Of a stretch of 45,418 nucleotides of DNA, positions 1-45,418 are shown piece after piece. The translations under genes and the position numbers were made by a program. The first letter of the stretch is position 1. Every line of letters begins with the position of its first letter. The notes under the pieces are model-generated. The model was given only the letters and a program-made list of their open reading frames with translations. It was not told the origin of the DNA and did not search any database. This DNA comes from a virus, in IMG/VR virus record IMGVR_UViG_3300032298_000063, positions 1-45,418 of that record; one strand, given 5' to 3'.

Positions 1-51
1 AGGGATGGCACGTTTGCTGGTTATCGACAACTAACAGTTACGACAGCATAG
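1..51 (+). CDS. C-terminal end of a truncated upstream gene
   Basis: The first frame is open from base 1 to a TAG stop at 49-51 and gives 16 residues ending in GYRQLTVTTA. Its start lies outside the window. It sits just upstream of head genes, so it is probably the tail end of a head-module protein, but the fragment is too short to name. It is called a gene only because the frame runs in from the edge and the next gene starts 30 bases later. Confidence 0.45.
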   Translation, partial: RDGTFAGYRQLTVTTA

Positions 52-80
52 ATAAACGGATTCGATTAGGGTACGTTCCC

Positions 81-371
81 GTGAAAGCGGATGAGTTACC
101 TGATATGCGAAATAACCGTGTAAAAGCTGGAGAGCATGAAGGTTATATTGCGTGTAATGAGATGCTTCTGTACAAAATCCCTATGGAGATGTACCAAGAG
201 GTGATGTCTCATTTCCATCATGATGCGCCGTTGGAAGAAGCGAACAAAATTCGCCTTCAAGCAGAGCAAAATGTTGGGCGTGATAGTCGAGGCAGAAGCC
301 TCGGTCAGATTGAAGGCGAAGGGCTTAATGACATTGACAAACCGATTCCTGCTCCACACTTTGCGGGGTAG
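81..371 (+). CDS. Conserved small head-module protein, unknown function
   Basis: This 96-residue soluble protein starts at GTG 81, with a weak AGGG at 68-71 as the only upstream ribosome-site candidate. An in-frame ATG at 105 is a possible alternative start. The sequence is charged and mostly helical in character, with a Met/His-rich stretch near residues 37-48 and a Gly/Pro tail. I recall similar proteins just before the decoration and capsid genes of other environmental phages, but no function is known to me. Its position between the truncated gene and the capsid block suggests a role in head assembly. Confidence 0.72.
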   Translation: MKADELPDMRNNRVKAGEHEGYIACNEMLLYKIPMEMYQEVMSHFHHDAPLEEANKIRLQAEQNVGRDSRGRSLGQIEGEGLNDIDKPIPAPHFAG

Positions 372-401
372 GGTGTTTAACTGAACATTAGGAGTAAGAC
401 T

Positions 402-974
402 ATGTCTTCAATCAATGCTCCGTTTGGTCTGCGTCCGTCTTTCCACCCAACGGGTTTGGATAGAGCGGTTGCGCTTTCCAACGGTATTGCTTCAGCCTAC
501 AACACTGGCATTTTAAAGGGTCAGCCTGTAGCACTGAACACTAGTGGCAACATCGTTGCTGCTACTGCTGGTAGCGCCTTCCAAGGTGCTTTCGCTGGTC
601 AAGAATACACTGACTTAACTGGTCGTCGTGTTGTGAGTAACCAATGGATTGCAAACACTGCATACCAAACTGGTTCTCAGGTGACTTATTACTACTCTGA
701 CCCTAATATCGTTTACGACATTCAGGCAGATGGTAGTTTGGCTCAAACTTCGGTTGGTGACCAAGCAAACTTTACAAACATTTCTGCTGGCTCTACGACC
801 ACAGGTCTGTCGCAATGCACCATCTCTACGAGTTTGGTGGGTTCGAGTGCTGTTGGTGATTTGCGAATCATCAATTTGTCGCCCGGTGTCGATAACGCAT
901 GGGGTGACGCATACACCGTGGTTCAGGTTCAAGTGAGCCGTAGCCAGTATGTTGCCACCATCAACGCAATCTAA
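402..974 (+). CDS. Putative capsid decoration or structural protein
   Basis: This 190-residue protein has an AGGAG ribosome site about 8 bases before ATG 402. It opens with SSINAPFGLRP, a start I associate with small virion proteins encoded directly before the major capsid gene. The rest is rich in Ser, Thr, Gly and Ala with beta-strand character and no cysteine motif or membrane segment. The gene lies 13 bases before the capsid gene, the usual place for head decoration or stabilising proteins. The decoration role is inferred from position and composition; a minor structural role is possible. Confidence 0.75.
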   Translation: MSSINAPFGLRPSFHPTGLDRAVALSNGIASAYNTGILKGQPVALNTSGNIVAATAGSAFQGAFAGQEYTDLTGRRVVSNQWIANTAYQTGSQVTYYYSDPNIVYDIQADGSLAQTSVGDQANFTNISAGSTTTGLSQCTISTSLVGSSAVGDLRIINLSPGVDNAWGDAYTVVQVQVSRSQYVATINAI

Positions 975-987
975 GGGGGACTAGAAC

Positions 988-1902
988 ATGGCCGCTCCAA
1001 TGCGCAGTACGGACTTTAGAAGTATCGTTGAGCCAATTCTCAATGAATGCTTCGATGGAGTCTATGACCAACGTACCGATGAATGGTCGCGTGTTTTCCG
1101 CGAACAAGAAGGTATTCCGCGTAACTATCACGAAGAGCCAGTCCTTTATGGTTTTGGCGCAGCACCTCAACTGCCTGACGGTACTCCAGTATCGTATCAG
1201 CAGGGTGGTGTTCTCTTCTTGCAGCGCTATGTTTACAACGTGTATGGCTTGGCCTTCGCGTTGACCAAAGTGCTGGTTGAAGATGGCGACCATATCCGTA
1301 TCGGTCAGGTTTACGCTCGTCACTTGGCTCAGTCTTTGATTGAGACTAAAGAAACACTGTCGGCTAACGTATTGAACCGTGCGTTCAACTCAAGCTACCC
1401 CGGTGGTGATGGCGTTGCTTTGAATAGCGCTTCACATCCAATCGTCAACGGTACATTCAGCAACTTGCTGACTACAGCCGCTAACCTGTCCCAGACATCG
1501 CTTGAGCAGATGCTGATTCAGATTCGCCAAGCTGTGGACAACAATGGCAAGAAGATTCGTTTGGTTCCACGTCAACTGATTGTGGCTCCCGGCAATGTCT
1601 TCCAAGCTGAAGTTCTGTTGAAATCAGTTCTTCGCGCTGGTACAGGCAACAACGACGTCAACCCAATCAAGTCAATTGGCTTGCTTGACGAAGGCGCTGC
1701 TGTTCTGTCACGTTTGACTTCGTCTACCGCTTGGTGGGTGCAGACAGACGCTCCAGAAGGCATGAAGTTGCTAATGCGTCGTAAGCTAGAAAAGACTATG
1801 GAAGGCGATTTCGAAACCGACTCCATGCGCTATAAGGCTACCGAGCGTTACCAAGTGGGCTTCACTGACCCACGCGCCGTTTACGGCACACCGGGCGTTT
1901 AA
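988..1902 (+). CDS. Major capsid protein, HK97-like fold
   Basis: This 304-residue protein should form the icosahedral shell. It has a helical N-terminal part (residues 1-50), a central region with the NSASHPIVNGTFSN segment (146-159) typical of the gpT/HK97-like coat group, and a C-terminal half where VDNNGKKIRLVPRQLIVAP is followed by a basic LMRRKLE stretch. The name rests on these family-like segments, the length and the location after a decoration-like gene. A ribosome site (AGGGGG) lies about 7 bases before ATG 988. A strong terminator follows directly, so its transcripts can end here, which fits a need for high expression. No separate scaffold or protease gene is visible nearby. Confidence 0.9.
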   Translation: MAAPMRSTDFRSIVEPILNECFDGVYDQRTDEWSRVFREQEGIPRNYHEEPVLYGFGAAPQLPDGTPVSYQQGGVLFLQRYVYNVYGLAFALTKVLVEDGDHIRIGQVYARHLAQSLIETKETLSANVLNRAFNSSYPGGDGVALNSASHPIVNGTFSNLLTTAANLSQTSLEQMLIQIRQAVDNNGKKIRLVPRQLIVAPGNVFQAEVLLKSVLRAGTGNNDVNPIKSIGLLDEGAAVLSRLTSSTAWWVQTDAPEGMKLLMRRKLEKTMEGDFETDSMRYKATERYQVGFTDPRAVYGTPGV

Positions 1903-1911
1903 AGCGCCACA

Positions 1912-1942
1912 GGGGGTTGGGATAAAACCCAGCCCCTTTTTG
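1912..1942 (+). terminator. Rho-independent terminator after the capsid gene
   Basis: A nine-pair stem (1913-1921 with 1928-1936, one G-T pair) closes a six-base loop and is followed by five Ts. It lies ten bases after the capsid stop codon. It may be partly read through so that the next structural genes are still made. Confidence 0.88.
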
Positions 1943-1977
1943 TTTAATCATTCGTCAAACTTTTCAAGGAGAAGACG

Positions 1978-3225
1978 ATGCCTCAGTATTCAGACGACCT
2001 ATTTTTAGGCCCAGCGCAAACTTATATTGGCACTGGCTTTCGCAATTACAGCACTACCGCAATCGGTGGTACTGGTGGTAGTTCTTCAACAACCTTAACA
2101 ATCACGTCTGTGGGCTTTGGCGCACCTATCGTGGCTGGTATGTATGTTGACGGTACAGGCGTAACCGACGGTACTTACATCACAGCATTTGTTTCTGGCA
2201 CTGGCGGTGCTGGTACATACACCCTAAACCAAGCAATCAACATTGCAAATACCGTTGCGCTGACATTGCACACCAACGTACCGTTTGACAACCCTGCTCC
2301 AATGGACACAGGTGTTGGCCCTATGGGTCGTATCTATGTGTGGGATGTCGTTCCTCAAGCTGCTATTGCAAACAACATCGCTGCATCGCAAACCCCTGCT
2401 GCCGCTGGCGCATTGACGTTGACTGCTGGCACGTCTGTTAAGTCGGTCACTACTACTGCTGGCTCTGCCGCACTAGCGCTTGATATGCCTCGCGGTGTTC
2501 GTGTGACGACTGCAACCGCCGCTGTCGCTACTCTGTCAAGCGTTGTGATTGCTAACACATCTGGTGGTATTACCTTCACCTCACAAGCAGGTTTGGTAAC
2601 TGGTCAGCGTTTGACCATCTCTGGCACTTTAGGTGGTACAGGTACTATCACTGGCTACACAGACCCAACAACCTACATTTTGACCGCTGTGACAGCTACA
2701 TCTGCAACCCTGACTACTACAGCAGGTGCAGCAGTTGTGACCACCGCAGGTACACCAACAGGTTTGACCTACACCTTGGGTGTGGCTCCTGTGACCGTGA
2801 CCGTTTCTGGCTTTGATTACTACGGTCAAGCAATGAGCGAGGCAATCACATCTAGCGCCGCAGTTAGCACTTCTGTAAGCGGTTTGAAAGCCTTTTACAT
2901 CATTTCCTCTGTGACAGTAAGTGGCGCTACAGGTACTGCTCTGACTGTTGGTACAACCAACGTGTTAGGTATTCCAGTTCGCGTAGCCAACGTGGCTTAT
3001 GTAGCAAGCGTCAAGAGCAACAACACACTAGCGCAAGACGCTGGCACGTTTGTCGCTGCTGACACTAATACTGCTACGACTACTACTGGTGACGTTCGCG
3101 GTACATACACCCCTGCTACTGCGTCGAACGGTATTGTTCGCACCGTAATGGGAATCTTGTTGCCTGCTATCGCAGTTGGCCCTAACGCTACTCGCGTTGG
3201 CGCTCTCGGCGTAACTCAAGCCTAA
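1978..3225 (+). CDS. Large Thr/Gly/Ala-rich structural protein
   Basis: This 415-residue protein has a good AAGGAG site before ATG 1978. It is rich in Thr, Gly, Ala, Val and Ser, with repeated beta-type phrases such as GTGVTDGTYITAF (residues 59-71) and further Thr-rich strands to about 340. Similar phrases occur within the nozzle-like protein at 18603. There are no cysteines, membrane segments or catalytic motifs. Position between the capsid gene and the KKGG proteins, right after the capsid terminator, points to a virion surface or head fibre role. I do not recognise a named family. Confidence 0.72.
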   Translation: MPQYSDDLFLGPAQTYIGTGFRNYSTTAIGGTGGSSSTTLTITSVGFGAPIVAGMYVDGTGVTDGTYITAFVSGTGGAGTYTLNQAINIANTVALTLHTNVPFDNPAPMDTGVGPMGRIYVWDVVPQAAIANNIAASQTPAAAGALTLTAGTSVKSVTTTAGSAALALDMPRGVRVTTATAAVATLSSVVIANTSGGITFTSQAGLVTGQRLTISGTLGGTGTITGYTDPTTYILTAVTATSATLTTTAGAAVVTTAGTPTGLTYTLGVAPVTVTVSGFDYYGQAMSEAITSSAAVSTSVSGLKAFYIISSVTVSGATGTALTVGTTNVLGIPVRVANVAYVASVKSNNTLAQDAGTFVAADTNTATTTTGDVRGTYTPATASNGIVRTVMGILLPAIAVGPNATRVGALGVTQA

Positions 3226-3236
3226 AGGAGACAGTC

Positions 3237-4493
3237 ATGGGTCAATTCAAACCAATGGTTAAGATGGAGACCACTGAGCCTTCAGTTATTCTGAAGCTCA
3301 AAAAGGGTGGTCACGTCAACATGAAAAAAGGCGGTAAGGCTGAATCTGGTCACAAGAAGATGGCTATGGGTGGTGGTGCTTTGGACATGATGTCTGGCAC
3401 TCCTGCTTTGGTTGGTCGTCCTGCTGTTAACGCTCCAGTTCGCGCACCGGGCAAACCTTCGATGGCTTCACGTCGCAAGGCAATGATGGCTAAGAAACCT
3501 GCGGTGACTCCGTCAGGCCCTGCAATGGCTGCTCCTCCTATGAAAAAAGGCGGTAAAGCTGAAGGCGGCGAGTCCAAAAAGACTCACATGGCTGAGATGT
3601 CAAAGATGAAGGGTCTTGAGAAAGAACTGAAGTCTCATGAGTCCAAGCCTGCAAGCAAAGGTCACAAAGGTCTGAAGACTGGCGGCGTAACCAACGGTCA
3701 AGGCGGCTACAAAAAAGGCGGCGACATCAAGAAGTTTGCCAAAGGTGGCGTGGCTGGTAACGGCATCATCAACACCGAAAAACAAGGCGGTGCATATCGC
3801 GACACTATGATGCACACAGCAAAGCCTGACCACTCTCCTGCTAAAACTGGTGACGTTAAGAACGGCAACGGCGGTGGCTACAAGACTGGTGGCGTTACCA
3901 AGTCCAATGCTGGTGGCTACAAGATGGGGGGCAAAACCTCAAAAAAAGCCTACGCGACGGGGGGAACTGTTAATTCAGGTCGTGCCGTCGCGATGCCAGA
4001 AGGCAACAAACCTGTTCCATCTTCTGTAAAGATTAGCCAATTGGCTGGTACTTACAAGACTGGTGGTCGCGCAACTCCTGCTGAAGCCCGCTTGTTGAAA
4101 AACAATAAGGCTGAAAACAAAACTGCTATGCGTCAAGCCAAAACTGACAGCAACCTGAAATATGGTTCGCCTAAGCGTATGGCTACTGGTGGCTCTTCTT
4201 CTGATGACGGTGGGGATAAGTCAACTTCTGATTACAATAAAGCCGCGAAGTACGGTCGTGAATTAGAGGATGCAATGAATCCTTTGAGCATGGCAAAAGA
4301 AATGTACAACAAGGCTCGTAATAGTAAGTTTGTTAAAGAGGCTGGCGAATTTGCTGATGAATATGGCGATTTGTACATGAAAGGCTTGGGTTTACGTTCA
4401 CCAAATGCCCCCGGCCCTCGCGCTGTTACCAAAACCAAAGAATCGGTTACGGTTTCACCAGCAGGCAAGAAAAGCGGCGGACGCGCTTGTTGA
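3237..4493 (+). CDS. Lys/Gly-rich KKGG-repeat protein
   Basis: This 418-residue, very basic low-complexity protein begins after an AGGAG site. It holds about a dozen short boxes of the form K-(K/T/M)-G-G, for example KKGGHVN, KKGGKAE, KTGGVTK, KMGGKTS and KSGGRAC at the end, separated by Lys/Ala/Met/Pro-rich spacers. A region near residues 320-390 is less repetitive and probably helical. The same boxes recur in five other proteins of this window, always near virion genes. Basic charge would allow DNA or membrane contact inside the capsid, but that is inference. A TTCG-loop terminator follows. Confidence 0.7.
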   Translation: MGQFKPMVKMETTEPSVILKLKKGGHVNMKKGGKAESGHKKMAMGGGALDMMSGTPALVGRPAVNAPVRAPGKPSMASRRKAMMAKKPAVTPSGPAMAAPPMKKGGKAEGGESKKTHMAEMSKMKGLEKELKSHESKPASKGHKGLKTGGVTNGQGGYKKGGDIKKFAKGGVAGNGIINTEKQGGAYRDTMMHTAKPDHSPAKTGDVKNGNGGGYKTGGVTKSNAGGYKMGGKTSKKAYATGGTVNSGRAVAMPEGNKPVPSSVKISQLAGTYKTGGRATPAEARLLKNNKAENKTAMRQAKTDSNLKYGSPKRMATGGSSSDDGGDKSTSDYNKAAKYGRELEDAMNPLSMAKEMYNKARNSKFVKEAGEFADEYGDLYMKGLGLRSPNAPGPRAVTKTKESVTVSPAGKKSGGRAC

Positions 4494-4498
4494 AAACG

Positions 4499-4524
4499 AG
4501 TAGGGGGTTCGCCCCCTACTTCTC
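4499..4524 (+). terminator. Hairpin terminator with TTCG loop
   Basis: A perfect eight-pair stem, GTAGGGGG with CCCCCTAC (4500-4507 and 4512-4519), closes a TTCG tetraloop, just after the stop of the KKGG-repeat gene. Only a short, mixed T stretch follows, so termination may be partial or the hairpin may mainly protect the 3' end of the mRNA. Confidence 0.7.
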
Positions 4525-4537
4525 ATTGGAGATTTAA

Positions 4538-4822
4538 ATGTCAACACTGACAAATGTATTTTCAGAACACAGAGACTCGACTGGAACAATTTACGCTGGC
4601 GCGACGAATCTTGCTGGGTATCAATTATTAACTGGCGGTACTGCTGGTGAAATTGTATTTCGAGATGGCGGCTCTGGTGGAACTGTTCGATTAAGAGTCA
4701 ATATTTCTGCTACGCCAACCAATCCATTTTCAACGCTGTTGCCCGGCAACGGTATCCGCTTCAATACAAACATCCATGTCACACTGCCCACAAGTGCGGC
4801 AGTTACAATTTTTTGCGGCTAA
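4538..4822 (+). CDS. Small beta-rich structural protein
   Basis: This 94-residue protein starts 19 bases after the hairpin, with GGAG (4527-4530) as ribosome site. It is Thr/Gly/Asn-rich and looks like a compact beta fold, with alternating strands around AGEIVFRDGGSGGTVRLRVN and TNIHVTLPTSAAVTIF. No cysteine pair, membrane segment or catalytic motif is seen. It sits between the KKGG-repeat protein and a run of small basic proteins, so it is probably a minor virion protein such as a spike or decoration. I do not know a family name. Confidence 0.65.
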   Translation: MSTLTNVFSEHRDSTGTIYAGATNLAGYQLLTGGTAGEIVFRDGGSGGTVRLRVNISATPTNPFSTLLPGNGIRFNTNIHVTLPTSAAVTIFCG

Positions 4823-4824
4823 TT

Positions 4825-5151
4825 ATGTCAAGCAAATCAATTTCCCAATCTTTAAAAAAAGCTGGGTTTTATGAAGGCAAAAGCAAACCAGAACGTGCTG
4901 AAATAATCAAAAACGTAACAACAAAACCTCAACGGGTGGCAATCGTGGATAAATTATTCTCTGAAAAGAAAATGAAAGGCGGTGGTCTCTATGCCAACAT
5001 TAATGCAAAACGCGAGAGAATTGCTGAAGGCTCTGGCGAAAAGATGCGCAAAGTTGGTAGCAAAGGTGCGCCAACAAAACAAGACTTTGTAGAGTCTGCA
5101 AAAACTGCCAAGAAAAAAACTGGCGGTTCTGCTAAAAAATCTAGTTGGTAA
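4825..5151 (+). CDS. Small basic conserved phage protein (GLYANI-type)
   Basis: The start is set at ATG 4825, two bases after the previous stop. A TTG four codons upstream is in frame but less likely. The 108-residue product has a helical N-terminal part and then the segment GLYANINAKRERIAEGSGEK with MRKVGSKGAPT (about residues 54-84), which I recall from many marine and freshwater phages. It ends in Lys/Ser-rich KKSSW. It carries KTGG and KGGG boxes like its neighbours. Function is unknown; small size, strong positive charge and location suggest a virion or packaged protein. Confidence 0.75.
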   Translation: MSSKSISQSLKKAGFYEGKSKPERAEIIKNVTTKPQRVAIVDKLFSEKKMKGGGLYANINAKRERIAEGSGEKMRKVGSKGAPTKQDFVESAKTAKKKTGGSAKKSSW

Positions 5152-5153
5152 TC

Positions 5154-5537
5154 ATGCCTAGCAAATCATCTTCCCAGCACAATTTGATGCAAGCGGTTGC
5201 GCACAATCCTGCGTTTGCCAAAAAAGTTGGAATCCCTCAAAAAGTTGGCAAAGAGTTTGCTAAGGCTGATAAGGGGAAAAAGTTTAAAGAAGGTGGGCCA
5301 AGTCTTGCCGTTGGTCGCGGCGAGAAGCTATCAGTTGAGCAAGGCGCTGGTTTGACTGCTAAAGGTCGAGCTAAGTACAACAAAGAGACAGGTAGTAATT
5401 TAAAGGCTCCACAACCACAAGGAGGGTCGCGTAAAGACAGTTTTTGCGCGAGAATGTCAGGAGTGGTTGAACATTCAAGTGGCGATGCTCCGAGAGCTAA
5501 AGCATCGCTAAAACGGTGGAAATGCCCCGGTTGGTAA
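5154..5537 (+). CDS. Small basic phage protein, DUF6321-like C-terminus
   Basis: ATG 5154 lies two bases after the upstream stop and is preferred to an in-frame TTG at 5145. The 127-residue protein has an N-terminal segment (QHNLMQAVAHNPAFAKKVG, residues 8-26) and then an LTAKGRAKYN box. Its C-terminus DSFCARMSGVVEHSSGDAPR through LKRWKCPGW resembles what I know as DUF6321 of aquatic phages. Two cysteines lie in this C-terminal part. The protein is basic throughout and ends in Trp, as do both flanking genes. Function is unknown. The domain name is from memory. Confidence 0.75.
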   Translation: MPSKSSSQHNLMQAVAHNPAFAKKVGIPQKVGKEFAKADKGKKFKEGGPSLAVGRGEKLSVEQGAGLTAKGRAKYNKETGSNLKAPQPQGGSRKDSFCARMSGVVEHSSGDAPRAKASLKRWKCPGW

Positions 5538-5547
5538 AGGAAAAATA

Positions 5548-5862
5548 ATGGCTGATGCTACATCTAAGTACGATGATTTTATGAAAAGCCGCTCGGCTAA
5601 CGATAAGCCGGGTACAACTTATACCTCTAACGGAGTTACCGTTACTGGTGAAGAAATGGATGCCGTCAAGCAATCCAAAACAGCCAACAGGTCTGCCGAA
5701 GAAACAGAAATGGACGACATGGCTAGTGAAATGAGAAATAGGGCTAGAGCAAAAGCAGCCCAAAAAAAACCTGTTTCGCAACAAGCCAAAGGCGGTTCAA
5801 TCAACCTTAACGATTGCAAAGTCAATACCGCATCAAAGAGCAAATCTTCACCAAACTGGTAA
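5548..5862 (+). CDS. Small phage protein with KGGSINL-type C-terminus
   Basis: This 104-residue protein is preceded by AAGGAAA and ATG 5548. The N-terminal two thirds are polar and helical, rich in Asp/Glu/Lys. The C-terminus holds KGGSINLNDCKVNTA (residues 81-95) and ends in SSPNW. That tail is shared with other phage proteins I remember, sometimes as a separable module. It completes a run of three adjacent small genes whose products all end in Trp. No function is known. Confidence 0.72.
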   Translation: MADATSKYDDFMKSRSANDKPGTTYTSNGVTVTGEEMDAVKQSKTANRSAEETEMDDMASEMRNRARAKAAQKKPVSQQAKGGSINLNDCKVNTASKSKSSPNW

Positions 5863-5871
5863 GGAAAAATA

Positions 5872-6942
5872 ATGGCGTACTCGGACACCTACGGTCAAAC
5901 AGTCAATGTGCAAACCTTGATTGACCACGGCGCTCGTCGGTGCGGTAAGTTGGCTGAAGAACTGACTTCTGAGCAAGTTTTATCTGCTCGTCAATCTCTT
6001 GGGTTTCTTCTCTCAAACCTTATTAATCGCGGCATTCAGTATTGGTGCATTCAAAAAGAAGTTATTGGGCTTACACCTGACAAATACCGCTACACGCTGC
6101 CTGATGGCGCTGTAGACACGTTAAACGTGCTATATCGCACGATGAATCGACCTGACGGCGCTTACACCTCTTCCGCAGGTGGTGTGGTTGCAAACCTTTA
6201 TGACGGCAATATTGAGACGTATTGTCAGCAAACCTCAGCAAATGGCAATTTCACGGTTAATTACGGTGTAACTAACCCAATTTACGCTGGTTCTATTGGT
6301 TTCCTGCCTTATATCTCAGGCGGTGGGTCTGCTACATGGAATATTTCGCTCCAATATTCGTCTGATGGTTCGACTTTTACCACTTTAGAGAACCTTGGTG
6401 CGATTGCTGTGACCGACAATACTTGGGTATGGACAGACATTGACCCCGGTCAAAACGTCGCTTATTACCGCATTGTTGCCTCTGGAGGCACTACTTTAGC
6501 CCTTCGTGAGTGGTATATCGGCAATAACAGCACCGAAGTGATGATGTCGCGCTTAAATCGCGATGACTACACAAATCTGCCAAATAAGAACTTTACGGCT
6601 AACCAGCCTTACCAATTTTGGTTCGACCGCACTATTCCGAACCCTACGATTTATTTATGGCCTACCCCTAGCAATGCCTTTGTGCAAATGACGGTGTGGT
6701 ACTCCAGCCAAATTATGGACGTAGGTGCTTTGACTGACGAGTTACAAATACCTCAGCGCTGGTATGAGGCTGTGGTCTTTATGCTGGCTCACCGTATGAG
6801 CCTTGAGATGCCTCAAGTTCCAATGGATAGAATTGGTTATCTAGAAAAGATGGCTGAAAAGTATTTGTACGAAGCGGAGCAGGAAGAGCGCGACAAGTCG
6901 CCGATTTATTTCGCCCCTAACATTTCCGTCTATACAAGGTAA
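5872..6942 (+). CDS. Head-tail adaptor-like protein with inserted discoidin-like domain
   Basis: This 356-residue protein should sit at the portal-tail junction. Residues 1-92 (helical, with RQSLGFLLSNLINRG and the DKYRYTLP strand) and 220-356 (YQFWFDRTIPNPTIYLWPTP, then a helical LQIPQRWYEAVVFMLAHRM stretch) look like two halves of an adaptor of the SU10/gp6-like type. Between them, residues 97-218 form an extra block (LYDGNIETYCQQ, WNISLQYSSDGSTFTTL, YYRIVASGG) that resembles an F5/8 type C sugar-binding fold. The insertion looks clean. AAGGAAAAATA precedes ATG 5872. The adaptor role is family-based; the insert identity is inference. Confidence 0.72.
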   Translation: MAYSDTYGQTVNVQTLIDHGARRCGKLAEELTSEQVLSARQSLGFLLSNLINRGIQYWCIQKEVIGLTPDKYRYTLPDGAVDTLNVLYRTMNRPDGAYTSSAGGVVANLYDGNIETYCQQTSANGNFTVNYGVTNPIYAGSIGFLPYISGGGSATWNISLQYSSDGSTFTTLENLGAIAVTDNTWVWTDIDPGQNVAYYRIVASGGTTLALREWYIGNNSTEVMMSRLNRDDYTNLPNKNFTANQPYQFWFDRTIPNPTIYLWPTPSNAFVQMTVWYSSQIMDVGALTDELQIPQRWYEAVVFMLAHRMSLEMPQVPMDRIGYLEKMAEKYLYEAEQEERDKSPIYFAPNISVYTR

Positions 6943-6945
6943 TAG

Positions 6946-7320
6946 ATGCCAATCTTCTTAGACACAACGGGATTGACTTCACTTGCTATTGCGGTATGCG
7001 ATAGATGCAAGATGAAGAAGCCGTATGTGAATCTAAGACCTGATGGCAACTCCCCCGGCCTTCGTGTTTGTGGGGATGGATGTTGGGACACCCTTGACCC
7101 ATACCGTTTGGCGGCGCGGAAAACCGAAAGGATTAACCTTCGGTTTGCACGTCCTGATGTGAGTGTTGCGGCTAACGATAATTTCTTAATGACAGGAAGC
7201 CAGAACTTGGACGGCTCAAGTCAATTCCAAATTTCGACCGAACAAAATACTCAAACTCCTACTAATACAGGGAACAAGGACACAATTGCACCGAACCCTC
7301 CAGACAATACGAGTACATAA
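6946..7320 (+). CDS. Zinc-ribbon-like small phage protein
   Basis: This 124-residue protein starts three bases after the adaptor gene. It has four cysteines spaced as a zinc ribbon: C18-x2-C21 in CDRCKMKK and C42-x3-C46 in RVCGDGC. This is followed by a conserved-looking LDPYRLAARKTERINLRFARPDV stretch (given here only to show the Arg-rich core, residues 50-72). The last 50 residues are Asn/Thr/Gln-rich and disordered. I recall similar proteins next to adaptor genes in environmental podoviruses. The function is unknown; it may be a small structural or assembly factor. Confidence 0.75.
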   Translation: MPIFLDTTGLTSLAIAVCDRCKMKKPYVNLRPDGNSPGLRVCGDGCWDTLDPYRLAARKTERINLRFARPDVSVAANDNFLMTGSQNLDGSSQFQISTEQNTQTPTNTGNKDTIAPNPPDNTST

Positions 7321-9054
7321 ATGTCAGCACAAGTCACGATTACTCAGCTTCCAGCCGCTGGTGCTATTACAGGCACAGAGTCGGTTCCTATCGTTCAGAA
7401 TGGGGTTACGGTTCGCACGACAACTGGTGCAATTGCTGCATCCCCATCGCAAACCCAGACATTTTTAACGGTAAACCAAGAATCAAGTTTGCCTAACAGT
7501 CGTTATGTTGGCGTTACAAATGGCTTAGTAATTACGGATGCAGGCGCTCAAGGACTCTTTAATATCAGCACTACAGGCGCTTTATTGTCCTTAGTGAACT
7601 CTGGTACTGGCTTTCAGGTAAAAACGTCTTCTACAGCTATTACAAACCGTTCTATAGCGGTTACTGGCAATGGTCTGTCAATTACTAACGGCGACGGCAT
7701 TTCTGGCAATCCTACGATTGCTTTGTCTGGTCAAGTCTTAAACTTTGCAAATGTTAGCGCAAATGGTTTGGTGACTATTACGACGGCTGGCGGTGTTTCG
7801 GCAACGTCAATTACGGGAACGGCAAATCAAATTTCTGTTGCCAATGGAAATGCAGTTGGCGGCGCTCCGACAATAAGTATTGCAAGCAATCCAATATTGC
7901 CCGGTACTGGTGGGGTTCAAGTCCCTTCTGGCACAACGGCTCAACGGTTAAGTGTTAATGGTGTAGTTCGCTACAACACAGATACTGCTAATTTTGAGTT
8001 TTATCAAAACGGTGCTTGGTCAGTTTTTGGCACTGGTGCTGGTTCTGTTACTAACGTATCAGGTACAGCAAATCAAATAACAGTTGTTAACGGCACTACC
8101 ACCCCTACTGTCTCAATTACTAGTAACCCAATAATCCCCGGTACTGCTAGTTTAACGCTGCCTATAGGTAGTTCGTTTGCTCGTCCAGCAACGCCTGTTG
8201 GCGGTATGTTGCGCTATAACAGTGACCTTGGAGTTGTTGAGGCATATACAACCTCTGGCTGGACTACGTTAGGAACTGGTGGTGGAAGCGGTGGTGTAAC
8301 TGCAATCGCTACAGGCACAGGATTAACTGGTGGGCCTATTACCACCACTGGAACCATAGCTATTGCTAATACAGCCGTAACTGCTGGTACTTATGGTTCG
8401 TCTTCAAACATTCCGCAAATAATAATTAACGCTCAAGGGCAAATTACTAGCGCTACAAATATTGCGGTTTCTACAGGCGGCACTGTTACTTCGGTTGATG
8501 TATCAGGCGGCACAACTGGATTAACGACATCTGGTGGCCCAATCACATCAAGCGGAACGATTACGCTTGCAGGCACTTTAGGTGCAACTAATGGCGGCAC
8601 GGGTCAAAACACGTATACGACTGGAGATATTTTATATGCCTCTGCGACCAATACGTTAAGTAAGCTGTCTGTTGGCACAAACGGATTTGTATTAACACTT
8701 GCAGCAGGAGTGCCTACTTGGGCAGCTTCAACTGGTGGCGTAACGTCATTCACTACCTCTTTAAGTGGCTTAACGCCAGCTACTGCTTCTACTGGCGCTA
8801 TTACTCTTGCAGGCACATTAGGCATATCTAGCGGTGGTACAGGACAAACTTCTGCGTCTGCTGCGTTTAATGCTTTGTCTCCCATTACTACTACTGGCGA
8901 CCTTATAATAGGGAATGGAACAAATAGCGCCACAAGGCTTGGGATAGGCTCTAATGGATATGTCTTAACTTCTGATGGAACCACAGCGGCATGGCAAGCA
9001 GCAACTGGCGGCTCATCATCCCAAGCTAATGCGTATGCTTGGTTTATTTCTTAG
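7321..9054 (+). CDS. Tail fibre-like repeat protein
   Basis: This 577-residue protein is built of Thr/Ser/Gly/Asn-rich beta repeats without cysteines. Phrases recur, such as TGTANQISVANG and SGTANQITVVNG, the paired VRYNTDTANFEFYQNGAW and LRYNSDLGVVEAYTTSGW segments, and LAGTLG-x4-GGTGQ near residues 420 and 500. Such repeats are typical of trimeric phage fibres. The start ATG 7321 directly follows the previous stop, so translation is coupled. The C-terminus AYAWFIS is short and hydrophobic. It probably binds the host surface or links other fibres. Shared NGGTG repeats with the protein at 9543 suggest exchange between fibre genes. Confidence 0.78.
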   Translation: MSAQVTITQLPAAGAITGTESVPIVQNGVTVRTTTGAIAASPSQTQTFLTVNQESSLPNSRYVGVTNGLVITDAGAQGLFNISTTGALLSLVNSGTGFQVKTSSTAITNRSIAVTGNGLSITNGDGISGNPTIALSGQVLNFANVSANGLVTITTAGGVSATSITGTANQISVANGNAVGGAPTISIASNPILPGTGGVQVPSGTTAQRLSVNGVVRYNTDTANFEFYQNGAWSVFGTGAGSVTNVSGTANQITVVNGTTTPTVSITSNPIIPGTASLTLPIGSSFARPATPVGGMLRYNSDLGVVEAYTTSGWTTLGTGGGSGGVTAIATGTGLTGGPITTTGTIAIANTAVTAGTYGSSSNIPQIIINAQGQITSATNIAVSTGGTVTSVDVSGGTTGLTTSGGPITSSGTITLAGTLGATNGGTGQNTYTTGDILYASATNTLSKLSVGTNGFVLTLAAGVPTWAASTGGVTSFTTSLSGLTPATASTGAITLAGTLGISSGGTGQTSASAAFNALSPITTTGDLIIGNGTNSATRLGIGSNGYVLTSDGTTAAWQAATGGSSSQANAYAWFIS

Positions 9055-9062
9055 GAAAAAAT

Positions 9063-9533
9063 ATGTTAATCCTTGACGCAACCACAAAATCAATTGTAGT
9101 AGCCATGTCAGGGGCTGCGGCTACGACCAACCCTGACTTTACGGCTGCATACGCTGACAATACTGGCACGGCTTTTACGGAAGGCGCTAACGATGGCGCT
9201 TTAAATGGTACTTCGTCAGTTACTTTAGTCGCTGCTCCTGCTGCTTCTACGCGCAGAACTATTAAGACTATCACTATAGAAAATAGAGATACTGCGGCTG
9301 TTACACTAACTGTTAGCTATAACAACAATGGCACGTTAAGAACAATTGCTAAGGTTACGCTGCAAGTTGGGGATACTTGGACAACAGATGGTGCGTATGA
9401 CACTACTGGCAGTCTAAAGACTGTTGGCGGTACGGTTGCGGTAGCGAATATTGCTAACGGCACGCAAGGTCAGGTATTGATTGCAGGAGCAACTGTACCA
9501 GCATGGAATTATATTACTGGCGGTACTTTTTAA
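9063..9533 (+). CDS. Small beta-rich virion protein, possible fibre or spike
   Basis: The start is ATG 9063, preceded by AGGAAAAAAT; a TTG at 9039 inside the previous gene is rejected. The 156-residue product is Thr/Ala/Asn-rich with beta-strand character, including RRTIKTITIENRDTAAVTLTV (core of about residues 60-78), and ends in YITGGTF. A similar GGTF end occurs in the fibre-like protein at 17374. The gene lies between two fibre-like genes and is probably a short fibre, spike or chaperone partner. No named family is recognised. Confidence 0.65.
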   Translation: MLILDATTKSIVVAMSGAAATTNPDFTAAYADNTGTAFTEGANDGALNGTSSVTLVAAPAASTRRTIKTITIENRDTAAVTLTVSYNNNGTLRTIAKVTLQVGDTWTTDGAYDTTGSLKTVGGTVAVANIANGTQGQVLIAGATVPAWNYITGGTF

Positions 9534-9542
9534 GGAATAAAT

Positions 9543-10178
9543 ATGGCACAAACAAATTACACGCCAGTTTCGCTGTATTACAGCACAACGGCGTCTGCTG
9601 CTCCGACGTCGGGGAACCTTGTCAATGGTGAATTGGCTATTAATATTACTGATGGCAAGCTGTACTACAAAGATAATACTGGCACAGTTCAGGTAATTGC
9701 TACCAAAGCATCGACTACTAACGTATCGTCTATTTCGTTTGGCAGCACAGGATTAACGCCGTCTACAGCCTCCACAGGCGTAGTTACGGTTGCAGGCACC
9801 TTGGCTGTAGCCAACGGTGGTACTGGAGTTACATCTAGCACGGGTTCTGGCAACGTGGTTTTGAGTACGTCTCCTACGCTAGTTACGCCAATTTTAGGTA
9901 CGCCAACTTCAGGTACATTGACTAACGCTACTGGCTTACCATTAACTACTGGCGTGACGGGTACGTTACCAATAGCTAATGGTGGTACGAACGGTACATC
10001 AGCCCCTACAGCGGGTGCTGTGCCTTACGGAACTGGAACTGCATATGCGTTTACTGCTGCGGGTACTGCGGGTGAAGTTTTAACAAGTAACGGTGCAGGC
10101 GCACCTACATGGTCAGCGGCATCGGGTGGCATAACTGCGGGAAAATCTATAGCGCTTGCAATGATTTTCGGATTTTAA
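9543..10178 (+). CDS. Tail fibre-like repeat protein, short
   Basis: This 211-residue protein begins at ATG 9543 after AAGGAATAA. An N-terminal segment ([19 protein letters not shown], residues 26-44) is a common attachment module of phage fibres. It is followed by repeats with VANGGTG and IANGGTN and a [20 protein letters not shown] stretch seen in many metagenomic phage fibres. The C-terminus ends in [12 protein letters not shown], a hydrophobic tail that could pack in a trimer or against the virion. A virion surface role is likely; the receptor is unknown. Confidence 0.78.
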
Positions 10179-10208
10179 ATTTTTATTTTTGGATTCTAAG
10201 GAGCCGCT

Positions 10209-10607
10209 ATGGCAAACCCAAATATTGTTAACGTCACTACCATTTTTGGTAAGACGACGTACCTTACCCCATCAGCTACTACTGCGGTGGTTCTGTTACC
10301 TAATGCTGCTGCGTCTGGCAAAGTTTTTAAAATTAACCAGATTGTTGCTGCCAATGTTAATGGTTCCGCTGCTGTGGATACTACGGTATCTATCTACTCA
10401 AACGGCGCGGTTGCTCAAGGCTCTGCACCATCGGGCGGTACAGCGTATCCAGTTGCAAGCACAATTTCTGTTCCTGCTGATGCTTCGTTAATCGTTACGG
10501 ATAAAACTACAGCGATTTACTTAGAAGAAGGCAATAGCATTACGGTGACATCTGGTACAGCTAGTGGGATTACCTACTCAATAAGCTACGAAGACATAGC
10601 GTCTTAA
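10209..10607 (+). CDS. Small beta-rich virion protein
   Basis: This 132-residue protein has a strong TAAGGAG site before ATG 10209. It is Thr/Val/Ala-rich with predicted beta strands throughout (TTAVVLLPNAAASGKVFKIN, residues 24-43), and ends in SYEDIAS. No cysteine, signal peptide or membrane segment is present. It lies between a short fibre gene and the glycine-rich adhesin genes, so it is probably a structural or decoration component of the fibre assembly. I do not recognise its family. Confidence 0.65.
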   Translation: MANPNIVNVTTIFGKTTYLTPSATTAVVLLPNAAASGKVFKINQIVAANVNGSAAVDTTVSIYSNGAVAQGSAPSGGTAYPVASTISVPADASLIVTDKTTAIYLEEGNSITVTSGTASGITYSISYEDIAS

Positions 10608-10619
10608 TAAGGGGTTGCT

Positions 10620-12302
10620 ATGGCAATTCATGGTTATCCCGGTCAGATAATAAGCGCGACACCTCCGTCTACCTTTTCTGGTATTTGGACGCTTGGGAGA
10701 TTTCCTCTTTACGGCACAACTGTCTCTCAAGTATTTACTTTTACAGAAACGTGGGTATGTCCTACTGGCGTTACTTCTGTAGATTATTTGGTTGTAGCTG
10801 GTGGAGCTGGTGGCGGTTCTCAAGGGGCTGGAGGTGGAGCAGGTGGTTTTAGAACTGGAACTGCATTAGCTGTTACGCCCGGAACGTCTTACACGATTAC
10901 TGTGGGCAGTGGAGGGGCTGGGTCAGCTTCAACTTCTGCTGCTGGTAATAATGGGGGTAATTCCTCAATTGGTTCCCCTGCTTCTATTACATCTAATGGT
11001 GGTGGTGGCGGAGGGTCTAGAAGTGCAGCAGCAGCAAGTGGTGGCTCTGGCGGTGGCGCAAACGGTAATGCAGGAGCAGCAGGTTCTGGTAACACTCCTT
11101 CTGCATCTCCATCGCAAGGCAATAATGGAGGGGCTGGTAGCTCAGGGCCTGTTGAATCTTCTGGTGGTGGAGGCGGTGCAGGCGCAGTTGGTGGTACTGG
11201 TCTTAGTAATGTTGGCGGTGATGGTGGTTCTGGATTAGCCTCATCTATTTCTGGTTCTGGCTTTTATTATTCTGGCGGCGGTGGCGGAAGTATTAGTACA
11301 AGTAGCGGCACAGGCGGTTTAGGTGGAATTGGTGGTGGTGGAAATGGAAATGTAACCAATAACGGTAACGGCACAGCAGGAACTGCATCACTAGGTGGTG
11401 GTGGCGGTGGCGCTCCTCTTGGGTTTACAGGCGGCGCAGGCGGTTCAGGCATAGTCATCCTTAGATACACAATACCAAGAGTTGTTGGCAATGTAATTCG
11501 TTTTACTTCTACAACCACATTCCAAATACCTAACGGCATTAACAGCGTTGATTATTTAGTTGTTGGCGGTGGCGGCGGCGGCGGTAGAAGCGGCGGAGGA
11601 GGTGGTGCTGGCGGGTTTAGGACAGGTACTTCACTAGCTGTTACTGCTGGTGCTACATACACTATTGCTGTTGGTGCTGGAGGCTCTGGTGCTTCAGGAA
11701 GTTTAAGTGCTGGCGTAAGTGGTGGGAATTCTACCTTTAGTTCAATTACATCTGCTGGTGGTGGAGGTGGAGGCGGTATTGCTGTAGGCGGCGCTCAACA
11801 GGCTGGAGTTGCTGGCGGTTCGGGTGGTGGAGGTGGACACTCAGGAGGGGGACAACCCGGTGGAGCTGGCAATACTCCTGCCTCATCAAGCCCTCCAGAT
11901 TCTAATGCTGTGCAAGGTACTGCAGGTGGAAGTTCATCAGGGAGTAGTCCATATGCAGTAGGAGGGGGTGGCGGGGCTACTTCTGCTGGAACCGCTGGCG
12001 CTGGCGGGGCATCTGGTGCTGGTGGCGCTGGCACTGCTTCATCTATTTCAGGAACAGCTATAACGTATGCTGGCGGTGGCGGAGGTGGAAGTGGCGCTGG
12101 GCCATTTACTGCTACTGCTGGCGCTGGTGGCGCTGGTGGCGGTGGTGCTGGTGGTTCTGGCGCTCTTGCAGCAGGTGCGGCTGGAGTTAATGGCTTAGGG
12201 GCTGGAGGTGGCGGCGGAACATACCCAGATTCCCCATCTGGGTATGCTGGTATTGGTGGCAATGGTGGCTCCGGTATTGTTATCCTCAAATTTAATGCAT
12301 AA
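10620..12302 (+). CDS. Glycine-rich adhesin-like protein, two domains
   Basis: This 560-residue protein begins HGYPGQIISATPP and then carries two long glycine-rich domains, about residues 39-283 and 290-560. Each opens with a VDYLVV strand followed by poly-Gly, then AGGFRTGT, a YTI-V-V-G-GG strand, an NGGNS-type box and a SGIVIL strand at its end. Glycine-rich sandwich domains of this kind form receptor-binding tips in some phages, such as gp38-like adhesins; that comparison is inference. The gene next door is a paralogue with the same layout. RBS AAGGGG precedes ATG 10620 closely. Confidence 0.8.
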   Translation: MAIHGYPGQIISATPPSTFSGIWTLGRFPLYGTTVSQVFTFTETWVCPTGVTSVDYLVVAGGAGGGSQGAGGGAGGFRTGTALAVTPGTSYTITVGSGGAGSASTSAAGNNGGNSSIGSPASITSNGGGGGGSRSAAAASGGSGGGANGNAGAAGSGNTPSASPSQGNNGGAGSSGPVESSGGGGGAGAVGGTGLSNVGGDGGSGLASSISGSGFYYSGGGGGSISTSSGTGGLGGIGGGGNGNVTNNGNGTAGTASLGGGGGGAPLGFTGGAGGSGIVILRYTIPRVVGNVIRFTSTTTFQIPNGINSVDYLVVGGGGGGGRSGGGGGAGGFRTGTSLAVTAGATYTIAVGAGGSGASGSLSAGVSGGNSTFSSITSAGGGGGGGIAVGGAQQAGVAGGSGGGGGHSGGGQPGGAGNTPASSSPPDSNAVQGTAGGSSSGSSPYAVGGGGGATSAGTAGAGGASGAGGAGTASSISGTAITYAGGGGGGSGAGPFTATAGAGGAGGGGAGGSGALAAGAAGVNGLGAGGGGGTYPDSPSGYAGIGGNGGSGIVILKFNA

Positions 12303-14002
12303 GGTGAACGATGAGTAATTATCCCGGTCGGATTATCACCAAGGCTCCGATAACAATATCAACCACATCAGCTTCAGGTATCTGGACGCTGCAACAGGCG
12401 CTGCAAGCTATTAAATCAGGTGTGTGGCCCGGTATTGGCTCGACTGTTACTACCAGCTTTACTTCTTCTGGCTACTGGACTGCACCTGCTGGTGTTACAG
12501 AGGTAGATTATCTGGTGGTGGCTGGCGGTGGTGGGGGTGGTGTAAATGGCGGTGGCGGTGGAGCTGGTGGGTTTTTAACTGGTACTGCGCTAACTGTTGT
12601 GCCGGGCACTACGTATGCTGTATTGGTTGGAGCAGGAGGCGCTGGCGGAACAACTGAAAATGCCACTACTTCACCGTCTGGAGTTAGTTCTGTATTTGCA
12701 TCAATCATTGCTACTGGTGGTGGCGGTGGTGGAAATCGTTCTGGCGGTTTAGGTGGCTCTGGTGGTTCTGGTGGTGGAGGAGCATCTGGTACAGGTTCAA
12801 CTGTTGCTGGTGGCACGGGGAACACCCCATCGACTACACCGTCACAAGGAAATAATGGTGGAAGTGGTGCGGCTACAGGAAACGTTGCGAATGGTGGCGG
12901 CGGCGGTGCTAATCCAACTACCGGTGTTGGCGGGAGTGGAGTTGCAAGCCCACAAACATCAGGTAATGGTGGAAACGGTACAGCATCTACTTTAAGTGGG
13001 TCTAGCGTTACTTACGCTGGAGGCGGTGGTTCAGGAAATAGTCAAGTAACTGCTGGAACAGGTGGAACTGGTGGCGGGGGAAATGGGTCAGGCCCTAATA
13101 TTGCTGGTGTCGCAGGAACAGCTAATACTGGCGGTGGCGGTGGCGGTAGTGGTGGAGGCTCTCCACAACAACCCGGCGGTGCAGGCGGCAGCGGTATAGT
13201 CATCATCAGATACGTAGCCCCTGCCATTGGAGTAATTTCTTTTAACAGCACTTATACTTTTACTATGCCACAGGGCGTTACTAGTGTTGATTATCTAGTT
13301 GTTGCTGGCGGTGGTGGTGGCGCTATGAATCAAGGCTCTAATTCTGCTGGCGGAGGCGGTGCTGGTGGTTTTAGAACGGGTACTGCACTACCTGTTAGTT
13401 CTGGAGCTACATATACAATAACCGTTGGTGGTGGTGGAGCAGGAAGTCCGACAGAAAACGGCGATGGAGCAAACGGAGGAAATTCTACGTTTAGTACCAT
13501 TACGTCCAACGGCGGTGGCGGTGCTGGACATAACATTACAAATGGTTTGAATGGCGGTTCTGGTGGTGGTGCTGGCAGCCAAAGAACTGGGGGTTCTGGT
13601 AACACTCCAAGTCAACCATCAGCAGGTGGTAATGGCGCACCTGCCGTAGCTTACCAAGGATTTAATGGCGGCAACGGCAGTCCATCTTCTGCTGGTGGTG
13701 GTGGCGGTGGAGCTGGTGCTGCTGGTTCAACTGCTCCATCAAATTCAGTAGGAGGTAACGGAGGAAACGGTCAAGCATCAACCATTACTGGTTCTAGTGT
13801 TACCTATGCTGGTGGCGCAGGTGGTCAAGGAAATACTACTGGCGGTACTGGTGGTTCTGGCGGAGGAGGCAACGGCGCAAGTAACAATACTGGACATACA
13901 GCGGGGTCTGCATATCTTGGTGGTGGCGGTGGGTCTGGATATACAAATCCGTCTTCAGGACAAAATGGCGGTTCAGGCATTGTTATTCTTAAATTAAACT
14001 CA
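10733..14002 (+). repeat. Four diverged copies of a glycine-rich domain
   Basis: Four units of roughly 750-800 bases run in series, about 10733-11480, 11490-12299, 12455-13220 and 13235-14002, two in each adhesin gene. They share the order of boxes: VDYLVV, AGGFRTGT or AGGFLTGT, NGGNS in most, GNTPS or GNTPA, YAGGGG and SGIVI. The protein order is kept although DNA has drifted. Boundaries are approximate. Confidence 0.75.
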
Positions 14003-14005
14003 TAA
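12311..14005 (+). CDS. Glycine-rich adhesin-like protein, paralogue of the upstream gene
   Basis: This 564-residue protein repeats the design of its neighbour: a short NYPGRIITKAP leader, a linker with SGIWTL as in the upstream protein, and two glycine-rich domains (about residues 48-300 and 305-564). The boxes GNTPSTTPSQGNNGG and YAGGGGS, and the end SGIVILKLNS, match positions in the other copies. It starts nine bases after the upstream stop with GGTGA as site. The pair probably arose by gene duplication and may give the phage alternative or combined receptor-binding tips. Confidence 0.8.
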   Translation: MSNYPGRIITKAPITISTTSASGIWTLQQALQAIKSGVWPGIGSTVTTSFTSSGYWTAPAGVTEVDYLVVAGGGGGGVNGGGGGAGGFLTGTALTVVPGTTYAVLVGAGGAGGTTENATTSPSGVSSVFASIIATGGGGGGNRSGGLGGSGGSGGGGASGTGSTVAGGTGNTPSTTPSQGNNGGSGAATGNVANGGGGGANPTTGVGGSGVASPQTSGNGGNGTASTLSGSSVTYAGGGGSGNSQVTAGTGGTGGGGNGSGPNIAGVAGTANTGGGGGGSGGGSPQQPGGAGGSGIVIIRYVAPAIGVISFNSTYTFTMPQGVTSVDYLVVAGGGGGAMNQGSNSAGGGGAGGFRTGTALPVSSGATYTITVGGGGAGSPTENGDGANGGNSTFSTITSNGGGGAGHNITNGLNGGSGGGAGSQRTGGSGNTPSQPSAGGNGAPAVAYQGFNGGNGSPSSAGGGGGGAGAAGSTAPSNSVGGNGGNGQASTITGSSVTYAGGAGGQGNTTGGTGGSGGGGNGASNNTGHTAGSAYLGGGGGSGYTNPSSGQNGGSGIVILKLNS

Positions 14006-14016
14006 GGAGAGTGAGA

Positions 14017-14271
14017 GTGGAGTCAAAAATTTATCAACTCTACGGTATCGACACAGCTATGCACTTACTGCGCCCCGGCGCTAAGTGGGAAATCAGCAAC
14101 ACCATGTTCACACGCTGGGAAGACCCGCGCCCGTGTCCGACTATGGAAGAAGTGATGGAAACGATGGAGAAGATAAAGGCGTTTGAAGACAGTATCAATA
14201 CGATTTGGACTCAAGAACAGATAGAAAAAATGCGTGGTCAGCAAGAGATATACGATAAGGCGGTTGCATGA
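14017..14271 (+). CDS. Small phage protein near fibres, possible assembly factor
   Basis: Two GTG codons are close together. The one at 14017 is chosen because it lies six bases after AAGGAGA, whereas 14011 abuts it. The 84-residue acidic product includes YGIDTAMHLLRPGAKWEISN, then RWEDPRPCPTMEEV and a helical C-terminus. I recall this protein following fibre genes in other aquatic phages. Conserved Trp and Pro residues suggest a folded core. A tail-fibre assembly or chaperone role would fit its position, but no function is established. It overlaps the next gene by ATGA. Confidence 0.72.
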   Translation: MESKIYQLYGIDTAMHLLRPGAKWEISNTMFTRWEDPRPCPTMEEVMETMEKIKAFEDSINTIWTQEQIEKMRGQQEIYDKAVA

Positions 14272-14876
14272 ACATAAACAACCTATTTCCAACAGCGGTA
14301 GGTTTTTCTAAGTTAGACCGTGAGCTAACGGAAGAGGAATTAAAGTTTATTAGAGAACAAGTGCGTTACCCAAACGAAGGCAATACGACTAGCGAAAACC
14401 GAAAGATTTTGAAGTCTGTTGAGATGACAGAAATTCGTGAGTTTATTGAAGACGCGATGTTAGATTACTTTAAGTCGGTGTATGCGCCTAAGCATGATGT
14501 AACGCCATACATAACACAGTCGTGGGCTAATTTTACTGATAAGGGTCAGTACCACCATAAGCATCAACACCCTAACAGCATTATCTCTGGTGTGTTTTAC
14601 CCACAAGCAGATAGAGAAACAGACAGAATTTATTTTTACAAAGATGGTTACGAGCGTATTAAGATTCCAACAGAAAACTGGAACCATTGGAATAGTGAGA
14701 GTTGGTGGTATGAGACAGGTACTGGAGATTTAATTATTTTCCCATCTGACTTGACGCATATGGTTCAGACTAAGCAGGGCGACGGGACACGCATTAGCAT
14801 TTCGTTTAACACCTTTGTAAAAGGGTACATTGGTTCGGACGAGAGTCTGACAGGTTTACATTTAGGAGAAGAGTAA
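14268..14876 (+). CDS. 2OG-Fe(II) oxygenase family protein
   Basis: This 202-residue protein resembles the 2OG-FeII_Oxy_5 group often found in cyanophages and other aquatic phages. Iron ligands are probably within HHKHQHPNS (H99 and H101) and H164 in DLTHMVQ, with R175 in GTRISISFN for 2-oxoglutarate. The N-terminus opens with LFPTAVGFSKL, usual for the family. It should hydroxylate a substrate using oxygen and 2-oxoglutarate; the target is unknown. Position after the fibre genes suggests a fibre protein, but a host or nucleic acid target cannot be excluded. Start and stop overlap both neighbours. Confidence 0.85.
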   Translation: MNINNLFPTAVGFSKLDRELTEEELKFIREQVRYPNEGNTTSENRKILKSVEMTEIREFIEDAMLDYFKSVYAPKHDVTPYITQSWANFTDKGQYHHKHQHPNSIISGVFYPQADRETDRIYFYKDGYERIKIPTENWNHWNSESWWYETGTGDLIIFPSDLTHMVQTKQGDGTRISISFNTFVKGYIGSDESLTGLHLGEE

Positions 14877-15235
14877 TGGCACATTTTGCCCAGCTTGATT
14901 CAAACAACGTGGTTATCCAAGTCATTGTGGTTGATAACAAAGACACGGCTGACGCTTTTGGTGTTGAGAAAGAACATATCGGCGCTGCGTTCTGCGAACG
15001 TGTACTCGGCGGCAACTGGAAACAAACCAGCTATAACGGCAACAAGCGTAAGAACTACGCTGGCATTGGCTACAAGTATCACGAAGACATAGATGCGTTT
15101 GTGTCTCCACAACCATTTCCAAGCTGGGCGTTAGATGCTAATGCGCAGTGGCAACCTCCAGTAGCTATGCCTACAGAGGGTATGCACACATGGGATGAAG
15201 CTACAACTTCTTGGATAGCAGCACCAACTGCATAA
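14876..15235 (+). CDS. Conserved small tail-region protein
   Basis: This 119-residue protein starts within the upstream TAATG overlap. It has the phrases AHFAQLDSNNVVIQVIVVDN, FCERVLGGNWKQTSYNG and KNYAGIGYKYHEDIDAFVSP, then a Pro/Trp-rich tail ending in TSWIAAPTA. I recall this family from many cyanophage and freshwater phage genomes, encoded next to 2OG oxygenase and fibre genes. It is probably a fibre-related or assembly protein. No catalytic motif is evident. Confidence 0.78.
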   Translation: MAHFAQLDSNNVVIQVIVVDNKDTADAFGVEKEHIGAAFCERVLGGNWKQTSYNGNKRKNYAGIGYKYHEDIDAFVSPQPFPSWALDANAQWQPPVAMPTEGMHTWDEATTSWIAAPTA

Positions 15236-15245
15236 GGTAGTGGTT

Positions 15246-15404
15246 ATGGACATCAATTTAAAATTTACGATTGACGAGGTTAATGAGTTGCTGACTGCTT
15301 TGGGTCAACTTCCTTACACTCAGTCATTCCAGCTTATTCAAGCTATTCATAATCAAGCTATACCTCAGATACAGGCGGCTAACACAGAGGTCGCAAATGG
15401 CTGA
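15246..15404 (+). CDS. Small 52-residue phage protein
   Basis: The frame from ATG 15246 to TGA 15404 encodes MDINLKFTIDEVNELLTALG followed by QLPYTQSFQLIQAIHNQAIP and a short tail. It has AAGG upstream and overlaps the next start by eight bases (ATGGCTGA), which supports real translation. It is probably all helical and soluble. I recall similar small proteins beside holin genes in aquatic phages. Function is unknown. Confidence 0.7.
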   Translation: MDINLKFTIDEVNELLTALGQLPYTQSFQLIQAIHNQAIPQIQAANTEVANG

Positions 15405-15594
15405 GGATACCGATACACGCCTATCAGTGCATGAGGCTGTTTGCGCTGAACGATACATTGGCATACAAAAAAGGTTTGATGAAGGCTCTAAGCGCATGAC
15501 CAAAATAGAGTATCTGTTGTATGTAGTTATTTTGGCTGTGTTAATGGGGCCGGGTGTTGCTGCTGAATTTTTAAAGAAATTTTTTGGAGTTTGA
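15397..15594 (+). CDS. Small membrane protein of the lysis cassette, holin-like
   Basis: This 65-residue protein has a polar N-terminal half with a likely short helix (DTRLSVHEAVCAERYIGIQK), then one membrane segment near residues 38-58 (YLLYVVILAVLMGPGVAAEF) and a basic end KKFFGV. The layout resembles XhlA-type holin helpers. It begins inside the previous gene and the next gene starts two bases after its stop. It probably works with the following two membrane proteins to reach the host inner membrane at lysis. The exact role is inferred. Confidence 0.65.
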   Translation: MAEDTDTRLSVHEAVCAERYIGIQKRFDEGSKRMTKIEYLLYVVILAVLMGPGVAAEFLKKFFGV

Positions 15595-15595
15595 C

Positions 15596-15865
15596 ATGAA
15601 CTGGAGCGACTTACTCAAAGCAGTAATTCCTGTCATTGTTGCATCCCTTGCTTGGCTTTTGGGTCAGGTTTCTGACTTTTCTACTCGGTTGACTAAGATT
15701 GAAGGTTCGATGCCTGCTTTAATTACCAAAGAGGGCGTCCCAACAGATAGCCCAATCTCTGCGGAGCGACGAGCCATAATGAAAGAGCAGTTGATGAATC
15801 ACATCAACGAGTTGCACGTCAAAGTCAGGTTGCTTGAAGAACACGAGAAAATGACAAAGAAATGA
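15596..15865 (+). CDS. Membrane-anchored coiled-coil lysis protein, possible spanin or holin partner
   Basis: ATG 15596 is chosen because GGAG lies six bases upstream; an in-frame TTG at 15584 sits on that site. The 89-residue product has an N-terminal membrane helix (residues 5-24, LLKAVIPVIVASLAWLLGQV) and a charged, coiled-coil-like remainder (RLTKIEGSMPALITKEG, then HINELHVKVRLLEEHEK). That topology is like an inner-membrane spanin, although I also recall this family as DUF7201 without a role. It overlaps the 3TM holin gene by ATGA. Confidence 0.65.
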   Translation: MNWSDLLKAVIPVIVASLAWLLGQVSDFSTRLTKIEGSMPALITKEGVPTDSPISAERRAIMKEQLMNHINELHVKVRLLEEHEKMTKK

Positions 15866-16383
15866 TTCCTATAGTCGCCTCCCTCCTAACGACCCTTGCT
15901 TCTAACGGCTTGGGTCTTTTGTCTTCTGCAATCCAAGCAAAGGGCAAAGAAGTTGTTGAGAACACTCTTGGAATAAAGATTCCAGACAATCCAAGTCCTG
16001 AAGACGTTGCAAAGCTGCGCCAGCTTCAGTACGACCACGAAGAGCGTTTGCTTGAGTTGGGTATTGAAAAGGCTCGTATAGAGCAAGAAGAATTACAAGC
16101 CTTACTTACGGCTCAAGCCAATCAAGAAGACAACGTCTCTAAGCGTTGGGAGGCTGATATGTCTTCCGACTCTTGGCTGTCTAAAAACATTCGCCCAATG
16201 ACCTTGGTTTACATTTTAACCGCTTACCTAATATTTGCGGGTCTAAGCGCCGCAGGTATCAATGTGCAAGAGACTTATGTGTCTTTGCTAGGTCAGTGGG
16301 GTATGTTGGTTATGACTGCTTACTTTGGCGGGCGCACGGTAGAAAAAGTTATGGAGATGCGAAACAAGGAGAAAGACAAATGA
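15862..16383 (+). CDS. Putative 3TM-type holin
   Basis: This 173-residue protein resembles the GTA/3TM holin group. It has a hydrophobic N-terminus (residues 1-24), a long charged coiled-coil segment (about 45-100), then two membrane helices (about 115-133 and 138-156) after WLSKNIRPMTLVYI. Such proteins make holes in the inner membrane so the endolysin can reach peptidoglycan. It lies directly before the endolysin gene, sharing ATGA. It is longer at the middle than classic holins because of the coiled-coil part, as usual in this group. Confidence 0.78.
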   Translation: MIPIVASLLTTLASNGLGLLSSAIQAKGKEVVENTLGIKIPDNPSPEDVAKLRQLQYDHEERLLELGIEKARIEQEELQALLTAQANQEDNVSKRWEADMSSDSWLSKNIRPMTLVYILTAYLIFAGLSAAGINVQETYVSLLGQWGMLVMTAYFGGRTVEKVMEMRNKEKDK

Positions 16384-16721
16384 GCCTAAGTCAAGAACAG
16401 GCTGCTTTTTTGTTGGATGCCTGCAAGTTAATTCAATATGCTACAGAGCAAGGCTTTGTAGTTACTGGCGGTGAGTTAGCTCGTACACCTGAGCAACAGG
16501 CAATTTATGTGAAGACAGGACGCTCCAAAACCCTTAATTCTATCCACCTCAAGCGCTGTGCCATCGACTTGAATTTCTTCAAGGATGGGAAGATAATATG
16601 GGACAAGAGCATTCTTGCGCCGCTAGGTGCTTACTGGGAGACTTTAAACCCCAAAAATCGCTGGGGCGGTAACTTCAAATCTTTGGTTGATTGCCCTCAT
16701 TTTGAGCGTAATGTTGCATAA
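16380..16721 (+). CDS. Endolysin, M15-family peptidase
   Basis: This 113-residue protein should cleave peptide cross-bridges of peptidoglycan. It has the D,D-carboxypeptidase or L-alanyl-D-glutamate peptidase layout: GGELARTPEQQ (residues 30-40), then SIHLKRCAIDLN with zinc ligands H56 and D63, and CPHFE with H107. WGGNF (95-99) precedes the last ligand as is usual. The start ATG 16380 overlaps the holin stop as ATGA. The missing signal peptide means it needs the holin for export. It is short but complete for the family. Confidence 0.88.
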   Translation: MSLSQEQAAFLLDACKLIQYATEQGFVVTGGELARTPEQQAIYVKTGRSKTLNSIHLKRCAIDLNFFKDGKIIWDKSILAPLGAYWETLNPKNRWGGNFKSLVDCPHFERNVA

Positions 16722-16735
16722 AAAGGAGCCTCAGA

Positions 16736-17371
16736 ATGACGACCGCATCGGTAATGACTTACGACTCATTGGTCGAGAACATTCAGTCCTACCTAGACCG
16801 CACAGACGCCGATACGCTTGCCAAGATTCCTTTGTTCATTATGCTGGCAGAGCAAATCATTGCCAGCCAAATTAAATTCCTTGGCAACCTAACAGTACAA
16901 ACCTCTGCGATGGTGATAGGTCAGCCTATCATAGACAAGCCTGCCCGTTGGCACAAGACCGTCTCTTTCAATGTTACCGTAGCTGGCGAGAAACAGCCCG
17001 TATTGCTTCGCAAGTACGAATACCTGCGTGAATACAACCCAAACGCCACAACGACTGGTGTGCCTGCTTATTATGCTGATTACGACTACACACACTGGTT
17101 AGTAGCGCCTTCTCCTGCGTTGGCATACGAATTTGAAGTGCTGTATTACGAGCGGCTTCAACCGCTTGATTCTAGCAACCAAACTAATTGGTTCACCACT
17201 TATGCCCCGCAGGCGCTTCTGTATGGGTCTCTGTTGCAAGCTATGCCCTACATTAAGAATGATGAGCGTATGCCTATGTGGCAACAAAACTATGACCAAA
17301 TCATTCAGACGCTAAAAGCTGAGGACTTGCAAAGAATTGGTGACCGCCAAGCAACTGTATTGGATACCTGA
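16736..17371 (+). CDS. Head-tail adaptor protein, SU10/gp6-like
   Basis: This 211-residue protein starts after an AAAAGGAG site. The N-terminus has YDSLVENIQSYLDRTD and a helical IPLFIMLAEQIIASQ stretch, followed by beta strands (WHKTVSFNVTV, VLLRKYEYLREYNP) and a helical C-terminus with YAPQALLYGSLLQAMPYI. This matches what I know of the SU10-type adaptor group that binds under the portal and starts the short tail. It is encoded far from the other adaptor-like protein (5872), across the fibre and lysis genes, so the two may form separate rings. Confidence 0.78.
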   Translation: MTTASVMTYDSLVENIQSYLDRTDADTLAKIPLFIMLAEQIIASQIKFLGNLTVQTSAMVIGQPIIDKPARWHKTVSFNVTVAGEKQPVLLRKYEYLREYNPNATTTGVPAYYADYDYTHWLVAPSPALAYEFEVLYYERLQPLDSSNQTNWFTTYAPQALLYGSLLQAMPYIKNDERMPMWQQNYDQIIQTLKAEDLQRIGDRQATVLDT

Positions 17372-17373
17372 CT

Positions 17374-18603
17374 ATGAGTTATAACTCCCCCTTCACAGGC
17401 AACGTCGTCCAACCAACGGATGTTTCGTATCGGCGCATCACGCTAACGGCTGACTTGCAATTGGTATGGCCTATTAATGGCTCAACTCTTGACGACGCCG
17501 CTGCCCGCATCATGGAGGTGTCAACCGCTTCTACTGCAAACGAATTGTGGATGCCTCCTGCTAATCAGGGTTCGGTAGGTCAAGATGCTTTGATTCGCAA
17601 CGTCGGCGCTGTTGCTGTAACGGTCAAAGACTACACTGGTGCAAACACGATTGTGACTGTAGCTGCTGGCGAGGCTCAGTACATTTACATCACAACCAAC
17701 GCAACCACAGCAGGCACATGGGGAATTATTGCCTATGGCATTGGTTCTTCAGGCGCTGATGCAGCCACCCTCGCTGGGTATGGTTTGCTTGCTATTGGTC
17801 AGACGTTAAACCAAAGCCAGCCAATTACAACCTTTGCTTCTAGCTACACGGCTGTGGCTACTGACCGTTCTAGCACTTATGTATGGACTGGTGGCGCTGG
17901 TACTTTGACGTTAACGCTTGCGTCTACGCTTGGCAATAACTGGTTTATGTTTGTGCGTAACAGTGGCACTGGTGCGTTGACTGTTGATGGAAGTGGTGGA
18001 AACACTATAAATGGCTCCACGTCAATTGTGCTTCAACCAGCAGACTCTTGCATTATTGTTTGTAGTGGCTCCACTTTTTACACCGTTGGACTAGGTAGAA
18101 ATACGCAGTTTGCGTTTACCCAACTGTCTAAGGCTGTTACTACAGGAACGTACACGTTGACAGCTTCTGAGGCTTCTAACGTCATTCAAAAGTACACAGG
18201 CACTCTGACTGGTAACGTAACAATTATTGTGCCTTCAACGGTGCAGGTTTACTACATTGTAAACGCAACAAGTGGCGCATACACGCTTACAATTTCTACA
18301 GGCTCAGGTGCTAGTGCGGTTTTAACGACAGGCACTCAAGCCACATTGGTTTGCGACTCGGTTAACTTATTTAATGCTAATACAATTTTGGCGGGTTCCT
18401 CAACCGTCAGTTTGAATAGTGGCTCGGTTGGTTCGCCTTCGTTAAACTTTTCCGCTGAAACCACAACAGGCGTTTATCGCGCCGCTTCTGGTGAATTTAA
18501 TATTGCGATTCTTGGCGTGTTGAGGTCAACATTGTCTGCGTCTGGACTAGCAATTGTTGGGACTGGTAACTTTACTGGCGGTATCGCTGGCGGTACATTC
18601 TAA
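17374..18603 (+). CDS. Tail fibre or spike-like structural protein
   Basis: This 409-residue protein is Thr/Ser/Ala/Gly-rich with long beta-strand stretches. It begins with a defined N-terminal domain (VSYRRITLTADLQLVWPING, residues 17-36) and then beta repeats including GTYTLTASEASNVIQKYTG. It ends in GGIAGGTF, similar to the protein at 9063. Lying between adaptor and nozzle genes, it could be the fibre attached near the tail tip. The two-base gap before it and TAATG overlap after it imply co-translation with its neighbours. Confidence 0.7.
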   Translation: MSYNSPFTGNVVQPTDVSYRRITLTADLQLVWPINGSTLDDAAARIMEVSTASTANELWMPPANQGSVGQDALIRNVGAVAVTVKDYTGANTIVTVAAGEAQYIYITTNATTAGTWGIIAYGIGSSGADAATLAGYGLLAIGQTLNQSQPITTFASSYTAVATDRSSTYVWTGGAGTLTLTLASTLGNNWFMFVRNSGTGALTVDGSGGNTINGSTSIVLQPADSCIIVCSGSTFYTVGLGRNTQFAFTQLSKAVTTGTYTLTASEASNVIQKYTGTLTGNVTIIVPSTVQVYYIVNATSGAYTLTISTGSGASAVLTTGTQATLVCDSVNLFNANTILAGSSTVSLNSGSVGSPSLNFSAETTTGVYRAASGEFNIAILGVLRSTLSASGLAIVGTGNFTGGIAGGTF

Positions 18604-20858
18604 TGGTCAAAAAAGTCTTCACGATTGACACGTTACCCGGTGTCCAGCGGGACGGCACTATTTTTGATATGAACTTTTACACCGATGCGCGTTGGGTTCG
18701 TTTCCAACGTGGTCGTCCTAGAAAAATTGGCGGTTACCGTTCAATTGTCAGCAATGCAAATGGATATTCTCGCGGCATCTACGTCAACTCAGTAGATGGC
18801 ATTAACCAAGTTTTTAGCGGATACAACAACGGTCTTGAGGTAGTCAATATCAACAATCTTGGTATTGGCGCAGGCATTAATCAATTTACCTTCACGGGTC
18901 TTGTTCTGACCCTAAATACTTTGGTTGGTGGCTCTACATATACAAACGGCACATACACAAATGTAACTTTGACTGGCGGCTCTGGAACAGGCGCAAAGGC
19001 AACCATTGTGGTGTCTGGCGCTACAGTAACTTCGGTTACTTTAACCAAGGCTGGTAACGGTTATGTGGTTGGGGATACGTTGAGTGCAACCGCTGCTAGT
19101 ATTGGCGGAACTGGTTCTGGGTTCTCAATTAAAGTTGCGACCATAAATGACGGGTTTACAGAAAGCGATTTAAACCTTTGGCAGTTTGATTCGTCTTTTG
19201 ATTCGCAAGGCTCTGGTAATCAATTGCTGTTAGCGCACCCCGGCATTAATTTGGCACAGATTGACCAAACTTTTAACACTCCTGTTTTAGCTGGAAACAT
19301 TAGCGGCACAACCTTATCCCCATTAACTGATACCGCTGGCACAACCCCAACGGGTGACGTTATTGAAGTTTCTGGTGGGGTGGTTGTTTTGCACCCTTAT
19401 GTATTTGTGTATGGCGATAACGGTCTAATTAAAAACTGTGTTGCTGGAAACCCATTCGATTGGAATGGGCCAGACGCCAACGAGACAAACGTAGCCTCCA
19501 CAAAGATTGTTAAAGGCTTGCCAGTTCGCGGTGGTTCAAACGCACCATCGGGTTTGTTTTGGTCGCTTGATTCATTGATTCGTGTTTCATATACACCTAC
19601 TACGGTAACCATATCAGGCTCTCCAGAGACTTTTTACTGGCGTTACGACATCATCTCAAGTCAGTCGTCAATCATGTCTAGTCAATGCGTGATTGAATAT
19701 GACGGTATCTATTACTGGATTGGCGTTGACCGTTTCCTGCTGTACAACGGTGTAGTCAAAGAAATTAAAAACACATTTAATCAGAACTATTTCTTTGACA
19801 ATTTGAATTACGCACAACAGCAAAAAGTCTATGCTAACAAAGTTCCTCGATTTGGCGAAATTTGGTGGTACTTCCCTTCTGGTAATTCAGAGGAGTGTAA
19901 TGACGCAATTATTTACAATGTTCGCGAGGACTGTTGGTATGACGCTGGTGGTTCTTTAGGCGCTCGTAGAACGGCTGGCTTCTTCTCTCAAGTGTTTCAC
20001 TATCCTATTAATGCTGGCGCAACATTGAGCGAACAAGAATTAATTTTTACCGCATCAATTTCTACAACAAACGCTAGTGCCGTTGTTAATATTTCACCAA
20101 ACAATTTGGTGGCGGTTGGTCAGCAGGTTGTTGCAACAAGCATTCCTTCTGGCGCTTTAGTTACTTTGATTACTGCTAATGCAGCGTCGCCAACAGCAAC
20201 AGGCTCTTCTGGAGCAAGCACTATTGTCGTTAGTAGTGCAACTGGCATCGTAAAGAATCAGTCTGTTGTAGGTACTGGTATTGGTGCGGGCGCAATTGTT
20301 ACAGCCATAGTTGGAACGACTATCACACTGTCTGTGGTTAATAGCGGCGCTGTGTCTGGAGCAATGTCATTTTCTGGTTTGAGCTTGACTCTGTCTGCGA
20401 GTGCAACAGCAACATCAGATGAATCTGCAAATTTTGAAACTGTTGCTGGGCAAGTAATTTTGTGGCAACACGAAATTGGTACTGACCAAGTTATTGGCGA
20501 ATCCGCTGATGCAATTGAAAGTTATTTTCAAACAAGTGATTTGGGTTTTGTGGCTGGTGGCCCAGCGCAAACAGCGCCAGTTGGTGAAAATTTTTGGGTG
20601 AACTTAGAAAGAGTTGAGCCTGACTTTATTCAACAAGAAGAAATGACGTTGCAAATTACTGGTCGTCCTTACGCTCAATCTGCTGATGTAACGTCAGAGC
20701 CTTATGTTTTTGGCCCAGATACAGGCAAGATTGATATGCGTCAACAAAGGCGCGAGATACGCCTGCGTTTCACAAGCAATATTCAAGGCGGTGACTACCA
20801 AATGGGTAAGGTGCTGTTAAGCGTAACGCTAGGAGACGTCAGACCATTCGGAAATTAA
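18603..20858 (+). CDS. Tail nozzle-like protein (P22 gp10/T7 gp12-type)
   Basis: This 751-residue protein probably forms the nozzle of the short tail. It opens with LPGVQRDGTIFDMNFYTDAR and PRKIGGYRSIV, as in tail proteins of the gp10 group, and holds several blade-like segments such as VFVYGDNGLIKNCVAGNPFDW, GLFWSLDSLIRVSY and YWIGVDRFLLYNGVVKEI (each quoted only in part). Thr/Gly/Ser-rich inserts near residues 100-170 and 480-600 look like extra surface domains, and the latter has two similar halves. The C-terminus is compact. The beta-propeller role is inferred from family likeness and position. Confidence 0.75.
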   Translation: MVKKVFTIDTLPGVQRDGTIFDMNFYTDARWVRFQRGRPRKIGGYRSIVSNANGYSRGIYVNSVDGINQVFSGYNNGLEVVNINNLGIGAGINQFTFTGLVLTLNTLVGGSTYTNGTYTNVTLTGGSGTGAKATIVVSGATVTSVTLTKAGNGYVVGDTLSATAASIGGTGSGFSIKVATINDGFTESDLNLWQFDSSFDSQGSGNQLLLAHPGINLAQIDQTFNTPVLAGNISGTTLSPLTDTAGTTPTGDVIEVSGGVVVLHPYVFVYGDNGLIKNCVAGNPFDWNGPDANETNVASTKIVKGLPVRGGSNAPSGLFWSLDSLIRVSYTPTTVTISGSPETFYWRYDIISSQSSIMSSQCVIEYDGIYYWIGVDRFLLYNGVVKEIKNTFNQNYFFDNLNYAQQQKVYANKVPRFGEIWWYFPSGNSEECNDAIIYNVREDCWYDAGGSLGARRTAGFFSQVFHYPINAGATLSEQELIFTASISTTNASAVVNISPNNLVAVGQQVVATSIPSGALVTLITANAASPTATGSSGASTIVVSSATGIVKNQSVVGTGIGAGAIVTAIVGTTITLSVVNSGAVSGAMSFSGLSLTLSASATATSDESANFETVAGQVILWQHEIGTDQVIGESADAIESYFQTSDLGFVAGGPAQTAPVGENFWVNLERVEPDFIQQEEMTLQITGRPYAQSADVTSEPYVFGPDTGKIDMRQQRREIRLRFTSNIQGGDYQMGKVLLSVTLGDVRPFGN

Positions 20859-20859
20859 C

Positions 20860-21120
20860 ATGGCACTTGCGCTTGTATATGACCCTCGTTATCACACATG
20901 GGACTCTTGGACGGGTCTTATGTGCGAGGCTTATGCGGCGCAACAGCTATCAATAAATACTCCCGAAGAGGAGTGGAAACAGTGGGCAGCAGGTTTAAAG
21001 GCTATCGACGTTTTTGTAAACGAAGGTATCCCCGGCCCTTATATATATGAGAACTGGCAAGACTGGGCAACAGCACTAGTCGGAGCAGTCAATCAACCAT
21101 CAGAGGACACGGCAACATGA
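20860..21120 (+). CDS. Small Trp-rich phage protein
   Basis: This 86-residue acidic protein starts one base after the nozzle stop and overlaps the acyl carrier gene by ATGA. It has many Trp and Tyr residues (YHTWDSWTGLMCEAY, EEEWKQWAAGLKAID, YENWQDWA). I recall small proteins of this type next to nozzle genes in aquatic podoviruses. No catalytic motif, zinc site or membrane segment is seen. Its place at the head of the acyl cassette could be chance. Its function is unknown. Confidence 0.68.
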   Translation: MALALVYDPRYHTWDSWTGLMCEAYAAQQLSINTPEEEWKQWAAGLKAIDVFVNEGIPGPYIYENWQDWATALVGAVNQPSEDTAT

Positions 21121-21398
21121 ACTTCTTAGACATATTTAATTATGTGGCGAAGGTCGCTCGACCTGCGCACACTGTAGTTGCCTTCGCTAACGCGATGGAA
21201 GATAAACTTGAGGACATTGGTTTGGACAGCCTAGATGGCTTGGTCATGCTTATGTATTTTGATGAACTCTATGGTATTGCCGATGACGATAGCAAAGAAT
21301 GGTCGCCAGCGTCTGTTCAGGAATTGCACGACTTAATCATGGCAAACAAAACTAAAGAGCCAGCATCAATGGAAGAAGTCAAAGAGGTGTGCAGATGA
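21117..21398 (+). CDS. Phage-encoded acyl carrier protein
   Basis: This 93-residue acidic protein has the hallmark of an acyl carrier protein: LEDIGLDSLDGLVMLMYFDE (residues 31-50), where S38 in the DSLD motif would receive a 4'-phosphopantetheine arm. The helix after the serine (GLVMLMYFDELYGI) is the usual recognition helix. The N-terminus is slightly longer than a bacterial ACP. It would need a host phosphopantetheinyl transferase because none is encoded in this window. It shares ATGA overlaps with both flanking genes and is followed by a beta-ketoacyl synthase, its natural partner. Confidence 0.88.
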   Translation: MNFLDIFNYVAKVARPAHTVVAFANAMEDKLEDIGLDSLDGLVMLMYFDELYGIADDDSKEWSPASVQELHDLIMANKTKEPASMEEVKEVCR

Positions 21399-22504
21399 TT
21401 TATCTCACACACTATCGCACGGCTTGCACACAAACCGTAGAGTTGTTTGACGACATTATCTACCCACAAAAGGTAAATTGGTTCCCAGATACCTATAACC
21501 GAACTAAGTCTGGTTTAGTGTATGCGCCACATAAGTTGGCGGAGAAGGTGCTTGACCCTGAGTTGCTTGCTTACCTGCGGGAGAATCCTGTTGGCAAAAC
21601 GGCGTTTATTCTTGCTGGCGGCAACGCGCATTTTGCAGGCATTGGTCAGAGGGAGTACAACTCTCGCCTAACTTATACCTATAAGTTCCTGCCGTTCACG
21701 TTGACACAGGTCTATGCGGGTCGAATTGCGCAGTCCTGCGGCAATATGGATATGGTTACAACTGATGCCAGCGCCTGCGCCTCAAGCCTTAAAGTAATGA
21801 TGGACGTAGTCAACCTTATTGACTTTTATGACTATGAGCGCGTCATTGTGCTAACGGTTGAGGATGGTGTCTCAAACGCAGTTTTAGAGTTTTTTGGTGA
21901 CGCCAAGGCTGTACTTACCCAAAAACAAGAAGATTTGGGCATAAAGCCATCCGCTTTTGATTCGGTTAACTTTGGGTTCCGCGTTGGTCAAGGGGCTGCT
22001 TTGGCTGTATTTGAGTCTCAGTCCGTAACGGAAGAGCAAAGTACGGCTCCCCATGCTTGTTTGGTTGGTGCGTACAGCGCGTCTGAGCGCTCAACCAACG
22101 CGATTGGGCAGTGTGAGGACGGCGAGGGGTTTATTAAAGCTATTGAAGGTGCTATGCACTATGGCAATGTATCCCCAGATGAGATTAAAATAGTGAAAAC
22201 CCACGGCACTGGAACGGCGTCCAACAACAAAGCTGAAAAGAACGCTTTGACCCAAACGCTAAAAGCATTCGTTGCAACCTCGTATAAGCAGAAAATTGGT
22301 CATACGATGGGCAGTAGCGGGCTGCTTGAGACGCTTTTACTATTAGACGATATTAAGTCTGGTGTTGTTCCAGCGATTGAAAACCGAACCGAAACCGACT
22401 CGGTATTCCTTTCGGAATCGACAACACCACCTGATGGCTTGATAATGAGTCTGGCGGCTGGAATGGGCAACATCTATTCCGCTGCAATTTTTAAGGGGAT
22501 GTGA
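21395..22504 (+). CDS. Beta-ketoacyl-ACP synthase (FabF/KAS-like)
   Basis: ATG 21395 lies seven bases after GAGG and overlaps the acyl carrier stop. The 369-residue product keeps the whole catalytic set of a condensing enzyme: C128 in TTDASACASSLK, H270 in KTHGTGTASNN, and H303 in KIGHTMGSSGLLE with K300 just before. The FabF order Cys-His-His and the spacing fit KAS II or polyketide synthase domains. It is about 40 residues shorter than FabF and lacks the usual VVTGMG start, so the N-terminus is diverged. It should extend an acyl chain carried by the adjacent carrier protein. Chain length and product are unknown. Confidence 0.9.
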   Translation: MIYLTHYRTACTQTVELFDDIIYPQKVNWFPDTYNRTKSGLVYAPHKLAEKVLDPELLAYLRENPVGKTAFILAGGNAHFAGIGQREYNSRLTYTYKFLPFTLTQVYAGRIAQSCGNMDMVTTDASACASSLKVMMDVVNLIDFYDYERVIVLTVEDGVSNAVLEFFGDAKAVLTQKQEDLGIKPSAFDSVNFGFRVGQGAALAVFESQSVTEEQSTAPHACLVGAYSASERSTNAIGQCEDGEGFIKAIEGAMHYGNVSPDEIKIVKTHGTGTASNNKAEKNALTQTLKAFVATSYKQKIGHTMGSSGLLETLLLLDDIKSGVVPAIENRTETDSVFLSESTTPPDGLIMSLAAGMGNIYSAAIFKGM

Positions 22505-22947
22505 TGTTAGTCGATAGCAAAGAGAAACAACTTGGGCAAGAAGCGATTGTAATGATTGCGGCTCAAGAGACTAAATCTCAACACCCTGCGTCAACAGTTT
22601 ACGCTGCTCTGGTTAAAGAGATGAATATGCCCGGCACTTCTATTCTCCGCGAGGGCAATACTCTTTTTGTTGTTCATCATGCTGAAGGTCGGGTGGGAAT
22701 CTTCCGTGCATTAAATGCAGACACAGCCCGTAATTATCTAGAGAGTTCATATGCGTTTATCCAAGCCGCATACAAAATGGGTTTTGACACCCTAGTAAGC
22801 GATTTTGAAGACCCAACGATTATGAATATTTTTAAAGCTATTGGTCGCAATCCTCCGCAAGAGGGTATGGGATACAAGGCTGTAAGAACAAAAAACGGAT
22901 TTCGCGTCACCGTGAAGCTAGGCCCAAAGCGGGCTGAGAGGGCATAA
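22504..22947 (+). CDS. GNAT-like protein, possible acyltransferase
   Basis: ATG 22504 has AAGGGG five bases upstream and overlaps the synthase stop by one base. The 147-residue product has a strand pair (NTLFVVHHAEGRVGIFRAL), a long helix (YLESSYAFIQAAYKMGFD, about residues 80-97) followed by a strand (TLVSDFED), a helix (PTIMNIFKAIG) and a final strand (GFRVTVKLG). This order is like the second half of a GNAT fold, as in T7 gp13-type internal proteins. I recall this family as a common phage protein of unknown role. A glycine-rich acyl-CoA loop is not obvious, so activity is uncertain. Confidence 0.6.
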   Translation: MLVDSKEKQLGQEAIVMIAAQETKSQHPASTVYAALVKEMNMPGTSILREGNTLFVVHHAEGRVGIFRALNADTARNYLESSYAFIQAAYKMGFDTLVSDFEDPTIMNIFKAIGRNPPQEGMGYKAVRTKNGFRVTVKLGPKRAERA

Positions 22948-22949
22948 AA

Positions 22950-24695
22950 ATGAGCGCAGTAGTCGATTTTGTTTCAGACGTTGTTGAAGGTGTTGGCGAT
23001 TTTATCGGCGACGTTGTTGAAACGGTTGGCGACGTTGTTGAAGAAGTTGGTAACTTTGTTGAGAACGTCGTTGAAAATGTTGTTGATACTGTTCAAGCGG
23101 TAATTGAAGACCCGCTTCCAACGCTGCTTTCTTATGCGGGTACTTTTGTTGGCATCCCCCCAGCAGTCACAATGGCTGCAATTACTGCTGCGCGTGGCGG
23201 CGACCTTCAAGACATTGCTTTGTCAGCAGGCACAGCATATTACGCGCCCCAAGTTGGAAATGCTCTGTCTTCTACTGTGAATTCATCATTTATTAATGCT
23301 GGTATGAACCAAGGATTTTCGCGAGTTGCAAGCGAATCAATTAGCAATGGTTTTGTTAACGGAACAATTTCTGAAGTTAGGGGCGGTGATTTTAACGACG
23401 GATTTGCTGGCGGTTTTACTGGTAGCTTGGTGTCTGGCGGTGTAAGAGAGGTTGGTAACTACGTTAAGCCTGATGTAATTGCAATGGCGCAGAACAATGG
23501 CTTGGATTTACGAGATGCTACTGCTGTATACAACGCAGGAACAAGGGCGGTATCTGCTGGTTTAAATGCTGAGATTACTGGCAGGGGTGACTTCCTTACG
23601 TCATTTACTAACAGCGCTGTTGGTTCTGGGGTTGATTATGGCGCACGTTCGTTAAACGCAAGTATTGATGAACAATTTAAATCTGCAATAACTCAATGGG
23701 GTAAAGAAGATGGTGAGGACAGTTTAATTGCAGATGCGGTTGAAAGCACAGCAGAAGGCGCAGGCATTCCTGACGAACTTGTTAATCAAGTTGCCGTTTC
23801 AAATCTTGGATTTGATGGCATGGCTGAAGCCAAATCAGAAGAAACTACACCTAGTTTGACTGATGTTTTATCTGACAATTCAGATTTTAATAATCAAGAT
23901 ACTAGCGGCGAGACTGCCGTTTCAGATATTTCTGTATTGTCTGACGATATATTAGCTAATGCTCCAGAAGCAGATACTGTAGAAAATTTTTATGATTTGC
24001 TTGGTGAAGATACAAATCAAGATACAAATGAAGATATAAATATTGATACAACCGTTTTAGCTAATGCGACCGAACCTACGGAACCAACTCAGGTTGCTGA
24101 AGCGGCGGATGAAGAAGCATTACCAAGTGATGTTTTAGATATTTATGCGTCTACTAGTGATGCTCAAAAAGATAAAGCAGAGCAACCTAGAGGCGCTTTA
24201 GCTATTGCTTCGGATGCTCCACAAGACCTTGACGTTACTAGAGCAGAAGTTAAATCTGACTTACCTATTACTGAAGCGCCTATTGCTGGCAATTTGTTGA
24301 CATCGGATTTACCTACTGAGCAACCAGCGGGTGGGTTAAATGCAATGTCTATGAAAGACGCTGCTCAAAAAATGGCCGATTCTTTAGGTTTAAAAACTAA
24401 CGATATTACAAAACCACTCGTTGCGAATGTTGCAAACTTAGTTAAGTCTACGCTTAAAGTAGGTAAAAAACCTGTTCCTCGTAGACCTGTTGTTGCTCGT
24501 AAGAGTGGTTTACAGATGGCAAAAGCAGCGCCTAGAAGGCCAACGCCACCACCAATAAAAATGGATGTGGCTAAGTTGACGCCAATTCAAAAAGCGCCTC
24601 AGTCTGCGCCAGCGCAAAAATTATCGAGTTCCGCAAATTTAACGCCAGTTAGCGATATTGCGAGTTTAACTTCAATGCTTAAAAAGTCAGGATAA
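22950..24695 (+). CDS. Large internal virion-type protein with amphipathic N-terminus
   Basis: This 581-residue protein starts with a striking amphipathic repeat (residues 1-52) in which DVVEGVGDFIG, DVVETVG, DVVEEVG and NFVENVVENVV follow one another in 7- and 11-residue steps. A hydrophobic Ala/Gly-rich stretch (PPAVTMAAITAARGGDLQDI, residues 70-89) follows; I recall this from phage virion proteins. The middle is acidic and low in complexity, and the C-terminal 120 residues are basic and Pro/Lys-rich. The gene leads a block of large proteins before the transglycosylase. A role in the internal core or DNA ejection is inferred. Confidence 0.7.
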   Translation: MSAVVDFVSDVVEGVGDFIGDVVETVGDVVEEVGNFVENVVENVVDTVQAVIEDPLPTLLSYAGTFVGIPPAVTMAAITAARGGDLQDIALSAGTAYYAPQVGNALSSTVNSSFINAGMNQGFSRVASESISNGFVNGTISEVRGGDFNDGFAGGFTGSLVSGGVREVGNYVKPDVIAMAQNNGLDLRDATAVYNAGTRAVSAGLNAEITGRGDFLTSFTNSAVGSGVDYGARSLNASIDEQFKSAITQWGKEDGEDSLIADAVESTAEGAGIPDELVNQVAVSNLGFDGMAEAKSEETTPSLTDVLSDNSDFNNQDTSGETAVSDISVLSDDILANAPEADTVENFYDLLGEDTNQDTNEDINIDTTVLANATEPTEPTQVAEAADEEALPSDVLDIYASTSDAQKDKAEQPRGALAIASDAPQDLDVTRAEVKSDLPITEAPIAGNLLTSDLPTEQPAGGLNAMSMKDAAQKMADSLGLKTNDITKPLVANVANLVKSTLKVGKKPVPRRPVVARKSGLQMAKAAPRRPTPPPIKMDVAKLTPIQKAPQSAPAQKLSSSANLTPVSDIASLTSMLKKSG

Positions 24696-24698
24696 AAA

Positions 24699-27194
24699 AT
24701 GGCTATTCTAAAAAAGCGCACGTCAAACAAACAAATTCCTGATGCTGGGGCGCTTGACCGCGCTCCTTTGAATAGCATTATTCAAGGTTTAAATAAAAAA
24801 CCAAATATTAGTAATGGTAAAAATACAGCAACTTCTACAACAAAGCCAACTACTACAACTACGCCAAAAACTCCTGCAATTACTACTAAGACGCCTGACA
24901 CTAAGACATCAATAACTACGCCTACTTCTGGTATTACTAAACCAAAACTTACTAATACAACCGCAAAAACTAACACAGCGACAAACAAAGTTTTAACTGC
25001 GCTTGCTGGCGCTGGTCTTGGCTTAGGGACAAAAGCAATTGTTGACAAAATAAATAAACCAACAACGACAAAACCTGTAACGTCGGTTACTAAAAAACCT
25101 GCTGTTTCCAGCGGGAAGGCTCCTACTGTTCCAACAAAAAAACCGCCTGTAGTAGATATTCCGAAGATTCCTACAAAGCCTACAACGCCACCTAAAGTAC
25201 CAACAAAACCGACAACGCCTACAGCGCCAGTAGACAAGGGTCAAACTTTTCCTCTTAAAGATGACACTGAAGTTGAATACACAACAGACTCTTTGGGTAA
25301 CGTATTCAAAGTTATGCCAGACGGAACGTATGAGCTTTATCGTGCGGCTGAGGTTGATGAGACTCCTGCCCCTAATGAAGATTTGACCGACGATGATTAT
25401 ATAGTTGATGAACAGATAAATGCTTTACCAGAAGAGCCTGCATATGATTCTCAATATTTCCAAGACGAGGATGGAAATATTTACACAATGGATTCCAACG
25501 GCGACTATATTTTGTATGCTAATGCTGATGGTTCATTACCTGACGAAACAGTTTATGACGAAACAAATCCTTTTGAAAATAACACTTGGATTGACGACGA
25601 AACTGGCGCTGTATGGGAAGCTGACGCAAATGGTAATTGGTCAACCGATTTTGACTATGACAGCTATTGGAATTCATTAACAGAAGACCAGCCATTGCCA
25701 GACGAAATTGATTACATTGATTATGGCAACGATACAGACTATACAGATTATGGTAGTTATGACTATGGTGACTACAATTGGAAGCGCGGGGGATTAATTA
25801 CTATGATGAAAAAAGGCGGTGTAGCTAACTATGTAGGAGGCGGCTATGTTGATAACGAAGATGGAACCTTTAGTGGTTACGACTCCAATGGGGATTATGT
25901 AACTGTTGATGACATGGGCTACGAAATTTCCCGCGAAGTTCAAGATAAATATGTTGGGCAGACATTTGATACATCCGACATGGTCAAGAGAGATACGCCA
26001 GTAGCTATGGCTACTAATACGGCTGCTGATGATGATTCAAGTGACTTTGTTACAGAAATAGAAAACCCAGCCGAAGAAGGCGACGAGGGTTATGGCTGGC
26101 GTTATTTTTCTGACGGTACTGTGATTAGTCCTTCAGGACAATATTATCAGGGCGACGAATTAATTTACGACCCAATTCAATCAGCGGGTGGTGGTGAGCG
26201 TTCTTGGTATGACAAACTTGGAAGCACGCTATCACAAGGCGCTGGCACTGTTTCTAAATTGGGCAACGAGGCATTAAGTGGCATTACTAGTGCGTTGGGT
26301 ACAACCGCTGGTGCTGCTGGCGCTGGTGCATTGATTGCTACATTACTTGGTCAAGATTTTAGTGGTGGTACTGGTGCGCAAAACCAAGGTCTGGATATGT
26401 CGAAGGTTGGTCTTATCAACCCACGCACAACCGATTTTGGTATTGGCCCAACCCGATATGTTGGTTATGAAGACTACGGCACTGACCTTGGTGAATACAC
26501 GCCTAATGAAGAGTTGTTGCGTAACTTAAATGCACCGGGGTACAACCCTGTCAACGAAGGCGACTATGGTTATGAGCCAGTTGATGAGACCGAAACAACG
26601 ACTCCAAAAATGGCGTCTGGTGGCTTGTCGTCAATGGCTACACCTGTGTCGTCTTACTACACGTTTGGTCAGCCCGCAGACATCTTGGCAAACTTGGGTA
26701 TGCGCCCACAGCCTCCAATGAATTCGCCTGACATGATGACTCAGGTTGGACAGCAAAAGCCTCCTGAGCAAGCACAACAGCAAGGCTTGCCGCAGCAGAT
26801 GCCACCACAAATGATGCAACAAAATCCACAAGGGATGCCTCAGCAGGGCATGATGCCGCAACAGCAGGGTATGCCTCCGCAAATGCGTAAGGGTGGATTG
26901 CCTCACGTTTCTAACGTCCCTATGGTTGAGGGCCGTATGGACTTCCGTAACGGCTCTGCGGTGCATGGAGAAGGCGACGGTCAGTCTGACGACATACCTG
27001 CAATGCTTGCTGACGGTGAATATGTAATTGACGCTGAGACGGTTGCGCAGATTGGCAACGGCTCAACTAAAGCAGGCGCACAGGCTTTGGATAAGTTCCG
27101 TGAGGGTATTCGCGCTCATAAGCGTTCCGCTCCTCTGAACAAGATACCGCCAAAAACCAAGGCGTTGACTTCATACCTTAAAGGAGCGAAATAA
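24699..27194 (+). CDS. Large modular virion protein with low-complexity domains
   Basis: This 831-residue protein is a patchwork. Residues 1-185 are Thr/Pro/Lys-rich. An acidic Asp/Tyr-rich part (about 190-360) contains repeats like EDGNIYTMDSNGDYILY and ETGAVWEADANGNW. Then come KRGGLITMMKKGGVANYVGG, further acidic Asp/Gly-rich text, a Gln/Met/Pro-rich stretch (about 680-730), and a conserved-looking C-terminal domain with GEGDGQSDDIPAMLADGEYV and IDAETVAQIGNGSTKAGAQA. I recall that last domain at the end of many phage structural proteins. It probably belongs to the ejection or internal core machinery. The next ATG overlaps its stop. Confidence 0.72.
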   Translation: MAILKKRTSNKQIPDAGALDRAPLNSIIQGLNKKPNISNGKNTATSTTKPTTTTTPKTPAITTKTPDTKTSITTPTSGITKPKLTNTTAKTNTATNKVLTALAGAGLGLGTKAIVDKINKPTTTKPVTSVTKKPAVSSGKAPTVPTKKPPVVDIPKIPTKPTTPPKVPTKPTTPTAPVDKGQTFPLKDDTEVEYTTDSLGNVFKVMPDGTYELYRAAEVDETPAPNEDLTDDDYIVDEQINALPEEPAYDSQYFQDEDGNIYTMDSNGDYILYANADGSLPDETVYDETNPFENNTWIDDETGAVWEADANGNWSTDFDYDSYWNSLTEDQPLPDEIDYIDYGNDTDYTDYGSYDYGDYNWKRGGLITMMKKGGVANYVGGGYVDNEDGTFSGYDSNGDYVTVDDMGYEISREVQDKYVGQTFDTSDMVKRDTPVAMATNTAADDDSSDFVTEIENPAEEGDEGYGWRYFSDGTVISPSGQYYQGDELIYDPIQSAGGGERSWYDKLGSTLSQGAGTVSKLGNEALSGITSALGTTAGAAGAGALIATLLGQDFSGGTGAQNQGLDMSKVGLINPRTTDFGIGPTRYVGYEDYGTDLGEYTPNEELLRNLNAPGYNPVNEGDYGYEPVDETETTTPKMASGGLSSMATPVSSYYTFGQPADILANLGMRPQPPMNSPDMMTQVGQQKPPEQAQQQGLPQQMPPQMMQQNPQGMPQQGMMPQQQGMPPQMRKGGLPHVSNVPMVEGRMDFRNGSAVHGEGDGQSDDIPAMLADGEYVIDAETVAQIGNGSTKAGAQALDKFREGIRAHKRSAPLNKIPPKTKALTSYLKGAK

Positions 27195-28216
27195 TGGCTG
27201 GCTTATTTCAGGGTGACCCACTACCCGCGCTAACCAAGACCACGGAAGCCCAACAAACGGCTCCAGAGTTTTATACCAATTATTTGCAAGATATTGCCAA
27301 CTTAGGGCAGAACGCTGTTCAACAGGGTGGCATTGCTGGATTCAGCCCACTGCAACAGCAAGCCTTTCAAATGGCTCCAGACGTTGCGTTTGCTGGCGCT
27401 GGGTCGCTAGGTGCAGCTTCTCAATTATTAGGCGAGGCGGGCGCTACAACCGTTCCTGACGTCATTGCTGACTACATGAATCCGTACACCTCAAGTGTGG
27501 TGAACGAGATGGGTCGCTTGAGTAATCGGAATATTCAAGAGAATATTCTGCCAAACCTTGGTGCGGCGGCTGTTGGTTCTGGTCAATTTGGTTCGCGTCG
27601 TCAACAACAAGTTACTGGTAACGCTTTGCGCGACATTCAAGCCGACTTGTTAGGCAAGCAAATGCAAGCGCTACAGCAAGGATATACAACCGCTGGCACG
27701 CAAGCGCAGGCTGATTTGTCTCGCGCCTTATCTGCGGGTCAAGGGTTTACTAATTTAGGTCAAGAGCAACAACAGCTAGGTACGGCTGGTTTAAAAACTA
27801 TGTCTGACTATGGCGCTCAACAACAAGCTCAAGGTCAAAAGCTGCTTGACTACCCAATGGCGCAAGCACAACAGTATGCAAAACTCATGCAGGGCTATCA
27901 AATCCCGCAGGGTACAGTCACGCAAACAACTGGCTCAGAGGGCTATTCAGGCAGTCCTTTAAGTCAAATCGCTGGCTTAGGTTCTTTGGTTGCCTCGTTA
28001 TTCCCAAGCAGTTCTGGGTTGACAGAAGCGCAAATTGCAGCCGCTGAAGCTGATGCTGCTTATAAGAGAAGCCTAACAAAAGCTAATGGTGGCGTAATTA
28101 ATAAAGCGCATGGAGGTGGCGTTCGATTAGCTGATGGCGGTATGGCTCCATCTGGCGCAGAATATCACGACGGCAACGGAAATTTTTACGATGCCGATGG
28201 CTACTTAGTGAGGTAA
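27194..28216 (+). CDS. Putative ejection or internal virion protein
   Basis: This 340-residue protein is Gln/Ala/Gly-rich and mostly helical. YMNPYTSSVVNEMGRLSNR (residues 95-113), followed by AVGSGQFGSRRQQQVTGNAL, is a segment I recall from ejection-type proteins of environmental podoviruses. The C-terminal 60 residues carry KANGGVINKAHGGGVRLADG, a KKGG-like box, and a short GNFYDADGYLVR end reminiscent of repeats in the upstream protein. It begins with TAATG coupling and the next gene follows after three bases. A role in channel formation during DNA delivery is inferred. Confidence 0.7.
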   Translation: MAGLFQGDPLPALTKTTEAQQTAPEFYTNYLQDIANLGQNAVQQGGIAGFSPLQQQAFQMAPDVAFAGAGSLGAASQLLGEAGATTVPDVIADYMNPYTSSVVNEMGRLSNRNIQENILPNLGAAAVGSGQFGSRRQQQVTGNALRDIQADLLGKQMQALQQGYTTAGTQAQADLSRALSAGQGFTNLGQEQQQLGTAGLKTMSDYGAQQQAQGQKLLDYPMAQAQQYAKLMQGYQIPQGTVTQTTGSEGYSGSPLSQIAGLGSLVASLFPSSSGLTEAQIAAAEADAAYKRSLTKANGGVINKAHGGGVRLADGGMAPSGAEYHDGNGNFYDADGYLVR

Positions 28217-28219
28217 AGA

Positions 28220-30010
28220 ATGGCAATTCCACCCAGCCCGTTAGCGCAAGCGTCGTCTAATCAAGCTAAACCACCTCAAGCAAAATCTCCTGTGCAGGCT
28301 GGAGGTAAGTTGGATACTGGCGCAATTCAAGCTGAGAACTTAGAAGAAATAAGCAAATCAAAACCGACTGGGTTAAAAGAAACAGTTGTTGACGAGCTTG
28401 GCGACCAGCGCGAGGCAATGAATGCAACTCTTCTGCGTTTACGCGCAGGCTTAGACACGCGCAAAAATCAGTTGTTTGACCCTGTTTTGATGGCGACTTC
28501 GGCGGGTTTTTTTCGCCCTACAAAGACTGGTTCTTTTGGTGAATCGTTGGGTTATGCGGCTGAGGGTGCTAGTTCAGCGGCTGAAAAAGAATTATTGCAT
28601 GAGCGCGAAAATCAAAAGCTAGAGCTTGAACTTGCTGCTAAAGAGATGGAATTCCGTCAGCAACTTGGTGGCGACCAACTAGTAAGTAAATTATTGGGTG
28701 GCCCTAAATCTAGCGCCCCTCCCCCTGCGGCTGGCGCTGTAACAACACCAACAGGAACACTAAGAGTACCTAATACTACTTCGCCTGTTGACGTTGCAAC
28801 CGCACCTAACCCACAACAAGTTTTAAATTCTGCGCGTCAAGGCAATATTAAAATTACTGATGAGATTTTATTGTTAGCCAATCGGGTTGCTCCAAAGATG
28901 CTTCCTGCGTTGCAAGAAATTCGCAAGTCTCAAGAAGGCGAAGAAAAGAATCGCATTGACCGAGAGCGGTTAGGTATTGACCAAGAGAAATTGCAACAGA
29001 CAACTAGAAAAGTTATTCCTCGCGGTCTCCGTACTGAACGAGAAATGACTTACGCAGACACCAAACAATACCAAGCTGCTCTTGATAAATTTATGGCTTC
29101 TGGTGACGAGCAAGAACTGCTCACTTTCTATGACAGCAAGGGTTGGCTTGACCCTGAGCAAGTTCGTGGTCGCAAGATTGAGCCAAAGAAAGCTGATGGA
29201 ACAGATTCTTCACCATCTGCAATTCCTCGTTCTAAAACGTCATCTGAAATGAAAGCGGAAGAAGAAACTGCAACTCAGACGGCAAAAATTCGTGCTGAAG
29301 ATGCGGAAAAAGCGGCTAGTAGACTTGTATCTTCTGGTCGCATAGCATTTGCAAACTCAAATACTGCTGACGATATGATTGGTTACGCAACCAATAATCC
29401 TCGCGTATTTGAGATTATGAATAAACCCGGTATTGCTGGCGCTGTTATGCGTGCTGCGCAAGAGGGTCTTAATACTGGTAACTTTAATATTAGTATCCCT
29501 GCTGACAAACTTGGCGGGTACAATTTAACTAAAGAAGATTTGACTGCGTTGCAAATGTTTGCGCAGAAGAGTTCTGAGTTGCAAACCAGAGGACGTCAGT
29601 TGAATAGAACACCGGGCGAAGGCTCAATGTCCGACTACGAGACTAAGTTGCTTGGTGGTATTTATGCATTGCCTTCAGACTCAGCGCGTGCTGTTATCTT
29701 GAAGTCTCAAGCACTAAAAGCGCAAAGTGCATTTGACAGAGCAGCCGCAGAAATGTGGAACAAAAAGAATAAGAATATGTCTTACAACGAATTCCTCTTT
29801 GATAAAGACTTTGAGGCTCTACAAAAAGACTATAAGACTACTCTTGATGAAATGCGTCAAAGCAATTTGGACTTGCTGTCGCCTAAAGGTAAAGGCAAAG
29901 CAGCGGCTTCAACAACAACAACTCCATCCACTTCAACAACCACGGCTCCAAGGGGTGAAACTTATTCTGAACGCTTGAAGCGCTTACAAAGAGAGCGCGG
30001 GGGTCAATAA
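28220..30010 (+). CDS. Putative ejection protein, large helical
   Basis: This 596-residue protein begins with a Pro/Ser-rich leader, then long charged helices (LKETVVDELGDQREAMNATL, residues 52-71, and ERENQKLELELAAKEMEFRQ). A compact central domain follows near residues 370-520 (AGAVMRAAQEGLNTGNFNIS and SELQTRGRQLNRTPGEGSMS). The C-terminus is Thr/Ser-rich then basic. There is no signal peptide or catalytic motif. It lies directly before the transglycosylase gene, the usual place for proteins that follow DNA into the cell. Function is assigned by position and architecture only. Confidence 0.7.
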   Translation: MAIPPSPLAQASSNQAKPPQAKSPVQAGGKLDTGAIQAENLEEISKSKPTGLKETVVDELGDQREAMNATLLRLRAGLDTRKNQLFDPVLMATSAGFFRPTKTGSFGESLGYAAEGASSAAEKELLHERENQKLELELAAKEMEFRQQLGGDQLVSKLLGGPKSSAPPPAAGAVTTPTGTLRVPNTTSPVDVATAPNPQQVLNSARQGNIKITDEILLLANRVAPKMLPALQEIRKSQEGEEKNRIDRERLGIDQEKLQQTTRKVIPRGLRTEREMTYADTKQYQAALDKFMASGDEQELLTFYDSKGWLDPEQVRGRKIEPKKADGTDSSPSAIPRSKTSSEMKAEEETATQTAKIRAEDAEKAASRLVSSGRIAFANSNTADDMIGYATNNPRVFEIMNKPGIAGAVMRAAQEGLNTGNFNISIPADKLGGYNLTKEDLTALQMFAQKSSELQTRGRQLNRTPGEGSMSDYETKLLGGIYALPSDSARAVILKSQALKAQSAFDRAAAEMWNKKNKNMSYNEFLFDKDFEALQKDYKTTLDEMRQSNLDLLSPKGKGKAAASTTTTPSTSTTTAPRGETYSERLKRLQRERGGQ

Positions 30011-30011
30011 C

Positions 30012-31904
30012 ATGGATGAGAAAAAATTTAACGCTCTTTCAAAGTCACAGCAAGAAGTAGTAATTAAACTTGCTGCGGAAGCGGAGCGCCAAGGCGTCAA
30101 CCCTGAATTAGTAATTGCTATTGCTGAAGCTGAGACGGGCGGTAAGTTTTCTCATTACAGTGGGGACAAGGTATTGAAGTCGCCTGCTGGTGCAATGGGC
30201 TTAATGCAAGTTATGCCTGATACTGCAAATCTATATAACAAGAAATTTAATCTTGATATTGACCCTACCGATGAAGACAGCAATATCAAGGGTGGCGTTT
30301 TTATTCTTAAAGATTTGCTGACGCAATACAAAAGCCCTCGTACTGCTGTTGCGCTGTATAACGCAAGTCCCAAAGCTGTATCGACTTTTATTAAGTCATA
30401 CGAGACAGACCCAGATAAAGCAATTCTTTCGTTGCCAGAAGAAACTCGCAACTACTCTTTGCGTATTTCCAAAAACTTTAATTTAGATGACGACAAAGAG
30501 ACTGGTCTTTTGCCAGCCCAAGGCGAGGCAGATGCAGCAAAATCAACTAGCCCGTTTGCTGATTTAAAAAATGAATTTGCAGAAACAAATAAAAAATTAA
30601 AAGAAGCAGAAGGTAACACTACTACAACAACTACCGATGAAGAGCAAAGAGAAATACCCATCGCTGGTGGTGTTGCTGGTGCGGCTGCAAACTTGTTTTT
30701 GCCGCCACTGACAAACCCTGAAATGCCTGTAAAGATTGATACAGGTAAAGCTCAAGAGGCAAACCTAACGGCTCAAGACAAGTTGGAATTAGCGCGTCGT
30801 AATGTGCAACAGTTTGTTCCACAGGGCGTACAAAATCTTGAGAGCGCTTTCCAACAAAGTCAGGGCAACCTTGATTACCTTAGAAATGAGCAGCGTTTAG
30901 CTGAGGCTCGTTTGCGCGGTTTACCACGGACTGCTCCTTTAGGTTCAGACCAGCCAATATTTGGCTCACCAATTGAAGATTCTTTAAGTATTCTTGGAGG
31001 TTCAAACACTCGCACAAACGCTCGTTCTGGTAGAGCGAGTGGGCCAAAAGTTGAAGGCGATTCTGGCGTTAGGAATTGGACTATTGCTGAGGCAGGTCAA
31101 ACTCACGAAATGCCAGAAGCCATTCTTGATATGGCGACTAATAAAACGGCAGACGACCCAAAAGGCGGTAAATTTTTAATTAATAAAGATTTAGAAAATC
31201 TTGAAAAAATTAAACGTATTGGTTTGGGTGAATATGGTTTGGCTCGTACTGAGGGTGGCGTACAGTTGGCGCTACCTCCAGAAACCGTGGCAGAACGTCA
31301 GGCTGATGAAGAGCGACGCGCTAATGAAAATCAAGAAGAATTAAATCGTCGAGCCGAAGAGGCTCGTTTGATGCAGGCAGCGCAAGTGCGTCAGTTAGAA
31401 ATGGAACGCCTTGCCCGCGAGGCTGAATTAGAAAATTTACGTCAACAGCGTTCGCAGGCAGGTCAACAGCATAACGCCCTTACTGGGCAGTTAAGACAGG
31501 CGCGACCTTTACAACGTGCGCTGACTAAAGCTGAAGCCGATGCTGAAATTGCTCGTCGCAAGTTGGCGCGGGCAAACGAACAGCCAAGTGCTTTGACTCG
31601 ACCTCTTGATGTTGCTGGCTATAAGTCGGCAAAAATAGGTGCGTTGCCAAGAACCGTTGTTGGCGGAGTCACAGGAACTCTTGGCGTAATGAGTTATCAG
31701 GAAGCGTTAGAACGGTTCAAGGCTGGCGACACTAGCGAAGCCGTTTTAAAGGCTCTAGAAGCGGGCGCTGCTGGCGCTATGCTTGTACCCCCAGCGGGTA
31801 AGACTTTGAAGCGTGTGCGAGGCGCTGGTGCGCTTGGTGCGGGTGCGCTTGGATTGTTTGAGGCAGGAAGGTTCTTATTGAAAGACGCACAGCCAGACGA
31901 GTAA
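30012..31904 (+). CDS. Virion-associated lytic transglycosylase
   Basis: This 630-residue protein has an N-terminal SLT-type transglycosylase domain: catalytic E41 in IAEAETGG, GAMGLMQVMP (60-69), NIKGGVFIL (91-99) and AVALYNASP (112-120), all as in the slt group. It should open peptidoglycan during DNA entry. Residues 190-580 are charged, Gln/Glu/Arg-rich and largely coiled coil, and the last 60 residues contain an Ala/Gly-rich possible membrane-active stretch (LEAGAAGAMLVPPAGKTL). It closes the late operon and is followed by a strong terminator. Confidence 0.88.
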   Translation: MDEKKFNALSKSQQEVVIKLAAEAERQGVNPELVIAIAEAETGGKFSHYSGDKVLKSPAGAMGLMQVMPDTANLYNKKFNLDIDPTDEDSNIKGGVFILKDLLTQYKSPRTAVALYNASPKAVSTFIKSYETDPDKAILSLPEETRNYSLRISKNFNLDDDKETGLLPAQGEADAAKSTSPFADLKNEFAETNKKLKEAEGNTTTTTTDEEQREIPIAGGVAGAAANLFLPPLTNPEMPVKIDTGKAQEANLTAQDKLELARRNVQQFVPQGVQNLESAFQQSQGNLDYLRNEQRLAEARLRGLPRTAPLGSDQPIFGSPIEDSLSILGGSNTRTNARSGRASGPKVEGDSGVRNWTIAEAGQTHEMPEAILDMATNKTADDPKGGKFLINKDLENLEKIKRIGLGEYGLARTEGGVQLALPPETVAERQADEERRANENQEELNRRAEEARLMQAAQVRQLEMERLAREAELENLRQQRSQAGQQHNALTGQLRQARPLQRALTKAEADAEIARRKLARANEQPSALTRPLDVAGYKSAKIGALPRTVVGGVTGTLGVMSYQEALERFKAGDTSEAVLKALEAGAAGAMLVPPAGKTLKRVRGAGALGAGALGLFEAGRFLLKDAQPDE

Positions 31905-31942
31905 CAATGATTCATGAGGAGCAGTTGCCGCTCTCCTTCTTT

Positions 31943-31970
31943 GCCCCCCTATTACGGGGGGCTTTTTTTT
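31943..31970 (+). terminator. Strong terminator at end of the late operon
   Basis: GCCCCCC at 31943-31949 pairs fully with GGGGGGC at 31956-31962 around the loop TATTAC, followed by eight Ts. It lies 38 bases after the transglycosylase stop and exactly where the leftward operon ends. The leftward reading lacks a T tract after the stem. Confidence 0.93.
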
Positions 31971-32190
31971 ATTTTGGGCGTTGGTTTTCTAATGCTTCGC
32001 CAACATTGCGGTTCATGTCTTTGACAATTTCTACGCAGCGGGCGTGTTCTTTGCGGGCGTACTCCACCGCTACATATTGCTCAATGTTGTGCGCAAATTG
32101 CAAGATGTCTACCTCGTCTGCCATAAGCGGGTCTTTACGAGGGCGGTCGCTTTGAAAAAAGATTTGCTTAACGATGTCTTCACTTAACAT
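31969..32190 (-). CDS. Small acidic/basic hypothetical protein
   Basis: The start is the ATG at 32190, six bases after AAGGA; an in-frame TTG two codons upstream lies too close to it. The 73-residue product (MLSEDIVKQIFFQSDRPRKD at its start) is charged, with a helical YVAVEYARKEHARCVEIVKD segment. No motif is recognised. It is the last gene of the leftward operon and ends against the late terminator. It may serve the same recombination module, but nothing in the sequence shows how. Confidence 0.65.
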   Translation of the reverse strand: MLSEDIVKQIFFQSDRPRKDPLMADEVDILQFAHNIEQYVAVEYARKEHARCVEIVKDMNRNVGEALENQRPK

Positions 32191-32199
32191 TTTCAATCC

Positions 32200-32973
32200 T
32201 TATTTGTGAGAGTTTTTAAGTTGCCAAAAGTATAGAAGGTGGGTGAACATTTCCCAGCCACGGTCGAGGTCTTCTGCGCTCCACTCTTTTATTACCGCAA
32301 GGTTTGGAACGCTACGAGAAACAAAGACGTTGGCACAACGTGCCTTGGGGATGCCTAGACCAACTCGGTAGGCGGAGAGTTGCATAAGGTGTTCGTCGTA
32401 TCCATCGACCTTGGTGGGGTCTGAGAACTCTTTGGTTTTGATGTCAATGACGATGCCTTCTCCGTCCCCAGAAAATAAGTCGCACTTACCTCCAAAACCA
32501 AGTTCATGTGCAAACGAACGCTCGGAGACCCAATCTTGCTCGGCAAAGTGGTCGTAGATTGCTTTAGAACAAGCTGTAACGGACTCTTGATGCTTTCCTG
32601 TGGACTTGCCTTCATAGTAGCCTTGTATAGATGCATGGATGTCAGTTCCCGCATCCGCCGCCGAGCGACCCTGCTCTTTGGAATCATTGATGATTCGGTC
32701 GATATATTCCTTTTCAGGCTCGTCGGGGCGGCGGGGAAGGGTTAGCGCTGCAAGCAAAACCTGTTGTTGCAACCACGCCAGAAGGGCTGGTTTAGCCGCC
32801 ACGCCTAGCACCGTGGTCACTGAGGGTACTAGGTTCATTGTGCGTGCGTCTCTAAGGGTGGTATTGCGTGGTGACCCGTCCTTCTTAGATGGCACAGTAT
32901 ATTGCGGCACGCCGTCGCGGGTGTACCAGTGGTTGCTTTCGCTTGCGCGAATCGCTGGGGTAGTTAAAGTCAT
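32200..32973 (-). CDS. PD-(D/E)XK exonuclease, RecB/Cas4-like
   Basis: This 257-residue protein has the motif order of RecB-type nucleases: H113 in AGTDIHASIQ, E157 in SFAHELGFGG, D165 in GGKCDLF, and D177-x-K179 in IVIDIKTKEF, then a Gln in HLMQLSAYRVGLG. It should resect double-stranded DNA and work with the SSB-like protein in the same operon, giving recombination or replication intermediates. The N-terminal 60 residues (with VPSVTTVLG) are typical of phage versions. The ATG overlaps the upstream AT-hook gene as ATGA. A dedicated annealing protein is not visible. Confidence 0.85.
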   Translation of the reverse strand: MTLTTPAIRASESNHWYTRDGVPQYTVPSKKDGSPRNTTLRDARTMNLVPSVTTVLGVAAKPALLAWLQQQVLLAALTLPRRPDEPEKEYIDRIINDSKEQGRSAADAGTDIHASIQGYYEGKSTGKHQESVTACSKAIYDHFAEQDWVSERSFAHELGFGGKCDLFSGDGEGIVIDIKTKEFSDPTKVDGYDEHLMQLSAYRVGLGIPKARCANVFVSRSVPNLAVIKEWSAEDLDRGWEMFTHLLYFWQLKNSHK

Positions 32974-33206
32974 TTGCTTTTTCTCTTCGCTGTTTTGTTA
33001 AGGGGTGGGCGACCGCGACGTTTGGGTGTATGCGGAGGATAAGTTTTTTTAACTTCCACAAAATGACTGATTACCGCATCTGGCTTTTCGGCATTTTTTT
33101 TACAATCATCCAAATAACTAATTAAGTAACGAGCCTTAAAAGAGATAGCTGCTTTTACAAACTCAAACTCATCAACTGCAATATCAATAAGAATTCTTTC
33201 TGACAT
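32970..33206 (-). CDS. Small AT-hook DNA-binding protein
   Basis: This 78-residue protein has an acidic helical N-terminal part and a very basic end with an AT-hook core, KRRGRPPLNK (residues 62-71), followed by TAKRKSK. The RGRP core inserts into the minor groove of AT-rich DNA. An AGGAG site precedes ATG 33206, and the stop overlaps the exonuclease start. It may recruit the neighbouring nuclease to DNA or act as a small chromatin-like factor. The hook is visible; the role is inferred. Confidence 0.72.
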   Translation of the reverse strand: MSERILIDIAVDEFEFVKAAISFKARYLISYLDDCKKNAEKPDAVISHFVEVKKTYPPHTPKRRGRPPLNKTAKRKSK

Positions 33207-33215
33207 TTTTTTCTC

Positions 33216-33593
33216 CTAAGAAAATTCTTGGGCATCCGCCCAGTTGTACCAGCGCGTGACAAACTTCTTGAGGTCGTCAAAAGACTTGCCGCGCACTCTA
33301 AAACGACCGTCTGAGCAGAGTTGCTCAAACTTCTCGACTACCGTGTCACCGTCCGTGTTGCCTTGGATAATGACTACGGTGAACTGAGGTTGTTTTGCCA
33401 GATTGCGCAGTAACAGCCCCTGTCCTTGGCTTATGCCCTCACCCTCCCGCTTCCACTCTCCGACAAAGAATTTGCACTTGCGCTCAAAAACCATGTCGAT
33501 GTTGCAGGGAGTCGCTTTCGGGTTGGTTTCAATCAATCCTTTGAACTGAAAGAAATCAACGTGCGTCGCGTGCTGATTACGCATTAACCTCAT
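33216..33593 (-). CDS. Small PD-(D/E)XK-like nuclease
   Basis: The start is ATG 33593, overlapping the stop of the SSB-like gene; a TTG two codons upstream is possible. The 125-residue protein has NIDMVFERKCKFFVGEWKRE (residues 31-50) with D33, E46 and K48 arranged as in PD-(D/E)XK enzymes, then ISQGQGLLLRNLA, the usual helix with Gln. It should cut DNA, perhaps branched DNA, as in VRR-NUC or Holliday-type nucleases. Its neighbours are a DNA-binding protein and an exonuclease. The subtype is uncertain. Confidence 0.7.
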   Translation of the reverse strand: MRLMRNQHATHVDFFQFKGLIETNPKATPCNIDMVFERKCKFFVGEWKREGEGISQGQGLLLRNLAKQPQFTVVIIQGNTDGDTVVEKFEQLCSDGRFRVRGKSFDDLKKFVTRWYNWADAQEFS

Positions 33594-33595
33594 TG

Positions 33596-34252
33596 TCAAA
33601 AAGGAATGTCGTCGTCCATGTCATCAGAGTCGCTAGAAGCTGCCTTAGCGGTTACTGGAGCGCTTGAGCCACCTCGCGCCTGCCACTCTGGGGACTTCTG
33701 GATTTTTTCTCTCAAGCCGTTACTGAAGCTGTTAAACAACTCCATGTCAGGCTCATCAATAGAAAACAGTTTCAGGTCGTTATGACCTTGAGGTATTCCA
33801 GTTTTTCTAATAGCTGGTGGCACAGACATGATGGCTGCAATGTTGGTGTACTCCTTGCCATTGTTTCCCATAGCCTTGATAACCGAAATCATTGCCCACG
33901 CGCCTAGCACGTTCTTGAGTTCAAAGCCGCGCAACTCTTCAGGGGTAAACTCGCGCCCACGCCATGTTTGCAGGTCTTTGCGCAGCGTTGCCATCTCCGC
34001 TAACGACAGCGTAAAGTTCTTGCTGATAGACATTGGTTCGCCCTTGGCGGTAACAATTGGGTTGCCGTCGTCATCTTCGCCGTGTACCTCAAACTGCAAC
34101 ATAACCTTGGGTAGATGCTTGACCGTTCCAAGGTACGTTGACTCTTGGGTTCCTAAGTCAACAACTCGGTAGCACCGTGCAAGGTGCATTCCTTGCGGCA
34201 CTGGGGTGAAGTCTCCACCGCCGCCGCCGCTTTCTTTCGCTATTAAAGCCAT
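33596..34252 (-). CDS. Phage single-stranded DNA-binding protein-like
   Basis: This 218-residue protein begins after AGGAG and its ATG overlaps the upstream stop (TAATG). It has a beta-rich core (MHLARCYRVVDLG, VMLQFEVHGEDDDGNPIV) and a C-terminal linker rich in Ser/Ala that ends in DMDDDIPF. That acidic tip is nearly the same as in bacterial SSB, where it recruits repair and replication proteins. It should coat single-stranded DNA and may attract host SSB partners. It matches phage SSB-like groups by layout; direct proof of ssDNA binding is not visible in the sequence. Confidence 0.82.
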   Translation of the reverse strand: MALIAKESGGGGGDFTPVPQGMHLARCYRVVDLGTQESTYLGTVKHLPKVMLQFEVHGEDDDGNPIVTAKGEPMSISKNFTLSLAEMATLRKDLQTWRGREFTPEELRGFELKNVLGAWAMISVIKAMGNNGKEYTNIAAIMSVPPAIRKTGIPQGHNDLKLFSIDEPDMELFNSFSNGLREKIQKSPEWQARGGSSAPVTAKAASSDSDDMDDDIPF

Positions 34253-34437
34253 TATTCGCTCCTAATTGATAAAGTTTCTAAAGTTACTATGGGTCGTTTC
34301 TTGGGCAACCCACATTCATAACGGATGATGTCCCAATCATCCTGCACCGCAATCCCTGCCTCAGCCCGCTCTATGGCTTCCTCAAGCATTTGCTGCCTCT
34401 CAAGCATCAGTTGATGCATTTCATATTCTCTGTCCAT
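34252..34437 (-). CDS. Small helical protein leading the leftward operon
   Basis: This 61-residue protein has a Glu/Gln/Met-rich helix (residues 3-30, with MHQLMLERQQMLEEAIERAE) and a short tail with CGLPKKRP. It is the first gene after the divergent promoter region, preceded by GAAAGCGAACTT, a leader also found before other genes of this phage and unlike a normal ribosome site. Its stop overlaps the SSB-like start. Function is unknown. Confidence 0.65.
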   Translation of the reverse strand: MDREYEMHQLMLERQQMLEEAIERAEAGIAVQDDWDIIRYECGLPKKRPIVTLETLSIRSE

Positions 34438-34439
34438 AA

Positions 34440-34541
34440 GTTCGCTTTCAAGTTAAACAGGCTTTAGTTTATCATGTTTAATTTGGCGTTGTACAAAATT
34501 TTTATTTCGTGTAATATCCACTTAACCAAGAAAGGACTGTG
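34440..34541. promoter_or_regulatory. Divergent early control region
   Basis: This about 100-base AT-rich gap separates the leftward and rightward early operons. It holds the rightward promoter (34489-34517), a weaker leftward candidate (GTACAA at 34491-34496 read as TTGTAC on the minus strand, 19 bases, then TAAACT at 34466-34471 with a TG extension). It also has two half-sites, GTTAAAC at 34452-34458 and GTTTAAT at 34476-34482, arranged as an imperfect inverted repeat. This would be a natural binding site for the regulator encoded at 34542. The leftward leader contains GAAAGCGAA (34441-34449 on the minus strand). Confidence 0.65.
34489..34517 (+). promoter_or_regulatory. Sigma70-type promoter for the rightward early operon
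   Basis: TTGTAC at 34489-34494, a 17-base spacer and TAATAT at 34512-34517 match a bacterial sigma70 promoter well. A start site would fall near 34524, giving a short leader with AAAGGA before ATG 34542. Confidence 0.75.
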
Positions 34542-34754
34542 ATGACACTTCAAGAATATTTTAAGGACAAACCAAGGGGGACGAAGATAGCGTTAGCCCG
34601 TAAGTTAGGCATAAGCAAGACGTGGTTTTCATTGATTGTTACAGGGCGAGAACTACCTAGCCCAGAACTAGCCCGCGACATTGAGTTGCATACAGGTAGG
34701 AAAGTGAAGAGGGCGGAATTGCGTCCTGACATATTTGGAAAGACAGCGAAATGA
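34542..34754 (+). CDS. Cro/YdaS-like HTH regulator
   Basis: ATG 34542 is five bases after AAAGGA; a GTG one codon upstream is less well spaced. The 70-residue protein has a helix-turn-helix near residues 14-36 (IALARKLGISKTWFSLIVTG) and a C-terminal HTGRKVKRAELRPDIFG that is typical of YdaS/Cro-type proteins. It likely binds the adjoining control region to switch early transcription. No matching CI repressor is present in this window. It overlaps the next gene as ATGA, so it is co-expressed with replication genes. Confidence 0.83.
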   Translation: MTLQEYFKDKPRGTKIALARKLGISKTWFSLIVTGRELPSPELARDIELHTGRKVKRAELRPDIFGKTAK

Positions 34755-35416
34755 TATGGTACAAATTTCACATCGGTGATTACCTTACGCACACAGTTCA
34801 CCTGTCAGATGCTGAGGATTTGGCGTACCGACGCCTGCTTGATTTGTACTACATGAGCGAGAAGGCTATCCCACTCGATACCGAATCGGTTGCGAGAAAA
34901 ATACGCCTAGATTTAGACATAACCGAATCGGTTTTGAATGAGTTCTTCGAACATACCGAAAATGGGTATTACAACCATCGTTGTCATGTCGAAATTGCGA
35001 AGTATCAACATCAAGTTGAGAATAATCGACAGCTTGGAAAGCGAGGCGGCAGACCGTTGAAAAGCGAATCGAAAACCGAAACGAAAGCGAACAATAACCC
35101 TAAGAAGATACAGATACAGAAGAAGAATATAAAAACCATTACGTCGGTTTCACCGACTGCGTCGCGGTTTGAGGAGTTTTGGAACAACTGGCCTACGTCA
35201 AAACGCAAAGTCGCTAAAAACGCCTGTAAGGCGAAATGGGAGCGTCAAGCACTAGACCCCTTAGCCGACAAAATAAACGCCGTGGTGACCCGTTTAAAGG
35301 CTTCTGAGCAGTGGGTTTCTGGGTTTGAGCCTGCACCACTTACGTTCATCAATCAAAGGCGCTGGGAAGATGACTCAGTAACCGATTCGGTTTCAATTGG
35401 AAGGAAGGTTATATGA
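34751..35416 (+). CDS. DUF1376 replication protein
   Basis: This 221-residue protein has an N-terminal DUF1376-type winged-helix domain (residues 1-90; FHIGDYLTHTVHLSDAEDLA and LLDLYYMSEKAIPLD). A basic Lys/Asn-rich linker follows, and then a C-terminal domain (from FEEFWNNWPTSKRKVAKNAC, 140) that resembles the C-terminal part of phage replication initiators and ends near FINQRRWEDD. It probably opens the origin and helps load the helicase encoded just downstream. Starts and stops overlap neighbouring genes by ATGA. No origin repeats are evident inside the gene beyond several CGAATCGGTT-like words. Confidence 0.8.
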   Translation: MIWYKFHIGDYLTHTVHLSDAEDLAYRRLLDLYYMSEKAIPLDTESVARKIRLDLDITESVLNEFFEHTENGYYNHRCHVEIAKYQHQVENNRQLGKRGGRPLKSESKTETKANNNPKKIQIQKKNIKTITSVSPTASRFEEFWNNWPTSKRKVAKNACKAKWERQALDPLADKINAVVTRLKASEQWVSGFEPAPLTFINQRRWEDDSVTDSVSIGRKVI

Positions 35417-35697
35417 CTAGAGATGACCTTATCCGCATGGCGCGGGAGGCTGGCTGGGATTATGCAAATGATTCTAGTGGCTATGACCCATTGTGGAAAT
35501 TTGGAGAGTTAGTCGCAGCAGCAGAGCGAAACCGTACATGGACTCAAGACCACTGGACGGAGTACGAGCGCAGCATTGTAGCAACAGAACGCGAGGCTAT
35601 TGCAACAGAATTTATGAAGCGGCATGAAGCAGTAAAGCATTTGAATAATTATTGGCATCACGCAGCTAATTATGTGCGCGAAAGGGGGCAGAGATGA
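35413..35697 (+). CDS. Small conserved phage protein, unknown function
   Basis: This 94-residue protein opens with MTRDDLIRMAREAGWDYAND and has LWKFGELVAAAERNR, an arrangement seen in many small phage proteins of replication operons. The rest is helical and rich in Glu, Arg and His. No catalytic motif or zinc site is visible. Both ends overlap neighbouring genes by ATGA. No role can be assigned beyond membership in the early operon. Confidence 0.72.
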   Translation: MTRDDLIRMAREAGWDYANDSSGYDPLWKFGELVAAAERNRTWTQDHWTEYERSIVATEREAIATEFMKRHEAVKHLNNYWHHAANYVRERGQR

Positions 35698-36128
35698 CAT
35701 CAGTCGAGCGGATGTTAGGAATGTTGACTAAGGTCAAGGGGCGCAATGGTTCTTGGACGGCTTGTTGTCCTGCGCACAATGACAAAGGGCCATCTCTTGC
35801 AATTCGTGAGACGGAAGATGGGCGGGTGTTAATTCACTGCTTTGCAGGCTGCGAGGCATTGATGATTGTGCAGGCGCTTGGCATGGACTTGACTGACTTG
35901 TTTCCGCCTGACGATAAGCGCCGCGAGTATCCAGTCGAAGGCAAGAAGAGTATGAAGCCTTCATTTTATGCAAGCGACCTGATGCGAATTATTTCGTTTG
36001 AGGCGCTGCTGGTATCCGTATGTGCTTATGACTTGAGCCAAGGCAAGAAGTTAAGCGAGACCGACAGAGAGCGAATGAAGTTGTCCCAAAAGCGAATTGA
36101 AGAGGTAATTAAATATGCAAACGTCTGA
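35694..36128 (+). CDS. Primase-type zinc-finger protein without TOPRIM domain
   Basis: This 144-residue protein carries a CHC2-like zinc site: C25 and H28 in CCPAHNDKGPSL and C49 with C53 in IHCFAGCE, as at the N-terminus of bacterial and phage primases. IVQALGMDLTDLFPPDD follows, also usual for that domain. The catalytic TOPRIM part is missing; the remaining 70 residues are helical and charged. It overlaps the helicase gene by 14 bases, so the pair looks like a split primase-helicase with the synthetic part lost. It could direct host primase to phage DNA. Confidence 0.82.
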   Translation: MTSVERMLGMLTKVKGRNGSWTACCPAHNDKGPSLAIRETEDGRVLIHCFAGCEALMIVQALGMDLTDLFPPDDKRREYPVEGKKSMKPSFYASDLMRIISFEALLVSVCAYDLSQGKKLSETDRERMKLSQKRIEEVIKYANV

Positions 36129-37116
36129 CATACAAAAAAGAGCGCAGGAATTAGACGAAGCTCGTCGCATTCGTATCGTGCGCCCTGACGAGGTAGATTT
36201 TGAGAAGTACCTCAAGGCTAATGATGTTGCCCAGAAGGTTAAGGGCGCAGGCGAGTTCTTAGATGAAATTGAAGCTGAGATTGCCAGTCCAGTAGTTGAG
36301 GCTTATCAGACTATGCCTTGGTCAAAGACTCACGCAGGCTTTCAATACCGTGCAGGCGAGGTGACTTTATACGCAGGCGGTAATGGTGGTGGCAAGTCAA
36401 TGGTGACTGGTCAGATTGCTATGGGTTTAATCAAGCAAGGTCAGAAGGTAATGATTGCTTCTTTTGAGATGAAACCCAAGCGCACGCTGTTTCGTATGCT
36501 TCGTCAGTTCGCAGGCGAAAACATTGATGCGCCTCGTTACATCGAAAAGAATAGATATTTGTCTTCTTTAATCTTACGCATGAGAAATTTTGCTCATGCA
36601 AATCTGTGGCTGTATGACCAGCAGGGTACGGTGACAGCGCAGCAGGTTATTGCGGTATCACGATATAGCGCAATTGAGTTAGGCGTTCAGCATATCTTTA
36701 TTGACTCACTCATGAAGTGCGTATCAGGTGAGGATGACTACAACGCACAGAAGTCTTTTGTTGATGAGTTAACGTCATTAGCGCGTGACCACAATGTCCA
36801 TGTGCATTTGATTCACCACATCCGTAAGTTGCAAAGCGAAGAAATAAAACCAAACAAGAATGACATTAAAGGCTCAGGCTCAATCAGCGACCAAGTAGAT
36901 AACGTGTTGATGGTTTGGCGTAACAAAAAGAAAGAACATGAGGCGCAGAACGGAAGCGTTGACATGATGATTCCAGATGCATACTTGATGTGCGAGAAGC
37001 AGCGCAACGGTGAGTCAGAAGATTGGTATTCGCTTTGGTATTTAAAAGACAGTCAGCAATTTGTAGAGAATCACGATTCGATACCGATGGCGTTTGATAG
37101 TGGCGGAAGGTTTTGA
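36115..37116 (+). CDS. DnaB-like replicative helicase
   Basis: This 333-residue RecA-type ATPase has Walker A GGNGGGKS (residues 88-95), the catalytic Glu in SFEMKPKR (E118), Walker B IFIDSLMKC (194-202) and IHHIRKLQ (233-240), then SGSISDQVDNVLMVW, all as in DnaB/T7 gp4 helicases. The N-terminal 70 residues are a short charged extension in place of a primase. It should unwind DNA ahead of the host polymerase. It follows the zinc-finger gene and comes before small accessory genes. Confidence 0.9.
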   Translation: MQTSDIQKRAQELDEARRIRIVRPDEVDFEKYLKANDVAQKVKGAGEFLDEIEAEIASPVVEAYQTMPWSKTHAGFQYRAGEVTLYAGGNGGGKSMVTGQIAMGLIKQGQKVMIASFEMKPKRTLFRMLRQFAGENIDAPRYIEKNRYLSSLILRMRNFAHANLWLYDQQGTVTAQQVIAVSRYSAIELGVQHIFIDSLMKCVSGEDDYNAQKSFVDELTSLARDHNVHVHLIHHIRKLQSEEIKPNKNDIKGSGSISDQVDNVLMVWRNKKKEHEAQNGSVDMMIPDAYLMCEKQRNGESEDWYSLWYLKDSQQFVENHDSIPMAFDSGGRF

Positions 37117-37355
37117 ATGTCTTTAAAGAAGGCGAGGGGGAAGATGAACATCGTCACCGCTGTCTCGTTCGACACGTTATCGCAATGCGGATTGAAAATC
37201 GCGATAGCGCACACCGTTGGCTCCACGGTTACAGTGACGAGTTTGGGAAGTATCACAAAGGATGGAATGAACTTCATCCCAAGTCGCGACTTGAGAAAGA
37301 TGTTAGAGACCAGTGGGCAAAAGGCAACCGAGGAATTGAAGGAGAGTGGAAATGA
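37113..37355 (+). CDS. Small phage protein in a doubly open region, DUF7696-like
   Basis: The frame from TTG 37113 to TGA 37355 encodes 80 residues with HRCLVRHVIAMRIENRDSAH and a WLHGYSDEFGKYHKGWNELH segment that looks like real protein. The start overlaps the helicase stop (TTGA) and the stop overlaps the next ATG (ATGA), which argues for this frame. Against it, AAGG at 37107-37110 is placed better for ATG 37117, which opens another frame of the same length. The family name is from memory and weak. A helical Trp-rich protein is likely. Confidence 0.6.
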   Translation: MNVFKEGEGEDEHRHRCLVRHVIAMRIENRDSAHRWLHGYSDEFGKYHKGWNELHPKSRLEKDVRDQWAKGNRGIEGEWK

Positions 37356-37570
37356 ATGATTACAAAATTAAATTATTAATTGAAGATTTGCGTTTGAATC
37401 ATGAATACTGCCCCAAAGAAGTTATTTTGCAAGCAGCTAATGAATTAGAAAGAATGCAAAAAGGTATTGAGAATTTGCACGCATTGTATATACAAGTAAG
37501 TTTACATCGTGATGAGTTGATGAGCTTACAACTATCTTCACTTGCTGAAACCAGAAAGACTTTGCAATGA
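37352..37570 (+). CDS. Small helical hypothetical protein
   Basis: ATG 37352 overlaps the upstream stop as ATGA and is chosen over a GTG two codons earlier. The 72-residue product is helical, with CPKEVILQAANELERMQKGI and a Leu-rich second half that may form a coiled coil. It overlaps the RusA gene by ATGA. The sequence gives no function. Confidence 0.7.
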   Translation: MNDYKIKLLIEDLRLNHEYCPKEVILQAANELERMQKGIENLHALYIQVSLHRDELMSLQLSSLAETRKTLQ

Positions 37571-37914
37571 TTGAGCTTACATTGCCGTGGCCTCCAACCG
37601 TCAATACATATTGGCGCAACTTTAATGGTCGAACCATTATTAGTGCAAGGGGGCGTGAGTACCGTAAAACAGTTTCAGACCAAGTATTGATACAGCGTGC
37701 CAACAAACATATTGACTATGCGGTAAAGGTAGAGATTGAATGCTTTCGACCAGACCGCCGTCGCCGTGATTTGGATAATCTTTTAAAGGCGTTGCTTGAC
37801 TCTATGGCTCACGCTGGCGTTATGCAAGACGATGCTTTGATAGAAGACCTGCGCGTGTACTGGGCAGATGACGTTGGCGGTATGGTCAAAATAACTATAG
37901 AGGGGATTTTATGA
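37567..37914 (+). CDS. rusA: RusA-family Holliday junction resolvase
   Basis: This 115-residue protein has the RusA layout: LPWPPTVNTYWR (residues 6-17), a basic patch, and RRRRDLDNLLKALLDSM (64-80), where D68 and D70 would bind metal, followed by MQDDALIEDL with D88 and D89. It should cut four-way junctions and so clear recombination or replication intermediates before packaging. Its length matches the family. Both ends overlap neighbours by ATGA. Confidence 0.9.
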   Translation: MIELTLPWPPTVNTYWRNFNGRTIISARGREYRKTVSDQVLIQRANKHIDYAVKVEIECFRPDRRRRDLDNLLKALLDSMAHAGVMQDDALIEDLRVYWADDVGGMVKITIEGIL

Positions 37915-38033
37915 ATTGGGTTATTTCACTAGTGGTGGTGTACTTTTTATTTACGGGAGAGCCTCCCTTAATTGATATGTTGCATGACCACGTTACACAT
38001 TACCTTGCTAAGAAAGAGCAGGCACGCAAATGA
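37911..38033 (+). CDS. 40-residue membrane protein
   Basis: The frame from ATG 37911 shares ATGA with RusA and with the next gene. It encodes one hydrophobic segment at the N-terminus (NWVISLVVVYFLFTG) followed by a charged part (MLHDHVTHYLAKKEQARK). It looks like a one-pass inner-membrane protein. No function is known. It begins a run of four short genes, three of them membrane proteins. Confidence 0.62.
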   Translation: MNWVISLVVVYFLFTGEPPLIDMLHDHVTHYLAKKEQARK

Positions 38034-38203
38034 CTGTTGAACCAGACCTGATTGACATCTATGCAATGTTTGCTTTGATGGCTTTAATGCAGAAACCAAA
38101 CAAAGCAGGCAAGACAAAAATTGATATTGCTTACGAAGCGTTTGAGCAAGCGCAAACAATGATTGATGTTCGCAAGGACTTTATCAAAGAGGGAGGTAAG
38201 TAA
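38030..38203 (+). CDS. 57-residue soluble hypothetical protein
   Basis: The frame from ATG 38030 overlaps the upstream stop by ATGA and encodes MTVEPDLIDIYAMFALMALM followed by a Lys/Ala-rich helical part ending in GGK. The first 20 residues are fairly hydrophobic but contain Asp and Glu. The stop overlaps the next start by one base, and the GGGAGG before it supplies the ribosome site for that gene. No family is recognised. Confidence 0.62.
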   Translation: MTVEPDLIDIYAMFALMALMQKPNKAGKTKIDIAYEAFEQAQTMIDVRKDFIKEGGK

Positions 38204-38322
38204 TGGAATTTATAGTAAATGTCGGCTCTTTGTTTTTAATTGTGACTGGCATAGTTTCGTGGGTAGTTATTCTTTTTTTAGTTTTTTATCATTGGCTTTG
38301 TTTTTATTCAGGAGAGGAGTAA
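38203..38322 (+). CDS. 39-residue membrane protein
   Basis: ATG 38203 lies in a TAATG overlap and has GGGAGG seven bases upstream. The product is nearly all hydrophobic (VNVGSLFLIVTGIVSWVVIL, then FLVFYHWLCFY) with an acidic GEE end. It would span the membrane once or twice. It is not in a lysis cassette, so an early role such as exclusion or host takeover is possible but unproved. Confidence 0.62.
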   Translation: MEFIVNVGSLFLIVTGIVSWVVILFLVFYHWLCFYSGEE

Positions 38323-38460
38323 ATGTTTGATTCTTTCGGCGATTTTTTCTGGTCATTTATGGCTTTATCTGGGTTTATGTTTTGGATTTGTGTTGCTATA
38401 TTTGTGGTTTTATTAGTCATACGAGTTCGCACAAAAAAGAGGAGGGTTTTTTATGAGTGA
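38323..38460 (+). CDS. 45-residue membrane protein
   Basis: ATG 38323 directly follows the upstream TAA, and GGAGAGGAG lies before it. The product has one long hydrophobic stretch (FFWSFMALSGFMFWICVAIF, continuing to VVLLVI) and a basic end (RVRTKKRRVF), giving a single-span topology with a basic, cytoplasmic C-terminus. Its stop overlaps the next start by eight bases. Function unknown. Confidence 0.62.
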   Translation: MFDSFGDFFWSFMALSGFMFWICVAIFVVLLVIRVRTKKRRVFYE

Positions 38461-38785
38461 AGAAAGAGACCCACATAAGGCGGTGGACTATATCTTGAAA
38501 CACGCTGCGTTATTTGCTAAAGCTAAGGCAGAGCGCACATACATCGAGCAGTACCGCAAGAGCCTGAAGGGTATCTTAATGAAGAGAAGCATGGAGACCG
38601 CAATAGGTGCGCAGGAACGTGAAGCATATGCCCACCCTGAGATGGTTGAGTTGTTGAAGGGGCTGCAAGCCGCAGTTGAAATAGAAGAGAAGCTAAAGTG
38701 GGACATAACAGCCGCAGAGTTGCGTGTCGAAATTTGGCGTACAGAGCAAGCAAATAACAGAGCAGAAGGAAAGGCAACTATATGA
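38453..38785 (+). CDS. Conserved helical phage protein, unknown role
   Basis: This 110-residue helical protein has AKAERTYIEQYRKSLKGILM and the segment ETAIGAQEREAYAHPEMVEL, then LKWDITAAELRVEIWRTEQA. I recall similar proteins in early regions of many phages and prophages of proteobacteria, always small, helical and without known function. The start overlaps the previous gene; an AGGAGG site (38440-38445) lies upstream. The stop overlaps the lipoprotein start by ATGA. Confidence 0.75.
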   Translation: MSEERDPHKAVDYILKHAALFAKAKAERTYIEQYRKSLKGILMKRSMETAIGAQEREAYAHPEMVELLKGLQAAVEIEEKLKWDITAAELRVEIWRTEQANNRAEGKATI

Positions 38786-39054
38786 AAAAGATTTTTATCG
38801 CAGTATGCGTGGTTAGCGCGTTGGCTGGATGTTCTTCCCCTAAAGTGGTGGAGCATCATCCTATGGTTACATATCAAGACCTAGTCATGGACAAGAAAAT
38901 TCAACCGTTAAGTAGGGGTGAGCAGATTGATGCCATTAAGGATTGTCAGGAGGTTGGCTTGCGCCCTCGTCTTGTGTATGGAAAGCGCTTAGTCAACGGT
39001 TATACCGCTGACGTAGTGTTAGACGTTATTTGCTCAAACAAATATGCGTTTTAA
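38782..39054 (+). CDS. Phage-encoded lipoprotein
   Basis: This 90-residue protein has a classic lipoprotein signal: a KK start, a hydrophobic core (IFIAVCVVSA) and lipobox LAGC with the cleavage Cys at residue 17. The mature part is about 74 residues with two more cysteines (DCQEVG and ICSNK) that could form a disulfide. It should be anchored in the envelope. Lipoproteins in early phage operons often block superinfection or aid surface change; that role is inferred. It is not placed beside lysis genes, so an outer spanin role is less likely. Confidence 0.8.
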   Translation: MKKIFIAVCVVSALAGCSSPKVVEHHPMVTYQDLVMDKKIQPLSRGEQIDAIKDCQEVGLRPRLVYGKRLVNGYTADVVLDVICSNKYAF

Positions 39055-39385
39055 TACTTTCCAATGGGGTGTCCTCCACGGCTTGGCATGGGTATTTTGC
39101 TGGGCTGCTGGTTGGGCTATCCACAACAATGTCTTGTTCGGTGTCGGTCTGTTTTTTTTGTTTTATTCATTGTGGAGGATGACCTTGACAGCAAAATCAG
39201 ACAACGAACAGGCAGTGGGCTGGCGCAAGCGCCAAATTATTTTGGCGGAGACTGGCGTCGATTCTTTTAATGAATGGGAGCATAGCCACCAACCAAATCA
39301 ATTTTGGGTTGAGCGCCGCGCTTACCTTGCTGGCTTTGAGGCAGGCTTGCGCATTGGGCAGCTTAAAAAAGAATCCAATGAATAA
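39044..39385 (+). CDS. Small membrane protein with polar C-terminal domain
   Basis: This 113-residue protein starts inside the lipoprotein gene. It has two hydrophobic segments near residues 8-26 (WGVLHGLAWVFCWAAGW) and 29-46 (NVLFGVGLFFLFYSLW), then a soluble part with WRKRQIILAETGVDSFNEWE and RRAYLAGFEAGLRIGQLKK. The latter resembles small soluble phage proteins of early regions, so this may be a fusion of a membrane hairpin and such a domain. Function unknown. Confidence 0.68.
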   Translation: MRFNTFQWGVLHGLAWVFCWAAGWAIHNNVLFGVGLFFLFYSLWRMTLTAKSDNEQAVGWRKRQIILAETGVDSFNEWEHSHQPNQFWVERRAYLAGFEAGLRIGQLKKESNE

Positions 39386-39396
39386 ACGGGGGAGTG

Positions 39397-39546
39397 ATGA
39401 ATTCAAAGCCACCGCCAAAAGAAACTTGCCTGCAACTAGCAGAATTTTATTATCGAATCAACGACCATCAACGTAGTTGGGACTGGCTTATGTGCTGGGC
39501 TGCATACGAAGATTGGTTAGAACTTTATTGGGAGAAAGCTATATGA
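39397..39546 (+). CDS. 49-residue Trp-rich protein
   Basis: The frame from ATG 39397 has GGGGGAG just upstream and ends at TGA 39546, overlapping the next ATG. It encodes CLQLAEFYYRINDHQRSWDW and LMCWAAYEDWLELYW, rich in aromatic residues. ATG 39378 opens a competing frame of 32 residues that runs to 39476, but its spacing and composition are less convincing. Function unknown. Confidence 0.6.
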   Translation: MNSKPPPKETCLQLAEFYYRINDHQRSWDWLMCWAAYEDWLELYWEKAI

Positions 39547-39686
39547 AAGATTATTCAGATTACGAAATACAGAGAAATATTTTGATTGAATATATGCACG
39601 TCATGATAGCCAGATGCGATTGGCATGGCGTGTCTGATGCGGCTAATGACTTGCGTGAACTTGAAGCTGAAAAGAAGAATGCATAA
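39543..39686 (+). CDS. 47-residue hypothetical protein
   Basis: ATG 39543 shares ATGA with the gene before; earlier in-frame starts lie inside that gene and are not needed. The product is helical and charged, with NILIEYMHVMIARCDWHGVS and an LRELEAEKKNA end. Its stop overlaps the start of the next gene. No motif is recognised. Confidence 0.6.
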   Translation: MKDYSDYEIQRNILIEYMHVMIARCDWHGVSDAANDLRELEAEKKNA

Positions 39687-39918
39687 GCAGAAAAAGATTG
39701 ACTTCGACTGGCAGGCGGTGGTCGATGGCAATCGAATAGGCGTACATCGAGTGATTGAAAGCATACGCAAGGGCGAGGTTGACGAGATTGAATTAGAGAA
39801 GCTACAGAATTTTGTGCAGTTCTCTCTGGCTCTGATGCAACTGTCTGGCCCAACTAAGTGGGCGCAGGCTAAATTAAATGCTGAATTGATTAGTTATTTT
39901 AAGGAGGAAGACGCTTGA
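39679..39918 (+). CDS. 79-residue hypothetical protein
   Basis: The start is set at ATG 39679, overlapping the previous stop. The product begins MHKQKKIDFDWQAVVDG and is helical after IGVHRVIESIRKGEVDEIEL. It looks like a small soluble DNA-region protein but carries no recognisable motif. It ends in the ribosome-site region of the Ref-like gene, whose TTG overlaps the stop. Confidence 0.65.
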   Translation: MHKQKKIDFDWQAVVDGNRIGVHRVIESIRKGEVDEIELEKLQNFVQFSLALMQLSGPTKWAQAKLNAELISYFKEEDA

Positions 39919-40217
39919 CTACATTGAAGGAAAAGAAGCACATGAGCGCTGTATCAGCGTTAGGCTGCGCCGTTTGTCGTCGTATGGGGTACGAGGGTAC
40001 GCCTGCGGAGTTGCACCATCCAAGGCGTTTGGCGGGGGGCTGGGGGCGCTCTAGCCACATGAGTGTTATACCTCTCTGCCCTGAGCATCACAGAGGCGCT
40101 ACGGGCTTGCATGGCCTTGGGACTAAGGGGTTCGTTAAGCACTATGGCTACGACGAGGCTGACCTGCTCAAAGATACGCTGGAATTGCTTGAAGGCGATA
40201 AGGTTGAGGTCGAATAA
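39915..40217 (+). CDS. Ref-like HNH-type nuclease
   Basis: The TTG at 39915 is used as start because a full AAGGAGG lies seven bases upstream; an ATG nine codons later lacks such a site. The 100-residue protein has C18-x2-C21 (CAVC), then AELHHPRRLAGG (H34, H35) and PLCPEHHRGATGLHGLG (C55, H58, H59, H66), the zinc and catalytic layout of the Ref/RecA-dependent nuclease family. It should cut DNA at recombination sites guided by RecA. GGW and KHYGYDE fit the family. Phage Ref homologues help recombination. Confidence 0.83.
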   Translation: MTTLKEKKHMSAVSALGCAVCRRMGYEGTPAELHHPRRLAGGWGRSSHMSVIPLCPEHHRGATGLHGLGTKGFVKHYGYDEADLLKDTLELLEGDKVEVE

Positions 40218-40238
40218 GTTGCTTTTTTGTAACCCATC

Positions 40239-40352
40239 AAAAATATTTTAAATATTTTTAAAAAAGTGGTTGACAGCGATAAATCGTTTAAGTTAAAGTT
40301 ACACCACTGACACAGTAATGGTGCTGAGTCAGGTAACCAACGAAAGCGAATC
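40239..40352 (+). promoter_or_regulatory. Promoter-leader module A
   Basis: This region contains AAAAATATTT (40239-40248), TTGACA (40270-40275), GTTTAAG (40286-40292) and a -10-like TAAAGT (40294-40299, 18-base spacer). It then has CTGAC (40307-40311) facing GTCAG (40328-40332), and GAAAGCGAATC directly before ATG 40353. The same order is found at 42290-42386 and 42657-42762. It is the first of three related modules and probably drives the operon 40353-40974. No normal ribosome site is present. Confidence 0.75.
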
Positions 40353-40646
40353 ATGAAATCAAACGACATCCAACTGACATCAGTAGACACACTCGGCAAC
40401 CTCTTGGCTCAAATCGCTGACCTGACTAAGCAAGCCGACGCAATCAAAGACAGCATCAAAGACAGCGCCAGCTTAGGCGGTGCAAAGGTAGTAGAGGGCA
40501 ATCTTTTCAAGGCAACGTATATCGAGTCCAACCGTTCGGTTGTTGACTACAAGACTTTGTGTGCTGACATCGGTGTAACTGCCGAGCAGTTGGCTGCATA
40601 CACAAAGACATCCGCTGTGTTCAGCGTCAAAGTAACTTCACGTTAA
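40353..40646 (+). CDS. Small phage protein under module A
   Basis: This 97-residue protein starts MKSNDIQLTSVDTLGNLLAQ and has a helical stretch (IADLTKQADAIKDSIKDSAS) and a beta-rich C-terminal half (VVEGNLFKATYIESNRSVVD) with a final VFSVKVTSR strand. It is soluble and has a single cysteine. The gene sits directly below a strong-looking promoter module, so it is likely made in quantity. I do not recognise a family. Confidence 0.7.
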   Translation: MKSNDIQLTSVDTLGNLLAQIADLTKQADAIKDSIKDSASLGGAKVVEGNLFKATYIESNRSVVDYKTLCADIGVTAEQLAAYTKTSAVFSVKVTSR

Positions 40647-40659
40647 TCAGGGGGCAATC

Positions 40660-40974
40660 ATGAATTTTCAATCAATCTACGAAGAAGCATTGACTGCCGC
40701 CAAGGTGGCAGAACTTGAATACTTTACAAAGCATGGTGAGCCAGCGTACTGCGGCTTTGCATGGGTTGATTTCCCAAGCGCCCGCACACCATTTGTTAAC
40801 TGGTGCAAAAAGAATGATATAGGCAGCAAGCACTGGAGAAAAGGCTGGTCGATTTGGAACCCAGCAGGCAACTTCACTCAGTCAATGGACATCAAAGAAG
40901 AGGGCGCAGAAGCCTTTGCTGCGGTACTAAACAAGCACGGCATTGAGTGCTACGCAGGCTCACGGGCAGATTGA
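40660..40974 (+). CDS. Conserved phage protein (YCGFAWV-type)
   Basis: This 104-residue protein has EPAYCGFAWVDFPSARTPFV (residues 27-46), then WRKGWSIWNPAG, and QSMDIKEEGAEAFAAVLNKH near the end. I recall this pattern from phages of several proteobacterial hosts, always without function. Its aromatic core and length suggest a single folded domain. It is translated with the preceding gene (14-base gap, GGGG before ATG) and followed by a GNRA hairpin. Confidence 0.74.
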   Translation: MNFQSIYEEALTAAKVAELEYFTKHGEPAYCGFAWVDFPSARTPFVNWCKKNDIGSKHWRKGWSIWNPAGNFTQSMDIKEEGAEAFAAVLNKHGIECYAGSRAD

Positions 40975-40979
40975 ACAAA

Positions 40980-40995
40980 GGGGGCGAAAGCCCCC
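40980..40995 (+). terminator. Hairpin with GAAA loop after 40974
   Basis: GGGGGC at 40980-40985 pairs perfectly with GCCCCC at 40990-40995 around a GAAA tetraloop. There is no T tract after it, so it may be a weak terminator or an mRNA stabiliser rather than a full stop. It lies between two operons. Confidence 0.55.
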
Positions 40996-41021
40996 GCAAC
41001 CAAATCGAAAGCGAATCGAAT

Positions 41022-41177
41022 ATGGAAAAGCTACAGTCAGAATACATCGGTGGTTTCAACGACGGCTTTAATTACGTTCTTTACGAAATTGAAAGTTACA
41101 TCAGAAAATATCCAGACAATACTTTTGCATTGAAAGAGTTGCTGGAATACCTAAAGGTGGAGGGCAGGCCAGAATGA
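41022..41177 (+). CDS. 51-residue hypothetical protein
   Basis: The frame from ATG 41022 follows GAAAGCGAATCGAAT, the same kind of leader seen before other genes, and no strong ribosome site. It encodes MEKLQSEYIGGFNDGFNYVL followed by a charged helical part (KELLEYLKVEGRPE). The stop overlaps the next gene by ATGA. It is probably soluble; function unknown. Confidence 0.62.
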   Translation: MEKLQSEYIGGFNDGFNYVLYEIESYIRKYPDNTFALKELLEYLKVEGRPE

Positions 41178-41416
41178 AAGACTTGTTTGGTTACGAAAGT
41201 TTTGACTGGCAAAAAGAATGGCAGGGTATGCCTGAGTTCCTTCAGGAAGACCTCATGCCATTTCGCGCTATCAATGTCCGCTTCAAGAATGAAGAGGACG
41301 TGCAGGAGTTCGCGAAGCTGTTAGGGCAGGTCATCACACCTAAGCAGAAGGCGCTCTGGTTTCCTTTCGCTGAGTTCCGTAGGGCGTCCCACTTGAGGTA
41401 CGTTGATGAATCCTAA
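41174..41416 (+). CDS. Small protein paired with a glycosyltransferase gene
   Basis: This 80-residue protein contains WQKEWQGMPEFLQEDLMPFR and VRFKNEEDVQEFAKLLGQVI, then TPKQKALWFPFAE. I recall this protein as a regular neighbour of the TAGT/GREB1-like glycosyltransferase in phages, sometimes discussed with ParB-like proteins. It overlaps both neighbours. It may be a partner or regulator of the downstream enzyme, but no motif shows its action. Confidence 0.72.
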   Translation: MKDLFGYESFDWQKEWQGMPEFLQEDLMPFRAINVRFKNEEDVQEFAKLLGQVITPKQKALWFPFAEFRRASHLRYVDES

Positions 41417-42287
41417 GTACCCTGTCTACATCGTATCCAAGGGGCGCTGGAAGACGCGCCTGACAAGCAAGGCTTTGGAACGTATTAGCGTGCCGTACTA
41501 CATCGTGGTGGAGCCGCATGAGTGCTATGACTATGCCAGCGTGATTGACCCTGCGAAGGTTTTGGTGTTGCCTACGGAGTACCTGCGGGACTATGACACT
41601 TGTGATGACGTTGGTGAGGCGCGTGGAAAAGGCCCCGGTGCGGCTAGAAACTTTTGCTGGGAACATAGCATCGCTCAGGGCGCGGCACGCCACTGGGTCA
41701 TGGACGACAACATAGCCAGCTTCAATAGGCTCAACCGCAACTTGATGGTTAAGGTTACCTCTGGCACGATATTCAGGGCGGCAGAAGACTTCGTTGACCG
41801 TTACGAGAACGTCGCCATTGCTGGCTTCAATTACGACTTCTTTGCCAAGGCTAAAGAGCCGCTACCTGCGTTTGTAATGAATACCCGCATCTACTCCTGC
41901 CTGCTTATCGACAACAGCCTGCCAATGCGCTGGCGTGGGCGCTACAACGAAGATACTGACCTATCCCTGCGGGCGCTCAAGGCTGGCCTATGTACCGTGC
42001 AGTTCAATGCTTTCCTACAGGAAAAGGCTACCACCCAGACAATGGCAGGCGGCAACACCGACGAGTTCTATGCCAAGGAGGGAACGCTACCAAAGTCCCA
42101 GATGCTAGAGCGCTTGCACCCTGACGTGGCTGAGGTGGTCTGGAAGTTTAACCGCTGGCATCACCGTGTTGACTACGCCCCATTTAAGAATAATGGCTTG
42201 AGCCTGCGCCCAGACTTAGTAATTCCAGAGGGTATCGACAACTACGGTATGACCCTGAAAGACATTAGGGAAAGCCCTAAAAAATAA
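41406..42287 (+). CDS. TAGT/GREB1-like glycosyltransferase
   Basis: ATG 41406 has GAGG seven bases upstream. The 293-residue product opens with NPKYPVYIVSKGRW and has a glycosyltransferase layout: RHWVMDDNIASF with the metal-binding DDN (residues 100-102), EDFVDRYENVAIAGFNYDFF, then RWRGRYNEDTDLSLR (residues 175-189) and GGNTDE (215-220). I know it from the TET/JBP-associated glycosyltransferase group, which may add sugars to modified bases. Its target here is unknown because no TET-type or base-hydroxymethylating enzyme is visible. It could modify phage DNA or another substrate. Confidence 0.8.
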   Translation: MNPKYPVYIVSKGRWKTRLTSKALERISVPYYIVVEPHECYDYASVIDPAKVLVLPTEYLRDYDTCDDVGEARGKGPGAARNFCWEHSIAQGAARHWVMDDNIASFNRLNRNLMVKVTSGTIFRAAEDFVDRYENVAIAGFNYDFFAKAKEPLPAFVMNTRIYSCLLIDNSLPMRWRGRYNEDTDLSLRALKAGLCTVQFNAFLQEKATTQTMAGGNTDEFYAKEGTLPKSQMLERLHPDVAEVVWKFNRWHHRVDYAPFKNNGLSLRPDLVIPEGIDNYGMTLKDIRESPKK

Positions 42288-42289
42288 TT

Positions 42290-42386
42290 AAAAATATTTG
42301 CAAAAGGGGGTTGACGCCCCCTAATTGTTTAAGTTAAAGTTACACCTACTGACACATTGGTCAGGACAGCGAATCAGGAGCGAATC
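42290..42386 (+). promoter_or_regulatory. Promoter-leader module B
   Basis: This copy has AAAAATATTT (42290-42299), TTGACG (42311-42316) inside the loop of a GGGGG/CCCCC hairpin, GTTTAAG (42327-42333) and -10-like TAAAGT (42335-42340). The CTGAC (42349-42353) and GTCAG (42360-42364) pair is closed by ACATTG. Two GCGAATC words follow (42369-42375 and 42380-42386) before ATG 42387, and here AGGAG at 42376-42380 gives a real ribosome site. Confidence 0.75.
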
Positions 42387-42653
42387 ATGAAAGTTTTTAA
42401 ATTTGACCCAGCAACAGGCAAACGTGGTGAACAAATTACCGAAGTCCCACGTTTCTTCGCTTACTCAAACATTGGCGGCGCTTCTTGCGTCCTACCAAAA
42501 AATTCTAAAGATACAACATGGTCTGTTGCCACGAAAGTGGAAGACCGTCAAGGCAACGAGGTTACATTTACCGAGCCAGTATGTTTCTGTATGGGTCAGA
42601 TGACCTGCGGTTCAGACACCACTTGGGAGTGGATTGCATACCTCCCAAAATAA
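42387..42653 (+). CDS. Small phage protein under module B
   Basis: The start is ATG 42387, the first codon after the leader; an earlier in-frame GTG at 42357 lies inside the leader. The 88-residue product begins MKVFKFDPATGKRGEQITEV and has IGGASCVLPKNS, CFCMGQMTCG and WEWIAYLPK near the end. Four cysteines in the last half could bind metal, but the spacing is not a clear zinc finger. Function is unknown. It is monocistronic, since module C follows. Confidence 0.68.
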   Translation: MKVFKFDPATGKRGEQITEVPRFFAYSNIGGASCVLPKNSKDTTWSVATKVEDRQGNEVTFTEPVCFCMGQMTCGSDTTWEWIAYLPK

Positions 42654-42656
42654 AGT

Positions 42657-42762
42657 AAAAATATTTATTAAGAGGGGTTGACAGCCCCTAATCGTTTAAC
42701 TGATAATTAAACCACTGACACAGCAAACCGCACAGTCAGTTAACAGCGAAAGAGAGCGAATC
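42657..42762 (+). promoter_or_regulatory. Promoter-leader module C
   Basis: This copy has AAAAATATTT (42657-42666), TTGACA (42678-42683) between GGGG and CCCC, and an 18-base spacer to GATAAT (42702-42707), a strong -10. An inverted repeat GTTTAA (42694-42699) and TTAAAC (42707-42712) overlaps the promoter. ACTGAC (42714-42719) pairs with GTCAGT (42735-42740), and GCGAATC (42756-42762) abuts ATG 42763. No standard ribosome site is seen. Confidence 0.78.
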
Positions 42763-42918
42763 ATGGACAAATACTACAAATGCGATTGCTGCGATTACGT
42801 TATGCATGAAGATGAGATTGAGACGGTTAACGATACAAGCGGAGCCTCAGACGGCACGTTAGACATCTGCCCTGAGTGCCGTACACCTGAGTCCTATACG
42901 CTAGTGGAGGCATCATGA
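42763..42918 (+). CDS. 51-residue zinc-ribbon-like protein
   Basis: This small protein has KCDCCDY near its start (C7, C9 and C10) and ICPECRTP (C36-x2-C39), an arrangement suited to one zinc ion with an acidic middle. It is first in the operon led by module C. Such small zinc proteins can act as anti-repressors or enzyme regulators, but nothing specific is visible. The stop overlaps the next ATG. Confidence 0.65.
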   Translation: MDKYYKCDCCDYVMHEDEIETVNDTSGASDGTLDICPECRTPESYTLVEAS

Positions 42919-43181
42919 AACCAATCCAAATCGAATATACGCTCGACGCAGCGGAGCTTCCAGAGCCAGTCGAGGTAATCATCAACGTGACTTACTTCCA
43001 TGAAAGCCCGCCGAACCGCCATAGCTGGGACAGCGACGTGGACTACTACGGATACTATGAAATCCAGTTTAACTTGTTACACGCTGACGGTACGCCAGCG
43101 CCAGAACTAGATGCAATAATTAATGCGGCAGAAGTAAAAGACATCGAAGAAAAAATCTTAGAAGAAATGGCGGAGGCTTAA
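42915..43181 (+). CDS. Small acidic hypothetical protein
   Basis: This 88-residue acidic protein has a beta-rich part (IQIEYTLDAAELPEPVEVII, then WDSDVDYYGYYEIQFNLLHA) and a Glu-rich C-terminal helix. It has no cysteines and no membrane segment. Strong acidity might allow it to mimic DNA or bind basic host proteins, as many small early phage proteins do; that is speculation. It overlaps its upstream gene by ATGA and precedes the next by two bases. Confidence 0.68.
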   Translation: MKPIQIEYTLDAAELPEPVEVIINVTYFHESPPNRHSWDSDVDYYGYYEIQFNLLHADGTPAPELDAIINAAEVKDIEEKILEEMAEA

Positions 43182-43183
43182 TC

Positions 43184-43447
43184 ATGAATCACTTTGACAC
43201 TATGAACACTATCGTTAGCAAGTTCTTTGACAACTTGCCTAAATCCTACGTTGTGTACTGCGATTACATTGCGCACACAATCAGCAAGGAACTGAAGGCT
43301 AACGACACAGAGAAGCTGCTGTCTAGCGTGAGCAAGCCACAGTACGATTTGACAGCATCAGGCGCGTTTGCTAGTACAAAGAAGGTTATCTTAGTTGAAG
43401 ACCGCAACGGCACGAAGTATCGCGTGACCGTGGAGGAGGTCGTATGA
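43184..43447 (+). CDS. Small soluble hypothetical protein
   Basis: This 87-residue protein begins MNHFDTMNTIVSKFFDNLPK and has an N-terminal helical part (YCDYIAHTISKELKANDTEK) and a C-terminal beta hairpin (TKKVILVEDRNGTKYRVTVE). It is acidic to neutral. No recognised motif. It is translated with the neighbouring small genes of the module C operon. Confidence 0.66.
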   Translation: MNHFDTMNTIVSKFFDNLPKSYVVYCDYIAHTISKELKANDTEKLLSSVSKPQYDLTASGAFASTKKVILVEDRNGTKYRVTVEEVV

Positions 43448-43611
43448 GAGAAGAAACCTTGTTTGAGAAGGCTGCAATTAGTATAATGTTCCTAGCCGTT
43501 TTGGTTTTAATGGCTTGGGTTCCTGACTTTGAGTTAGACGAGAAAGAGTGCGCTAAACAAGATGTCAGCGCATATGTCAAGCGACTCTGTGACGAATCGA
43601 AAGCGAAATAA
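43444..43611 (+). CDS. 55-residue membrane protein
   Basis: The frame from ATG 43444 overlaps the previous stop by ATGA. It encodes one hydrophobic segment (AISIMFLAVLVLMAWVPDF, about residues 11-29) and a charged tail with two cysteines and DESKAK at the end. It looks like a small one-pass inner-membrane protein. The last codons coincide with the GAATCGAAAGCGAAA word that recurs in this phage. Confidence 0.63.
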   Translation: MREETLFEKAAISIMFLAVLVLMAWVPDFELDEKECAKQDVSAYVKRLCDESKAK

Positions 43612-43647
43612 AACCGAGTCGGTTTCAGCGAATTAAAAAAGGAAATC

Positions 43648-43809
43648 ATGAATCCATCTATTGAACTTATACAACGTATTGTCAATGCTTTTGATGACAG
43701 TACCAACGGCAAAGAGATTAACCCGTTTGAATTCTTCAATCATCCAGACTTGTCTAATTGGCTAGTTGAGGCGAAAGATTTTCTTAACGAAATTACAATA
43801 GCAAAATAA
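43648..43809 (+). CDS. 53-residue hypothetical protein
   Basis: ATG 43648 has a good AAGGA site. The product begins MNPSIELIQRIVNAFDDSTN and contains INPFEFFNHPDLSNWLVEAK. It is acidic and helical. Its stop codon overlaps the first TAAGTTTACAG repeat of the following noncoding region. Function unknown. Confidence 0.63.
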   Translation: MNPSIELIQRIVNAFDDSTNGKEINPFEFFNHPDLSNWLVEAKDFLNEITIAK

Positions 43810-44124
43810 GTTTACAGCTTCCGCGAAAGCGGAGCCAAGACGCATGACTACTGCTGGACGCGAAAACGTAAAGCGGACTTCACCCAGAAGCGGGAGACCA
43901 TAGCACCTAGGAAGGCTGGTGGCAGCAAGACGGGAAAAGAGCAGTGGTCAGCCGTGTTGGTTAAGTTTACAGTAGGCTTGATTTAAGTTTACAGTCCGAA
44001 GTCGGTGTAGGCCCATGTGTAGCATCGACATACGCGCTGGATAATCGTAACCAGCTTGGCAAACCGAAAGCGAATCGAATACACTACGTTCATTCGTTCA
44101 CTCCACATATGGGGATTATGGGTT
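43807..44124 (+). other. Noncoding region before the terminase genes
   Basis: About 315 bases carry no convincing gene. They contain three copies of TAAGTTTACAG (43807-43817, 43962-43972 and 43984-43994). A short hairpin CCGC-GAAA-GCGG lies at 43821-43832, and GAAAGCGAATC with a GAAT end lies at 44067-44082. Short frames exist but lack start sites and length. Such regions before the small terminase often hold packaging signals, a structured RNA or an origin; which applies here is undecided. Confidence 0.6.
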
Positions 44125-44694
44125 ATGCCAGAAACCGCCAAGAAGCCTGCTAAGGCATCCAAGACTACTAAGCCAATGGGTAAGACTCACGCGCCCGCAA
44201 AACCTCCTAAGAAGACAGGACGCCCGTCAAAATACGACCCTGAAATAGCCCGCATCATATGTGAGCAACTAAGCGAGGGAATACCATTAAGACAGATATG
44301 CAGAGAGAACGACGGCTTCCCTGCGTGGAGAACAGTTTACGATTGGATGGGGCGCGACGAAGCTCTTTCCGCATCCATCGCACGCGCACGCGATATTGGA
44401 TATGACGCCATTGCTGAGGAATGCTTGCTGATTGCTGACAACATGGAGTTCGGGCAGAAGCAGGTGATGACTGACCAAGGCACGGCGACCACCATCGAGG
44501 ATATGCTTGGTCACCGCAAGCTGCGCATTGAGACGCGCTTGAAGTTGCTGGCTAAGTTCCACCCTACTAAGTACGGCGACAAGCTAGGACTGCACGGCGT
44601 GGAGGGAGCCGCAGCTATTAAGACTGAGGACGCCAACGCTAACAAGTTCCTTGAAGTCATCCGTAACATGGAGATGACTAAGCGTGCTGGCTGA
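44125..44694 (+). CDS. terS: Terminase small subunit
   Basis: The start ATG 44125 is preferred to a TTG far upstream at 44056 that would add an unlikely leader peptide. The 189-residue product has a Lys/Pro-rich N-terminus (to about residue 30) and GRPSKYDPEIARIICEQLSE, then a helix-turn-helix-like part (IPLRQICRENDGFPAWRTVY) and DWMGRDEALSASIARARDI. This is the small terminase fold of the Sf6-like group, which recognises viral DNA for packaging. It overlaps the large subunit start by 11 bases. Confidence 0.87.
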   Translation: MPETAKKPAKASKTTKPMGKTHAPAKPPKKTGRPSKYDPEIARIICEQLSEGIPLRQICRENDGFPAWRTVYDWMGRDEALSASIARARDIGYDAIAEECLLIADNMEFGQKQVMTDQGTATTIEDMLGHRKLRIETRLKLLAKFHPTKYGDKLGLHGVEGAAAIKTEDANANKFLEVIRNMEMTKRAG

Positions 44695-45418
44695 GTTTTT
44701 AGCCGACCCAGAGGTGCAGGCGGAGTTCAACGCCGAGCCTGAGCATGACCGCATTGCATACATCGCGCACGCCACATGGGTGGCTGGCGCTCACAAGTAT
44801 CAGATACCGCCCCCACTAGAACATGACTACACAGTCTGGATGATGTTGGCAGGGCGTGGCGCAGGCAAGACTCGGAGCGCAGCCGAGGCGTTGTGGTGGT
44901 GGGCGTGGACGCACCCAAGCAGCCGCTGCCTAGTTCTAGCGCCTACGAGTAACGACATCAAGTTCACCTGCTTTGAGGGGCAGTCAGGTCTACTGGCCTG
45001 CATCCCGCAAGAGTTAGTGGTTGACTACAATAAGCAAGACCACCAGATTAAGCTGCGCAACGGCTCTATCATCCGTGGCATTAGCGCTGACTCATATGAG
45101 CGCCTTCGTGGCCCGCAGTTCCACTTCGCGTGGTGTGACGAGTTGGCTGCGTTCCAGTACCTCGGTGTTGGCGAGGCGTGGGACATGATGATGATGGGCT
45201 TACGTCTCGGTGATAAACCGCGTGTCATTGTGACAACGACGCCGCGCCCGAAGGACTTGATACTTGACCTAGTAGGGCGCGAGGGTGACGACGTGGTGAT
45301 TGACCGTGCCAGCACCTATGAGAACGCTGCCCACCTAGCGCCCACGTTTAAGAACCAGCTAGAGCAGTACAAGGGCAGCAAGCTGTATGAGCAGGAGGTG
45401 CTAGGTCAGATTGTTGAC
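44684..45418 (+). CDS. terL: Terminase large subunit, N-terminal part
   Basis: The frame opens with GTG 44684, the only start possible before an in-frame stop, with GGAG ten bases upstream, and stays open to the window edge (245 codons). It has WMMLAGRGAGKTRS (Walker A), FAWCDELAAF (Walker B) and VIVTTTPRPKDLIL (the coupling motif), as in phage packaging ATPases. The nuclease part and the stop lie outside the window. It powers DNA entry into the capsid with the portal, which is also outside. Confidence 0.9.
   Translation, partial: MLAEFLADPEVQAEFNAEPEHDRIAYIAHATWVAGAHKYQIPPPLEHDYTVWMMLAGRGAGKTRSAAEALWWWAWTHPSSRCLVLAPTSNDIKFTCFEGQSGLLACIPQELVVDYNKQDHQIKLRNGSIIRGISADSYERLRGPQFHFAWCDELAAFQYLGVGEAWDMMMMGLRLGDKPRVIVTTTPRPKDLILDLVGREGDDVVIDRASTYENAAHLAPTFKNQLEQYKGSKLYEQEVLGQIVD

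Follow-up and report, generated by a model that had tools for sequence, protein, structure and literature searches.

A conserved acyl carrier protein and ketosynthase gene pair in a phage lineage, possibly a dedicated acyl-supply module

An acyl carrier protein (ACP) gene and a beta-ketoacyl synthase (KS) gene form a real unit in a lineage of phages, and both are under strong purifying selection (dN/dS about 0.07-0.09). We propose, as an evenly balanced judgement, that the two products act as a dedicated NodF/NodE-like module that would divert host type II fatty acid synthesis. The window, that is, the whole stretch of DNA analysed, is a single IMG/VR virus record of 45,418 bases, in which the ACP, the KS and a GNAT-fold protein (ORF3) occupy positions 21117-22947 inside a podovirus-type virion block (Table 1). 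A sequence-only reading had assigned all three genes to one shared pathway because they overlap. Its coordinates, overlaps and flanking virion genes were confirmed, and an ACP with an intact KS is indeed co-conserved in a phage lineage, whereas the step from overlaps to a three-gene pathway was not supported as stated.

Table 1. Positions in the window of the ACP-KS-ORF3 genes, key codons and selected virion genes
Feature	Position	Strand	Remarks
Conserved upstream gene of the virion block, 86 aa, Trp-rich	20860..21120	+	Directly 5' of ACP
ACP, 93 aa	21117..21398	+	S38 codon 21228-21230, in GLDSLDG
Beta-ketoacyl synthase, KAS I/II-like, 369 aa	21395..22504	+	ATG 21395
KS catalytic codon, Cys128	21776-21778	+	
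KS catalytic codon, His270	22202-22204	+	
KS catalytic codon, Lys298	22286-22288	+	
KS catalytic codon, His303	22301-22303	+	
KS gate-loop Met357	22463-22465	+	GMGN replaces GFGG
ORF3, 147 aa, GNAT fold	22504..22947	+	Without CoA pyrophosphate loop
581-aa protein, amphipathic N-terminal repeats and hydrophobic stretch	22950..24695	+	First ejection-type gene
340-aa protein	27194..28216	+	Weak phrog_4287 DNA ejection protein match, E 0.0041
630-aa virion protein, SLT transglycosylase domain	30012..31904	+	PF01464 6.9e-17

The flanks of the trio consist of virion genes (SU10-type adaptor, tail hub/stabilisation-type, ejection-type and SLT transglycosylase). Judged by position and composition, the 581-aa product would have an ejection-type role and is a possible acylation target. 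Its N-terminus, with VVxxVxDVV-type amphipathic repeats followed by a hydrophobic stretch, recurs in homologues (L306, L308, L208 and others), the remainder of the protein being highly variable. Elsewhere in the window, a 2OG-Fe(II) oxygenase gene (14268-14876, plus strand; PF13759 1.3e-21, phrog_81) directly follows tail-fibre-type genes, and a putative 2OG-Fe(II) oxygenase is also present in the GenBank phage record MW202545. The neighbouring plus-strand ORFs at 10620-12302 and 12311-14005 (560 and 564 aa; phrog_2295 matches 3e-95 and 6e-97) represent a probable tail fibre gene that has been duplicated in tandem.

As a single sequence the ACP is weak (TIGR00517, E 0.0012), and there was no curated match to PF00550 for the protein of the window; among its relatives 15 of 28 matched PF00550 at E<=0.1 (best 0.0033). 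The family profile retrieves solved ACPs (E 1.5e-4), and the AlphaFold2 model (pLDDT 93) has the helical ACP fold. The top PDB fold matches of the model are carrier proteins or carrier-containing complexes (prob ~0.9, E 0.05 or worse), and with none at E < 0.001 they are consistent with this assignment, not significant alone. Because family profile, model and fold matches all point to a carrier protein, we regard the product as an ACP. Residues D37, S38 and D40 of the D37-S38-x-D40 motif were unchanged in 120 distinct sequences, and the modification serine that had been proposed is likewise supported.

The KS start at ATG 21395 fits the homologues, which open MIYLT..., and the earlier numbering of Cys128, His270 and His303 is correct from this codon; from GTG 21389 the protein would have 371 aa, with these residues at 130/272/305. 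Both Pfam matches are above the cut-off of 20.8 bits (PF02801, 1.1e-14, 54.8 bits; PF00109, 1.3e-8, 35.2 bits) and solved FabF structures are also matched. The NCBIfam fabF match has an E-value of 1.4e-29, but TIGR03150 scored 103 bits against a cut-off of 493.75. Secondary-metabolism KS families, such as AmcF and polyketide synthases, match at moderate scores. The catalytic residues align with Cys163, His303, Lys335 and His340 of E. coli FabF, and the Cys, His, Lys and His are present in all 323 full-length KS sequences (undeduplicated; ~200 distinct genes). KAS enzymes carry out decarboxylative condensation on ACP-bound substrates, and because the catalytic set is intact, such a reaction is implied for the phage KS. 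It shares with FabF/FabB (KAS I/II) the fold and the Cys-His-His-Lys set, but differs from them in its ~20% identity to the E. coli enzymes, its sub-cut-off equivalog score, its shorter and divergent N-terminus and its gate loop. In FabF, the GFGGTN gate loop controls acyl-ACP entry (PMC7138838). The phage family has GMGN(I/V)(Y/F) instead (Phe400 to Met, Gly402 to Asn, Asn404 to Tyr/Phe), with GFGG absent and GMGN found in 317/317 scored sequences. The altered loop suggests a changed substrate choice, and, taken with the divergent N-terminus, it means that the substrate of the KS, and even its reaction, could differ from those of FabF/FabB. By sequence, then, we place the protein in the KS superfamily as neither FabF nor FabB. 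It is the most conserved of the compared proteins (mean pairwise identity 0.67 vs 0.45-0.56); median dN/dS was 0.066 for KS, 0.089 for ACP and 0.067 for ORF3, each comparable to neighbouring virion genes.

The relatives, mostly metagenomic fragments, are IMG/VR sequences together with the GenBank phage record MW202545 (L081) and a single MAG contig (L208); several loci duplicate one contig, and 200 distinct KS genes were left after their removal. The KS family occurs on hundreds of IMG/VR contigs of a broad, mostly aquatic lineage, with exactly one copy per genome in 19/19 large genomes. A motif scan of 84,980 prokaryote species genomes found one relative, on a contig that is titled Balneolaceae MAG and bears the virion block itself. 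The eight-residue patterns used may overlook distant relatives, and the term 'phage-only' is restricted to this KS subfamily, which on this evidence looks phage-specific. A general-motif scan gave 599 stretches, which may include other ketosynthases and were excluded from the family count. Recent capture of a host FabF is unsupported, given the ~20% identity to the E. coli enzymes and the single relative among the scanned genomes. KS matches in records of Listeria, Enterococcus, Staphylococcus and other phages (22-31% identity) appear to be bacterial FabF from records that are contaminated or derived from the host, and were set aside.

The search for partner enzymes took in three families in the 19 large genomes, in which no match was obtained to PF01648 (ACPS), PF00698 (Acyl_transf_1) or PF13561 (adh_short_C2); the host-scale MAG G029 does carry ACPS. 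A complete phage pathway was rejected on these grounds, and no other acyl-processing enzymes were identified in the phage genomes. With the phosphopantetheinyl transferase, malonyl transacylase and FabG-type reductase all unmatched, the host must supply the remainder. Within the scope of these families and genomes, the phages have what is expected of a NodFE-like arrangement, namely a dedicated ACP and KS without the remaining pathway.

The order ACP-KS-ORF3 was kept in 294/343 loci, or 168 of the 200 distinct KS genes, the remainder being mostly interrupted by contig ends, which bears out conservation of the trio across relatives. In the window, ACP and KS overlap by 4 nt (ATGA) and KS and ORF3 by 1 nt (TGATG). 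Among the relatives only the ACP/KS overlap is conserved (4 nt, ATGA or GTGA, in 188/192), the KS/ORF3 junction is variable, and overlaps are frequent throughout the virion block; the overlaps therefore do not support a pathway of all three genes in the form proposed. Distance correlations across 105 genomes, which are descriptive since the pairs are non-independent, were 0.93 for ACP-KS, 0.82 for KS-ORF3 and 0.83 for ACP and the upstream gene. After two virion genes were controlled for, the partial correlations were 0.78 (the highest among the tested pairs), 0.61 and 0.29, respectively.

Several loci (L162, L166, L167, L172 and L209) have ACP-KS without ORF3 alongside, and in L166 the pair sits in a replication-type module. 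Conversely, L306, L308, L309 and L313 have a virion block in which ACP-KS is missing between the upstream gene and ORF3, with the 86-aa gene keeping its place. The record that contains L306 (G001) has ACP-KS next to the helicase and primase genes that accompany it in L166, 18 kb away from ORF3. G001 retains both, with ACP-KS beside the helicase and primase genes, and the pair was therefore relocated as a unit and kept; a loss of ACP-KS in L306 is rejected, and L308, L309 and L313 are fragments, in which its absence cannot be scored as loss. In a tree, L166 and L172 group with a support of 0.99, and L344 is nearest L303, with 0.75 for all four, so one or two relocations are possible. Movement of ACP-KS without ORF3 in one clade, where ORF3 stays at the virion locus, tells against the three-gene unit and weakens a three-gene reading. 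A link to ORF3 keeps part of its footing, with both retained in G001, the CoA loop missing and co-divergence with KS above that of ACP with the upstream gene. KS and ORF3 may still both be needed, though not as a single operon. It should be noted that the ORF3 searches used motifs from KS-linked members and are biased to linked cases. The relocated ACP-KS of L166 and L344 is followed by a conserved gene of ~100 aa (RLSDE...EGWLPW...; 54% identity between the two), possibly DNA-binding. Where ACP-KS is absent, the upstream gene and ORF3 are separated by a ~160-bp noncoding stretch (TTCGGGTCTG...AGGCCT...GGACCCG), similar in L306 (1128-1287), L308 (4282-4441) and L313 (7829-7992) and possibly a terminator or promoter region.

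The catalysis, host partners, product, consumer and timing of the ACP-KS module are what we infer here. A host transferase would arm S38 of the phage ACP with phosphopantetheine, host FabD would provide malonyl groups, and the phage KS would use its Cys-His-His(-Lys) set in a Claisen reaction that lengthens acyl chains bound to the phage ACP; where required, these chains would be reduced by host FabG/FabZ/FabI. The outcome would be an acyl-ACP pool of a defined length or oxidation state that is not carried by host ACP, and the product is probably a special fatty acyl group made from host supplies. Such a pool would need a consumer, for which the phage's own ORF3, with its GNAT fold, is the foremost candidate. 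There is a precedent in NodF and NodE, an ACP-KS pair that alters acyl chains from host synthesis, which are then handed to an acyltransferase (the NodE and NodF labels are swapped in PMC5080398). Like the phage pair, rhizobial NodF/NodE (with NodA) comprises a dedicated ACP and KS that depend on the remaining fatty acid enzymes of the cell. NodA takes the acyl group from the ACP, a part for which ORF3 is a candidate only. The proteins belong to other sequence families and the phage pair is phage-borne, with no chitin oligomer pathway, so that the analogy is functional only. The module is favoured by the fixed catalytic residues, low dN/dS, ACP/KS overlap, high ACP-KS distance correlation, the NodF/NodE precedent, joint relocation, single copy and absence of the partner families; the ~20% identity to FabF/FabB, the GMGN loop and the divergent N-terminus stand against it.

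The GNAT-like character given to ORF3 by the sequence-only reading was upheld by its AlphaFold2 model (pLDDT 90, topology HHEEEHEHEE) and by Foldseek searches against PDB and BFVD, the PDB matches being GNAT acetyltransferases (prob 1.0, E about 5e-4, TM about 0.55). It has no Pfam match. The Q/RxxGxG/A CoA pyrophosphate loop is absent after strand 4 (the pattern occurs anywhere in the protein in 9/105), and a near-invariant LNAD..N lies in the strand4/helix3 turn, at the site of the usual CoA loop. A GNAT-like fold without CoA-binding elements is also described for RtxC/HlyC, and in the RtxC structure ApxIC the missing elements are taken to explain the use of acyl-ACP (PMC8339906). On this model ORF3 would be a CoA-independent acyl-ACP acyltransferase that lipidates a phage protein, likeliest one of the ejection proteins encoded directly downstream, which would thereby be helped into the host envelope. 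The position of ORF3 directly 5' of ejection-type genes, the adjacency of the trio in most loci, the KS-ORF3 partial correlation relative to that of ACP with the upstream gene, and the retention of ACP-KS and ORF3 after relocation in G001 all favour virion acylation. Nevertheless we consider it unlikely, as ORF3 has no sequence match to RtxC/HlyC and no invariant His (a near-invariant one is missing from L081, L154 and L164), ACP-KS is in the replication module in one clade, and ORF3 might serve in virion assembly without being an enzyme. Membership of the RtxC/HlyC family is rejected for want of the conserved histidine. T7 gp13, an internal virion protein, is likewise encoded by a small gene just 5' of ejection protein genes, but it has no detectable relation to ORF3 and T7 has no ACP-KS pair at that site; homology to it (PF11090) was rejected (hhalign probability 0.12%, E 0.47; no Pfam match). 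ORF3 is a plausible candidate partner of ACP-KS, and it could just as well have a structural role.

That the pair boosts or shifts bulk host fatty acid synthesis (chain length, unsaturation) during infection, without a dedicated product and with ORF3 an unrelated virion protein, is a somewhat stronger contender, though still doubtful. It fits a KAS I/II-like KS, the location of the pair within the replication module of one clade, and the report of other fatty-acid genes, including fabF, fabG and fabZ, in the portions covered of viral gene surveys (PMC10653327, PMC12783922, PMC8224337). Raising bulk synthesis would not call for a divergent ACP encoded by the phage, and the deeply divergent, apparently phage-only KS is unlike a recent host copy. 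Production of a signal or defence compound of 3-oxoacyl or polyketide-like type, released in infection, is in our view improbable: the moderate matches to AmcF and polyketide synthases speak for it, but PF13561, PF00698 and PF01648 are absent from the 19 large phage genomes and ORF3 is not recognisable by sequence as a LuxI-type synthase. ACP is a hub protein, and the phages have no complete pathway by the three-family search, both of which are compatible with interference, in which phage ACP and KS would mainly tie up AcpS, FabD, malonyl-ACP or regulators that bind ACP, with host lipid synthesis or signalling slowed as a result. This too has little likelihood, since a decoy does not need a KS whose Cys, His, His and Lys are fixed in 323 sequences. 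The sequence-only reading would have been undone by a missing KAS fold, a broken active site or genes apart in all relatives, none of which was found.

In the excerpts of literature covered, a phage-encoded ACP is known from two cyanophages (with its synthetase) and from Vibrio phage R16F, and a Rhodobacteraceae prophage carries fabG-acpP-fabF, arranged as in the host fab operon. Within the same excerpts of open-licence work, no description of a conserved ACP-KS pair as the core of a phage lineage was found. What appears to be new is thus the conserved, phage-specific pair, isolated phage ACP and fabF genes being already known. Viral auxiliary genes are mostly copies of host metabolic genes that are gained and lost; here, in contrast, a deeply divergent KS with an ACP alongside appears to be almost wholly confined to phages and is present once per genome in all 19 large genomes, with every catalytic residue preserved. 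Its conservation implies that a specific acyl product is important to infection, and with ACP-KS-ORF3 the idea that phages attach lipid to proteins of their own becomes concretely testable.
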